From the NCBI GenBank assembly GCA_902509695.1, contig CABWYP010000005.1:1-54347 (forward strand): DNA of 54,347 nucleotides. Reading direction: 5' to 3'. A model generated the notes under the pieces. The model ran no database searches and was not told the DNA's origin. It was given only the letters and a program-made list of their open reading frames with translations. Each line of letters starts with the position of its first letter. Position 1 is the first letter of the stretch. The translations under genes and the position numbers were made by a program. The stretch comes from an uncultured Alphaproteobacteria bacterium. GTDB taxonomy: Bacteria > Pseudomonadota > Alphaproteobacteria > HIMB59. Positions 1 to 54,347 of the stretch are shown one piece after another.

Positions 1-115
1 TATTATCTAATTTTTCAACATTTTTACTTAAATCATAGAAAAAGTTTCCAACGAAAACTTCTTTCTTGTTTAGATTTTTAGATGGGAATGAAGTAAAAGC
101 TATATCACTGATAAT
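1..115 (-). pseudogene. Inverted fragment resembling the middle of MurG
   Basis: The first 115 bases are closed in all forward frames but give an open frame of 38 codons on the minus strand that runs off the left edge. It contains SDIAFTSFPS and KKEVFVGNFF. This resembles the stretch of MurG (the lipid II-forming GlcNAc transferase) that ends in the GNPVR motif, although the P-V-R part is not kept. MurG normally lies directly upstream of murC on the same strand, so an inverted piece abutting a headless murC suggests a rearranged or chimeric end. The identification rests on short similarity judged by eye. Confidence 0.35.
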
Positions 116-1351
116 TTAAAAAAAAATGGCATATCGGTTATCATTGGTCATAAAGAGTCAAATGTAAAAAACAAAGATATTATATTTTATTCATCAGCAA
201 TTAAAGATAACCCAGAAATTAGAGCTGCAAAAAAAAATAAAATTCCTTACTTTAATAGATCTAAATTACTTCAGATAATATGCAAAGATAAGTTTACAAT
301 TGTTGTATCAGGATCTCATGGAAAGACATCTACCACTTCTCTTTTAGGTCATTTATTAGTTTCTTCTGGTTTAAATCCAACAATTATTTCTGGTGGTATT
401 ATGAAAAATTTTGGTCAAAATATTCATCTCACAGATAGTAATTATGTTGTGGTTGAGGCAGATGAAAGTGATGGAACTATTTTTAAGTTGAAACCAAGTT
501 ATTTGATTTATTTAAATGTAGATAAAGAACACCTAGACTATTATAAGTCATTCTCCACTCTAAAAAAGAAAATAAAAAATTTTATATTAAAAACTGCTGA
601 AAAATCCAAAGTTATAATAAATAATGATGATGAATTTTTAAATTCACTCAAATCTTATTCTCCTAATATCATTACTTTTGGAAAGAAAAATAAATCTATT
701 TACTCATTTAGAAATATAAAGTTAACACATAATAGATCTATTTTTGACCTATACAAAAATAATAAAATTATTCAAAAAGAAATATCTTCACCTCTTGTTG
801 GAGAACATAATATTCAAAATTTAACATCTGCTTTAGTGGTAATGAAGGATTTAGATATTAAAATTAATATAAAAAATATTATGGCTTTTAAAGGAACGCT
901 TAGAAGACTAAATATTTTAGGCTCTATAAACAAATCAATTTTTATAGATGACTATGCACATCATCCAACTGAAATCCAAAAGTTAATAGATGTGAGTAAT
1001 TTATATAAAAATAATCAAATTTACTTGATAATAGAACCACATCGCTACTCTAGGTTAAATGATCTATATAAGGAATATTTACAAACTCTTAAAAATATAA
1101 ATAATTTAAATATACTAAGAACTTACTCAGCTGGTGAAGTCTTTACTAAAAAAATGAAAAACTCTAAAAATTTAGTTAATGATTTAAATGTATTATATTC
1201 TCAACAAACTGGTTATTTAGACACATACGCTGATTTATTTAATTTATTAGATAATTTGACCTCAAATAATAAAAAAAAAATTATTATAGCTGCTGGGGCT
1301 GGAAGTATATCAAATCAGTTTCGATTATATTATGACTCTAAGAAAAAATAA
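92..1351 (+). CDS. murC: UDP-N-acetylmuramate--L-alanine ligase MurC, 5' end missing
   Basis: MurC adds L-alanine to UDP-MurNAc, the first peptide step of cytoplasmic peptidoglycan precursor synthesis. The frame is open from base 92 after an in-frame TGA at 89-91. Recognisable MurC sequence begins at about base 98 (YITDNLKKNG). The ATP-binding loop GSHGKTSTT is at 311-337, followed by VEADESDG, NVDKEHLDYY, the DDYAHHPTEI motif and EPHRYSRL of the C-terminal domain. About 419 residues remain of a usual 460-470; the N-terminal Rossmann motif (GIGG.GMSG) is absent. A start at ATG 401 would drop the P-loop and cannot be right. The gene overlaps murB by 20 bp. The missing head coincides with the inverted fragment at the window edge, so I read this as an interrupted or misassembled gene, not a natural short form. 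Confidence 0.9.
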   Translation, partial: SKSYITDNLKKNGISVIIGHKESNVKNKDIIFYSSAIKDNPEIRAAKKNKIPYFNRSKLLQIICKDKFTIVVSGSHGKTSTTSLLGHLLVSSGLNPTIISGGIMKNFGQNIHLTDSNYVVVEADESDGTIFKLKPSYLIYLNVDKEHLDYYKSFSTLKKKIKNFILKTAEKSKVIINNDDEFLNSLKSYSPNIITFGKKNKSIYSFRNIKLTHNRSIFDLYKNNKIIQKEISSPLVGEHNIQNLTSALVVMKDLDIKINIKNIMAFKGTLRRLNILGSINKSIFIDDYAHHPTEIQKLIDVSNLYKNNQIYLIIEPHRYSRLNDLYKEYLQTLKNINNLNILRTYSAGEVFTKKMKNSKNLVNDLNVLYSQQTGYLDTYADLFNLLDNLTSNNKKKIIIAAGAGSISNQFRLYYDSKKK

Positions 1352-2201
1352 CATTCTCACTGACTTTGATACTTCAAAAGTCTCTTGGCTTAAGTCAGGG
1401 GGAAATATTGATAAACTTTTCAAGATAAATACAGAAAGTGATTTAAGAACGATTAGCAAAGATATTGATTATAAAAATGGAATTTTGCCAATAGGTAATT
1501 TTTCTAATTTGTTAATTAGAGAAAAAGGATATTCAGGAACGGCAATTAAACTAACTGGTGACTTTTCAAAAATTCATGTTGAAAATGATTTTCTTTTGGT
1601 CGGAGCAGGAGTGCTAGACAGTTTTTTTTCACAATATTGCTATAGAAATAGTATCACAGGTTATGAATTCTTACATACAATTCCTGGATCAGTAGGTGGT
1701 AATATTTTTATGAATGCTGGATGTTACGGACAAGAAATTAAAGATAGATTGAAATCAATAATTTATTTTGATTTTGAAAAGAATAAAATTTCTGAAATTT
1801 ACTCTAGTGACTTAAGTTTTGGCTATAGGAAGGGTTTTCAAATTCCAAATATATTAATTTTATTTGGTAAGTTTGAGATAAAAAAAGCAGATCAAAATTC
1901 AATTAAAAGTTTAATGAAGGAATATGAATATAAACGCAATTTGACTCAACCTCAAAAAGTCAATTGTTGTGGAAGCATATTTAAAAATCCCACTAATCAA
2001 AATGCATGGAAATTAATTAAGACAGCTCTTGATGAGAGCTTTTATAAGGGCCCAATAAAATTATCTCTAAAACACTCAAATTTTTTTGAAAATGATGCAA
2101 ATATAAAATCAGATCTTATTTATGAATTTATCAATAAAATTCAAAAAAAAGTAAAAGAAAAACATAATATAGTTATGGAAAAAGAACTTCAGATAATATG
2201 A
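1332..2201 (+). CDS. murB: UDP-N-acetylenolpyruvoylglucosamine reductase MurB
   Basis: MurB reduces UDP-GlcNAc-enolpyruvate to UDP-MurNAc with NADPH and FAD. At 289 residues it has the size of the shorter (type II) MurB proteins. The FAD-binding region shows GNFSNLLI followed by the signature GSVGGNIFMNAGCYGQEI. SFGYRKGF is the conserved substrate-binding tyrosine-arginine region. CCGSIFKNP holds the catalytic serine that protonates the enol intermediate, and the C-terminal MEKELQII supplies the conserved glutamate. The start lies inside the end of murC (20 bp overlap) and the TGA stop overlaps the ATG of ddlB, as expected for translational coupling in the dcw cluster. Confidence 0.95.
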   Translation: MTLRKNNILTDFDTSKVSWLKSGGNIDKLFKINTESDLRTISKDIDYKNGILPIGNFSNLLIREKGYSGTAIKLTGDFSKIHVENDFLLVGAGVLDSFFSQYCYRNSITGYEFLHTIPGSVGGNIFMNAGCYGQEIKDRLKSIIYFDFEKNKISEIYSSDLSFGYRKGFQIPNILILFGKFEIKKADQNSIKSLMKEYEYKRNLTQPQKVNCCGSIFKNPTNQNAWKLIKTALDESFYKGPIKLSLKHSNFFENDANIKSDLIYEFINKIQKKVKEKHNIVMEKELQII

Positions 2202-3094
2202 AAAAAGATTCACAAATAAAGAAATTAGAAATATTAGTTGTAGCTGGAGGTTGGTCAAACGAACGAGAAATATCTTTAATGTCAGGTAAGAATATTTTTC
2301 AGTGTCTTGAAAAAAATAATTTCAAAGTTAAATTTTTCGATCTATCCAAAAAAAATATACATCTTATATTTAAAAATAAACCACAATTAATATTCAATGC
2401 TCTTCATGGAGAATTTGGTGAAGATGGAGGATTACCATATCTAGCCAAAAAAAGTAAGACTCCTATAACTCATTCAAATGATTTAACATCTGCTTTATGC
2501 TTTAATAAAAGATTATTAAAATTATTCCTCAAAAAAGAATTAAATGTCCTGTCACCTAAAGAATATAAATTTAAAGATAAGATAAATTTTCCAATAATCT
2601 CTAAGCCTAATTGGGGAGGTTCGTCAAAAGGCATCTCAATAATTTACGATCCTAAAAAAATTTCCAAGATAAAATTCAAAGAAGATATTTTGAATGAGGA
2701 AGTCATACGAGGTAAAGAATTAACAGTTACTATTATAGAAGATGGCAATTCAACTAAAGCTTTGGGTGTAACTGAGATTGAGTTTGATAGTCAGCATTAT
2801 GATTATAAGTCAAAATATACAAAAGGAAAAAGCCGGCACCATATTCCGGCAAGAATTTCGTATCTTGAAAATAAAAATATTTTAACTTTATCAAAAAAAA
2901 TTTTTTCTTTATGTAGATGTCAATCGATAGCTAGGCTAGATTTTATATTATCTAAAAAAAATAAAAAATTTTATTTTTTAGAAATAAATACTCATCCAGG
3001 TTTAACTAAGTTATCGTTAGCTCCTGAACAAGCATTGCATCAAGATTTAAATTATCTTAACTTATTAAAAAAAATTATAATCTCATCTTTATGA
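2198..3094 (+). CDS. ddlB: D-alanine--D-alanine ligase
   Basis: This ATP-grasp enzyme joins two D-alanines for the end of the peptidoglycan stem peptide. It has 298 residues, typical of the short bacterial DdlB. The N-terminal domain has the FNALHGEFGEDGG motif. The central ATP-grasp part contains KPNWGGSSKGI and the EEVIRGKELTV region. The metal-binding end reads ARLDFILS followed by LEINTHPGLTKLSL. It starts by a 4-bp ATGA overlap with murB and ends in a 4-bp overlap with ftsQ, so the block is probably one mRNA. Confidence 0.95.
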   Translation: MKKDSQIKKLEILVVAGGWSNEREISLMSGKNIFQCLEKNNFKVKFFDLSKKNIHLIFKNKPQLIFNALHGEFGEDGGLPYLAKKSKTPITHSNDLTSALCFNKRLLKLFLKKELNVLSPKEYKFKDKINFPIISKPNWGGSSKGISIIYDPKKISKIKFKEDILNEEVIRGKELTVTIIEDGNSTKALGVTEIEFDSQHYDYKSKYTKGKSRHHIPARISYLENKNILTLSKKIFSLCRCQSIARLDFILSKKNKKFYFLEINTHPGLTKLSLAPEQALHQDLNYLNLLKKIIISSL

Positions 3095-3738
3095 GATTAA
3101 ATCTGAAATCTTTATCATTAAGCTTATTAGCATTGGCAATCATTTTACTAGGTTGTTTCCATATTTACTCAGAATTAGTAAATAAAAAATCTTATTTAAT
3201 TAAATTTAATGATGATAACTTAAGCTCAAGTTTTAAACTAGATATCACTCAAAACATTAATGATATTAATAATTTTTTAGAAAATTATAATTTTATAAAA
3301 AAGTACATTGTAAAAAAAGAATACTCAGATATTGAAATCACTATAAGTATAAAAAAACCATTTGCTAAAAATAATCTTAATCAAGAGATAATATTTTATG
3401 ATAATTCTATTGCCTCATTTGTTTTTTTTAATCAATCTTTTATAGATGGTATTAATTTGGTCGATACATCGCAAAATACATTACAAATCAACAATTATCT
3501 TAAAGAGAGTTTCGATGATTTAAATCAAATTTTTGATATCAATCAAATAGAATTTATCGATGAGAGAAGGTATGATTTAATTATTAAAAATAATTCAAAA
3601 ATAATGTTACCTAAAATAATTGACAAAAAATTAACTCAATTTATTGAGAAAAACATTAATTTATTTAAAAATGATAATGTTTACAGAGAGTACTTAGATT
3701 TTAGAAATTTTAATTATAAAACCATTAGGATGAAATAA
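3091..3738 (+). CDS. ftsQ: Cell division protein FtsQ
   Basis: FtsQ is a bitopic inner-membrane protein that links early and late divisome proteins. This one is short (215 residues). A short basic N-terminus is followed by one hydrophobic helix at about residues 8-27 (SLSLLALAIILLGCFHIY) and a periplasmic part. The segment with NINDINNFLENYNFIKKYIV and ITISIKKPFA has the pattern of the POTRA and beta domains, in which an E-R/K-x-P-like element is typical. Sequence identity to the family is low by eye. The assignment is firm mainly because it sits between ddlB and ftsA with a 4-bp overlap and a 1-bp gap. The short cytoplasmic tail is a reduction seen in compact genomes. Confidence 0.85.
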   Translation: MRLNLKSLSLSLLALAIILLGCFHIYSELVNKKSYLIKFNDDNLSSSFKLDITQNINDINNFLENYNFIKKYIVKKEYSDIEITISIKKPFAKNNLNQEIIFYDNSIASFVFFNQSFIDGINLVDTSQNTLQINNYLKESFDDLNQIFDINQIEFIDERRYDLIIKNNSKIMLPKIIDKKLTQFIEKNINLFKNDNVYREYLDFRNFNYKTIRMK

Positions 3739-3739
3739 C

Positions 3740-4930
3740 TTGAACAATTTTAATACCATTATTGAAATAGGTTCTTTCTCAATAAAGACTATTATTTACT
3801 CTAATGAAGAAAATAAGCCTAATATAGAGGGTATTGGTAAATCAAGCACTCATGGATTTAATGGAAATGAAACCACAAGTTTTGATGAATTTATTGAAAG
3901 TATCCGAAAATCAGTTGTACAAGCTGAAAAGCAAGCAAACCATATTATTAAAGACTGTTATATCTTACTTGGAAACAAAAGTGTCAAGATCAATAAATTT
4001 AAAAATAATATTAATTTAAATGGTACTTTAGTAGAGAATAGCGATTTAAGAAATTTATCTAAAATACAAATTGAGTCTAACGATAGTTTCAATCAAAATC
4101 TTTATACATCTCATTATCAAATAGATGACAATTTAATTACAGATAATCCAATTGGACTAAGCTGCAATAAACTATCAATGATATCTTTGATATCGATGAT
4201 AGAAAAAAAACAGGTAAACTTAATTAAAAATATTTTTCAAAAACTTCAAATTAAAATTATTAATTACATTGATACAACAACATCTTATTTTTTTTACTTA
4301 AAAAATAAAAAAATCACTAAGAAAAATGTTGTCCTAATAGATTTTGGATTTAATCATATAAATATATTAATGATTAAAGATAAACAACTTTCTATTGTTA
4401 AAACAATAACCCGAGGTTGTCGTTTAATATCAGATGATATGGTAAAAATGTTGAATATAAGCTTTGATTTTGCTGAGAAATTAAAAATTACTAATATTGA
4501 CTTGTCTGATGAAAGAAATCCTACAATCGAAATTCCAGTATGGGAGGAATTTGGTAACAATGTAAAAGATAAAAAAGAACATAATTATATAAAAAAAATA
4601 ATCACAGATAGATTAGACAGATTATTCGATCTGGTATTTAGTATGTTACCTCAAGATAATAAATTTTATTCATATTTATTTACTGGTGGTGGATCAAAAA
4701 TTAAAAACTTTAAATCATATTTTAGAAATAGATATGGACATGACATCCAATTTTTAGAACCACCAAGTAGCTCAGGCATCCCAAAAGTTCTTAACGACTC
4801 TAGTTTTATGTCTATATACTGTGCCTATTGGCTTCAAACAAGCAAGAGCCTTAAAAAGGACGATTTTCTAAAAAAAATTGATTCTTTTTCTAACAAAATA
4901 TGGTACAAAAGATTCGTAGACCTACTATAA
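3740..4930 (+). CDS. ftsA: Cell division protein FtsA
   Basis: FtsA is the actin-like ATPase that anchors FtsZ to the membrane. The protein has 396 residues and begins with TTG; no ATG fits this far upstream. The N-terminal phosphate-1 loop is NTIIEIGSFSIKTIIY, where the usual catalytic-site D is replaced by E. The phosphate-2 region is VVLIDFGFNHINILMI and the adenosine loop is FTGGGSKIKNF. The C-terminus (NKIWYKRFVDLL) is basic and amphipathic, as expected for the membrane-targeting helix. It follows ftsQ by 1 bp and precedes ftsZ by 21 bp. Confidence 0.93.
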   Translation: MNNFNTIIEIGSFSIKTIIYSNEENKPNIEGIGKSSTHGFNGNETTSFDEFIESIRKSVVQAEKQANHIIKDCYILLGNKSVKINKFKNNINLNGTLVENSDLRNLSKIQIESNDSFNQNLYTSHYQIDDNLITDNPIGLSCNKLSMISLISMIEKKQVNLIKNIFQKLQIKIINYIDTTTSYFFYLKNKKITKKNVVLIDFGFNHINILMIKDKQLSIVKTITRGCRLISDDMVKMLNISFDFAEKLKITNIDLSDERNPTIEIPVWEEFGNNVKDKKEHNYIKKIITDRLDRLFDLVFSMLPQDNKFYSYLFTGGGSKIKNFKSYFRNRYGHDIQFLEPPSSSGIPKVLNDSSFMSIYCAYWLQTSKSLKKDDFLKKIDSFSNKIWYKRFVDLL

Positions 4931-4951
4931 GTAGATTTTCGCGGGGATAAA

Positions 4952-6466
4952 ATGACACTAGATATAGAACCAGTACTTGACCAAAAAAATTTAAAACCAT
5001 CTTTAACTGTTATGGGTGTTGGTGGCGCAGGCAGCAATGCTGTCAACAATATGATTCAATCAAACTTAAACAATGTTGAATTTATAGTAGCTAATACAGA
5101 TGCTCAGGCTTTAGAAAACTCTTTATGCTACAACAGAATTCAACTAGGCCTTGAAAAAACAAAAGGACTTGGAGCGGGCGCTGATCCTAATATTGGAAAA
5201 GAGGCAGCAGAGGAAAGTATCGATATTATTTCTGAAGAGTTAAGACATACGAATATGTTATTTATTACAGCAGGACTTGGTGGTGGAACTGGTACTGGGG
5301 CGTTGCCTGTAATAGCAAGTATTGCTAAAAAACTTGGAATTGTAACAGTTGCTATTGTTTCTACCCCATTTAACTTTGAGGGAACCAAAAGAATGAATCT
5401 TGCATTGGAGGGTCTAGAAGAAGTTAAAAATAATGTTGATACTTTACTAATTATTCCAAATCAAAATTTATTCAAAGTTTCAAATGAACAAACATCCTTT
5501 GCCGAGGCTTTTAAAAAAGCTGATAATGTTTTATTTGATGGTGTGAAAGGTTTAACTGATTTAATAACTCAGCCTGGTTTAATTAATTTAGATTTTGCTG
5601 ATGTCAGGACTGTGATTAAAGAAATGGGCTTTGCTATGATGGGTACCGCAGTAGCTGAAGGTGACAACAAAGCAGTTGAGGCCTCTAATTTAGCTCTAAC
5701 AAATCCATTAATTGAAAATATTGATATGAATACTGCAAAAGGAGTTATCGTTAATATTTCAGGAGGAAGTGATATGACACTCCTAGAAGTAGATCATGCA
5801 GCAAATATTATTAGACAAAGTGTCAATCCAGATGCAAACATAATCTTTGGCTCACTTATTGATGAAACTCTTCAGGGTAAATTAAAAATTAGTATTTTTG
5901 CTACTGGCATAGAAGCTACTGGGAAAAAAATATTATACTATCCTGATTCCGAAAATGATTCAGGTTTTAACTCTCTTCAAAATAAAGTTGATAGCGAAAT
6001 TAAGAAAGATGATGAACCAGCTAATGAGACATCCTCTTCTAATGAGCTAGCACAAGAAAAAAGTAATTATGACAAAGGATTGAATATGTCAATTGAGGAT
6101 AATATTCATGAAAATAAAATCGAAAGTTCTAATTCTCTAGAAAATACTGTTGAAACAAGTGTAAACTTCACAAATTTAGAAGAAAAAAAGAAAACTGGGT
6201 TTTTCAGTATGCTTTCAAATTTAATGTCCTCCAACAGTAAAAAACCTGAGGAAAGCTTGAATAATCCTGAAAAAAAACAAAAAACTAAAAAACAAAAAAC
6301 TGATCCTAACTTATTCCTTTTTAGTGATGTAGTTGAAGAGTCTGATAATTCAATCAATAATGAAAACAATTTAGAAATTTCAGAAATTTCCGAAATTAGC
6401 CAAGAGGGTGAACTTGGAGATGATATAGATACTCCTTCTTACCTTAGAAAAGGCTCTGGACAATAA
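4952..6466 (+). CDS. ftsZ: Cell division protein FtsZ
   Basis: FtsZ is the tubulin-like GTPase that forms the division ring. The GTP-binding signature GGGTGTG is at residues 110-116 and the synergy (T7) loop NLDFAD is at 212-217, so the core looks catalytically complete. At 504 residues it is longer than the common 380-400. The excess is a charged low-complexity linker from about residue 330 to 485, rich in E, N, S and K with an EISEISEIS repeat, as in many alphaproteobacterial FtsZ proteins. The end, DIDTPSYLRKG, matches the conserved C-terminal peptide that binds FtsA. A purine-rich stretch (GGGG at 4943-4946) stands 5 bp before the ATG. Confidence 0.97.
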   Translation: MTLDIEPVLDQKNLKPSLTVMGVGGAGSNAVNNMIQSNLNNVEFIVANTDAQALENSLCYNRIQLGLEKTKGLGAGADPNIGKEAAEESIDIISEELRHTNMLFITAGLGGGTGTGALPVIASIAKKLGIVTVAIVSTPFNFEGTKRMNLALEGLEEVKNNVDTLLIIPNQNLFKVSNEQTSFAEAFKKADNVLFDGVKGLTDLITQPGLINLDFADVRTVIKEMGFAMMGTAVAEGDNKAVEASNLALTNPLIENIDMNTAKGVIVNISGGSDMTLLEVDHAANIIRQSVNPDANIIFGSLIDETLQGKLKISIFATGIEATGKKILYYPDSENDSGFNSLQNKVDSEIKKDDEPANETSSSNELAQEKSNYDKGLNMSIEDNIHENKIESSNSLENTVETSVNFTNLEEKKKTGFFSMLSNLMSSNSKKPEESLNNPEKKQKTKKQKTDPNLFLFSDVVEESDNSINNENNLEISEISEISQEGELGDDIDTPSYLRKGSGQ

Positions 6467-6536
6467 TCGCTTATAAATACAAAGTTTTACAATTATAAAG
6501 TAATACTTTTCCATAATATTCTTAATATTTACTTAT

Positions 6537-7394
6537 ATGCAAAGCTATACCATTAATAAGCCTATAAGTTTTAGTGGTGTAGGACTTCACTCAGGCGTTA
6601 ATACAAATATTACTTTGAAACCTGCGCCAATAAATAGTGGAATTTTCTTTAATAGAATAGACCAAAAAATCATAATACCTGCTCAATGGGATAATGTTAT
6701 TTCTACAAAATTTTCAACAAACTTAGGTAAGGAAAATACTGAGGTCAAAACAGTTGAACATTTATTGAGCGCTTTAGCTGGGTTACACATTAATAACTGT
6801 GAAATTTGTATTGATAACATTGAGGTACCTATATTAGATGGAAGTTCAAAAATTTTTGTAGAAGAAATTCAAAAAATTGGTTTGTCAAATCAAAATGACA
6901 ATCAAAATATCTTAGAAATTATTAAACCAGTTAAATTTGAATGTGATTATGGTTATGCAGAACTACTGCCAAATAAAAATGATCAAGAAGGCTTAAATAT
7001 TAATCTAGAGTCTTTCTTTGATGGAAAATATGAAGATCAAGATATTAAAGTTCAAAATTTAAATGGTAACTATGTAGACTCTATTTCAAAAGCTAGAACC
7101 TTTGGTTTTTTTCATGAAATTGAATACCTTAAATCTCAAAATCTAATTAAAGGTGGCTCTCTTGATAATGCTATAGTTATCAAAGATCGTAAACCTCTGA
7201 ATAAAGAAGGATTGAGATATGAAAATGAACTAATGCGTCATAAAGTTTTAGACGTTGTAGGGGATTTATATCTATCTGGATATCCTATTGTTGGTACCTA
7301 CAAAGGTTTTAAAACAGGTCATTACATTACTAATAACTTATTAAGAGAGTTATTTAAATCAGAAGAAAATTATTTAATTCATCAAATTCACTAA
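6537..7394 (+). CDS. lpxC: UDP-3-O-acyl-N-acetylglucosamine deacetylase LpxC
   Basis: LpxC is the zinc deacetylase that commits UDP-GlcNAc to lipid A, so the cell has a lipopolysaccharide outer membrane. Metal ligands are visible: His75 in TVEHLLSALAG, and the His and Asp of MRHKVLDVVGDLYL. The acid/base histidine region is FKTGHYITNNL. RTFGFFHE is the conserved segment with the active-site loop. The length of 285 residues is slightly below the usual 300. It closes the dcw cluster 70 bp after ftsZ. Its stop codon overlaps the stop codon of convergent fumC by 4 bp, and no terminator hairpin is visible. Confidence 0.95.
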   Translation: MQSYTINKPISFSGVGLHSGVNTNITLKPAPINSGIFFNRIDQKIIIPAQWDNVISTKFSTNLGKENTEVKTVEHLLSALAGLHINNCEICIDNIEVPILDGSSKIFVEEIQKIGLSNQNDNQNILEIIKPVKFECDYGYAELLPNKNDQEGLNINLESFFDGKYEDQDIKVQNLNGNYVDSISKARTFGFFHEIEYLKSQNLIKGGSLDNAIVIKDRKPLNKEGLRYENELMRHKVLDVVGDLYLSGYPIVGTYKGFKTGHYITNNLLRELFKSEENYLIHQIH

Positions 7395-8779
7395 ACCATA
7401 TTTTTTGGGTTAGTATACTTATCAAACTCAGCCTCAGTTAAATTTGTTAGCTTCAAACAGGACTCTTTTAATGAAATATTCTTATTGTAGGCATTCAAAG
7501 CAACTTTAGAGGCCAAATCGTATCCAATAACTTTAGTCAATGGAGTTACAAGCATTAGAGAATTTTTAAGCAATTCTTGTATCTTAGTTTTATTAGCTCT
7601 AATACCTCTTAGACAATGTTTGTCGAAAGAAATAGTCGCTTCAGAAATTAGTTTTATTGAGTCTAAAGTATTATTTATGATTAATGGGTTGTAAACGTTT
7701 AGTTGAAAGTGCCCTTGCATACATGCAAATGTAATAGAATTTTTGAGGCCTATCACATGTGCACACACCATAGAAAGTGCTTCACACTGTGTAGGATTTA
7801 TTTTACCAGGCATTATAGAAGAACCGGGTTCATTGGCAGGTAATATAAGCTCTGCAATTCCACTTCTTGGACCTGAGGAAAGCACTCTAATATCATTTGC
7901 CATTTTGAATAAGGTACTAGTAAATATCTCTATTCCAGAAAAAACTTCTACAAATACGTCATGAGATGCTAAAGCTTCGTATTTATTTGATGCAGATTTG
8001 AAAGGAAGTTTTGAAATTTTTTTTAAGTGTTTAATAAATTGTTTATCAAATCCTTTTGGGGCATTAATTCCTGAACCAACAGCTGTTCCTCCTTGAGCTA
8101 GTTTATATAGTTTATCTAAACTTTTTTTTATAACTGACTCAGCATATTGAATTTGGTCATAGTATGCCAAAAATTCATTAGATAGTTTTATTGGCGTTGC
8201 ATCTTGAGTGTGTGTTCTACCTATTTTAATAATCCCTTTAAATTCATTAATTTTTTTCTTTAAAGTCTTTTTGATTTGAGTAATCGAAGGTATTAAATCT
8301 CTATGGATAGATAATACAGTAGCGATATGCATTGCAGTTGGGATAGTATCATTTGAAGATTGTGATTTGTTTATATGGTCATTAGGGTGCAAAGGAGAAT
8401 TAGTAGGTAGACTCTTACCTAAAATTAAATTGCCTTTATTCGCAATGACCTCGTTTATATTCATATTAATCTGCGTACCAGATCCTGTCTGCCAAACAAC
8501 TAAAGGAAATTGTTCATTTAATTTTTGATTAATTATGAGATCACATACATTCGAGATAACTTTTACATGAGATTTTTTTAATAATTTGAAATCAAGATTT
8601 GCAAGAGCACATGATTTCTTTTGCAAGGAAAGAGCTTCAATGAAAACTTGATGAAAATGAAATTTACCAACACCTATTTGAAAATTTTCTATGGATCTTT
8701 GTGTTTGAGCTCCCCATAATTTGGAGTTCTCTACTTTAATTTTACCTAAACTATCTTGTTCTTCTCTAAATTTGACCAT
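7391..8779 (-). CDS. fumC: Class II fumarate hydratase FumC
   Basis: FumC interconverts fumarate and malate in the TCA cycle without an iron-sulfur cluster. It has 462 residues, the usual length. Motifs in order: WGAQTQRSIENF near the N-terminus, GSGTQINMNINEVIA, the HPNDHINKSQSSND active-site region, GRTHTQDATP, and the superfamily signature GSSIMPGKINP carrying the catalytic serine loop. It starts 28 bp from divergent gpmA and ends over lpxC. A TATAGT box on the minus strand (bases 8791-8796) would place transcription only a few bases before its ATG. Confidence 0.97.
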   Translation of the reverse strand: MVKFREEQDSLGKIKVENSKLWGAQTQRSIENFQIGVGKFHFHQVFIEALSLQKKSCALANLDFKLLKKSHVKVISNVCDLIINQKLNEQFPLVVWQTGSGTQINMNINEVIANKGNLILGKSLPTNSPLHPNDHINKSQSSNDTIPTAMHIATVLSIHRDLIPSITQIKKTLKKKINEFKGIIKIGRTHTQDATPIKLSNEFLAYYDQIQYAESVIKKSLDKLYKLAQGGTAVGSGINAPKGFDKQFIKHLKKISKLPFKSASNKYEALASHDVFVEVFSGIEIFTSTLFKMANDIRVLSSGPRSGIAELILPANEPGSSIMPGKINPTQCEALSMVCAHVIGLKNSITFACMQGHFQLNVYNPLIINNTLDSIKLISEATISFDKHCLRGIRANKTKIQELLKNSLMLVTPLTKVIGYDLASKVALNAYNKNISLKESCLKLTNLTEAEFDKYTNPKNMV

Positions 8780-8800
8780 ATTAAATAAATACTATATATC
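8772..8800 (+). promoter_or_regulatory. Candidate gpmA promoter overlapping a divergent fumC -10 box
   Basis: TTGACC at 8772-8777 is followed after 17 bp by TATATC at 8795-8800 (or after 15 bp by TATATA at 8793-8798). Transcription would begin about 8805-8807, next to the gpmA ATG at 8808. On the other strand TATAGT at 8791-8796 would serve fumC. The two -10 boxes share bases, so RNA polymerase could occupy only one at a time. AT-richness makes chance boxes likely. Confidence 0.35.
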
Positions 8801-8807
8801 ACTCACA

Positions 8808-9428
8808 ATGAAAAATATTTTATTAATTCGTCACGGAGAGAGTGAATGGAATAAACTTAATCTTTTCACAGGTTTTAAAAATGTAGAATTATCAGATCAA
8901 GGTATAGAAGAAGCCAATAGAGCTGGTCAAAACTTTAAAAACCTTGATTTGAATTTTGATATTGTATTTACAAGTGAACTTAAGAGAGCGCAAAATACTG
9001 CCAAAATTATTCTTGAAAATTTAGAACAGTGGGATGAATTAAAACTCCAAAATAAAATTACTAACAGTTTTAATCTGAATGAGCGAGATTATGGAGATCT
9101 TACAGGCCTTAATAAAAAAGAAACAGCAGATAAATTTGGTGAAGACCAAGTACATAAATGGAGACGTGGCTATTCAGATCAACCACCTAATGGTGAAAGC
9201 CTTGAGGATGTTGTGAATAGGGTTAGGATATATTTTGATAGCGACATGCTACCTGCAATCAATAAATCAGAAAATAATAATATTTTGATTGTAGCACATG
9301 GAAATTCATTAAGAGCCTTATTGATTGTCATGAAAATTTATTCACCTGATAATATCAACTCTGTTGAGCTGTCCACTGGAGTACCTATTCACGTTCTTTT
9401 TGAAAACGATATATTTTCATTAAAATAA
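8808..9428 (+). CDS. gpmA: 2,3-bisphosphoglycerate-dependent phosphoglycerate mutase
   Basis: This enzyme interconverts 3- and 2-phosphoglycerate in glycolysis and gluconeogenesis. The catalytic phosphohistidine motif LIRHGESEWN opens the protein, followed by ELKRAQNTA, NERDYGDLTG, WRRGYSDQPPNGES and the second histidine in VAHGNSLRALL. The start was set at ATG 8808 (206 residues) because the family begins a few residues before the RHG motif. A longer frame back to 8721 only adds sequence antisense to fumC. The protein is shorter than the 228-250 residues of many GpmA proteins but has all motifs. Confidence 0.95.
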   Translation: MKNILLIRHGESEWNKLNLFTGFKNVELSDQGIEEANRAGQNFKNLDLNFDIVFTSELKRAQNTAKIILENLEQWDELKLQNKITNSFNLNERDYGDLTGLNKKETADKFGEDQVHKWRRGYSDQPPNGESLEDVVNRVRIYFDSDMLPAINKSENNNILIVAHGNSLRALLIVMKIYSPDNINSVELSTGVPIHVLFENDIFSLK

Positions 9429-9432
9429 TTAT

Positions 9433-10032
9433 TTGATTGATACAGCTCTAATTCTTGCTTTAACATCTTACTACGTAGTTATGTTTATCACGCCTGGGCC
9501 AAATAATACTATGCTTACAATTTCTGGAATTAAATTTGGATTTAAGAGAACAATTCCTCATATTTTTGGAATATCTATAGGGCATGCTCTTCAAATTTCA
9601 ATTATTTGTTTAGGGCTAGGTGTTATCTTTAAGACTTATCCTTTAATTCAAGTGTATTTAAAATGGCTGTGTTTAGTTTATCTTTTTTACTTAGCATGGA
9701 AGATGATTGGATCTATTAAACACCATGAAGTTAATTCTGGAAGACCACTTAAGTTTATTGAAGCATCAATGTTTCAATGGGTTAACCCTAAGGCTTGGAC
9801 AATTGCAATTACAGTATCTACAGCTTTTTATCCAAGTGAAGAGAATTATATTATAGCTTTTTTATTCCTTTCTTCATTTGCTTCATTAATTAATCTCCCA
9901 TGCATAAGTTTATGGGCTTTGTTTGGAGCATCATTAAGAAAATTTATAGATAATAAAATAATTAAAAAATCAATTGAGTATTTTTTTGCTTCACTTCTTA
10001 TTTTTACTGGGATTTATTTAGCTCTCAATTAA
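9433..10032 (+). CDS. LysE/RhtB family amino-acid exporter
   Basis: This 199-residue integral membrane protein fits the LysE/RhtB family, which exports basic or neutral amino acids. The family motif near the N-terminus is clear (ITPGPNNTMLTISG), as is the NPKAWTIAI motif before the later helices. About six hydrophobic segments can be seen. The start is TTG at 9433, 4 bp after gpmA, so the two are likely cotranscribed. The substrate cannot be told from sequence, but the neighbour on the other strand is a saccharopine-type (lysine) gene pair. Its 3' end overlaps that pair by 15 bp. Confidence 0.9.
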   Translation: MIDTALILALTSYYVVMFITPGPNNTMLTISGIKFGFKRTIPHIFGISIGHALQISIICLGLGVIFKTYPLIQVYLKWLCLVYLFYLAWKMIGSIKHHEVNSGRPLKFIEASMFQWVNPKAWTIAITVSTAFYPSEENYIIAFLFLSSFASLINLPCISLWALFGASLRKFIDNKIIKKSIEYFFASLLIFTGIYLALN

Positions 10033-10578
10033 GTAATTTAGTAAATAAAGGTAACGATAATTTAAATACCCTTTCTTAGAAAGATAATAATCTTCAATGC
10101 TATCTTTATTTATTGTTTTAAGAATCTTGGGTAATACTTTTTTTAGCTTACCGCTAAAATATTTAGTTGATTCATAAGGAGAAGTAGTTAACATTTTTTT
10201 TTTCGATATTGTCTTTGTTCCCTTACTTTTAAGTAATCCATAGTCTATTAGTGAGCAATCTTTATTTAATACTTTTTTCAATAATGAGATATTAATTTTC
10301 TGTTTTCTTGTGATAGAAAAAAACATCATATAATTTTGATTTGAATTAATTTTGTTTAATGCAACTTCCTCAATTGATAAAAACAGATCTATTTTTTGAT
10401 TAATATATTTTCGGCATCCTACCTTATAGTAACTATTATTTGAGATAATCCTCGATTTAGATAACTCAATAAAAAAATTTATTTCTGGAAATTTATTTTT
10501 TAAATATGATATATCTTCAGGTATTAAAGGCGCCCTCATCTCATTAATTTTTTTATCTTTAAGAATACAAATATTCAT
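10018..10578 (-). CDS. Stand-alone, degenerate LYS1-type saccharopine dehydrogenase N-terminal domain
   Basis: This 186-residue protein resembles only the N-terminal (AlaDH/PNT-like) domain of LYS1-type saccharopine dehydrogenase or lysine-ketoglutarate reductase: EMRAPLIPEDISYLK near the start and CSLIDYGLLKSKG later match conserved positions. The NAD-binding Rossmann half, which brings the family to about 350-370 residues, is missing. By-eye alignment to yeast Lys1 puts Glu (in LSIEEV) where the catalytic lysine of GLKE is expected, and Ser (in FFSITRK) in place of the catalytic histidine. It is coupled to the next gene by a 4-bp ATGA overlap, so it is probably translated. It may be a subunit, a regulatory remnant or a decaying gene. 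The family call is moderate. Confidence 0.6.
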   Translation of the reverse strand: MNICILKDKKINEMRAPLIPEDISYLKNKFPEINFFIELSKSRIISNNSYYKVGCRKYINQKIDLFLSIEEVALNKINSNQNYMMFFSITRKQKINISLLKKVLNKDCSLIDYGLLKSKGTKTISKKKMLTTSPYESTKYFSGKLKKVLPKILKTINKDSIEDYYLSKKGYLNYRYLYLLNYLIES

Positions 10579-11690
10579 AATTCTTTTATTGATATTCCTA
10601 AAACTTGTAAATTTTTAAGAATACATGAGACATTTTCATTATCCTGAAATATTCTATGTAATCCAAATATTGGTTTTGTAATAAAAATTCTTTCGATAGT
10701 TGATGCTACTGTATAGGAAACGCATTGTGACATAGATGAATTTGTTACTTCACTTGACTCATCAATATATAAAATTTTATTATAAATATTTTCATTACTA
10801 TCATCTTTAGCAATCAAACTAACATATAATAAAACCCTATCTCTCTCATTAGATTTATATTGATTGTTATCCCAAAGCTTTGAACTTAATAACTCTATAT
10901 CTTTATTTTCATCTATCATTTTAAAAATATCTCTCCAAGCTTTTGACCACCCGTTTAACCTAATTGTACCTCTTTGAAAAGAATCAATTAATGATAGATA
11001 ATTATCTAATTTGTATTCTTTAATATAGGGTAACGAGTCCCTGTTTGGGTAAATTTCAAATTTTTCGTCTAGAAAATTTATATTTGAAATAGAAACGTAG
11101 GGTTTTAGCAAAGTTTTTTCCTTAAAATTTTTAATATACTTAGCTTTCGAATTTAATGCTTTTAATACACCTAGAGGTGACCAACTAAATTTATATCTAA
11201 ATTCATTAGGGATATGAGGAAACCCTCCACACATACTCTTAAAGTCTATTGAGGTAATATTTTTATTTTTTGTAGAGATTTTAAAATCATTAATAATTTT
11301 ATGAGCAAATAAATGATCTATTCCTGGATCTAGCCCAGCTTCACACATAAATAAAGTTTTATTTTTGACAAATTGACTATTAAATTCTTCATATAAAGGA
11401 TCATAGTAACTTGATGATAAAAAATGACACTTATTATCTACAGCAATATTTATTATTTCCAAATGCTTTGAAGCAGGAAGCATAGACACAATTATATCAT
11501 TTGGCTTTAGTCTTTGTTTCAGATTCTCTAAATTAAATTTTTGAACAGGTATTTTATTTAATAATAATTTTGCTGCTTTTTCAGGAGTTCTATTCCAAAC
11601 CTCTAATTCATAACCTTTATCAATCAAGTAGAGGATACCAGGTGGTGAAGATAGACCAACTCCTAACCAATGTATTTTTCTTACATTCAT
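10575..11690 (-). CDS. Saccharopine dehydrogenase (LYS9-type) family protein
   Basis: The 371-residue protein matches the glutamate-forming saccharopine dehydrogenase or reductase family. A nucleotide-binding turn is at the N-terminus (WLGVGLSSPPGILYL, then EVWNRTPEK). CEAGLDPGIDHLFA and CGGFP followed by YKFSWSPLGVLKALNS are hallmark substrate-domain motifs of LYS9. The C-terminus ends in GLHRIFQDNE. It could act on saccharopine in lysine breakdown or on a related opine-like compound. It precedes, and overlaps by 4 bp, the LYS1-like fragment. The first-gene position and a LysE exporter across the way suggest basic amino-acid metabolism. It diverges from aguA by 49 bp. Confidence 0.85.
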   Translation of the reverse strand: MNVRKIHWLGVGLSSPPGILYLIDKGYELEVWNRTPEKAAKLLLNKIPVQKFNLENLKQRLKPNDIIVSMLPASKHLEIINIAVDNKCHFLSSSYYDPLYEEFNSQFVKNKTLFMCEAGLDPGIDHLFAHKIINDFKISTKNKNITSIDFKSMCGGFPHIPNEFRYKFSWSPLGVLKALNSKAKYIKNFKEKTLLKPYVSISNINFLDEKFEIYPNRDSLPYIKEYKLDNYLSLIDSFQRGTIRLNGWSKAWRDIFKMIDENKDIELLSSKLWDNNQYKSNERDRVLLYVSLIAKDDSNENIYNKILYIDESSEVTNSSMSQCVSYTVASTIERIFITKPIFGLHRIFQDNENVSCILKNLQVLGISIKEL

Positions 11691-11739
11691 AAATTTAAAC
11701 TTTAAAATAAATGAACATAAATTTATAGGTATTTATTAA

Positions 11740-12723
11740 ATGAAACTAATTCCTGAATGGAAAAATCATCAAAGTTGTTTAATTGCTTGGCCTTGTAACA
11801 TTGATCTATATGGCTCACAAATGAACAAAGCTAAAATTGAAATGGCTAATTTAGCCAATCAAATCTCAGAAGAGGAAAAAGTTTATATTTATTGTAACGA
11901 AAAAGATAACCAAGAATGTGTGTCAATTGTAGCTAATAAAAATATTTCTATCATAGAGACAAATCTTGATGACTCGTGGATGAGAGATATAGCACCAATC
12001 TTTTATCAAGATAAAAATACTTTAAAGTCAGTTTCATTTAATTTCAATGGATATGGAAAATATCCAGATTTTGAAAAAGACAACAAAATCTCAGAATTTA
12101 TCTCCTCTCAATTTGAAATCCCTTGTTCTAAAAATAATATTACCTTAGAGGGAGGGGCTATAACATATGACGATAATGGCAATCTTTTTACTACAGAAAG
12201 TGTACTTTTAAATTCTAATAGAAAAAATCAATCCAAAGAAGTCATAGAAAAAGAGCTAATAGAATTATTCGATTTAAATAAAATAATTTGGATACCTAAT
12301 GGACTTGAAGAAGATGATACAGATGGGCATATAGATAACATATTTTGCCCAATTGGAAATAATAGATACTTAATAGCAAGTACTACTTTGACAAAGACAA
12401 AAAACTCTAAAATCTTGGAGCAGTCTAAGGCTATTTTAAAAAATGAACTCAATGCACAAGACCCCTCATCTCAAATAATTGATATCCCATTACCCTCCGA
12501 AATTTATGTAAATAACAAGCGACTTGTAGCTTCTTATATAAATTTTTACTTTTCTAAAAATTCTATTTTTATTCCTAAATTTAATGTCAAAGAAGACAAT
12601 GAGGTATATGATATTTTTAATTCATTATTTAATGATAAAAAAATAAAAATGATTGAAACAAGTCATATTAATTATGGGGGAGGAAACATTCATTGTGTTA
12701 CAATGAATTTACCTAAATTATGA
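11740..12723 (+). CDS. aguA: Agmatine deiminase
   Basis: AguA hydrolyses agmatine to N-carbamoylputrescine and ammonia. It belongs to the PPAD fold (guanidine-group modifying) enzymes. The motifs are AWPCN near the N-terminus, DDSWMRDIAPIF, ITLEGGAITYDDNG, DDTDGHIDNIFCPIG with the catalytic histidine, and YGGGNIHCVT with the nucleophilic cysteine at about residue 319. At 327 residues it is a little shorter than the usual 340-370. Its stop overlaps the aguB start by 4 bp, so both steps to putrescine are made together. Confidence 0.95.
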   Translation: MKLIPEWKNHQSCLIAWPCNIDLYGSQMNKAKIEMANLANQISEEEKVYIYCNEKDNQECVSIVANKNISIIETNLDDSWMRDIAPIFYQDKNTLKSVSFNFNGYGKYPDFEKDNKISEFISSQFEIPCSKNNITLEGGAITYDDNGNLFTTESVLLNSNRKNQSKEVIEKELIELFDLNKIIWIPNGLEEDDTDGHIDNIFCPIGNNRYLIASTTLTKTKNSKILEQSKAILKNELNAQDPSSQIIDIPLPSEIYVNNKRLVASYINFYFSKNSIFIPKFNVKEDNEVYDIFNSLFNDKKIKMIETSHINYGGGNIHCVTMNLPKL

Positions 12724-13577
12724 AGATTAAAGTAACCGCCTCTCAATTTAGGACTATAAAAGGTGACTCAGAATCAAATATTAATAAAGCATTAGATTTG
12801 GCTAATCTAGCAGTGTCTGAAAATTCTAATATATTTTTATTACAAGAATTATTTCAAACAGAGTATTTTTGTTCTACTCAAAACCCAAAATTTTTTGATT
12901 ATGCCATATCATTCCCAGATAATAAGATTTTTGAGATATTTTCAAATTTTTGTAAGAAAAATAAGATAGTTATGCCAATTAGTTTCTTTGAAAAACAGGG
13001 ACAAAGTTATTTTAATTCGTTGGTGCTTATAAATAGTAAGGGAGAATTAAGTGAAGTTTACAGAAAATCTCATATTCCAGATGGGCCAGGATATAATGAA
13101 AAATTTTATTTTACTCCTGGCAATACAGGTTTTAAGGTTTTTGAAACAGAATATGGAAAGATTGGTTGTGGTATATGTTGGGATCAATGGTTCCCTGAAT
13201 GTGCAAGGGCAATGACACTTCTAGGTGCAGATATTTTATTTTACCCTACTGCTATAGGGTCAGAGCCTCAAGACCCAATGCTCAATTCAAAGACTCATTG
13301 GCAAAATGTTATGATTGGCCATTCTGCTGCTAACCAAATTCCGGTGATAGCATCTAATAGAATAGGTGTAGAGAAAGAAGATGGCATATCTCTAAGTTTT
13401 TATGGAAGTTCTTTCATCACTGATCATTTAGGGAATATAATTGAAAAGATGGATAGTGAGACAGAAGGAATAATCACAAAAGAGTTAGATTTAAATTATA
13501 TAAACAAATATCGCCAATCATGGGGAAACTTTAGAGATCGACGACCAGATCTCTATAAAAAAATCTGTGATTTTTAG
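12720..13577 (+). CDS. aguB: N-carbamoylputrescine amidase
   Basis: AguB is a nitrilase-superfamily amidase that cleaves N-carbamoylputrescine to putrescine, CO2 and ammonia. The catalytic Glu-Lys-Cys triad is visible: Glu in LLQELFQTEYF, Lys in YRKSHIPDGPGY and Cys in GCGICWDQWFPE. The length of 285 residues is normal. It directly follows aguA (ATGA overlap), and the polyamine-binding protein gene comes 58 bp later, so putrescine made from agmatine and imported putrescine feed one pool. Confidence 0.95.
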   Translation: MKIKVTASQFRTIKGDSESNINKALDLANLAVSENSNIFLLQELFQTEYFCSTQNPKFFDYAISFPDNKIFEIFSNFCKKNKIVMPISFFEKQGQSYFNSLVLINSKGELSEVYRKSHIPDGPGYNEKFYFTPGNTGFKVFETEYGKIGCGICWDQWFPECARAMTLLGADILFYPTAIGSEPQDPMLNSKTHWQNVMIGHSAANQIPVIASNRIGVEKEDGISLSFYGSSFITDHLGNIIEKMDSETEGIITKELDLNYINKYRQSWGNFRDRRPDLYKKICDF

Positions 13578-13623
13578 ATAAAATTAGCATAAAATCATTA
13601 AACGGAATTTAATATTATAGTAG

Positions 13624-13631
13624 AGGAGAGG
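13624..13631 (+). promoter_or_regulatory. Strong Shine-Dalgarno site of potF
   Basis: AGGAGAGG ends 4 bp before the potF ATG, with its AGGAG core 7 bp away, and matches the CCTCCTTT end of the 16S rRNA in this window. Few genes here have such a clear site, which fits high expression of a periplasmic binding protein. Confidence 0.8.
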
Positions 13632-13635
13632 TTCT

Positions 13636-14703
13636 ATGAAAAAATTACTTATTGCTCTTATAGCACTAGTCTTACCATTTAGTTTGAGTGCTAAGGAAGA
13701 GTTATTTATTTATAACTGGTCAGATTATATTGCTGAAGACACCATTGCTAATTTTGAAGAAGAAACAGGCATTGATGTTACTTATGACGTTTTTGACTCT
13801 AACGAAGTATTAGAAGCAAAACTTTTAGCTGGAGGCAGTGGATACGACCTAGTTGTTCCTTCAGGGTCTTTTATGGAAAATCAAATTAAAGCAGGTGTTT
13901 TTCAAAAATTAGACAAAAGTAAACTTCCTGGTTTATCAAACTTAGATCCCAGTGTATTGGCAAAGACAGATGCACATGATCCTGGTGGAGAGTACTCAGT
14001 TAACTACATGTATGGTACGACAGGTATCGGTTATAATGTTGCCGCAGTCGAAGAAAGAGGAGGCGATGTTGAGTCATGGGATATAATTTTTGATCCAAAA
14101 GAAATTGCTAAGTACGAAGATTGTGGAGTTGCAATGTTAGATGCTCCAAGTGAAATAGTTGAAATTGCCTTAAACTATTTAGGACATGATCCTAATACAG
14201 AAAATACAAAAGCTAATCAAGAAGCTCTTGAGCTTTTAAATCAAATTAGACCCTACATAAAGTACTTTGACTCATCACAATACATTGATGATTTAGCAAA
14301 TGGTGAGATTTGTTTAGCTGTTGGTTGGTCTGGTGATGTGTTTATTGCTGCTTATGAAGAAATAGAAGAAGTCTGGTATTCAATTCCAAATGAGGGAACT
14401 GTAATTTGGTTTGATATGATGGGTATCCCAGCAGACGCCAAAAACGTAGACAATGCTCATAAATTTATTGATTATGTTTTAAGACCTGAGGTAGTTGCAG
14501 AGATCACTAACTATGTTTGGTATTCAAATCCTAATTTAGTAGCCAATACTACTGAAGGATTAATAGATCCTGAAATACTAGAAGACCCAGCTATTTACCC
14601 TACAGAAGAGACATTGACTATGCTCTTTGCCGATACAGCTGACTCACCTCAAAAATCTAGAATCTCTTCTAGAGTATTTAACAGCTTTAAAGCTGCTCAA
14701 TAA
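13636..14703 (+). CDS. potF: Polyamine ABC transporter, periplasmic binding protein (PotF/PotD type)
   Basis: This secreted solute-binding protein captures putrescine or spermidine for the PotABC importer. A Sec signal peptide covers residues 1-19 (KKLLIALIALVLPFSLSA), with cleavage likely before Lys20. The mature protein begins EELFIYNWSDYI, the family's opening motif, and later shows GGSGYDLVVPSG, YGTTGIGYN and AVGWSGDVFIA. It has 355 residues, as usual. Its GC-richer, well-edited codons and its strong ribosome site suggest high expression. A hairpin terminator follows, so it can be made in excess of the membrane parts downstream. Confidence 0.93.
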   Translation: MKKLLIALIALVLPFSLSAKEELFIYNWSDYIAEDTIANFEEETGIDVTYDVFDSNEVLEAKLLAGGSGYDLVVPSGSFMENQIKAGVFQKLDKSKLPGLSNLDPSVLAKTDAHDPGGEYSVNYMYGTTGIGYNVAAVEERGGDVESWDIIFDPKEIAKYEDCGVAMLDAPSEIVEIALNYLGHDPNTENTKANQEALELLNQIRPYIKYFDSSQYIDDLANGEICLAVGWSGDVFIAAYEEIEEVWYSIPNEGTVIWFDMMGIPADAKNVDNAHKFIDYVLRPEVVAEITNYVWYSNPNLVANTTEGLIDPEILEDPAIYPTEETLTMLFADTADSPQKSRISSRVFNSFKAAQ

Positions 14704-14715
14704 TATATATTTTTG

Positions 14716-14752
14716 AAAAAGCACAACTTAGTTATTTAGGTTGTGCTTTTTT
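14716..14752 (+). terminator. Hairpin terminator or attenuator between potF and potA
   Basis: A 12-bp perfect stem (AAAAAGCACAAC at 14716-14727 with GTTGTGCTTTTT at 14740-14751) encloses a 12-base loop and runs into T residues. It is the clearest intrinsic terminator in the window. Because potA follows within 11 bp on the same strand, it probably lets only part of the transcripts read on, keeping the binding protein more abundant than the ABC subunits. Confidence 0.85.
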
Positions 14753-14762
14753 CTTATAAATT

Positions 14763-15824
14763 ATGTCTAGCTCATTCCTAGAAATAAAAGACGTATCAAA
14801 AAAGTTTGGAAGCACCATAGCGCTAGATCAAGTTAATTTAAATATTTCAAAATCAGAGCTTTTCAGCCTACTAGGTTCATCTGGTTGTGGAAAATCAACT
14901 CTTTTAAGAATTATCGCAGGATTTGAAAAACCTGATAGTGGTAAAATCCATTTAGATGGAGAAGATATTACTTTATTGCCCCCTCATTTAAGACCTTTAA
15001 ATATGATGTTTCAAAATTACGCTTTATTTCCTCATTTAAATGTAAAAAAAAATATTGAATTTGGCTTAAAAGAAGAGAAATTTTCTTCCAGCGAAATAGA
15101 CTCTAGAACTTCAGAAATCATTTCACTTTTAGAATTAAACGGTTTAGAAAAAAGAAAAATTTTTGAAATCTCTGGAGGACAACAACAAAGAGTAGCGCTA
15201 GCACGTTGCCTCGTTAAAAAACCTAAATTATTACTTTTAGATGAGCCTTTGGCTGCTTTAGATAAGAAGTTACGAGTTCAAACCCAATTTGAATTAGTTG
15301 ATTTACAATACAAACTAGGAATAACATTTATTATTGTTACTCACGACCAAGAAGAAGCTATGTCACTTTCTGACAGGATGGCAATTATGAAAACAGGAAA
15401 AGTCTTACAAATAGGAAACCCAGTTGAAGTTTATGAAAAACCTTTAAATGAGTATGTAGCCAATTTCATAGGAACAGCAAATATTTTTAATATTACCAAA
15501 TTAGATAATAAATACATTATTGATGAATTAAACATGGAGGTTGACCCAACCAATATTAATAAAAAATTTAAAAAATGCCTTATAAGACCAGAAAAGATTT
15601 CTATTAAAAAATTTATTTCTAAAAATACTCCCAATCAATGTAAAGGTATAGTGAAAGAAGTTGCGTATTTAGGTAGTTATACAAAATATTTAATTGAGTC
15701 GAATGGTTTTAAATTTTATTCATATATGCAAAATAGTGAGATATCTGAAGAATTGAAAATCAAATGGGATGACCTTGTTGAGTGCTCATGGAAAAGTGAG
15801 TCCGTCTATTTTTTTAATGAATAA
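14763..15824 (+). CDS. potA: Polyamine ABC transporter, ATP-binding protein
   Basis: PotA powers uptake of polyamines across the inner membrane. Walker A is LLGSSGCGKSTLLR, the Q-loop is MMFQNYALFPHL, the ABC signature is EISGGQQQRVALARCL, Walker B is LLLLDEPLAALD, and the switch histidine is in IIVTHDQEEAMSL. The C-terminal third is a TOBE-type regulatory domain. It has 353 residues. It follows the potF terminator and overlaps potB by 8 bp. Confidence 0.95.
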   Translation: MSSSFLEIKDVSKKFGSTIALDQVNLNISKSELFSLLGSSGCGKSTLLRIIAGFEKPDSGKIHLDGEDITLLPPHLRPLNMMFQNYALFPHLNVKKNIEFGLKEEKFSSSEIDSRTSEIISLLELNGLEKRKIFEISGGQQQRVALARCLVKKPKLLLLDEPLAALDKKLRVQTQFELVDLQYKLGITFIIVTHDQEEAMSLSDRMAIMKTGKVLQIGNPVEVYEKPLNEYVANFIGTANIFNITKLDNKYIIDELNMEVDPTNINKKFKKCLIRPEKISIKKFISKNTPNQCKGIVKEVAYLGSYTKYLIESNGFKFYSYMQNSEISEELKIKWDDLVECSWKSESVYFFNE

Positions 15825-16710
15825 TTTTCTTCGTAAACAAAATTTTTGGTTTGTTTTTACCCCATATTTTTGGTTAGTATTATTTTTTTTTATTCCACTT
15901 GCATTAATCTTTAAAATATCTATTTCTGTTTCAGAATGGGGCATGCCTCCATATAGAGATCTATTAGATTTTTCAGATGGTAACATCAAAATAAACTCCA
16001 CTCTCAGTAACTATGCTTTTATTTTTTCAGACCCATTTTACTTAAGATCTTATCTAAATTCATTGTCATTGGCTTTCACATCAACATTAATTTGTCTTCT
16101 TATCGGATATCCAATAGCATTTTATGTTGCAAAATCAAAAGAGAGTACAAGAAATCTTTTATTAATTTTATTAATAATACCTTTTTGGACATCTTTTCTT
16201 TTGAGGGTATATGCCTGGAAAGTAATCTTACAAGGTTCTGGTATCATAAATGCTATTCTAATGAAGTTTGGCATTATCAGTGAACCATTATCAATGTTAT
16301 ATAATCACTACACTGTGGTATTGGGTGTTGTGTACACTTATTTACCTTTTATGATTCTGCCTCTTTACGGATATTTAGTGAAATTTGACTTAAACCTTAT
16401 CGATGCATCAAATGATTTAGGAGCAAGGCCTCTAAGGACATTTATTAGAGTTATTCTCCCTTTATCATTACCAGGGATTATTGCAGGAAGCATGCTTGTT
16501 TTTATTCCAGTCGTCGGGGAATTTGTAATACCAGAATTATTAGGAGGCAGTGATAAACTATATTTTGGAAAAATAATCTGGCAAGAGTTTTTTGTTAATA
16601 GGGATTGGCCTATTGCTAGTGCATTAGCTATGTCTGGAATAATTATCTTAGTATTGCCTATAATAGTTTTTCAATTAATGTTTGCAAAATATAACTTTAA
16701 AAATGAATAG
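15817..16710 (+). CDS. potB: Polyamine ABC transporter permease PotB
   Basis: PotB is one of two permeases of the PotABC channel. The chosen start, ATG 15817 (297 residues), overlaps the end of potA by 8 bp; an upstream in-frame ATG at 15769 lies deep inside potA and would add a non-membrane leader. Six hydrophobic helices are visible, the first at about residues 9-30. The cytoplasmic EAA loop that contacts PotA reads DASNDLGARPLRTFIRVILP. It overlaps potC by 8 bp. Confidence 0.93.
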   Translation: MNNFLRKQNFWFVFTPYFWLVLFFFIPLALIFKISISVSEWGMPPYRDLLDFSDGNIKINSTLSNYAFIFSDPFYLRSYLNSLSLAFTSTLICLLIGYPIAFYVAKSKESTRNLLLILLIIPFWTSFLLRVYAWKVILQGSGIINAILMKFGIISEPLSMLYNHYTVVLGVVYTYLPFMILPLYGYLVKFDLNLIDASNDLGARPLRTFIRVILPLSLPGIIAGSMLVFIPVVGEFVIPELLGGSDKLYFGKIIWQEFFVNRDWPIASALAMSGIIILVLPIIVFQLMFAKYNFKNE

Positions 16711-17500
16711 ATATTTACTGAAAGTTGTCAGTTTAGTAATTGGATTTGCTTTTCTTTACTTTCCTATTCTAACATTAATAGCTTATTCATTTAATGACAA
16801 TAAAAGGGTCATGGTATGGAAGGGCTTCTCTTTTAGATGGTACGGAAAGTTATTTCAAAATGAACAAATTATTGAGGCTTTTGTAATTAGTATAAAGATA
16901 GCCTCCTTATCTGCTACTTTTGCAACAATTTTAGGAGTAATGATAGGTTATTCTTTAACAAGAATATCTAAAATACCAGCTAGACCATTTTTTATCTTTC
17001 TCAGTTCTTCTCCTCTAGTAATGCCTGAAATTATTTTAGGATTATCTCTTTTGCTTTTCTTTATTTCTTCTAATCATTTAATTGGATTTCCTTCAAGCAA
17101 AGGACAACTTACAGTATTAATATCACATATTACTTTTTCTGTTGCCTTTGTGGCGGTAATTATTCAATCAAGATTGAGTAGTTATGATAAGAATATTGAA
17201 GAGGCAGCCCAAGACCTTGGTACAATTCCTAATAAAATATTTTGGAAAATTACAGCGCCAGTTATTTTACCTTCTATAATATCGGGCTGGCTTCTAGCAT
17301 TTACATTATCCCTAGATGACCTAGTCGTAGCTAGTTTTACAACAGGTCCAGGTGCAAATACACTGCCAATAGTTGTCTTTTCTAAAGTAAGATTAGGATT
17401 GAGCCCTGAGGTAAATGCTTTATCAGCGATTATAATGTTATTTGTTATTATGGCCGCAATAGCCTATTACTTTGTAAACCGCTCAAACATTCAAAAGTAA
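16703..17500 (+). CDS. potC: Polyamine ABC transporter permease PotC
   Basis: PotC pairs with PotB to form the transmembrane channel. Start ATG 16703 (265 residues) mirrors the 8-bp potA-potB overlap; an alternative TTG at 16682 is less likely. The EAA loop is EAAQDLGTIPNKIFWKITAP, and the first helix begins right after MNRYLLK. Its last 18 bp overlap convergent puuA with no hairpin between, so transcripts of the two strands probably run into each other. Confidence 0.93.
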   Translation: MNRYLLKVVSLVIGFAFLYFPILTLIAYSFNDNKRVMVWKGFSFRWYGKLFQNEQIIEAFVISIKIASLSATFATILGVMIGYSLTRISKIPARPFFIFLSSSPLVMPEIILGLSLLLFFISSNHLIGFPSSKGQLTVLISHITFSVAFVAVIIQSRLSSYDKNIEEAAQDLGTIPNKIFWKITAPVILPSIISGWLLAFTLSLDDLVVASFTTGPGANTLPIVVFSKVRLGLSPEVNALSAIIMLFVIMAAIAYYFVNRSNIQK

Positions 17501-18835
17501 GTACTCTCTCTCCCAGGCAGTGATTATTTTATTATAAGCATTTACTTCAAGGTCTTTGATAGAACAAAATAACTCAACAAAAGTTTCACCAAATATTGCT
17601 TTTGCTTCTTTTGAACGGGAAAATATATCAATTGACTGATAAATACTTTCTGTAAGAGATACGTTTACATTATATGCAGCTTTAGTAGTTTCTTGGGTTG
17701 CTTTGATTTTTTTTTTCATGCCAAGGTAGCCAGCGGCTAAAGTTGCTGCGATGGCTAGGTAAGGATTTACATCTGAACCACATAATCTATTTTCTATTCT
17801 AGCTTGATTTGCTGAGGTAAAATTAGGTACTCTGAAGCCACAGGTTCTATTTTCAAATCCCCAATTTAAATTAAAAGGAGTGCCTTCTTCCCAATATCCT
17901 CTAAGACGCTTGAAGGAATTAACATTTGGTGCAAAAAGAGGAAGAAATGATTTAGAATATTTTTGCAAACCTCCCAAATAATGATCAAAATATTTAGTTG
18001 TTTTTAAATCTTTATTTACAAATGCAGGTTTACCTTTTTTAAGTATAGATTGATGAATATGCATTGAATTACCAGGAGAAGCCTCTAAGGGTTTAGCCAT
18101 GAAAGTACCATAAAGATTATGCTTTAATGCCGTTTGTCGAAGCGTTCTTTTAAATAAAAAAACTTGGTCCGCTAAGTCTAGTGGATTCCCATGTTTGAAG
18201 TTAATTTCCATTTGTGCAGGCCCATCTTCATGATTAATATTTTCAACCTCGAGCTCTTGAGCTTCGCAATAATCATATAAATCCTCAAAGATATGATCAA
18301 ATTCATTAATAGCATCTATGCCATAAGATTGATTACCTTTTTCGGTTCTTCCAGATTGACCAGCTGGTGTTTCCAATGGATAATCAGGGTCGTTATTTTT
18401 TTTTACTAAATAAAATTCTATTTCAGGTGCTACCACTGGCTCTAGACCCATATCTCTGTATAAGCCTATAACTTTTTTTAAAATACCACGTGAATAAACT
18501 TCAATTTCATTATCATTCTGATCAACGGCATCACAAATAATTTGAGCTGTAGGCTCTTCGTACCAAGGTACGACTTTTAGGGTATTAAAATCAGGCTTTA
18601 AGATAAAATCTCCATCAGTTGGGTTGAGTAACTGATCATCTATAGAATAAGTAACACTTCTAGAAACTGCTAACTTGAATAAGGCCAAGGGAAGACGTAG
18701 TCCACCTGACTCAAAAGAGCTCAAAAATTTTTTAGTAGGTAGTATTTTGCCTCTTGGAATTCCAGAATTATCAGGAATTAAGCACTCAACTTCTGTGATT
18801 TTATTTTTTTTGAACCATTCAATATAATTATTCAT
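17483..18835 (-). CDS. puuA: Glutamine synthetase-like gamma-glutamylputrescine synthetase
   Basis: This 450-residue glutamine synthetase-family protein most likely ligates glutamate to putrescine, the first step of the Puu pathway. Family motifs are the Glu metal site in VVAPEIEFYLV, NHEDGPAQMEINF, the ATP-binding histidine in GNSMHIHQSI, FKRLRGYWEEG and ENRLCGSDVNPYLA. A true GlnA would show the adenylylation loop and a different N-terminus. The position between the polyamine importer and puuB supports the Puu call over ammonia assimilation. Other GS-like ligases of amines cannot be excluded. It diverges from puuB by 40 bp. Confidence 0.85.
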   Translation of the reverse strand: MNNYIEWFKKNKITEVECLIPDNSGIPRGKILPTKKFLSSFESGGLRLPLALFKLAVSRSVTYSIDDQLLNPTDGDFILKPDFNTLKVVPWYEEPTAQIICDAVDQNDNEIEVYSRGILKKVIGLYRDMGLEPVVAPEIEFYLVKKNNDPDYPLETPAGQSGRTEKGNQSYGIDAINEFDHIFEDLYDYCEAQELEVENINHEDGPAQMEINFKHGNPLDLADQVFLFKRTLRQTALKHNLYGTFMAKPLEASPGNSMHIHQSILKKGKPAFVNKDLKTTKYFDHYLGGLQKYSKSFLPLFAPNVNSFKRLRGYWEEGTPFNLNWGFENRTCGFRVPNFTSANQARIENRLCGSDVNPYLAIAATLAAGYLGMKKKIKATQETTKAAYNVNVSLTESIYQSIDIFSRSKEAKAIFGETFVELFCSIKDLEVNAYNKIITAWEREYLLLNV

Positions 18836-18875
18836 TTATATAACTAACCTTTAAAATTTGATATTTATGTAACTG

Positions 18876-20162
18876 ATGGAATATTCAGATAACTATTATG
18901 TAAGAACGAAATCATACTCAATTAATAGTAACAAATTAAATGAATCCTTACAATGTGATGTTTGTATTATTGGGGGCGGATTGTCTGGAATATCTACGGC
19001 CTATTATCTCAATAAAATCAACCCTAATTTAAAAATTATCATTTTAGAAAAGAATAAAATAGGTTGGGGTGCCTCTGGAAGAAATGGAGGTCAATTACTT
19101 CATGATTATTCTGGTAATTTTTCCTCTCAAAAACACTCAAATAACGAACAAAAACAATTATGGAATTTTACAATTGATGCAGTAAGAGAGGTGAAAAAAA
19201 ATATTAAAGATTTAAATATCAAATGCGATCTTGTAGAAGGGTATCTTTTAACTGCTGTAACTAGATCTCATGATGAAGAATTAAAAAAATATGTGGATTT
19301 ACTAAATAATAAATATGATTATTCATCTGCATCATATTTATCTAAAGAGGAAATGAAAAGATATTTTGAGAGTCCATATTATAAATCAGCTATGTTTGAT
19401 AAAGAATGTGGACAAATCCACCCTTTAAATTATTGCTTAGGACTTGCACAAGAGATATTAAAAAACAAAAATTGTAAAATCTTTGAAGACTCATCAGTAG
19501 AGTCTTATACTTCTGAAAATAAAGTTAAAATTTTATTAGATAGTGGTTGTAATGTCACTGCTGATAAGATGATATTGTGCTGTAATGCTTACATTGGAAA
19601 TTTAAATAAAAAACTTAGAAGGAAAATAATGCCAGTTAAGACTTATGTTTCAGCATTTAAGGATATTCCCAAAGATGAAATCAATAAATTTTTCAAGAGG
19701 CAAATAACCATTGGTGATATGCTTTTTGTTTTGAATTATTTTAGATTAGATAAAAACAATAATCTAATTTTTGGAGGAGGTGTAAGTTACTCAAATGTGG
19801 ACCCTATAAATTTAGAAAACTCTTTAAAAAAAAGTATAAAAAAGATTTTACCTGGTTTAGAAAAGTATAAAGCGTGGTGCACTTGGAGCGGGCATGTAGC
19901 TATAACTGTTAATAGATTACCTCACATCGGAGCTATTGATAAAAATATTCTTTTTGCCCAAGGTTATTCTGGCCATGGTCTTGCAATTACCACAATGGTT
20001 GGAAGAATGATTGCTGAAGTTCTTTTATCTAGAAATAATGATTTTGAGCTATTTAAAAAGGTTGAACATAGGAACTTTCCAGGGTTTGGAGTGTTAGATA
20101 CTCCCTTATTAGTATTAGCAATGAGTTACTTTAAACTAAAAGATTTATTAAGCTTTAAATAA
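18876..20162 (+). CDS. puuB: Gamma-glutamylputrescine oxidase (FAD, DAO family)
   Basis: PuuB oxidises gamma-glutamylputrescine to the aldehyde. The dinucleotide-binding fold is CDVCIIGGGLSGISTAYYL, with the GGGLSG turn at residues 33-38. GWGASGRNGGQL is the diagnostic DAO/PuuB motif, and the C-terminal FAD contact is in FAQGYSGHGLAITT. It has 428 residues, as the family. It faces away from puuA; the next enzymes (PuuC aldehyde dehydrogenase and PuuD hydrolase) are not in this window. Its end overlaps the FAD oxidase on the other strand by 15 bp. Confidence 0.9.
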   Translation: MEYSDNYYVRTKSYSINSNKLNESLQCDVCIIGGGLSGISTAYYLNKINPNLKIIILEKNKIGWGASGRNGGQLLHDYSGNFSSQKHSNNEQKQLWNFTIDAVREVKKNIKDLNIKCDLVEGYLLTAVTRSHDEELKKYVDLLNNKYDYSSASYLSKEEMKRYFESPYYKSAMFDKECGQIHPLNYCLGLAQEILKNKNCKIFEDSSVESYTSENKVKILLDSGCNVTADKMILCCNAYIGNLNKKLRRKIMPVKTYVSAFKDIPKDEINKFFKRQITIGDMLFVLNYFRLDKNNNLIFGGGVSYSNVDPINLENSLKKSIKKILPGLEKYKAWCTWSGHVAITVNRLPHIGAIDKNILFAQGYSGHGLAITTMVGRMIAEVLLSRNNDFELFKKVEHRNFPGFGVLDTPLLVLAMSYFKLKDLLSFK

Positions 20163-21413
20163 TTTATTTTTTCCCAAAATTAGATTTGGATCTAGGTGTT
20201 TTTTTAATTTTTTAAGAAATTTATAGTAATTTTTTGATTTATATTTTAAAAGTAGATCGTTTTTTAACATACCTAAGCCGTGTTCTGCAGCGATACTTCC
20301 TTTACATTTAGTAGTTAATTCGTATATGAATTTAGATAAAAGTTTAATATTTTTTTTTGTGTTGGGTTCTATTTTGAAATTACAATGAAGATTACCGTCT
20401 CCTAAATGGCCAAAAAAATAGGGTGTATAAATTTGATTAATCTTAATAAAGTTATTTACTTCTCTGACAAAATAAATCCATTTATCTAATGGTAAGCTTA
20501 TATCAAACTTTTGCATAAAATTATATTTAACTTGATTATGAACAAGTTCCTCTCTTTTACTCCAAATCCAGGATTTATTAATATTTTTTTCAGATTTTAA
20601 TAATCTTATTTTATTAAATTTCATTTTTTTCTTTATAGTCTCGATAAAATTAATTTTATGTTTTGAATTAAATTCAATGATTAAATGGTAATTAGATTTT
20701 TTTTTAAATAAAAAATAACTAGGTATTGGAAATATTATTTCAAAACTCGTAAGGTCATCATAAAATTCACTTCTTAAATTTTTAAATAATTTTCTTACAT
20801 TTGAAAGATTATTTATTTCCAATAAATAAGTTGTCTTAAATTCTTTTTTAGGAAGAAGCTTTAAATTCGCTTTTGTAACAGTCCCAAAAATACCTTCAGA
20901 CCCACAAAATATTTTCCATAGTTTTGGACCAAAATTATCTTTTTTTAATTTACTTTGAAAATCTAAAATTGTTCCATCGCTTAAGACTATTTCTAATCCA
21001 TTAATATGATCCTCTATATTTCCATATTTTAATGTTTGTAATCCACCTACATTTGTAGAGATATTGCCTCCAACTGTGCATTTTTCACTTGGGGCAATAT
21101 TAACTGGAAATATAAATCCTTTTTTCGATGACATATTTTGTATCTTATTTAGTTTTACCCCAGCTTGCGCTGTGATAATCATATTTTCTATATCTATTTC
21201 TTCGATTTTATTCATTTCTTTAAAATCAATTAACATATTAAGTTTTTCTGGCACTTCACTTGTGCCCCTAACGCGATTTGTCTCGCCACCCAATTGAATA
21301 ACATTAATTTTCATTTTATTACAAAATTTAATTATTAGGGAAACTTCTTTTGTATTTTTTGGAAAGGCTTTTAAACAATTATCCTTTCTTAATACTTTGA
21401 TAGGATATTTCAT
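20148..21413 (-). CDS. FAD-linked 2-hydroxyacid dehydrogenase (GlcD / D-2-hydroxyglutarate type)
   Basis: This flavoprotein belongs to the FAD_binding_4 plus FAD-oxidase_C family (D-lactate, glycolate and D-2-hydroxyglutarate dehydrogenases). The FAD domain shows IQLGGETNRVRG, IITAQAGVKLN, CTVGGNISTNVGGLQTLKYG and FCGSEGIFGTVTKANL. The C-terminal metal-site motif is FGHLGDGNLHCN and the end has AAEHGLGMLK. At 421 residues it is about 40 shorter than usual, the loss being at the N-terminus before the GGxT motif. The start is supported by the 4-bp ATGA overlap with the gene before it. The substrate is unresolved. Confidence 0.88.
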   Translation of the reverse strand: MKYPIKVLRKDNCLKAFPKNTKEVSLIIKFCNKMKINVIQLGGETNRVRGTSEVPEKLNMLIDFKEMNKIEEIDIENMIITAQAGVKLNKIQNMSSKKGFIFPVNIAPSEKCTVGGNISTNVGGLQTLKYGNIEDHINGLEIVLSDGTILDFQSKLKKDNFGPKLWKIFCGSEGIFGTVTKANLKLLPKKEFKTTYLLEINNLSNVRKLFKNLRSEFYDDLTSFEIIFPIPSYFLFKKKSNYHLIIEFNSKHKINFIETIKKKMKFNKIRLLKSEKNINKSWIWSKREELVHNQVKYNFMQKFDISLPLDKWIYFVREVNNFIKINQIYTPYFFGHLGDGNLHCNFKIEPNTKKNIKLLSKFIYELTTKCKGSIAAEHGLGMLKNDLLLKYKSKNYYKFLKKLKKHLDPNLILGKNKLFKA

Positions 21414-22348
21414 CTTGAGGCTCTCCTAAGTCTATCATTGATGGCCTTCCCAAGATCATAGTTTGGAATAGGAGCAATACTTATAGTTTTAAAATCTTTA
21501 TTCTTATCTGCTAAAAAAATAAAATGATATAAATTTTTAGCTGCCTCATCTAAATTTGACAAATCGCTTAGATTTTTAAATTGACCTTTCTTTTTTTTTC
21601 CAAAATTAATATATGCACTATTTATCCTTATTTTTTTTTGATTTAAATACATTTTCTTACTCGGTGAATAATGTTTCTTTGAAGTTCCTGAGAAATATTT
21701 TTGATTTTCACTTTTATAGATATTAACAAAAGGTAAAACTTTTGATATTTCTGCAATAGATATTTTCCCTAGCCTAATAGTTTCTAATCTTTTCTTAGAG
21801 ACTTTAATTAATGTAGATTCAATACCAACTTTACATTTTCCACCATCAATTATCATCAAATTGGTATCTTTGAATTGATCAAAGACCATATTAGCACTTA
21901 CTGGACTTAGTTTTTTAAATCTATTAGCTGAGGGCATTACAATAGGTTTTTCCAGAAGGTTTATGACTTGTTGACAAAATATATTTTTAGGAATTCGCAC
22001 TGCACAATAATCATTCTTTGTCAATTTCAAGGGTATTTTTTTTGATTTTCGTTTTAGTATTAATGTCAAAGGTCCTGGCCAAAATTTTTCTGCTAGAATT
22101 AGATTTTCATTATTTAGATAGAAATATTTTTTTACCATATTAATATTTGAACAATGAAATATTAACTTTTTATTTAATGGTCTCTTTTTAAGTTGATATA
22201 TTTTTCTGGCAGAAACAATACTTGTTCCTATCCCGGCTAATCCATAAACGGTTTCTGTGGGCAGAGCCACTAATTGTTTGCTAATAAGTTTTTCTTTTAT
22301 GAATTTTAATAGATTATTGCTGTTATTTTTTTTTATTATAATAGGCAT
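21410..22348 (-). CDS. tsaC: L-threonylcarbamoyladenylate synthase (TsaC/Sua5)
   Basis: It makes threonylcarbamoyl-AMP for the universal t6A37 modification of ANN-decoding tRNAs. The YrdC domain covers about residues 10-195: LVALPTETVYGLAG, KFWPGPLTLILK, AVRIPK, PIVMPSANRF and IDGGKCKVGIESTLI. The rest (SGTSKKHYSPSKKMYL onwards, ending AINDRLRRASR) is the extra C-terminal domain of the long Sua5 type, so it is Sua5-like, not short TsaC. It has 312 residues. It is first in a two-gene minus-strand unit and diverges from glmU by 65 bp. Confidence 0.93.
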   Translation of the reverse strand: MPIIIKKNNSNNLLKFIKEKLISKQLVALPTETVYGLAGIGTSIVSARKIYQLKKRPLNKKLIFHCSNINMVKKYFYLNNENLILAEKFWPGPLTLILKRKSKKIPLKLTKNDYCAVRIPKNIFCQQVINLLEKPIVMPSANRFKKLSPVSANMVFDQFKDTNLMIIDGGKCKVGIESTLIKVSKKRLETIRLGKISIAEISKVLPFVNIYKSENQKYFSGTSKKHYSPSKKMYLNQKKIRINSAYINFGKKKKGQFKNLSDLSNLDEAAKNLYHFIFLADKNKDFKTISIAPIPNYDLGKAINDRLRRASR

Positions 22349-22413
22349 ATTTTACATAATTAGATATATTTTAAGTGTTAAGATACAATCTTATAATATT
22401 ATTTTACATCTTT

Positions 22414-23703
22414 ATGAAAATTTGCGCCATTATTCTTTCAGCGGGCAAGAGTAAAAGATTCAAATCCTCTTTTCCAAAGTTTATACATAAATTATCTGGT
22501 CAACCTATTATTGATTACAATATTAATCTTATAAAAAAAATTAATAAAATTACTAAATATGAAATTATTACAAGTAAGGAAAATTTGAAATATTTCAATA
22601 ACTTAGGCTATTCACCTTTTATACAATTTCCAGTTAATGGTACGGGTGGAGCATTAAAGCAATTTTATAAAACATACAACAAATACGACTACTATCTTGT
22701 CATGCTATCGGATACTCCAGTATTTGATCATAAAATAATTAGTAATTTTTTGCATAAAGCTTTAAAAGTAAATTCAGATATATGTGTTTTATCTCAAAAT
22801 GTTTTAGAACCTAAGGGGTATGGCAGATTAATTATACACAAAAAAAAACTTATAAAAATAATAGAAGAAGATGAATGCACTAATGCCCAAAAAAAATTAA
22901 ATTTGATAAATACTGGGATATTTTTGATATCTAAAAAAGCAATTTCTAATATTAACCTATTAAAGAAAAATTTAAAAAAGAATGAATATTTCATTACTGA
23001 TTTAATTGATTTATGTTACAAGAAAAAATTGAATATAACGACTCATATTAACAAAGGCCTGTCAATCAACGGAATTAATAATTTAAAAGAATTAAATGAA
23101 TTAGAAATATTATTTCAAAATTTTATAAAAAATAACCTCATGGAGTCTGGAGTAAGAATCTATCAACCTGAAACAGTTTATATTGAAAATGACGTGCATA
23201 TTGAAGAGGGTGTTATCATAGAACCCAATGTTGTAATTCGCAGAGGTGTAAAAATTAAAAAAGATACAATAATTAAATCATTTTCTTATCTAGAGGATTG
23301 CAGAATTGGAAAAAATTGCTCCATAGGTCCTTTTGCGAGGATAAGACCTTCTTCACAATTAAAGGATGAGGTTAGAATTGGAAATTTTGTTGAAATTAAA
23401 AATTCAAAACTATCTTCGGGAGTAAAAGCTAATCATTTAGCTTATATAGGTGACACTAAAATTGGTAAAAAAACTAATATTGGCGCAGGTACTATAACTT
23501 GTAATTATAATGGAAAAATCAAACTCTCGTGCAACATAGGTGATGAGTGTTTTATTGGATCTAATTCTTCTATAGTTGCTCCAGTAAAAATAGGAAATAA
23601 TGCATATGTTGCGGCAGGTTCGGTAATTACAAATGATATCTCTAAAGGGCAATTTGCAATAAGCAGAGTTAAACAAAAAAATATGAAAAATATTAAAAAA
23701 TAA
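22414..23703 (+). CDS. glmU: Bifunctional UDP-GlcNAc pyrophosphorylase / glucosamine-1-P acetyltransferase GlmU
   Basis: GlmU acetylates glucosamine-1-phosphate and then forms UDP-GlcNAc, the shared precursor of peptidoglycan and lipid A. The N-terminal uridyltransferase has ILSAGKSKRFKSSFPK, a looser form of the usual GxGTRM loop. The C-terminal half is a left-handed beta-helix of hexapeptide repeats, with the acetyl-CoA site around HLAYIGDTKIGKKTNIGAG and TITCNYNGK. Start ATG 22414 (429 residues) places the loop at the usual distance; the longer frame from 22375 adds an unlikely hydrophobic leader. A TATAAT lies at 22392-22397. Its stop overlaps the glmS start by 1 base. Confidence 0.95.
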   Translation: MKICAIILSAGKSKRFKSSFPKFIHKLSGQPIIDYNINLIKKINKITKYEIITSKENLKYFNNLGYSPFIQFPVNGTGGALKQFYKTYNKYDYYLVMLSDTPVFDHKIISNFLHKALKVNSDICVLSQNVLEPKGYGRLIIHKKKLIKIIEEDECTNAQKKLNLINTGIFLISKKAISNINLLKKNLKKNEYFITDLIDLCYKKKLNITTHINKGLSINGINNLKELNELEILFQNFIKNNLMESGVRIYQPETVYIENDVHIEEGVIIEPNVVIRRGVKIKKDTIIKSFSYLEDCRIGKNCSIGPFARIRPSSQLKDEVRIGNFVEIKNSKLSSGVKANHLAYIGDTKIGKKTNIGAGTITCNYNGKIKLSCNIGDECFIGSNSSIVAPVKIGNNAYVAAGSVITNDISKGQFAISRVKQKNMKNIKK

Positions 23704-25505
23704 TGTGTGGCATAGTTGGTATTATTAATTCTAACTCATTAAAAAATGAAGCTATTGATATTTTAAAAAAACTAGAATATCGAGGTTATGACTCTGCAGG
23801 TATATCTTTATTCGAGAAAAATAGAATAAAGACTATTAAAAGTGTTGGAAAAATATCTGAACTTGAAAAAAAATCTAAAAACCTTTTAGATAAAAATTTT
23901 ACTGGAATTATTGGTCATACTAGGTGGGCTACACATGGAATTGTTAATAGAAATAATGCTCATCCCTTTTCAGATGAAAACCTAACCCTAGTTTGTAATG
24001 GGATAATAGAAAATTATATGGAGATCCAAAAAAGATATGTTGATATTCCAAATAACATCCAATCGGATGTTGAAGTCAGCTTTTACTTTTTAAGTTATCT
24101 ATTAAATAAATATAAAAGCCCTGATGAGGCAATTAAAACCTTTTTAAAAATAATAAAGGGAAATTATGCTTTTGTAATATATATAAAAAAGAATAATAGT
24201 TTCTACCTTTTAAAAAATGGTAGTCCCATTTCTATATCCCATAAAGATAAATCATTTTATGCTTGTTCTGACTCATCAATATTATCATTCTATCATAATA
24301 GAATTTATCACTTGAAAGACGGGGATATTTTAAAAATTGATAACGATGTTGTTAAAAGATTAAACAATAATAATAAAATTATATTTGAAGAAAATTCAGT
24401 ATCCCAAAATCCTTATGATAAAGGTAAATTTCAACACTATATGTTAAAAGAAATCTATGAGCAGCCCAAAGTTCTTAAAGAAACACAACAAAGATATAAT
24501 TCTGAATTTTTTTTGGATTTTGCAAATAAATTTCAAAAATTATTTGATGTAAATAAATTGATACTAGTTGGATGTGGTACTGCCTATCACGCATGCATGA
24601 TAGGAGAGTACTATTTTAATAAATTTACTAATTTAGATGTCTCTTCTGAGTTAGCATCTGAACTAAGATATAAAAATATAAACACTAAACAAAAAACTTT
24701 ATACATTTTTGTCTCTCAATCTGGAGAGACTATGGATACTTTGATGGCCTTAAAGTATATAAAAAAATATAATAAAACATCAGTAATTATAACAAATTCA
24801 TTACAAAGTAGTATGGTCAGAGAAGCAGATGTTACCATACCCACTTATGCTCTCAAAGAAGTTGGTGTTGCGTCAACTAAAGCATTTACCTGCCAAGTTT
24901 TAAGTTTAGCTAATTTATCCCTAGAGGTTGCTAAAATGAATAAAACTATTTCAAATTCTGATTATAAAAAAAATTTAAAAATTTTAAATACACTTCCCGA
25001 TAAATTAAAGAAACTCATTAAAGATTTTAGTCCAACTGCAAAGTATTTAGCAAAAAAAATGAGTCTAGTTAATTCTTGTTATTTTTTAGGTAGAAATATT
25101 TCATACCCTATAGCTTTAGAGGGATCACTTAAATTAAAAGAAATCTCTTATATGCATAGTGAGGGTTTTCCTGGAGGTGAAATGAAACATGGACCTATTG
25201 CTTTAATTGATAAAAATACAATGACAGTATGTATTGCTCCAAATAACGAGCTTTATGAAAAATCCTTATCAAATGCTCAGGAGATTATTGCGAGAAATGG
25301 AAAGATTATCATACTCTCTAGCGCTAAAAGAACTAAAAAAGGAAATACTGAAATGAGTGTCCCTAGTCTTCCTAAAGAAAACTTTATTGACACACCTTTC
25401 ATTTATTCTATTCCACTTCAATTAATTTCATATTATTTTGCACTTAATGAAGGAACTGACATCGATCAACCAAGAAATCTTGCAAAATCAGTCACAGTAG
25501 AGTAA
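23703..25505 (+). CDS. glmS: Glutamine--fructose-6-phosphate aminotransferase GlmS
   Basis: GlmS makes glucosamine-6-phosphate from fructose-6-phosphate and glutamine. The protein opens with MCGIVGI, whose Cys1 after Met removal is the amidotransferase nucleophile; GHTRWATHG is the glutamine-site motif. Two SIS sugar-isomerase domains follow (GCGTAYHA, FVSQSGETMDT; then FLGRNISYP and EGSLKLKEISYMHSEGF with GEMKHGPIALI). The C-terminus NLAKSVTVE is invariant in the family. It has 600 residues, as usual, and is coupled to glmU (TAATG overlap). No glmS ribozyme is possible in the absent leader. Confidence 0.97.
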   Translation: MCGIVGIINSNSLKNEAIDILKKLEYRGYDSAGISLFEKNRIKTIKSVGKISELEKKSKNLLDKNFTGIIGHTRWATHGIVNRNNAHPFSDENLTLVCNGIIENYMEIQKRYVDIPNNIQSDVEVSFYFLSYLLNKYKSPDEAIKTFLKIIKGNYAFVIYIKKNNSFYLLKNGSPISISHKDKSFYACSDSSILSFYHNRIYHLKDGDILKIDNDVVKRLNNNNKIIFEENSVSQNPYDKGKFQHYMLKEIYEQPKVLKETQQRYNSEFFLDFANKFQKLFDVNKLILVGCGTAYHACMIGEYYFNKFTNLDVSSELASELRYKNINTKQKTLYIFVSQSGETMDTLMALKYIKKYNKTSVIITNSLQSSMVREADVTIPTYALKEVGVASTKAFTCQVLSLANLSLEVAKMNKTISNSDYKKNLKILNTLPDKLKKLIKDFSPTAKYLAKKMSLVNSCYFLGRNISYPIALEGSLKLKEISYMHSEGFPGGEMKHGPIALIDKNTMTVCIAPNNELYEKSLSNAQEIIARNGKIIILSSAKRTKKGNTEMSVPSLPKENFIDTPFIYSIPLQLISYYFALNEGTDIDQPRNLAKSVTVE

Positions 25506-26807
25506 ATGACCATTAAAGTTATTACCGTTGATAATTATACTATTGCATCTATTTTAAACGTTTCTTCAAATATTAATTCTAAAATACTTACACCTGAAAT
25601 TAATAATCAAGAATACCAATATTTGTTCTTACCTTTAGACATTGTTAATGAGAATGTTACTCAATATCCTCTAGACACTTATGGAATACTTAATAAAAAG
25701 AAACTTCTCTTCAGGGAACCCATAACAGGTGAGCAAATTTCTTATGTTTATGCTAAAAAGCATTTTGAAATAGCAACTGAACAAAGTGAACATACTATTG
25801 AGACATTATCCTCAAAACTTTTTTACTTATATGAGATTAAAAATATTTCTCATAAATATAAAAATTCAATTTTTACAAATTTAAAGTCAAAAAATGTTAA
25901 TATTACATTCCCTAATTCTAGCACTATACATATTATTTCAGATGACATTACAAATTTAAAGAAATATGCAAAAATATTATCTGGTATGATGCCAAACGAT
26001 AATTTTATTTGTAAAATTAAAATTCCAAAAGAATTATCAGTTAATAAAAATGGTAAGATTGTAAATAATATTACAATTAATAATGATACTTACCTTGGTA
26101 TGACTTACCAAATATCGCAAATACTAAAAATATCTTTAAATGATATTAAAACTACTGTTACAGCTAGTGAAAATGATAATAATTATATAAATAAGATTTT
26201 TTTTACCTTTTATAATTTTATCCCAAATTTCATAACACCTTTTCTTTTTAAGTTCTTATTGAGACTTAATAAATCAAAGAAATTTTCTAATCAAGTCTTA
26301 GAAATTGATAATTTTTATAATTTTGAAAATTACTTTTTTACTAATTCAATAGATGATGAACTCTCAATTGATAGTTTGTCTAAAGGTAAATTTTTACCTA
26401 AGGTAAATATTATTGGAAAAAATAAAGATTTAAAAGGTATGCTTAAAAGTAAAATTAATATTATTTGCTCCTCAGATCTAAATATCAAATCAAAAAATGA
26501 TATTATTTACCTCAAAACTTCATCAAATAAAAGTCAAGCTGGATATCGTATTAGCAAGAGTTCCTATGAACTATTAAATCTTGAAAATTATTATTATGAG
26601 GTCGATACCACAGGGCTTATATTGATGGCTGATATAAACAAAAATATTAATAAAAAAAACCTTACTTCCTCAGCCAAATCAAAATACTCAGATTATAAAC
26701 AGAAGTCTTTGGACTCTTTTGATGCTAAAAGTTACAAGCCTACTTTGCCAAAATTGCCAAAACCTCGAATAAGTTTTAATTGGCCCATAAGAGCTAAAAA
26801 ACAATAA
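25506..26807 (+). CDS. Unrecognised 433-residue protein coupled to glmS
   Basis: I do not recognise this protein. It starts at the base after the glmS stop, so it is surely cotranscribed and probably coupled. Residues 1-130 are mixed charged sequence with no signal peptide. Segment 231-253 (IFFTFYNFIPNFITPFLFKF) is aromatic and hydrophobic enough to touch or enter a membrane, and is followed by the basic RLNKSKKF. The tail at about 405-433 is rich in Pro and Lys (PTLPKLPKPRISF). Asn, Ile, Lys and Ser dominate as in neighbouring genes, so recent transfer is not indicated. The context is amino-sugar synthesis, then the shikimate entry enzyme; a cell-envelope role would be a guess. Confidence 0.85.
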   Translation: MTIKVITVDNYTIASILNVSSNINSKILTPEINNQEYQYLFLPLDIVNENVTQYPLDTYGILNKKKLLFREPITGEQISYVYAKKHFEIATEQSEHTIETLSSKLFYLYEIKNISHKYKNSIFTNLKSKNVNITFPNSSTIHIISDDITNLKKYAKILSGMMPNDNFICKIKIPKELSVNKNGKIVNNITINNDTYLGMTYQISQILKISLNDIKTTVTASENDNNYINKIFFTFYNFIPNFITPFLFKFLLRLNKSKKFSNQVLEIDNFYNFENYFFTNSIDDELSIDSLSKGKFLPKVNIIGKNKDLKGMLKSKINIICSSDLNIKSKNDIIYLKTSSNKSQAGYRISKSSYELLNLENYYYEVDTTGLILMADINKNINKKNLTSSAKSKYSDYKQKSLDSFDAKSYKPTLPKLPKPRISFNWPIRAKKQ

Positions 26808-26848
26808 ATTCTTTTAATTGTAACATTTAACAATATAATCCTCCCCTC

Positions 26849-28198
26849 ATGAAATGGTCATTAGATAGTTGGAAGAATTTTGAGGCTAAACAACTGCCTA
26901 CTTATGCTAATAAGGTAAAGTTAGATGAAGTTTTAACTAATCTATCCTCATTACCACCTTTAATTTTTGCTGGAGAAACTCGCTCTCTTAAATCTCATAT
27001 TTATCAAGTACAAAAGGGTGAGTCTTTTTATTTACAAGGTGGAGACTGTGCTGAAAGTTTTAGTGAATTAAATCCAAATACAATTAGGGATACATTTAAA
27101 CTTCTTTTACAAATGTCTGTTGTATTAACTTTTGCAACTAATAAATCCACAGTTAAGCTTGGTAGAATAGGTGGTCAGTTTGCTAAACCTAGAAGTTCAG
27201 ATTTTGAGGAAAAAAATGGGGAAAAATTACCTAGTTACAGAGGTGATATAATCAATTCTTTCGAATTTGATAAAAACTCAAGAGAACCTAATCCAGATAG
27301 AATGCTTCATGCATATAACCATTCTGCCTCCACCTTGAATCTACTAAGAGCATTTGCTCAAGGAGGATTTGCTAGTTTAAGTCAATTAAATAAATGGAAT
27401 TTAGATTTTGCAAATAATTTTGAGTCTACAAAAAAATATAAAGATTTATCTCAAAAAATTGAACAAAGTATCAAATTTATGAATGCATGTGGCATAAATG
27501 AACAAAATACTAGAGAGTTAAGAGAGACAGATTTTTATACTAGTCATGAAGCACTTTTATTACCCTATGAGCAGGCTTTTACTAGAATTGATAGCACTAC
27601 TGGAGATTGGTATAATGTAAATTCACATTTTCTATGGGTTGGCGATAGAACACGTGACCCTGATGGAGCGCATATTCATTATCTAAGTGGCATTAAGAAT
27701 CCTTTAGGATTAAAAGTTGGTCCTACTACTAGTATAGAAGATCTTAAAAAAAATATAGATATTCTTAATCCTGAAAATGAGGGGGGTAGACTGACCTTGA
27801 TAGTTAGAATGGGCGCAGAAAAAATAAAATCTACATTTCCTAATATTTTGAAAGAAATTAATAATCTTGGAAGAAATATAACTTGGGTATGTGACCCTAT
27901 GCATGGAAATACTTCGACAAGTAATTCAGGTTATAAAACAAGGGCTACATCAAATATTTTTAATGAAATTCAATCATTTTTTGAAATCCATAAATCTCAA
28001 GGAAGCATTCCAGGGGGGGTTCATCTCGAATTAACTGGATTGAATGTTACTGAATGTGTCGGTGGGCCAGATGATATTAAAGATGAAAACTTAGGTGACA
28101 GATATCATACTTTTTGTGATCCTAGATTGAATGTAAATCAATCATTAGAATTATCTTTTTTATTAGCAGACTTATTATCAAACGGTGATATGATTTAG
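26849..28198 (+). CDS. aroG: Class II 3-deoxy-7-phosphoheptulonate (DAHP) synthase
   Basis: This enzyme condenses phosphoenolpyruvate and erythrose-4-phosphate at the head of the shikimate pathway. The plant and actinobacterial-like class II type is shown by SLDSWKNFEAKQLPTY at the start, PPLIFAGETRSLK, LQGGDCAESF with the metal cysteine, GQFAKPRS, HFLWVGDRTRDPDGAH, TWVCDPMHGNT and GGVHLELTG with ECVGG. It has 449 residues, as usual for the short bacterial form. The gene has a 41-bp gap before it holding TATAAT at 26834-26839, only 9 bp from the ATG, and precedes a pncB-type gene by 15 bp. Confidence 0.95.
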   Translation: MKWSLDSWKNFEAKQLPTYANKVKLDEVLTNLSSLPPLIFAGETRSLKSHIYQVQKGESFYLQGGDCAESFSELNPNTIRDTFKLLLQMSVVLTFATNKSTVKLGRIGGQFAKPRSSDFEEKNGEKLPSYRGDIINSFEFDKNSREPNPDRMLHAYNHSASTLNLLRAFAQGGFASLSQLNKWNLDFANNFESTKKYKDLSQKIEQSIKFMNACGINEQNTRELRETDFYTSHEALLLPYEQAFTRIDSTTGDWYNVNSHFLWVGDRTRDPDGAHIHYLSGIKNPLGLKVGPTTSIEDLKKNIDILNPENEGGRLTLIVRMGAEKIKSTFPNILKEINNLGRNITWVCDPMHGNTSTSNSGYKTRATSNIFNEIQSFFEIHKSQGSIPGGVHLELTGLNVTECVGGPDDIKDENLGDRYHTFCDPRLNVNQSLELSFLLADLLSNGDMI

Positions 28199-28213
28199 TT
28201 TTTCTTATTCATA

Positions 28214-29338
28214 ATGAATAAAAAAACAAACTCAAATCTTATAAAATCTTATACAGATAGCTATTTTCTAAAATCAAAAGAAATAATAAAAAAAAATGGC
28301 GACGTCACTGTTACTTATGCAGTTTTCATAAGAAGACCTGGTATTATTGCTCTTAAATTAGCTATAGATTGGTTAAAGCAAGTAGCAAAAGATCGAAAAA
28401 TTAATATTCATACATCAAGTCCTTTCAAAGAAGGAGATCATTTTGGAGCAGGTGAACCTATACTATTCATTAAAGGTTCATTTAAAAATATTGTCGATCT
28501 TGAAACTTTATTTCTTCAAAAAATAGGACCGGCCTGCATTGCTGCAGCTAATGCTTATCAGATGTGTATGGACTTACCTAATTCATCTTTTATAGCCATG
28601 GATGCTCGTCATTGTGCTGGGTCTGAAATGTCTCATTTAATGTCATATGCTTCTTCTGTTGGCTCAAAGGCTGCTAAAAAAAATAAAGCTAAAGGATTTA
28701 TAGGAACTTCAATAGAGGCTACATCAAATTATTTTCCCTCTAATAAAGCTCTGGGAACAATGCCCCATGCTATTATTGGCTATGCAGGATCAACATTAGA
28801 GGCAGTTAAAATGTTTTATAAAACATTTCCAAAAAATGATTTAGTAGTACTTCCTGATTATTTTGGTAAAGAAATTACTGACTCAATCCAAGTTTGTAAT
28901 CACTTTGAAAAATTATCTAAAAATGGCAAAGTTTTTATAAGATTGGATACACCGAGTGGAAGATTTATAGAGGGATTAGATACTTCAAAATCATATGAAA
29001 TTCTTGAAAAATTTGCACCTATTTCTACTAAGGAATACAGATCTGATGATGAATTAAGGCATTTAGTGGGACCAGGTGTATCGGCCTCAGCTATATGGTT
29101 TTTAAGGTCACAATTAGATAAATACGGATTTAAAAAAGTTAAAATTATCGCATCTAGCGGCTTTACTAACGATAAATGCAAAGCTATGGCACTAGCAAAG
29201 GCTCCAATTGATATAGTGGGAACAGGAAGTTATTTGCCGGAAAAATGGTCAGAAACTTACGCCACAGCCGACATAATTAAGTATGGAAAGACACCTAGAG
29301 TCAAGGTATCAAGGGAATACTTATTAAAAAAAATCTAA
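28214..29338 (+). CDS. pncB: Nicotinate phosphoribosyltransferase
   Basis: It joins nicotinate to PRPP to salvage NAD. The N-terminus (LIKSYTDSYFLKSKEII) and VTYAVFIRRPG resemble the family's start. FLQKIGPACIAAAN corresponds to the conserved helix, MDARHCAGSEMS and GFIGTSIEATS form the active site, RLDTPSGRFIEG binds the phosphoribosyl group, and the final domain has IVGTGSYLP and TYATADIIKYG. The length of 374 residues is at the short end of the family (about 390-440). Its TAA overlaps the gltX ATG by one base. Confidence 0.88.
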   Translation: MNKKTNSNLIKSYTDSYFLKSKEIIKKNGDVTVTYAVFIRRPGIIALKLAIDWLKQVAKDRKINIHTSSPFKEGDHFGAGEPILFIKGSFKNIVDLETLFLQKIGPACIAAANAYQMCMDLPNSSFIAMDARHCAGSEMSHLMSYASSVGSKAAKKNKAKGFIGTSIEATSNYFPSNKALGTMPHAIIGYAGSTLEAVKMFYKTFPKNDLVVLPDYFGKEITDSIQVCNHFEKLSKNGKVFIRLDTPSGRFIEGLDTSKSYEILEKFAPISTKEYRSDDELRHLVGPGVSASAIWFLRSQLDKYGFKKVKIIASSGFTNDKCKAMALAKAPIDIVGTGSYLPEKWSETYATADIIKYGKTPRVKVSREYLLKKI

Positions 29339-30678
29339 TGACTATTACACGTTTTGCACCAAGTCCCACTGGCCATCTTCATTTAGGAAATTTACGTTCT
29401 TGTTTTTTAAATTGGATTTATGCGAAAAAAAATAATGGGAAATTTATTTTAAGATTTGATGATACTGATAAAGAGAGAAGTAGAGAAGAATATGTAACTT
29501 CAATTGCTGCAGATCTCGATTGGTTAAATATAGAATTTAATGAAAAATTTTTCCAAAGTAAAAGAGTAGATAGGTATAATGAATTATTCGACTCACTAAT
29601 ATCCAGAAATTTAGTCTATCCTTGTTTTGAAACTAATGAAGAATTAGAAATAAAAAAAAAACTTCAGCTAAAAGCTGGGAAACCTCCTATCTATGATCGA
29701 GAGGCTTTAAATTTATCTAAAGAAGAAATAGAAAAAAAAATATTAAAAGGAGAAACTCCATATTGGCGATTTAAATTATCTCAATCAAAAATTTCATGGA
29801 ATGATCTTGTAAAAGGAAAAATAGAAGTTGATTTATCTTCTCAATCTGACCCTGTTTTAAGAAGAGCAGACGGAAGTTATTTATATCATTTCCCTAGTGT
29901 TGTTGATGATATTGATATGAAAATAACTCATATCATAAGAGGAGAAGATCATTTATCAAATTCAGCAGTACATAATGAAATTTTTTTGAGCTTGGACTCA
30001 AATCCACCATTATTTGGACATAATCCACTAATGTTAAATGAAGATGGAACCAAATTAAGTAAAAGAAATTTTGACTCTATATCCATTAATCAATTTAAAG
30101 CCAAAGGTTATACAACTAATAGTATCTTATCATATCTATATTCTGTTGGATTAAATAGTGATATAAGTTTTACAGAGGTAAAATATAATAACTTTCAAGA
30201 TTTTGACCTCTTTAAAATTTCTAAAAATCTTCCTAAATTAGATATTCAAAAAATTGACTTCTTTCAAAAAAATACTCTAAGGGCTATGGATATTAATGAA
30301 TTAAATAATGAATTTAATGATATTAAAAATTTAAATATAAGTGAAAAAGAGTGGAATTTGATTAAAAACAACGTTGAATCTTATAAGAATATCGAAGAGT
30401 TATTAGATATCGTGAGGCGAAAAAGAGTTGAATTAAAACCTAGCAAAGAATTTGTTAAATTATTAATGAATAACATTGACGATATCAAAAACTTAGATTT
30501 TGAGTCATATATTGGATTGTTAATTGAAAAAGATAATAAATTATCAAAAAAAGATATCTTTATGAATACACGTTATATTTTAACTGGAAATAACAATGGA
30601 CCTTCAGTTAAAGAATTATATTTGTTTTTTGGTGCTGATGAAATTGAAAGAATACTAAATGAGTCTAAGACTTTATAA
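29338..30678 (+). CDS. gltX: Glutamyl-tRNA synthetase
   Basis: This class I synthetase charges tRNA-Glu. The HIGH-type motif is FAPSPTGHLHLGNLRS, followed by FILRFDDTDKERS. The KMSKS-type motif is GTKLSKRNFDS. The 446-residue length and all-helical anticodon-binding C-terminus fit bacterial GluRS. Alphaproteobacteria often carry two gltX copies; only one is in this window, and whether it also misacylates tRNA-Gln for GatCAB cannot be judged. It overlaps pncB by 1 base and cysS by 20 bp. Confidence 0.95.
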   Translation: MTITRFAPSPTGHLHLGNLRSCFLNWIYAKKNNGKFILRFDDTDKERSREEYVTSIAADLDWLNIEFNEKFFQSKRVDRYNELFDSLISRNLVYPCFETNEELEIKKKLQLKAGKPPIYDREALNLSKEEIEKKILKGETPYWRFKLSQSKISWNDLVKGKIEVDLSSQSDPVLRRADGSYLYHFPSVVDDIDMKITHIIRGEDHLSNSAVHNEIFLSLDSNPPLFGHNPLMLNEDGTKLSKRNFDSISINQFKAKGYTTNSILSYLYSVGLNSDISFTEVKYNNFQDFDLFKISKNLPKLDIQKIDFFQKNTLRAMDINELNNEFNDIKNLNISEKEWNLIKNNVESYKNIEELLDIVRRKRVELKPSKEFVKLLMNNIDDIKNLDFESYIGLLIEKDNKLSKKDIFMNTRYILTGNNNGPSVKELYLFFGADEIERILNESKTL

Positions 30679-31993
30679 TACTCTTTCCAAGAATAAAGAA
30701 CTCTTTAAACCCATAGACAGCAATTCAATTAAGATTTATGCCTGTGGACCTACTCTCTACGATAATCCTCATATAGGTAATTTCCGTCCAATTATAGTTT
30801 TTGATATTTTATTTAGACTTTTAAAAAAATTATATGGTGAAAAGAGTATTCTTTATGCTCGAAATATTACAGACATTGATGATAAAATAATCACTAGAGC
30901 TAATGAACTCAAAATATCTACCAATGAATTGGTAAAAAAAACTGAAAAGGTTTATAAAAAAAATCTTAATTCTTTATCGATTCTTCAACCAACCTATGAA
31001 CCCAAAGCAACAGAATATATTTCAAAAATGATTGAAATGATTTCATCTCTTATTGAAAAAGGATATGCGTATGTCTCATCAGACCATGTTTTATTTGAAA
31101 CCAAAAAATTTGAGTCATATGGCAAACTTTCAAATTTATCTCTCAAAGACATTATTAATGGAGCTAGAGTTGAAGTTGCTGAATATAAAAAGAATCCTGA
31201 GGATTTTATTCTTTGGAAACCATCTAAAGATAATGAACCGTATTGGAGCAGTCCCTGGGGCAATGGTAGACCAGGATGGCATATTGAATGTTCCGCTATG
31301 ACATCTGAACTTTTAGGACCCACAATAGATATACATGCTGGAGGTTTAGACTTAATTTTTCCCCATCATGAAAATGAAATAGCTCAATCAACATGCTATC
31401 ACGAATGCTCAATGGCAAATTATTGGCTCCACAATGGTTTTATTAATTTTCACGGGGAAAAAATGTCTAAATCTCTTGGGAATATAACTATTGTGAATGA
31501 TTTATTGTCTAAATTTGACCCAACTGTTATTAAATATTCAATTTTAACTACTCACTATAGACAACCCATTGATTTTTCTGATGAATTAATATTGTACTCA
31601 CAAAACATTATCGAAAAGTGGAGGGGTTTTATTAAAAATACCAATAGCTCTGATTTAGATGAGGTCTTTGTTAATGCTCTAAATGATGATTTAAACACAC
31701 CAAGCGCCTTAATGAGGCTTCAACAAATATTCAATGAATTAAAGAAAAACCCTGATAATTTGACCCTAATATCTCATTTTAATAATGGCTTACAAATACT
31801 AGGTTTAATACCAAATTTTGAAGAAAAAGAATTAAACCTTGATAAAGAATATATTGAAAATATGATATTTCGCCGTCAAAAGGCTAAAGAAAATAAAGAT
31901 TTCGATTTAGCTGATAAAATTAGGGAAGATTTACAAATGGAAGGTATTCTTTTAGAAGATAACAAAAGTGGGACTACATGGAAAAAGATTTAA
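30659..31993 (+). CDS. cysS: Cysteinyl-tRNA synthetase
   Basis: This class I synthetase charges tRNA-Cys. Motifs: YACGPTLYDNPHIGNFRP with the zinc cysteine and the HIGH-type HIGN, WHIECSAM with the second zinc cysteine, HHENEIAQS with the zinc histidine and glutamate, and KMSKSLGN. It has 444 residues. The gene overlaps gltX by 20 bp and cimA by 16 bp, placing two tRNA synthetases and citramalate synthase in one unit. Confidence 0.96.
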   Translation: MSLRLYNTLSKNKELFKPIDSNSIKIYACGPTLYDNPHIGNFRPIIVFDILFRLLKKLYGEKSILYARNITDIDDKIITRANELKISTNELVKKTEKVYKKNLNSLSILQPTYEPKATEYISKMIEMISSLIEKGYAYVSSDHVLFETKKFESYGKLSNLSLKDIINGARVEVAEYKKNPEDFILWKPSKDNEPYWSSPWGNGRPGWHIECSAMTSELLGPTIDIHAGGLDLIFPHHENEIAQSTCYHECSMANYWLHNGFINFHGEKMSKSLGNITIVNDLLSKFDPTVIKYSILTTHYRQPIDFSDELILYSQNIIEKWRGFIKNTNSSDLDEVFVNALNDDLNTPSALMRLQQIFNELKKNPDNLTLISHFNNGLQILGLIPNFEEKELNLDKEYIENMIFRRQKAKENKDFDLADKIREDLQMEGILLEDNKSGTTWKKI

Positions 31994-33573
31994 AACCAAA
32001 TAAAGTTTATTTTTTCGATACAACTTTAAGAGATGGGCAACAAACAACTGGAGTTGACTTTAGCGTAGAAGATAAAGTGAAAATGTCTAACGCTCTAGAT
32101 GATCTAGGAATAGACTATATTGAAGGTGGTTGGCCAGGATCTAATCCTACCGATGATAGTTTTTTTCAATCACCCAAAAAATTTAAAAGCTCAAATTTAG
32201 TAGCGTTTGGAATGACAAGAAGACCTACAGCAAGTGCTTCTAATGATCCCGGTCTAAATAATTTAATAAATACAAATGTAAAACATATATGTATTGTAGG
32301 TAAATCCTCCTCTTATCAAGTGGAGAAAGCCTTAGGTATATCTAAGTCAGATAATTTAAAAATGATTGGTGAAAGTATTAGCTACATAAAATCAAAAGGC
32401 ATTGAGGCTATGTACGATGCAGAACACTTTTTTGATGGTTATAAAAGCGATCCTCAATTTGCAATAGATTGTTTGTTAGAGGCCTTTAATAATAATGCAA
32501 GATGGATTGTTTTATGCGATACCAATGGTGGAACATTACCAAGTGAAGTTGAGTCTATTGTCAAAGATGTCGTAAAAAAAATTCCTGGTGAAAGACTTGG
32601 TATTCATGCTCACAATGACACTGAAAATGCTGTTGCAAACTCACTAATAGCTGTAAATTCAGGTGTTAGACAGGTTCAAGGAACTATAAATGGATTGGGA
32701 GAAAGATGTGGAAATGCAAATTTAGTTTCTGTTATTCCCTCTATAGTTCTTAAGACAAATTTTGATACCTCAGTACCTGAAGGAAATTTAAATTTACTAA
32801 AAAAAACATCTTTATTATTAGATGAGATTTTAAATAGACAGCCTAATAGTCAACAACCTTATGTTGGAGAAAATGCTTTCTCACATAAAGGTGGGCTCCA
32901 TGTATCTGCCATTAACAAAGATCCTAAAACTTATGAACATATAGATCCAAAAACCGTTGGTAATACTAGAAAAATTGTAATCTCAGATCAATCTGGTAGA
33001 TCAAATATCACCTCCCTATTAAATACTGTAGGTATAAATCCAGATGATCATAAAGATAAATTAGATTTTCTTTTACAAAAAGTAAAAGAGCATGAATTTA
33101 AAGGGTATGCTTTTGATCAGGCATTGGCTAGTTTTGAAATCCTTGCGAGAAAAACTCTATTTGGAATTCCAGATTTTTTTGAATTAGTTCGCTTTAAGGT
33201 TATAGACGATAGAAGATGGAATGCTAAAGGTGAGCTTGTTACTGAGTCAGAAGCCACAGTAAGAATAGTAGTCAATAATGAAGAATTTATGAATGTTGAA
33301 GTTGGTAATGGTCCTGTGAACGCGCTTGATAAGGCATTAAGAAAATCTTTAATGAGCTTCTACCCTTCTTTAGAAGATTTAGAATTAACAGATTTCAAAG
33401 TAAGAATTTTATCATCAGAAAAAGGTACTGATGCAATAGTTAGAGTTATAATTGAAACAAAAGATAAATCAGGAGCGATTTGGACTACGGTAGGAGTTTC
33501 TACTAATATTATCGATGCATCCTATAATGCTCTTCGAGAGAGTTTAATATATAAACTCATTAAATCTTCTTGA
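31978..33573 (+). CDS. cimA: (R)-citramalate synthase CimA
   Basis: CimA condenses pyruvate and acetyl-CoA to citramalate for threonine-independent isoleucine synthesis. The HMGL-like TIM barrel begins with FFDTTLRDGQQTTGVDFSVE, and the metal-site HAHNDTENAVANS and NGLGERCGNANL follow. The barrel is followed by the LeuA-type dimerisation domain (from about residue 390), the usual allosteric site. It has 531 residues, matching CimA and longer than many isopropylmalate synthases' catalytic part alone. YIEGGWPGSNP is characteristic of CimA as opposed to LeuA. It overlaps cysS by 16 bp. Confidence 0.92.
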   Translation: MEKDLKPNKVYFFDTTLRDGQQTTGVDFSVEDKVKMSNALDDLGIDYIEGGWPGSNPTDDSFFQSPKKFKSSNLVAFGMTRRPTASASNDPGLNNLINTNVKHICIVGKSSSYQVEKALGISKSDNLKMIGESISYIKSKGIEAMYDAEHFFDGYKSDPQFAIDCLLEAFNNNARWIVLCDTNGGTLPSEVESIVKDVVKKIPGERLGIHAHNDTENAVANSLIAVNSGVRQVQGTINGLGERCGNANLVSVIPSIVLKTNFDTSVPEGNLNLLKKTSLLLDEILNRQPNSQQPYVGENAFSHKGGLHVSAINKDPKTYEHIDPKTVGNTRKIVISDQSGRSNITSLLNTVGINPDDHKDKLDFLLQKVKEHEFKGYAFDQALASFEILARKTLFGIPDFFELVRFKVIDDRRWNAKGELVTESEATVRIVVNNEEFMNVEVGNGPVNALDKALRKSLMSFYPSLEDLELTDFKVRILSSEKGTDAIVRVIIETKDKSGAIWTTVGVSTNIIDASYNALRESLIYKLIKSS

Positions 33574-34256
33574 AAAAAAAATTTCAATTCATTTTAAATA
33601 AACCTCAATTATCTGAAAATATTGGAATGTCAATTAGATCTATCGGGTGTTTTGGATTCAAAAAAATTGATTTAGTCAATCCCAGAAATACATGGCCCAA
33701 TGAAAAAGGTCTAAGTGCTTCAAAACATTTTAGTTCAATTGCTAAAAGTATTAAGATTTTCCCTACTATTCCAGAGGCCATAAAAAAAAGTGATTTAGTT
33801 ATCGCTACAACAATTAGACAAAGAGATATTAAAATTCCTCAAATTAGGATTAAAGATTTAAAAAAAATTAATGCAAAGAATATAAGTATTATATTCGGTC
33901 AAGAAAATAATGGGCTTAGCAATAATGAAATTTCTTACTCTAATTATATTCTGACTATTCCCACTGTAAATCATAGTTCATTAAACTTATCTCATTCCAT
34001 ATCTGTTATTGCTTATGAACTCAGCCAATTAGATAGTCTTGACTTGAGTTTTAAAAAATCAAATTACTTAAAATCTGATCAAATTGAAAATTTTGTAAAC
34101 TTTTTAATGAAAACTCTTGATAGAAGAAAATTTACTACAGTTGCCTCTAAAAAGTTAAATTTAGAGATATCAATAAGGAATTTTTTAAAAACCACAAAAA
34201 TAGACGAAAAATCATTAAAAACGGCCTACGGTATTTTAAAAATTATGACAAAATAA
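33570..34256 (+). CDS. trmJ: SpoU-family tRNA 2'-O-methyltransferase (TrmJ type)
   Basis: This trefoil-knot methylase of the SPOUT class most likely methylates the ribose of position 32 in tRNA. The N-terminal ILNKPQLSENIGMSIRS has the conserved N and R. Motif 2 is IIFGQENNGLSN and motif 3, in the knot, is LTIPTVNHSSLNLSHSIS, where AdoMet binds. It has 228 residues. It begins with TTG that overlaps the cimA TGA by 4 bp (TTGA). Other rRNA-directed SpoU methylases are possible, but the length and N-terminus favour TrmJ. Confidence 0.87.
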   Translation: MKKKFQFILNKPQLSENIGMSIRSIGCFGFKKIDLVNPRNTWPNEKGLSASKHFSSIAKSIKIFPTIPEAIKKSDLVIATTIRQRDIKIPQIRIKDLKKINAKNISIIFGQENNGLSNNEISYSNYILTIPTVNHSSLNLSHSISVIAYELSQLDSLDLSFKKSNYLKSDQIENFVNFLMKTLDRRKFTTVASKKLNLEISIRNFLKTTKIDEKSLKTAYGILKIMTK

Positions 34257-34257
34257 A

Positions 34258-34285
34258 TTGACTTAAAATACGAAATCTATATAAA
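34258..34285 (+). promoter_or_regulatory. Candidate rpsD promoter
   Basis: TTGACT at 34258-34263 and TATAAA at 34280-34285 are separated by 16 bp, the best sigma-70-type pair outside the rRNA operon. Transcription would start at about 34292, four bases before the rpsD ATG, leaving no room for a ribosome-binding site. Confidence 0.5.
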
Positions 34286-34295
34286 TCACCAATTC

Positions 34296-34913
34296 ATGAC
34301 AAAAAGACTATCTTCAAAACACAAAATTGATAGAAGACTTGGGCTAAATTTATGGGGAAGACCTAAAAGCCCCTTTAATCGAAGACCATATGGACCAGGT
34401 CAACATGGCCAAGCCAGAAAAAGAAAATTATCAGATTTTGGTGTTCAATTAGCGGCAAAGCAAAAGCTAAAGAAGTATTACGGAGATATAACTGAAAAAC
34501 AGTTTCTTAAAATCTATCAAGAAGCCTCTAGAAAAAGAGGAGACACAAGTCAAATTCTAATTGAACTTTTAGAGAGAAGATTAGATGCCGTTGTTTTTAG
34601 ATTGAAGTTTGCACCCACTGTTTTTGCTGCGAGACAACTAGTTAGTCATGGACATGTAATGGTTAACGGTAAAGTAGTTGATAGAAAATCTTACCAAATT
34701 AAAGATGGTGATGAGATCTCAGTCCTTCAAACAAGTCAAAATATTCCAATGATTATTCAGACATTGAGTTCTAACGAAAGAGATGTTCCTGAGTATCTTC
34801 AGTTAGAAATATCAAAGTGTTTAGGGAAGTTTATAAGAGGTCCTCAATTAACTGATGTTCCGTATCCTGTTCAAATGGAACCAAATTTAGTAGTAGAATT
34901 TTACTCTAGATAA
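34296..34913 (+). CDS. rpsD: Small ribosomal subunit protein uS4
   Basis: S4 is a primary 16S rRNA-binding protein that nucleates 30S assembly. It has 205 residues, the standard length. The N-terminal region has [18 protein letters not shown] and [11 protein letters not shown]. The S4 RNA-binding domain covers about residues 95-160 ([20 protein letters not shown] and [16 protein letters not shown]). It lacks the zinc cysteines of some S4 forms. It stands alone, not in the alpha operon with rpsM-rpsK-rpoA, which is normal in alphaproteobacteria. Its stop is 3 bp from the stop of convergent grxD. Confidence 0.98.
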
Positions 34914-34916
34914 TTA

Positions 34917-35258
34917 TTAGCTTATCTCTGTTTTTATACCTCTTGTATTGAAAAGTTCAATTAACTCTCCAGACTCAGCCATCTCTTTCATAATATCACA
35001 GCCTCCTACAAATTCCTTTTTAATATAAAGCTGGGGTATAGTTGGCCAATTAGAAAATGTTTTAATTCCTTCACGAATGTTGTCATCATCTAAAACGTTG
35101 CAATGACCAAATTCAACACCACACTTTTTTAAAATAGTAGTAGCTACTGATGAAAAGCCACACATTGGAAAATCAGGATTACCTTTCATGAAAAGGAATA
35201 CTTCATTGTCTCCAATCATTTTTTCAATTTGATCTTTAGTGTTAATATCAAGTTCCAT
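34917..35258 (-). CDS. grxD: Monothiol glutaredoxin (Grx4/GrxD type)
   Basis: A CGFS-type monothiol glutaredoxin that binds and hands over [2Fe-2S] clusters with a BolA partner. The motif KGNPDFPMCGFSS contains CGFS; WPTIPQLYI and GGCDIMKEM form the glutathione-binding surface. It has 113 residues. It is the last gene of the nine-gene purine operon and overlaps the BolA gene by one base, the physical partner in this class of complexes. Confidence 0.95.
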   Translation of the reverse strand: MELDINTKDQIEKMIGDNEVFLFMKGNPDFPMCGFSSVATTILKKCGVEFGHCNVLDDDNIREGIKTFSNWPTIPQLYIKKEFVGGCDIMKEMAESGELIELFNTRGIKTEIS

Positions 35259-35491
35259 TAGTCAGTTCCTTTCGTTTTTAATTGCATTGCATGCAATTCT
35301 TTATCCATTAGACCATTGAGAGATTTATAAACTAATTGATGTTGTTGTATTCTTGAAAGACCATTAAATAATGAACTTTCAATAGAAATGGAGTAGTGGT
35401 CGTTATCACCGGCTAAATCTTCAATAGTTATCTTTGAATTAGGGAATTTTTCCTCAATAAGTCTTGTTAATTTATCTTGTTCAATTGGCAT
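35258..35491 (-). CDS. bolA: BolA family protein (Grx4 partner)
   Basis: A 77-residue BolA-fold protein of the short BolA2/IbaG kind. The conserved C-terminal part with the cluster-ligand histidine is visible (HQLVYKSLNGLMDKELHAMQ), with SIESSLFNGLSRIQQH before it. It lies between purL (stop adjacent, no gap) and grxD (1-base overlap). The co-location with a CGFS glutaredoxin supports a role in iron-sulfur trafficking over a morphogene role. Confidence 0.93.
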   Translation of the reverse strand: MPIEQDKLTRLIEEKFPNSKITIEDLAGDNDHYSISIESSLFNGLSRIQQHQLVYKSLNGLMDKELHAMQLKTKGTD

Positions 35492-37657
35492 TTAATTAAT
35501 AATTTTTTCAAAGTTATCCAAATATTTACCTTTTATTTCAAAATAATCAAAGACTTTAGAGTTTATTTTAATTGTTTCATTAGACACCAATCCAATATTT
35601 GAGTGTGAGACATTATTTTTAGATAAATAGTTGCAAACTTTACTTAATTCATCCTCTTTAACAGTAATTATATATCCTGCTCTGTACTCACAAAATAAGT
35701 CAAATTTATTGGGTAATTCAACTGTAAATCCATAGTCTTTTTCAATCATTTTGATTAGAGACATAAATATACCGCCTCTAAATACATCATTACACGATTG
35801 TATCAATTTATTATCTGCTAAATACATTATTGAATTAGCCGTTAATATTTCATTTTCTAAATCAATGTCTTCTAGTTCATTAAAAGAATTAATTTCTCTT
35901 GTTATCTTTTGATCTTTAAGAAAATAAGGACTATTGAGGTAGCCTAAACTTTCACCAATAGAAACAATAATATCTCCATCATTTTGAAACTTGTTAGATA
36001 TAATTTTATTAATATTTAAATTTGAACCAACCATACCTATTACAGGTGTTGGATTTATTGGTAAGTCATTAGTTTGATTATATAGAGAGACATTACCTGA
36101 AACAATTGGTGTATTGAGTTTAGATGCTGACTTTTTTAATCCATTAATTGATAAAACAATTTCTCCCATAATATTAGGATCAAGAGGACTGGCGAAATTT
36201 AGATTATTAGTTATTGCTATTGGTTTAATATTAGAGGAAATTAAATTTCTATATGCCTCTACAACAGTATAAATCATACCCAGTTCTGGATTAATTCTTA
36301 TATACAAAGGATTACAATCCGTTGTGGCTCCAATTACTTTTTGACTGTCGTGAAGTTTGATTATTCCCGTGGATTGCCCAGGTTCTTTAACTGTATCACC
36401 CATTACGGTTGAGTCGTATTGATTGTATATCCAGCTTTTATCTAAATAATTTAAATTATCGAATAAATTATTTATCATTTTTTCTAAATTTAGATGGGTG
36501 CAATCAAAATCTTTTTTATTTCTTTTTCTTGGTAAATAAAACTCTCTATCGTATTCAGGGGCGTCATCAACAATGATATTTACAGGTAAATTTACAACTT
36601 GTTTATTTTTAGATGTAAAAACTACATTTTTTGAGTCTGTTATTTCTCCAATGACTTCATAGTCAATTTGCCACTTCTTTAGTATTTCTCTGACTTTTGT
36701 ATCATTGTCTTTTTCAATAACAGCAAGCATTCTTTCTTGGCTTTCTGATAATAATATCTCATAGGGTGATAAAGGTTGTCTTAAAGGTATTTTATCTAAA
36801 TCAATTAATACACCCACATTTCCTTTTGATGCCATTTCAACACTGGAAGAGGTAATTCCTGCCGCGCCCATATCTTGCATGGACTCGATGAGACCAGATG
36901 ACATTAATTCTAGACAACCCTCCATTAAAAGCTTTTCCATAAAAGGATCACCTACTTGAACAGACGGTCTTTTATCGTCCTCGTCATTTTCTGAAAAAAC
37001 ATCTGACGCCATACTTGCCCCATGTATGCCATCTTTCCCTGTCTTAGACCCTATATAAACAATTAAACCTCCAATAGTTTTAGGTTTTGAGTAAAAAATT
37101 GCATCTTTTTTTACATGTCCAATAGCCATAGCATTAACTAAATTATTGAAGTCATATGTACTATCAAACTCACTTTCCCCACCTATATTTGGTATTCCAA
37201 TACAATTTCCATAGTGTCCAATTCCATGCACGACTCCATTAAGTAAATATTTTGTTTTATCTGTATTTATCTCACCAAACCTAATTGAGTCCAGTGTAGC
37301 AATTGGTCTGGCACCCATTGTAAAGATATCTCTTAAAATACCTCCAACTCCAGTAGCAGAACCATTGAAGGGTTCTATATAGCTTGGATGGTTATGACTT
37401 TCGATTTTAAATGCCACTCCATCATTATCTTCTAAGTCAATAATACCAGCATTCTCACCTGGCCCTTGGATAACAACATCATTATTGGTTGGTAGTTTTT
37501 TTAACCATTTTTTTGATGTTTTGTAACAACAGTGTTCATTCCACATTGCAGAAAAAATACCCAATTCCTCCATGGTCAAATCTCTTTTAAGGTAATCTTT
37601 TATTATTTGAAATTCATTTAAGGTCAGGCCATGTTGCAAAATTAATTCATCGTTCAT
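35492..37657 (-). CDS. purL: Phosphoribosylformylglycinamidine synthase subunit PurL (small type)
   Basis: This is the synthetase subunit of FGAM synthase. It uses ATP and ammonia channelled from PurQ. At 721 residues it is the small PurL of the three-part PurSQL enzyme, not the approx. 1300-residue fused form. Seen motifs: MWNEHCCYKTSKKWL, GPGENAGIIDL, IESHNHPSYIEPFNGSATGV, the ATP-site GDPFMEKLLMEG, QDMGAAGITSSSVEMA and GDTVKEPGQSTGI. It overlaps purQ by 4 bp and abuts bolA. Confidence 0.97.
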   Translation of the reverse strand: MNDELILQHGLTLNEFQIIKDYLKRDLTMEELGIFSAMWNEHCCYKTSKKWLKKLPTNNDVVIQGPGENAGIIDLEDNDGVAFKIESHNHPSYIEPFNGSATGVGGILRDIFTMGARPIATLDSIRFGEINTDKTKYLLNGVVHGIGHYGNCIGIPNIGGESEFDSTYDFNNLVNAMAIGHVKKDAIFYSKPKTIGGLIVYIGSKTGKDGIHGASMASDVFSENDEDDKRPSVQVGDPFMEKLLMEGCLELMSSGLIESMQDMGAAGITSSSVEMASKGNVGVLIDLDKIPLRQPLSPYEILLSESQERMLAVIEKDNDTKVREILKKWQIDYEVIGEITDSKNVVFTSKNKQVVNLPVNIIVDDAPEYDREFYLPRKRNKKDFDCTHLNLEKMINNLFDNLNYLDKSWIYNQYDSTVMGDTVKEPGQSTGIIKLHDSQKVIGATTDCNPLYIRINPELGMIYTVVEAYRNLISSNIKPIAITNNLNFASPLDPNIMGEIVLSINGLKKSASKLNTPIVSGNVSLYNQTNDLPINPTPVIGMVGSNLNINKIISNKFQNDGDIIVSIGESLGYLNSPYFLKDQKITREINSFNELEDIDLENEILTANSIMYLADNKLIQSCNDVFRGGIFMSLIKMIEKDYGFTVELPNKFDLFCEYRAGYIITVKEDELSKVCNYLSKNNVSHSNIGLVSNETIKINSKVFDYFEIKGKYLDNFEKIIN

Positions 37658-38334
37658 GATAGTAATGACTCAATAATTATTTTGCCATCTTTAGAGCCAT
37701 GAAAACTCTGATAGGCTCTTTCTGGATGTGGCATCATTCCCAATATATTTTTTTGTTCATTGGTAATTCCTGCAATATTATTTATAGATCCGTTTATGTT
37801 TTCATCAGAATTTGAAAACGACCCTTTACAATATTCAAAGGCAATTAAACCATTATCGTTGAGGTGTTTAAGATCTTCTTCACCACAGTAGAAATTACCC
37901 TCATTATGAGCAACTGGGATTTGAAGCACTTGATCCTGCTTTATGAATTTATTAAATTTGTTTTCATGTTTTTTTCTAATAAAACAGTCTTTACCCAAAA
38001 ACTTTAAATTTTTATTTTGTATAAGTGCACCTTTTAAAAGACCAATCTCAGTTAATATTTGAAATCCATTACAAATTCCTAAAAGGAATTTTCCACTTTC
38101 TGAATGTTTTATTATTTCTGGTATAATATTACTTTTTGAGGCCATGGCTCCAGACCTAAGATAGTCACCAAAACTAAATCCACCAGGTAGTATTATTAAG
38201 TCAACTGCAGGTATTGAGGTCTCTTCATGCCAAATGTTTAATACTTCGCCATTCGTTAAGTCCTTAAGATAAGTTAAAGCATCTCTATCACAATTTGATC
38301 CAGGAAAAGTAATAACGGCTGATTTAAAGCTCAT
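37654..38334 (-). CDS. purQ: Phosphoribosylformylglycinamidine synthase subunit PurQ
   Basis: PurQ is the class I glutamine amidotransferase that supplies ammonia to PurL. The N-terminus VITFPGSNCDRDAL, the oxyanion region ILPGGFSFGDYLRSGA, the nucleophile motif LGICNGFQILTE and the catalytic His-Glu pair in MMPHPERAYQ are all present. It has 226 residues. It overlaps purS and purL by 4 bp each, fitting equal production of the subunits. Confidence 0.97.
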   Translation of the reverse strand: MSFKSAVITFPGSNCDRDALTYLKDLTNGEVLNIWHEETSIPAVDLIILPGGFSFGDYLRSGAMASKSNIIPEIIKHSESGKFLLGICNGFQILTEIGLLKGALIQNKNLKFLGKDCFIRKKHENKFNKFIKQDQVLQIPVAHNEGNFYCGEEDLKHLNDNGLIAFEYCKGSFSNSDENINGSINNIAGITNEQKNILGMMPHPERAYQSFHGSKDGKIIIESLLS

Positions 38335-38570
38335 CCAAGTACTTCGTACTCTTCAATAATTTCATTGACTAGAAGTTTTTTACATGCCGAGGATATGATA
38401 TCATCTTTTTCTTGTTGATTAAGATTTTCAGGTAAGTCTAATTCAATAAGTTTTCCCTGACGTATGTTTTCTAATCCTTGAAAGCCCAAATTGTTAAGTG
38501 ATTGTTCTATAACTTTGCCTTGAGGTTCTAATATTTGTTTTTTTAATCGAATTAATATTTTTATACGCAT
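38331..38570 (-). CDS. purS: Phosphoribosylformylglycinamidine synthase subunit PurS
   Basis: PurS is the small dimeric bridge of the PurSQL complex. It has 79 residues, the usual size. Typical elements are LKKQILEPQGKVIEQSLNNL and the ENIRQGKLIELDL segment. The last residues (EIIEEYEVLG) form the family's final strand. It lies between purC (1-base overlap) and purQ (4-base overlap). Confidence 0.95.
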   Translation of the reverse strand: MRIKILIRLKKQILEPQGKVIEQSLNNLGFQGLENIRQGKLIELDLPENLNQQEKDDIISSACKKLLVNEIIEEYEVLG

Positions 38571-39286
38571 TAGATTTTTAAATTTAATCTTTCCATTACT
38601 TCAATATAGGCATCTTCGACATTACCAAGATCTCTTCTAAACCTATCTTTATCTAATTTTTTATTTGTTTTGAGGTCCCAGAGCCTGCACGTATCAGGTG
38701 AAATTTCATCAGCGAGAATTAACTCTTTTGTTTTTTTTGTTAACCCAAATTCTATTTTAAAATCAATCAAATTGATGCCAATTGAATAAAATATTCCTGT
38801 TAAAATATCATTAATTCTAAGAGAGTATTCTTCAATGAGTTCTAAATGATCTAAATCACATAAACCGAGATTTAAGATATGGTCAGTGCTTATATGAGGA
38901 TCTCCAAGCTCATCAGATTTCAAACAATATTCAATTAAAGTATCTGGAAGTTTAGTTCCTTCTTTTACCCCAAACTTTTTAGATAAAGATCCAGCAAAAT
39001 AATTTCTAACTAAGACTTCAATTGGAACTATATCTACTTTTTTTAGAAGTTGAGATTTTTTATCAATTTTTTTTATGAAATGTGTAGGTATTTTGCAATG
39101 ATTTAGAACATCAAATAAATAGGAAGATATTGTATTATTAATAATACCTTTATTTTTTATTGACCCTTTCTTTAGATTATTAAATGCAGTTGCATCATCT
39201 TTATAGCTGGCTACTACCTGACTGGCAGATTTAGAGTAAATGATTTTAGCTTTACCTTCATAGAGTTTTTTCATTTTAATTGCCAT
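38570..39286 (-). CDS. purC: SAICAR synthetase PurC
   Basis: PurC joins CAIR and aspartate in purine synthesis. The ATP-loop KKLYEGKAKIIY opens the protein, followed by TAFNNLKKGSI, the VPIEVLVRNYFAGSL substrate motif, LIDFKIEFG and LADEISPDTCRLWD. It has 238 residues from ATG 39286; a second ATG four codons on (39274) matches the family start better but would lose the 1-base overlap with purB. Both remain possible. Confidence 0.96.
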   Translation of the reverse strand: MAIKMKKLYEGKAKIIYSKSASQVVASYKDDATAFNNLKKGSIKNKGIINNTISSYLFDVLNHCKIPTHFIKKIDKKSQLLKKVDIVPIEVLVRNYFAGSLSKKFGVKEGTKLPDTLIEYCLKSDELGDPHISTDHILNLGLCDLDHLELIEEYSLRINDILTGIFYSIGINLIDFKIEFGLTKKTKELILADEISPDTCRLWDLKTNKKLDKDRFRRDLGNVEDAYIEVMERLNLKI

Positions 39287-40575
39287 TAAATAACTCGTTT
39301 AAATATCAAATCAATGTTTTTAAATAAATTTTTGTTAGTAAATATGTGATCAATTTTTTTTGACAGATTGAATTTTGATAAAATTGGATGTTTTAACAAA
39401 TTATCTTTAAAGCTATCCTTGCCATTCCAGGTCTCTAAGGCACATTCTTGAACGATCTTATATGCATCCTCTCTAGAAACCTTATTTTCTATTAAAAAAA
39501 TTAATACATTTTGAGAGAAGGGTAGGCCTTTTAGCTGGTTAAGGTTGGAGAGCATATTGTTTTTATGAATTACTAAGTTTGAAAGAACATTTATCATTCT
39601 TTGAATTGCAAAATCTAGGGTTATGGTAGCATTTGGAGCATTTATTCTCTCTACGCTTGAATGACTAATATCCCTTTCGTGCCAAGTTGTAATATTTTCT
39701 AAAGCAGGAATTACGAGAGATCTAATAACCTTAGCAAGACCAGATACATTTTCAGAAAGTATAGGATTTTTTTTATGAGGCATAGCTGAGCTACCTTTTT
39801 GTCCTTTACCAAAACCTTCTTCAACTTCAAGAACCTCAGTTCTTTGTAAGTGTCTAATTTCTGTGGCCAATCTATCAAGAGAACTGGCTATTATAGAGAA
39901 ACAACTAAAAAGTTGAGCATGTCTATCTCTTGGAATGATTTGTGTTGATACGCTCTCAACTGAAAACTTTAATTTTTTTGCAACTAATTTTTCAACTCTT
40001 TGATCAATATTTGAATAGGTGCCAACTGGACCTGACATTTGAATTGTTTGAATCTCTTTGATGGACTCACTAAGCCTTTTAATATTTCTTTTATTTTCCT
40101 CGTAGTAGCCAAGAATCTTTAAACCAAAGGATGTAGACTCAGCATGGATTCCATGACTTCTACCGATGCAAAGTGTGTATTTATGTTTTTTTGCAAGTTT
40201 TAATAACTCATTTCCATATCTTATAAGACCCTTTTCGATGATTAAGCTAGACTGATTAAGCTGAATAGAGAAAGAAGTATCAAGAATATCGCTGGAAGTA
40301 AGTCCTTTATGAATAAACCTTGACTCATTTCCTACATATTTGGCGACATTAGTTAAGAAAGCAATAACATCATGTCGGGTTTTTTTTTCAATTTCTTCTA
40401 TTTCTTTTACTTTAAATTTAGCTTTTTTTTTAATCTTATTTGTTATTCCCTTAGGAATGTGACCAAGCTTTTCCATAGCTTCACAAGCTAATATTTCCAA
40501 ATCAAGCCAAATTTGAAATCTATTTTGGTCTTCCCAAATATCTTTTAAAATTTTTCTAGAGTATCTTGGTATCAA
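39286..40575 (-). CDS. purB: Adenylosuccinate lyase PurB
   Basis: PurB splits SAICAR and adenylosuccinate, serving both IMP and AMP synthesis. The fumarase-superfamily signature is KGSSAMPHKKNPILSEN, with SHGIHAESTSFG and RTEVLEVEEGF earlier. RHDVIAFLTN supplies a conserved active-site histidine. It has 429 residues. It overlaps map by 4 bp and purC by 1 base, the order purB-purC-purS-purQ-purL being common in alphaproteobacteria. Confidence 0.96.
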   Translation of the reverse strand: MIPRYSRKILKDIWEDQNRFQIWLDLEILACEAMEKLGHIPKGITNKIKKKAKFKVKEIEEIEKKTRHDVIAFLTNVAKYVGNESRFIHKGLTSSDILDTSFSIQLNQSSLIIEKGLIRYGNELLKLAKKHKYTLCIGRSHGIHAESTSFGLKILGYYEENKRNIKRLSESIKEIQTIQMSGPVGTYSNIDQRVEKLVAKKLKFSVESVSTQIIPRDRHAQLFSCFSIIASSLDRLATEIRHLQRTEVLEVEEGFGKGQKGSSAMPHKKNPILSENVSGLAKVIRSLVIPALENITTWHERDISHSSVERINAPNATITLDFAIQRMINVLSNLVIHKNNMLSNLNQLKGLPFSQNVLIFLIENKVSREDAYKIVQECALETWNGKDSFKDNLLKHPILSKFNLSKKIDHIFTNKNLFKNIDLIFKRVI

Positions 40576-41348
40576 TTATAAAAAATTCCTTTAGGAGACT
40601 CCGTAAGAATCTCAATATTGTCACCATTTATGTATATCGTATGTTCGTATTGAGCGCTAAGAGTTTTATCTTTTGTCACAGCCGTCCAGCCATCTGTTAA
40701 TATCTTAGAGTGATATTTCCCTGAATTTATCATTGGTTCGACTGTGAAAATCATTCCGTCTATGAAATATATTTTATCATATTCCTGATCATAATAGTGA
40801 AGGATACTTGGGTTTTCATGAAAATTCCTACCAACACCATGACCACAAAAATCTCTTACCACGCTAAAATTATTATTATTTGCAATTATATCTATTCTTT
40901 TGCCTATCTGACTTATAGGTGCTCCTATTTTAATTTCTTTTAAGCTCTCTATCAGACATTGGTGTGTTACTTCACACAAATTATTTGCTTTCACAGGAAC
41001 TTTTCCAATTTTATACATTCTTGACGTGTCCCCATGCCAACCATTAATAATAGTTGTTATGTCGACATTTAAGATATCGCCCTCTAAAAGTTTTCTATCC
41101 TTAGAGGGAATACCATGGCATATGACATGATTAAGAGAGGTACATATTGATTTAGGAAAACCTCTATAAAATAAAGGAGCAGGAACACCGCCTAATTTTT
41201 TAATTCTCTCCACGCAATAATTATCTATATCTTCAGTAGTAATTCCTTCAGAAATATAATCTGTGAGTTCATCTAAAATTGTTGCAGAAATTTTACTTGC
41301 TTCTCTGCAATCATTCACTTCAGTTGATTTATAAGATTTAATTTTCAC
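40572..41348 (-). CDS. map: Methionine aminopeptidase, type I
   Basis: Map removes the initiator methionine. The metal ligands can be read in order: Asp in LNVDITTIINGWHGDTS (two aspartates), His in CGHGVGRNFHENP, Glu in FTVEPMI and Glu in QYEHTIYI. Substrate-side CTSLNHVICHGIPS is also typical. It has 258 residues, without the extra zinc-finger domain of some type I forms. It overlaps sfsA by 11 bp and purB by 4 bp. Confidence 0.96.
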   Translation of the reverse strand: MKIKSYKSTEVNDCREASKISATILDELTDYISEGITTEDIDNYCVERIKKLGGVPAPLFYRGFPKSICTSLNHVICHGIPSKDRKLLEGDILNVDITTIINGWHGDTSRMYKIGKVPVKANNLCEVTHQCLIESLKEIKIGAPISQIGKRIDIIANNNNFSVVRDFCGHGVGRNFHENPSILHYYDQEYDKIYFIDGMIFTVEPMINSGKYHSKILTDGWTAVTKDKTLSAQYEHTIYINGDNIEILTESPKGIFYN

Positions 41349-42036
41349 TAACTTCTATTTCACTAACTATATTAATACCTTTTTTTGTAACATTACATTT
41401 GAATGCAATAAAATTTACACCATTTTTTTTAGCAATAAGAGAATTTTTATAATATTCTTGATCAATATCTTTTGCTATCGAAAATTTTGTAACATCACTC
41501 CTTTGAACCAAATAAATTAAATAACAGTTATTTCCTTTTTTGGACATCTCAGATAATTCCATTAAATGTTTTGATCCCCTCGAAGTAACTGAATCGGGAA
41601 ACTCTGATAATTGTTTTGACCTAGACAAAGTTACTGACTTGATTTCAATATAACTATTATTACCTTTGGGGTTATCCACATAAATATCTATTCTAGAATT
41701 TTTTCCATATTTCACCTCTTTTTTAAGAGCGCCCTGTAAATGAGTTAAAATCTTTTTATTAGATATTGCTTCAAAGACAATATCGTTAGGAAGTGATGTA
41801 TTGACCCCAACAAATGTATTATTGAATTCAATTGCTTCTAACCTAAATTTTAGCTTTGCCTTCGGATTGTTAACTTTCGCAACCAAAACTCTCTTTTCTT
41901 CATTTAAAAGGCCTAATAATGATCCCGTATTTGGGCAATAAGCAGTTACGACCTTGTTGTCAATTCTTATGTCAGTAAAAAAACGTTTGTAGCGTTTTAA
42001 AAAAAAACCCTCTAATATTTCATCTTTATATTTCAT
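41338..42036 (-). CDS. sfsA: SfsA family nuclease-like DNA/RNA-binding protein
   Basis: SfsA proteins combine an N-terminal OB-like part with a PD-(D/E)XK-like nuclease domain; the E. coli name comes from sugar fermentation stimulation. Visible features: FFLKRYKRFFTDIRI, AYCPNTGSLLGL, SRIDIYVDNPKGNNSYIEIK with the acidic D...E-x-K core, FPDSVTSRGSKHLMEL and NCYLIYLVQRSDV. It has 232 residues. It heads the nine-gene operon, and its ATG is only 2 bp from that of the divergent gene. Its cellular role is not settled in the family. Confidence 0.93.
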   Translation of the reverse strand: MKYKDEILEGFFLKRYKRFFTDIRIDNKVVTAYCPNTGSLLGLLNEEKRVLVAKVNNPKAKLKFRLEAIEFNNTFVGVNTSLPNDIVFEAISNKKILTHLQGALKKEVKYGKNSRIDIYVDNPKGNNSYIEIKSVTLSRSKQLSEFPDSVTSRGSKHLMELSEMSKKGNNCYLIYLVQRSDVTKFSIAKDIDQEYYKNSLIAKKNGVNFIAFKCNVTKKGINIVSEIEVSEN

Positions 42037-42038
42037 TT

Positions 42039-42779
42039 ATGAGTCAAAAAAAAATTAAAACTGCTTCCCTAGTTATCATCGGTAATGAGATTTTATCAGG
42101 AAGAACACAAGATAAAAATATAAATTATATTGCTAAAGAACTTTTCAAAAGTGGAATTTCATTAAAATTCATTTGTGTAATTCCAGATTTACAAAAACAA
42201 ATCATTAAAACGATAAAGAATTTAAAAAAATCTTATGACTTTATTTTAACGACAGGTGGTATTGGTCCAACGCATGACGATATTACTGCTGAGTCTATAA
42301 GCATTGCCCTTAAAAAAAAATATCTATTACATAAAGGAGCCCATAAAGAATTAAAAAAATATTATAAAAAAGTTAATTCAGAATTAACTCAATCAAGAAT
42401 GAAAATGGCTTACATGCCAGTTGGTTCCAAGCTTATTAAAAATTCTGTTAGTGGAGCTCCAGGTTTTAATATTGAAAATATTTATGTTTTTGCAGGAATA
42501 CCATCTATTGTTAAAGCTATGATGAAAGAATTTTTAAAAATGATCAAAGTTAAAAATAAATTTTACAGCTCATCTATTGTTACTAAATTATTTGAAAGTA
42601 AAATAGCCCATATTTTGGAAAGAGCAGAAAAATCTTTTAAAGATGTATCTATTGGGAGTTATCCAATTTTTGATGGTAAGCCAAAAGGTGTAGAGGTAGT
42701 AATAAGCTCTATGACCAATAAAAATAATGCCATGAGTGCAAGAAAATATATTCTTCGGGAAATAAACAAAATTATTTAA
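42039..42779 (+). CDS. CinA-like molybdopterin-binding domain protein
   Basis: A 246-residue protein consisting of one MoCF_biosynth (MoaB/MogA-like) domain plus a tail, as in the N-terminal part of CinA. The signature is ASLVIIGNEILSGRTQDKN, with ILTTGGIGPTHDDITAE as the second motif and GAPGFNIENIYVFAGIPS as the third. It lacks the C-terminal nicotinamide-nucleotide amidase domain of full CinA. Short proteins of this kind may have pyrophosphatase activity on ADP-ribose or similar; this is family knowledge, not visible here. It ends 37 bp before the tRNA-Met. Confidence 0.9.
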   Translation: MSQKKIKTASLVIIGNEILSGRTQDKNINYIAKELFKSGISLKFICVIPDLQKQIIKTIKNLKKSYDFILTTGGIGPTHDDITAESISIALKKKYLLHKGAHKELKKYYKKVNSELTQSRMKMAYMPVGSKLIKNSVSGAPGFNIENIYVFAGIPSIVKAMMKEFLKMIKVKNKFYSSSIVTKLFESKIAHILERAEKSFKDVSIGSYPIFDGKPKGVEVVISSMTNKNNAMSARKYILREINKII

Positions 42780-42816
42780 GAATTAGAAAATTTAATATAA
42801 AACAGACTTTCTATAT

Positions 42817-42893
42817 GGCGGAGTAGCTCAGTTGGTTAGAGCGGTGGAATCATAATCCATGTGTCGGGGGTTCAAATCCCTCCTCCGCTACCA
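42817..42893 (+). tRNA. tRNA-Met (CAT), elongator type
   Basis: A 77-base cloverleaf with encoded CCA. The acceptor stem GGCGGAG pairs with CTCCGCT (G1-U72 wobble), the D arm is GCTCAGTTGGTTAGAGC, the anticodon stem is GTGGA/TCCAT around loop ATCATAA with CAT at positions 34-36, and the T arm has TTCAAAT. CAT could also mark a lysidine-modified tRNA-Ile2, but the whole sequence resembles the alphaproteobacterial elongator Met form. Confidence 0.93.
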
Positions 42894-42902
42894 ACAAATC
42901 TA

Positions 42903-42931
42903 TTGAAATTATTAAATTTATAACATATCTT
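42903..42931 (+). promoter_or_regulatory. Candidate promoter of the tRNA-fMet gene
   Basis: TTGAAA at 42903-42908, a 17-bp gap and TATCTT at 42926-42931 lie in the 50-bp space between the two tRNA genes. The start would fall about 42938, a few bases before the mature tRNA. Weak, since the region is AT-rich. Confidence 0.3.
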
Positions 42932-42943
42932 TCGCTCTCTGAT

Positions 42944-43020
<77 letters not shown>

Positions 43021-43080
43021 AATACTCACAAAAGACTGACTTTTTATTCATAATATTTTTATTTTTTTTACTAAATGCAT

Positions 43081-43108
43081 TTGACAAAGACACGATAAAG
43101 TGTAGATA
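43081..43108 (+). promoter_or_regulatory. Candidate rRNA operon promoter
   Basis: A perfect -35 TTGACA (43081-43086) is followed after 16 bp by TAGATA (43103-43108), preceded by TG. A better hexamer TATAGT lies at 43107-43112 but with a 20-bp gap. An A/T-rich stretch of T runs just upstream could act as an UP element. Transcription would start near 43115, giving a leader of about 200 bases before 16S. Confidence 0.55.
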
Positions 43109-43161
43109 TAGTCTACTTTTTATTCGATTCATTGGGCCATTTATTGTGCACCAGTGATTCT

Positions 43162-43173
43162 TGCTCTTTATAG
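43162..43173 (+). promoter_or_regulatory. boxA antitermination site in the rRNA leader
   Basis: TGCTCTTTATAG matches the bacterial rRNA boxA consensus TGCTCTTTAACA at the first nine positions. It lies in the leader, between the promoter and the 5' arm of the 16S processing stem, where NusB-S10 would bind to make polymerase termination-resistant. Confidence 0.75.
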
Positions 43174-43185
43174 TATGTAAATATG

Positions 43186-43202
43186 AAATGAATAGACGGT
43201 GG
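43186..43202 (+). other. 5' arm of the 16S pre-rRNA processing stem
   Basis: AAATGAATAGACGGTGG can pair over 17 bp (two G-U pairs) with 44849-44865 downstream of 16S. Such a helix loops out the pre-16S RNA and is the usual RNase III target. Together with the boxA before it, it accounts for most of the conserved signal in the 292-bp gap between tRNA-fMet and 16S; I see no gene in that gap. Confidence 0.8.
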
Positions 43203-43312
43203 GTTTTTAACGTCAAATCTCGATCAAGTTTATGTTACTACGTAATATAAGCTCGTTGTTTGGCGTCTAACCTACGTCAATTTAAAACTTTGTTTTTTAT
43301 GAGTAGGTAATT

Positions 43313-44810
<1,498 letters not shown>

Positions 44811-44819
44811 AGGAAAAAA

Positions 44820-44846
44820 ACTTTGAACTAAGTGTACGTTCAAAGT
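44820..44846 (+). other. Hairpin just after 16S
   Basis: ACTTTGAAC and GTTCAAAGT form a 9-bp perfect stem with a 9-base loop, 12 bases beyond the 16S 3' end and immediately before the 3' arm of the processing stem. It probably helps to present the 16S end for maturation; no T run follows, so it is not a terminator. Confidence 0.7.
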
Positions 44847-44848
44847 AA

Positions 44849-44865
44849 CCACCGTCTATTTGTTT
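44849..44865 (+). other. 3' arm of the 16S pre-rRNA processing stem
   Basis: CCACCGTCTATTTGTTT is complementary (with two G-U pairs) to the leader segment 43186-43202. Twelve of the pairs at the base nearest 16S are uninterrupted Watson-Crick pairs. Confidence 0.8.
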
Positions 44866-44901
44866 TGCTTTTTTCAACTATGTTGATAAAGGGCATTGAT
44901 T

Positions 44902-44978
44902 GGGCGTGTAGCTCAGTTGGTTAGAGCGCGCGCTTGATAAGCGTGAGGTCGGAGGTTCAAGTCCTCCCTCGCCCACCA
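44902..44978 (+). tRNA. tRNA-Ile (GAT)
   Basis: A 77-base tRNA in the 16S-23S spacer with encoded CCA. The anticodon stem CGCGC/GCGTG holds loop TTGATAA (GAT). The T arm is GGAGG-TTCAAGT-CCTCC. The acceptor stem GGGCGTG against CTCGCCC contains one T6-T67 mismatch. The spacer position is standard for alphaproteobacteria. Confidence 0.97.
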
Positions 44979-44986
44979 ACACTGTT

Positions 44987-45062
44987 GGGGGATTAGCTCA
45001 GCTGGGAGAGCGCCTGATTTGCATTCAGGAGGTCAGCGGTTCGATCCCGCTATCCTCCACCA
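44987..45062 (+). tRNA. tRNA-Ala (TGC)
   Basis: A 76-base tRNA, 8 bp after tRNA-Ile, with encoded CCA. Acceptor GGGGGAT pairs with ATCCTCC (one G-T), with TGC in loop TTTGCAT and T loop TTCGATC. The identity pair G3-U70 that alanyl-tRNA synthetase needs is present. Confidence 0.97.
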
Positions 45063-45100
45063 ACAATCTTTATAATCGTAAATATGTAAGCTGATAACAC

Positions 45101-45131
45101 AAACGAATAACTTTGCACGAGTTATTCGTTT
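45101..45131 (+). other. Perfect 12-bp hairpin in the tRNA-Ala to 23S spacer
   Basis: AAACGAATAACT and AGTTATTCGTTT form an uninterrupted 12-bp stem with a 7-base loop TTGCACG. It lies mid-operon and is followed by AATTAAAC and an AAC-rich stretch with no T run, so it is more likely a processing or antitermination structure than a terminator. Confidence 0.75.
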
Positions 45132-45181
45132 AATTAAACAACTAATATAACAACAAATAACTACAAAATGTTATTAACAAC

Positions 45182-45204
45182 AAACTTTTCACTGTGTGTT
45201 AATA

Positions 45205-45212
<8 letters not shown>
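45182..45212 (+). other. 5' arm of the 23S processing stem
   Basis: This arm ends inside the 5' terminus of 23S and is complementary, except for a small internal loop and an A-C mismatch, to 47913-47942. Together the arms form the long helix that encloses 23S, a known RNase III substrate. Confidence 0.8.
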
Positions 45213-47912
<2,700 letters not shown>

Positions 47913-47920
<8 letters not shown>

Positions 47921-47942
47921 TATAATACACAGCGAAAAGTTT
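47913..47942 (+). other. 3' arm of the 23S processing stem
   Basis: The segment from GCTTGAATTAT to GAAAAGTTT pairs with 45182-45212. The inner 11 bp belong to the mature 23S terminal helix or its extension, the outer part is removed in maturation. Confidence 0.8.
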
Positions 47943-47964
47943 TAACTACATGTTATAAAAAGTT

Positions 47965-48078
47965 TGTGGCGGTCATAGCGGAGTGAAAAAACCCGATCCC
48001 ATTTCGAACTCGGTCGTGAAGGCCTCCAGCGCCAATGGTACTTAGTCTTAAGGCTTGGGAGAGTAGGACGCCGCCTAT
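47965..48078 (+). rRNA. 5S ribosomal RNA
   Basis: About 114 bases. Conserved elements are GGCGGTCATAGCGGAG at the start, ACCCGATCCCATTTCGAACTC in loop B/C, and GGGAGAGTAGGACGCCGCC at the end, where CCGCC closes on GGCGG. The ends are uncertain by about 3 bases. No hairpin terminator is visible in the 51 bp before the next gene. Confidence 0.9.
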
Positions 48079-48129
48079 TTATTTCACTTACATATTTACA
48101 TTACTAATTATTTAATCCATCCTCAATTA

Positions 48130-48987
48130 ATGCAAAGATTGATAATCAGACCTGAAATACTTGGTATGATTTTAGCAGTGACTGCATATTTGTGTTTTTC
48201 ATTATTAGATACAATCCAAAAAACATTAATAATTTACTATTCAGTCTTTCAAATACTTTTTATAAAATATTTTTTTACTTTTTTTTTATCTTTCTTTGAG
48301 TCAAAAAGAAAAAAAAATCCAAAATTTTATTTATCCAAAAACTGGAAATTACAAATTTTTAGAAGCTTATTATCTTTACTTGAGTCTTGTTTTTTTATAC
48401 TTGCTTTTAAATATCTAAGTCTTGCTGATGCGCATAGTATTGGAGCAATTACACCAACGATAGTTGTGGTACTCTCTTATATTTTTTTGAAAGAAAAAAT
48501 CTCATTCAACTTGTGGATTGCTATTTTTATTGGATTTATTGGTGTCCTTATTGTGATGAGACCTGGTTTAACTGTATTTGATCCAATTTCATTAATACCA
48601 CTAATCGCTGCTCTTTTTTTAAGTTTATATCAAATAGTTACAAGGAAAGTCTCTGAGAAAGATGAAAATGAAACATCTTTATTTTATGCAGGTATAGTTG
48701 GAATATTTTCTATGGGTTTTATGTGTATATTTTATTGGAAACAAATAGATATTCAGTTTATTCCATTTTTTATAGGAGTTGGAATTTCCTATTCTTTAGC
48801 AGTCTATTTTCAAATTATTGCATTAAGTAAAGCTAGGGCAAGTATTGTTCAACCATTTCATTATACATTAATATTTTGGTCAATAATTTTTGGTTATATT
48901 TTTTATTACGATATACCAGATTTATTCACAGTTATTGGGGCTATTATTATTTCCTCTTCAGGAATTTATATTTTTACAAAAAAGTAA
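48130..48987 (+). CDS. EamA (DMT superfamily) transporter
   Basis: A 285-residue inner-membrane protein of the drug/metabolite transporter superfamily, with two EamA repeats of five helices each. Each repeat ends with the family pattern: GAITPTIVVVLSYIFLKEKI and IGFIGVLIVMRPG in the first, and SIVQPFHYTLIFWSIIFGYI and IIISSSGIYIF in the second. The substrate is unknown; relatives export amino acids or nucleotides or import small solutes. It lies 51 bp behind 5S with no terminator visible, so read-through from the rRNA operon is possible. Confidence 0.9.
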   Translation: MQRLIIRPEILGMILAVTAYLCFSLLDTIQKTLIIYYSVFQILFIKYFFTFFLSFFESKRKKNPKFYLSKNWKLQIFRSLLSLLESCFFILAFKYLSLADAHSIGAITPTIVVVLSYIFLKEKISFNLWIAIFIGFIGVLIVMRPGLTVFDPISLIPLIAALFLSLYQIVTRKVSEKDENETSLFYAGIVGIFSMGFMCIFYWKQIDIQFIPFFIGVGISYSLAVYFQIIALSKARASIVQPFHYTLIFWSIIFGYIFYYDIPDLFTVIGAIIISSSGIYIFTKK

Positions 48988-48989
48988 CT

Positions 48990-49076
48990 TGGTAGCCTCG
49001 GCCGGACTCGAACCGGCACGGGAGTAAATCCCACTGGATTTTAAGTCCAGACTGTCTACCATTCCAGCACGAGGCC
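48990..49076 (-). tRNA. tRNA-Leu (TAA)
   Basis: An 87-base class II tRNA with a long variable arm and encoded CCA. The acceptor stem is GGCCTCG with CGAGGCT (G1-U72), the anticodon loop is CTTAAAA with TAA, and the T arm is CCGG-TTCGAGT-CCGG. It is convergent with the EamA gene, whose stop is only 2 bp from its CCA. Confidence 0.96.
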
Positions 49077-49182
49077 ATAATCGTGTTTTCTTTTAAATTT
49101 TCTTAAAAGATCAGTAAACTCAATAATATTTACTATATCATTTCTACAATCTTACAACGAGTTTTTTATGAAAATTATCTAA

Positions 49183-50280
49183 TTAGTTTTCATTTAAATA
49201 ATTATCAGTCTCAATGATGCTTTCATAGCTTTGATTTCCAATAATTATGTCTTGAAATAAGTTATATTTAATAACAAAGTTTTTATAATTTACGTCAGAT
49301 ATATTTTGATTTTTAGAATTAAGTATATTTATATATTTTTCTGGGAGTTTATCAAAATTTTGCACTTCATTTGCAGACAAAGGGCTTATTGAGATATTAA
49401 AATTTTTAAAAAGTCTTTTTCTAACTTCTTCTTTGATAAGATGACATAAAAATCCAATTTGATTTGTATTGTTTAGGTATGCACTAAATCCAAAAAACGA
49501 ATATGGTTTCATTTCTTTTCTTTTAACAAAAATACCCTTGTCACTACTCCAATTGTATTTACTTTGTGGGAGTAATTGAAAAGACAAATATTCAAAATTT
49601 TTATTCAAAATAATACCATCACTAAAAACCGTAAAAACATTTTCATCATTTTCGTATGAATTATAGATTTCTAAAAAATTAGATTGTAAAATATTCTTAT
49701 TTAAATTTTTATAAATCTTGTTTAGAGATCTAAATAGCGATTCATTCTCAATTTTGTTAAAATTAAAATCATAAACTCCAGTGTTATAATTAATAAGTTT
49801 AGCTATCTCATTAGTTGATTTAAAACTCACACCTAGAGTATATCTTATTGGGTCGTAATAATCTGACAATTCCTCTAAAGAAAATATTTCATTTTCACTA
49901 TTATTACTAAAAATTAAAAAGGTATCTAGGTCAAGTGGTAGTGTATTGTTTGAGATTTGCAATCCATTTTTTGTGTAAAATTCTTCAATACTACTCGGAT
50001 AATTAATTTCAATTTGACTTAATTTAGCTAAATCATAGTATTCACCAAAAATAATATCAAATTCATTAACATTATTTTCAACTGTTTGAATTTCAAATTC
50101 TAAATCTTTATCTATCGCGTAGTTTCCTAACTCGTAGTAGAGATAGTATTGATATTCAATGAGGTTATTTTCTATTATTCCTATTTTTAGATTTGTGTTT
50201 GTTTTGCAATCATTTGCATTTAGTGGATTATTAAAAAATAAAAAAATTAAACAAAACTGTATTTTAACTAATTTGATCAA
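49183..50280 (-). CDS. Predicted secreted solute-binding-like protein, orphan
   Basis: Its closest look is a periplasmic ABC-type solute-binding protein, but no transporter gene is near. Start TTG 50280, 7 bp after the nadK stop, gives 365 residues with a signal peptide (KLVKIQFCLIFLFFNNPLNA, then ND); an ATG at 50340 or 50388 would bury the signal inside nadK. Early NLKIGIIENN, then NEFDIIFGEYYDLAKL, PLDLDTFLIFSNN, FSLEELSDYYDPI and RYTLGVSFKST follow the alternating alpha/beta layout of such proteins. It carries many Asn, Ile and Asp, as do neighbours. The function is unknown, and a lipobox is not present. Confidence 0.7.
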   Translation of the reverse strand: MIKLVKIQFCLIFLFFNNPLNANDCKTNTNLKIGIIENNLIEYQYYLYYELGNYAIDKDLEFEIQTVENNVNEFDIIFGEYYDLAKLSQIEINYPSSIEEFYTKNGLQISNNTLPLDLDTFLIFSNNSENEIFSLEELSDYYDPIRYTLGVSFKSTNEIAKLINYNTGVYDFNFNKIENESLFRSLNKIYKNLNKNILQSNFLEIYNSYENDENVFTVFSDGIILNKNFEYLSFQLLPQSKYNWSSDKGIFVKRKEMKPYSFFGFSAYLNNTNQIGFLCHLIKEEVRKRLFKNFNISISPLSANEVQNFDKLPEKYINILNSKNQNISDVNYKNFVIKYNLFQDIIIGNQSYESIIETDNYLNEN

Positions 50281-50287
50281 AGATTGA

Positions 50288-51049
50288 CTATGATGTTTTA
50301 AACATTTCTTTATAGACTCTCTCTTCGATTTTATGATCATTATCGAACAGTAGAGGTATTTCCAAACCTTCTGACATTTCAATATCAACAGATATTACAT
50401 CTTTAGATTCAATATGGTCAGCATGTGCCACTATTGGTCTTTTTGAGGGATTATTATTTGTAATTCTAATTTTAGCATTTTCTTTTAATAATCCACCCTT
50501 CCAATGTCTTGGGCTATATGCGCTAACAGCAGTCATGGCCATTACATTACTGCCTAGGGGAACTATAGGACCTGAGGCTGAATAATTATAACCTGTACTA
50601 CCTGCTGCTGTTGAAACAATCACACCATCGCAGACTAATTCCTCCATTCTAATTTCATCATCAACAATCACCTTAAGCTTTGCTGCTTGGTATTTTTCAC
50701 GTCTTATGCTTATTTCGTTTATAGCAATAGCTTTAACCTCTTTACCAGTAGGTGTTAATGTTTTCATAACTAGTGGTTTGAGTTTTGTAAGTTGGGCATT
50801 TGCTAAACGATCATCAAGGTCATCTTTTCTATATTCATTCATCAAAAAACCAACTGAACCAAAATTCATGCCAAAAATAGGTTTATTTATTTTTAGGTAA
50901 TCATGAAGAGATTTCAAAATAAAACCATCACCACCTAAGGCAACAATATAATCAGCTTCTTCAGGGCTACAGTTTCCATATTTTTTAATTAATTCATTCT
51001 GTGCTTTTAAATTTTTGTCTAAGGGGAAGGATACAAAGCAAATTTTCAT
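50288..51049 (-). CDS. nadK: NAD kinase
   Basis: NadK makes NADP from NAD and ATP. The ATP-NAD kinase motifs are VALGGDGFILKSLH (GGDG), FGSVGFLMNEYR, AINEISIRR and VSTAAGSTGYNYSASGP (the glycine-rich region). It has 253 residues, a short form similar to other alphaproteobacterial NadK. It follows moaA after 3 bp and precedes the orphan secreted protein; the three probably share a transcript. Confidence 0.94.
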   Translation of the reverse strand: MKICFVSFPLDKNLKAQNELIKKYGNCSPEEADYIVALGGDGFILKSLHDYLKINKPIFGMNFGSVGFLMNEYRKDDLDDRLANAQLTKLKPLVMKTLTPTGKEVKAIAINEISIRREKYQAAKLKVIVDDEIRMEELVCDGVIVSTAAGSTGYNYSASGPIVPLGSNVMAMTAVSAYSPRHWKGGLLKENAKIRITNNNPSKRPIVAHADHIESKDVISVDIEMSEGLEIPLLFDNDHKIEERVYKEMFKTS

Positions 51050-51052
51050 AAT

Positions 51053-52048
51053 TTAACCACCTGTCTCATTCATATGACGATTTATATATCCATCAAAATT
51101 ATTTTCTAAAATCTCAAAGTTATGTTTTTTTGGTTTGATGGACATGGCATATTCAATTTGTTCAATAATATCAATTTTTGATAAATTTCTTAAGGCGTAT
51201 TTTAAATCAACATAATCGTTTTGTCCTAAACACATAAATAGTTTACCAGTGCAAGTTAATCTAATACGATTGCAAGTATCACAAAAGTTATGAGATATTG
51301 CAGAAATAATACCAATTTTTGTATCACTTTTATCATCTTCGAAATATCTTGAGGGGCCGTTTGTTCTAAAACTTGATGAAGTTAATTTAAGTTTTGTAAT
51401 CAATTTTTCCTCAAATTTTTTCATGGATAAGTATTGGTTAAATCTTTTCTCTCCAATAGACCCTATAGGCATAACTTCAATAAGGGAAATATCAAACTTA
51501 TGATCTTGACACCAATTTATTATATCGAAAACCTCTTCTTCATTAAAATTTTGAGTAAGAACAGTATTAATTTTAACTTTGATACCTTCAGATTTTGCAG
51601 TGTAAATTCCACTGAGGACTTTATTTAAATCACCGTGCTTAGTTACTTCTTTGTATTTATCTGAATCAAGGCTATCTAGCGAAACATTTATTCTATTTAT
51701 ACCATTATCTTTTAATATTTTTGCGTATTTAGATAAATTAGTTCCATTAGTTGTGATTGTATGTTCAGTAATTTTATTTTGTTTTTTTAACTCAAATAAA
51801 TACTCAATAATTGTTATTATATTTTTTCTAACTAAAGGCTCTCCTCCGGTTAGTCTAAATTTTCTAACTCCTAATTCGTTAAAAATATCAATTAATTTTA
51901 TTATTTCTTCAATAGATAAAACTTCCTGTCTTGGCAGAAAAGTAACGTCTTCAGCCATACAATATGTACATCTTAGATCGCACCTATCTGTTACAGAAAC
52001 TCTCAAATAATCGATTTTTCTCTTAAATTTATCAGTTAGCATTTTCAA
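51053..52048 (-). CDS. moaA: GTP 3',8-cyclase MoaA (molybdenum cofactor)
   Basis: MoaA is a radical SAM enzyme that starts molybdopterin synthesis from GTP. The radical SAM cluster motif CDLRCTYC is near residue 20, the second [4Fe-4S] cluster is held by CDTCNRIRLTC and CLGQ, and the functional C-terminal GG (MNETGG) is intact. It has 331 residues from ATG 52048; ATG 52042 would also serve. MoaC, MoaD and MoaE are not in this window. It overlaps the DUF3553 gene by 17 bp. Confidence 0.95.
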   Translation of the reverse strand: MKMLTDKFKRKIDYLRVSVTDRCDLRCTYCMAEDVTFLPRQEVLSIEEIIKLIDIFNELGVRKFRLTGGEPLVRKNIITIIEYLFELKKQNKITEHTITTNGTNLSKYAKILKDNGINRINVSLDSLDSDKYKEVTKHGDLNKVLSGIYTAKSEGIKVKINTVLTQNFNEEEVFDIINWCQDHKFDISLIEVMPIGSIGEKRFNQYLSMKKFEEKLITKLKLTSSSFRTNGPSRYFEDDKSDTKIGIISAISHNFCDTCNRIRLTCTGKLFMCLGQNDYVDLKYALRNLSKIDIIEQIEYAMSIKPKKHNFEILENNFDGYINRHMNETGG

Positions 52049-52223
52049 TTATTTCTAAATTTATAATACTTAAATCTATAACTTTTTTTCCAGAGTTCTC
52101 AAAGTTAATTGTAGCTTTGTTTCCTATGCAAGATTGAACTTGACCTGTACCCCAAGAGGGCTGAGTGGGACATTTCACAAGGGTGCCTGGTATAAAATCG
52201 CTAAATATAATATTGTTTTTCAT
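52032..52223 (-). CDS. DUF3553 family protein
   Basis: A 63-residue protein matching DUF3553, a small beta-rich domain: IPGTLVKCPTQPSWGTGQVQ, then GNKATINFENSGKKVID. The function is not known; relatives with a WGxGxV core are compared to the small SH3-like domain of CarD-type proteins and of UvrD tails. It is the first gene of the minus-strand unit with moaA, 49 bp from divergent recA. Confidence 0.88.
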   Translation of the reverse strand: MKNNIIFSDFIPGTLVKCPTQPSWGTGQVQSCIGNKATINFENSGKKVIDLSIINLEIIENAN

Positions 52224-52260
52224 TATTATTCTTGTGAAGTAGATACAATTATTTACTATC

Positions 52261-52266
52261 TATAAT
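52261..52266 (+). promoter_or_regulatory. Candidate -10 box of recA
   Basis: A perfect TATAAT ends 6 bp before the recA ATG, which would put the start of transcription on the ATG itself. No good -35 stands 16-18 bp upstream; TTGTGA at 52232 would go with TACTAT at 52254-52259 in place of it. No GTTC-N7-GTTC LexA site is visible in the 49-bp gap. Confidence 0.35.
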
Positions 52267-52272
52267 AGAATC

Positions 52273-53331
52273 ATGGATAAAAAAGACAATTTAAACAAAT
52301 TAAAATCTGTTATCAGCAATATTGAAAAATCTTATGGAAAAGGCTCCATAATGATGCTTGGTAAAAAAGATAATGATGTCAATTTCGATGTATATTCAAC
52401 TGGATCTCTTGGTTTAGATATCGCTCTTGGTATTGGCGGATTACCTAAAGGAAGAGTCGTAGAAGTTTATGGACCAGAGAGCTCAGGAAAAACTACTCTT
52501 ACTCTTCACGTCATAGCAGAAGCACAAAAAATGGGTGGTACTTGTGCCTTTATAGACGCTGAACATGCATTAGACCCGGGTTATGCAAAAAAATTAGGCG
52601 TAAATATAGATGAATTATTGATATCGCAACCTGATACTGGTGAACAGGCTTTAGAGATTTCAGATACATTAGTAAAGTCTGAGGGTATAGATTTGTTAGT
52701 CATAGACTCAGTTGCAGCTTTAGTTCCAAGAGCAGAGCTAGAGGGAGAAATGGGGGACTCATTGCCAGGCTTACAAGCTAGGTTGATGAGCCAAGCATTA
52801 AGAAAGTTAACCAGCTCAATTTCTAAAACAAATACGATGGTAGTTTTTATAAATCAACTTCGAATGAAGATAGGTGTGATGTTTGGAAGCCCAGAAGTAA
52901 CCACAGGTGGAAATGCCTTGAAGTTTTATTCTTCTGTAAGACTTGATATAAGAAGAATTGGAGCGATTAAAGATAAAGATAATATAATTGGAAATCAAAC
53001 TAGAGTTAAAGTCGTTAAAAATAAGATGGCCCCTCCTTTTAAAATTGTTGAATTTGACATTATGTATGGTGAAGGTATTTCAAAAATTGGTGAAATAATC
53101 GATTTAGGCGTCCAAGCAGATATAATTGATAAGTCAGGAGCATGGTACTCTTACAAAGATGAAAAAATTGGCCAAGGAAGAGAAAATACTAAACAATTTT
53201 TGAAGGATAACCCAAAAATGCTAGAGGAAATTGAGTCAAGAATAAGATCAAATTCCAACACAGTTGAAGAGTTGATGATAGATCCTCCTCCCCCTGCTGA
53301 TGATATTGAAGAAAAAAACGTCAAAGAATAA
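52273..53331 (+). CDS. recA: Recombinase RecA
   Basis: RecA forms the filament for homologous pairing and LexA cleavage. Walker A is [15 protein letters not shown], the following motifs are [36 protein letters not shown], the L1/L2 loops in [16 protein letters not shown] and [19 protein letters not shown], and [20 protein letters not shown]. It has 352 residues. The C-terminal tail ([15 protein letters not shown]) is short and acidic with four prolines. It is followed by alaS after 38 bp, a pairing usual in proteobacteria. Confidence 0.98.
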
Positions 53332-53369
53332 TATTAAAATTAAATTAAATTAATCTATATTGCTAGGTT

Positions 53370-54347
53370 ATGAATTCTAACCAGGTCAGAAAATCTTTTA
53401 TCGATTATTTTAAGAAAAATGATCATAGCCACATAAAATCAAGCTCTCTAGTTCCTGATAACGATCCTACATTAATGTTCGCCAATTCAGGTATGGTTCA
53501 ATTTAAAAATGTATTCACTGGTTTAGAAAAAAGACCTTACTCAAGAGCTACAACTTCTCAGAAGTGTGTCAGGGCTGGTGGAAAACACAATGACTTAGAA
53601 AATGTTGGTTTTACTACTCGTCATCACACTTTTTTTGAAATGCTTGGAAATTTTTCTTTTGGTGATTACTTCAAGGAAGAGGCTATTTATTACGCTTGGA
53701 ATTTAATCACAAAGGAATTCAAGATTAACCCAAATAACCTTCTTGTCACAATTTACCACAATGATGAACAAGCTGAAAAGTTTTGGAAAAAAATAGCAAG
53801 TCTTTCAGATGAAAAAATAATTAAGATTAATACCTCTGATAATTTTTGGTCTATGGGTGAAACCGGACCTTGTGGGCCATGTTCTGAAATATTTTACGAT
53901 CATGGGGAGAAGTATTTTGGAGGCCCTCCCGGATCGCCTAATGAAGATGGTGATAGGTTTATAGAAATTTGGAATTTAGTCTTCATGCAGTATGAACAAA
54001 TTAACTCAGAAAAGAGAGTAGACTTACCTAAACCTTGTGTTGATACAGGTATGGGACTAGAGAGAATCACTGCTTTGTTGGGTGGCAGCAATGATAATTA
54101 TTCATCAGACTTATTTACTAATATTATTGAGTCAACCCAAGAATTTATAGATAAAAAAATTACTGAGGAAAATAAATCAAGTTTTAGAGTAATTGCAGAT
54201 CATCTAAGAGCTTCATCATTTTTAATTGCAGATGGAGTAATTCCGTCTAATGAAGGTAGGGGATATGTTCTAAGAAGAATTTTAAGAAGAGGAATAAGGC
54301 ATGCTTATACTTTGGGTTCAAGAGAGCCAATTTTTTACAAAATTTTC
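53370..54347 (+). CDS. alaS: Alanyl-tRNA synthetase, 3' end cut by the window edge
   Basis: Class II synthetase for tRNA-Ala; the first 326 codons are present of about 870. Start ATG 53370 begins [17 protein letters not shown], as the family does. Motif 1 lies in [20 protein letters not shown], motif 2 follows at [19 protein letters not shown] and [18 protein letters not shown], and [12 protein letters not shown] and DTGMGLERI (motif 3) are intact. The editing and C-terminal domains lie outside the window. The matching tRNA-Ala, with its G3-U70 pair, is at 44987. Confidence 0.97.

Follow-up and report, generated by a model that had tools for sequence, protein, structure and literature searches.

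The closest described relatives of the protein considered here are the LYS1/LKR enzymes, the lysine-2-oxoglutarate reductases or L-lysine-forming saccharopine dehydrogenases of lysine breakdown, represented by yeast 2QRJ and human AASS LOR 8E8T. The structure of human LKR shows two connections between its lobes, and its C-terminus lies within the N-terminal lobe (PMC9490328), so that removal of an internal segment would delete lobe II and rejoin the two halves of lobe I. The catalytic residues are Lys77 and His96 in yeast (Kumar et al. 2012, as cited in PMC9490328). The short LYS1 resembles these enzymes in the sequence of domain I, including its C-terminal return segment, and in its orthologous locus, which in the window is an operon with LYS9. 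It differs in having no Rossmann domain II, in the replacement of Lys77 and His96 and in the loss of further substrate-site residues. It shares the fold family PF05222 with the N-terminal domains of alanine dehydrogenase and transhydrogenase alpha, but all 11 short forms tested are without PF01262, the C-terminal domain of those proteins. The neighbouring 371-residue protein has both Pfam domains of LYS9, the L-glutamate-forming saccharopine dehydrogenase, whose function it is predicted to share, and keeps 84 of the 84 residues invariant in relatives; it differs in adjoining what appears to be a dead LYS1, in a genome with no visible source of saccharopine. Pseudoenzymes in general are likewise conserved proteins that have lost catalysis, but here the whole cofactor domain has been excised, apparently in parallel in several lineages. 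We consider it probable, though well short of certain, that the short LYS1 proteins form a family of pseudoenzymes that arose by domain excision and are maintained by selection in a non-catalytic role.

The gene pair and the identity of the 186-residue protein

The window, by which we mean the whole 54,347-nucleotide stretch of DNA that was analysed, carries the two genes as ORFs on the minus strand, with the following features.

10575..11690, minus strand: LYS9-type saccharopine dehydrogenase, 371 aa, keeping 84 of 84 residues invariant in relatives
10575..10578, minus strand: ATGA stop/start overlap, predicted translational coupling, found likewise in full-length pairs
10018..10578, minus strand: short LYS1, 186 aa, LKR domain I minus Rossmann domain II, matching both ends of the full-length LYS1 of sister species
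10213..10578, minus strand: N-terminal part of domain I, residues 1–122, with Glu and Ser at positions 70 and 88 and substrate-site Glu114 replaced by Gly
10180..10212, minus strand: junction or linker, about residues 123–133, where about 185 Rossmann residues are missing by comparison with L061/L062
10021..10179, minus strand: C-terminal return segment of domain I, residues 134–186, with the genus-specific conserved KKGYxNxRY motif and the lowest omega (0.146) within the short-form clade

The initial annotation had described a complete LYS9-like gene joined by an ATGA overlap to a 186-residue product, and both points hold. The 371-residue product matches Sacchrp_dh_C (6e-41) and Sacchrp_dh_NADP (4e-7), its best match among solved structures is a fungal saccharopine reductase (9e-29), the ORF reads through at these coordinates, and the two genes overlap by 4 bases on the minus strand.

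The 186-residue product matches AlaDh_PNT_N (PF05222) with an E-value of 3.6e-5, short of the Pfam curated cut-off, and the LKR domain of human AASS at 2e-5; an NCBIfam search with the short protein returned no match. A family profile of eleven short forms gave the expected alignment to LYS1/LKR, matching human AASS at 2e-9, more strongly than the single sequence. PF05222 is matched by all 11 short forms tested (best 1e-8), with no other convincing Pfam match; PF01262, the Rossmann NAD(P) domain II, is found in 0 of these 11 and in 10 of 10 full forms. The two forms do not differ in charge, being basic to the same degree. AlphaFold, given the short protein and two relatives of full length, reached a pLDDT of 37, too low for use.

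The sister species G150 and G030 (contigs L061 and L062) have a LYS1 of 369 residues at the same place, ATGA-coupled to LYS9. The short protein aligns to residues 1–122 and about 318–369 of this enzyme with 62–64% identity, its residues ~134–184 matching the C-terminal segment of the full-length protein. The segment that is absent, ~185 residues, begins ahead of the GFGxxAG motif and extends as far as the DNLPS motif. The missing Rossmann half reported initially is confirmed by these lost residues and by the lack of PF01262. The accompanying description of the product as the N-terminal LYS1 domain only has to be amended: the domain I match stands, but the C-terminal segment is also present. 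As judged from the alignment, the short protein is a complete domain I, its N-terminal part and C-terminal return segment having been rejoined by in-frame excision of domain II. A full-length LYS1 at this place in relatives had been named as the sign of a truncation artefact; it is indeed seen in G150/G030, but an artefact is excluded because 21 other genomes have the short form and because the catalytic residues are altered.

Distribution and number of excisions

The genus is represented by 52 genomes; the short form is present in 22 of them and the full form in 17, and the two never occur together. One further genome, G152, preserves no more than 25 residues, where a contig stops, and 12 show neither form, which is not proof of absence since in several the contigs stop inside the locus. 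The gene order lpxC-fumC-gpmA-lysE / LYS1 / LYS9 / aguA-aguB-potF-potA is common to full and short genomes, and the short gene sits at the orthologous locus of full-length LYS1 beside LYS9. The window is the only one of the 22 short-form genomes to have LYS9; in each of the remaining 21, aguA directly adjoins the short gene. The proposed check, to look in relatives for the same short form beside LYS9, gives a divided answer, the short form recurring in 21 genomes and the LYS9 neighbour in none of them. Wherever a LYS1 of the sister family f2 was found on an unbroken contig, its frame is full-length, at about 410 residues; in the loci read, the gene lies beside LYS9 but elsewhere in the genome than the genus locus. 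A sample of 385 genomes from the class yielded no further short form, and the text of papers on the HIMB59/AEGEAN-169 clade makes no mention of saccharopine or lysine.

The contigs of G022, G016, G013, G036, G014 and G152 end inside the locus, which may point to within-population variation. In G149 (L114), LYS9, fumC and lpxC are present as fragments only, perhaps through assembly frameshift errors.

A tree of seven flanking genes, without an outgroup, places the window as sister to full-length G150/G030 (UFBoot 100) and clade A, comprising 19 short-form genomes, as sister to full-length clade B (UFBoot 100), with short-form G012/G023 falling outside both of these groups; no rooting unites the three short groups. 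The immediate neighbours lysE and aguA both place clade A with B (97). Because loss of a domain is irreversible by mutation and the flanking tree splits the short groups, vertical inheritance would require at least three excisions. We conclude that there were probably at least three, in the window lineage, in clade A and in G012/G023.

This parallel excision appears well supported by context, but it is not proven by the gene itself. The boundaries are identical everywhere, as they would be if a single excision had later spread between lineages through gene-body replacement. The tree of domain I (170 sites) groups the window with G150/G030 (84) and joins clade A weakly with G012/G023 (84), and a single origin of all short forms is not rejected (AU p 0.28). 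Three observations oppose such spread. In clade A, the flanking genes, one sharing a few bases with the short gene and the other starting 29 bases away from it, follow the species tree; the window protein is 64% identical to full-length G030/G150 and 45–49% to other short forms; and the window gene lies beside a LYS9 of the same lineage, grouping with G150/G030 (95) in the LYS9 tree. A single origin is thus, in our judgement, unlikely, yet it deserves to be kept in mind. Joint import of aguA with the clade A short gene was examined on the neighbour trees and was not supported.

The surroundings of the locus vary in other respects. The genus has two distinct versions of the lysE-type transporter gene (window 9433-10032), though the flanking genes follow one tree, and this suggests replacement by recombination. 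One version is that of the window, G150/G030 and G025 (86–89% identity to the window), G012 (81%) and G023/G014 (72–73%); the remaining genomes have the other, at about 62%. The aguA gene (window 11740-12723) diverges faster than its neighbours, with 65% identity between G010 and G031 against 84–97% for other flanking genes. In G023 (L099:4385-9554), a proteorhodopsin-like gene followed by crtI, crtB, crtY and blh-like genes, all named by eye from translations, stands between lysE and short LYS1, and the last gene of this stretch overlaps the 3' end of short LYS1. G012 (L100) has an equivalent gap of similar size, with at least the last two genes of the G023 stretch. Short LYS1 and aguA start divergently in clade A; the 29 bases between them (L002:2050-2078) are identical in the four genomes compared and end with TATAATCTT right before the aguA ATG, so that aguA may be leaderless.

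Selection on the short form

For clades A and B, values of omega were obtained with a purpose-written codon model, all of the divergence sampled in clade A being taken as post-excision. The short form in the 19 genomes of clade A has an omega of 0.229, and a value of 1 is rejected with 2dlnL of 98.9; this is the dN/dS calculation that had been proposed as a check. The C-terminal part has a value of 0.146. In the full-length proteins of clade B, the corresponding values are 0.173 for domain I, 0.191 for domain II and 0.169 for LYS9, and comparison of the short forms of G012 and G023 gives 0.38. The window branch includes pre-excision time and is nearly saturated at synonymous sites; on it, the test rejects omega = 1 for short LYS1 (LRT 21.7) and likewise for LYS9. 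We conclude from the codon model that the short form is under purifying selection in clade A, where this can be cleanly measured.

These results bear on whether short LYS1 is a relic in slow decay, its function lost, LYS9 following and the short ORF on its way out, as the initial annotation had allowed. The catalytic sites are lost, LYS9 is missing in 21 of the 22 short-form genomes, and on the window branch the short gene has changed at roughly double the rate of its full-length sister (0.43 versus about 0.22). However, neutrality is firmly rejected in clade A, and the ORF is intact in all 22 genomes despite a neutral-drift simulation of the window gene in which the probability of no stop was 0.0045 at 0.2 substitutions per site. 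The genomes are, moreover, streamlined, and useless genes are expected to vanish from streamlined ocean bacteria. We regard decay as unlikely. The short form would be catalytically dead, as indicated by its residues and the missing cofactor domain, and it is maintained by selection; these two properties together define a pseudoenzyme.

Residue loss and the role of the remnant

The LYS9 of the window seems to be still in use although the genome shows no LKR, because its invariant residues are all kept and it has evolved at its sister's rate (branch lengths 0.24 and about 0.26). The window genome is 65% complete, and an unlinked second LKR could be missing from it. As regards the third pathway enzyme, ten aldehyde dehydrogenase classes were scanned in seven genomes and none was clearly ALDH7. 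The coupling of short LYS1 to an intact LYS9 could be taken to mean that it is a regulatory or structural subunit of that enzyme. Such a role is conceivable in the window but fails as a general one, the 21 other short-form genomes being without LYS9 while their short protein is nonetheless under selection; the ATGA coupling, moreover, is inherited from the full-length operon. We therefore hold the subunit role to be improbable.

Yeast Lys77 and His96 align with K70 and H88 of G030. The window has Glu and Ser at these positions, in agreement with the substitutions first noted, clade A has Gln and Asp, G012 Asn and Asp, and G023 Lys and Glu. The catalytic His is gone from every short form and the catalytic Lys is retained in G023 only. 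Glu114 and Arg123, invariant among full forms, are lost or changed in most short forms. As the alignment reads, catalytic and several substrate-site residues have been lost, each lineage in its own way, a pattern of repeated independent loss and not of one new active site. An acidic residue does replace His88 in three of the four lineages, as Asp in two and Glu in one, and might signal a new catalytic activity gained by the remnant at the old site; since position 88 is Ser in the window and further active-site residues differ among lineages, we give this little credence. That a separately encoded Rossmann domain completes a split LKR, as also suggested initially, can be dismissed, since the genomes with domain II are the same 17 that have the full form, since it is found, within genome completeness, in 0 of the 22 short-form genomes, several of them more than 90% complete, and since domain I has also lost its catalytic residues.

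We return to the reading of short LYS1 as a domain-excision pseudoenzyme. In-frame excision would have stripped the NAD(P)-binding Rossmann domain from the ancestral LYS1 (LKR) of a LYS9-LYS1 operon, and what was left would bind a partner, without catalysis, by way of the conserved C-terminal segment. This segment carries the KKGYxNxRY motif and is under tighter constraint than the rest of the protein; it is common to full and short forms and is absent from the f2 outgroup. In the window, the remnant would be co-translated with a functional-looking LYS9; in other lineages LYS9 is gone, which means that LYS9 is not an essential or general partner. The binding job may already have belonged to domain I of the full-length enzyme. 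More tentatively, and with rather less confidence than we place in the pseudoenzyme reading itself, LKR domain I could have served a second, non-catalytic function while the enzyme was still present; when the cell could do without this route of lysine breakdown, several lineages would have independently excised the cofactor domain, each at identical boundaries, and retained domain I for that function.

Parallel removal of a whole domain with selection on what remains amounts to a natural deletion experiment. It suggests that LKR domain I does something beyond catalysis in abundant, streamlined ocean bacteria, the kept dead half pointing to a second, previously undescribed job. The window species, with its dead LYS1 and intact LYS9, looks intermediate, so that the order of loss can be studied. 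The locus is also a warning that annotation of a saccharopine pathway may hide a missing first step in genomes.

The pattern of residue survival touches on the same point. The short LYS1 of the window keeps 20 of 31 invariant residues, against 84 of 84 in the window LYS9. Of the residues invariant in the genus only, 11 of 23 are kept in all short lineages, compared with 5 of the 31 that are universally invariant (Fisher p 0.017). Better survival of genus-only residues would be expected if a genus-specific second function had outlived catalysis, and this small test is suggestive of such a function.
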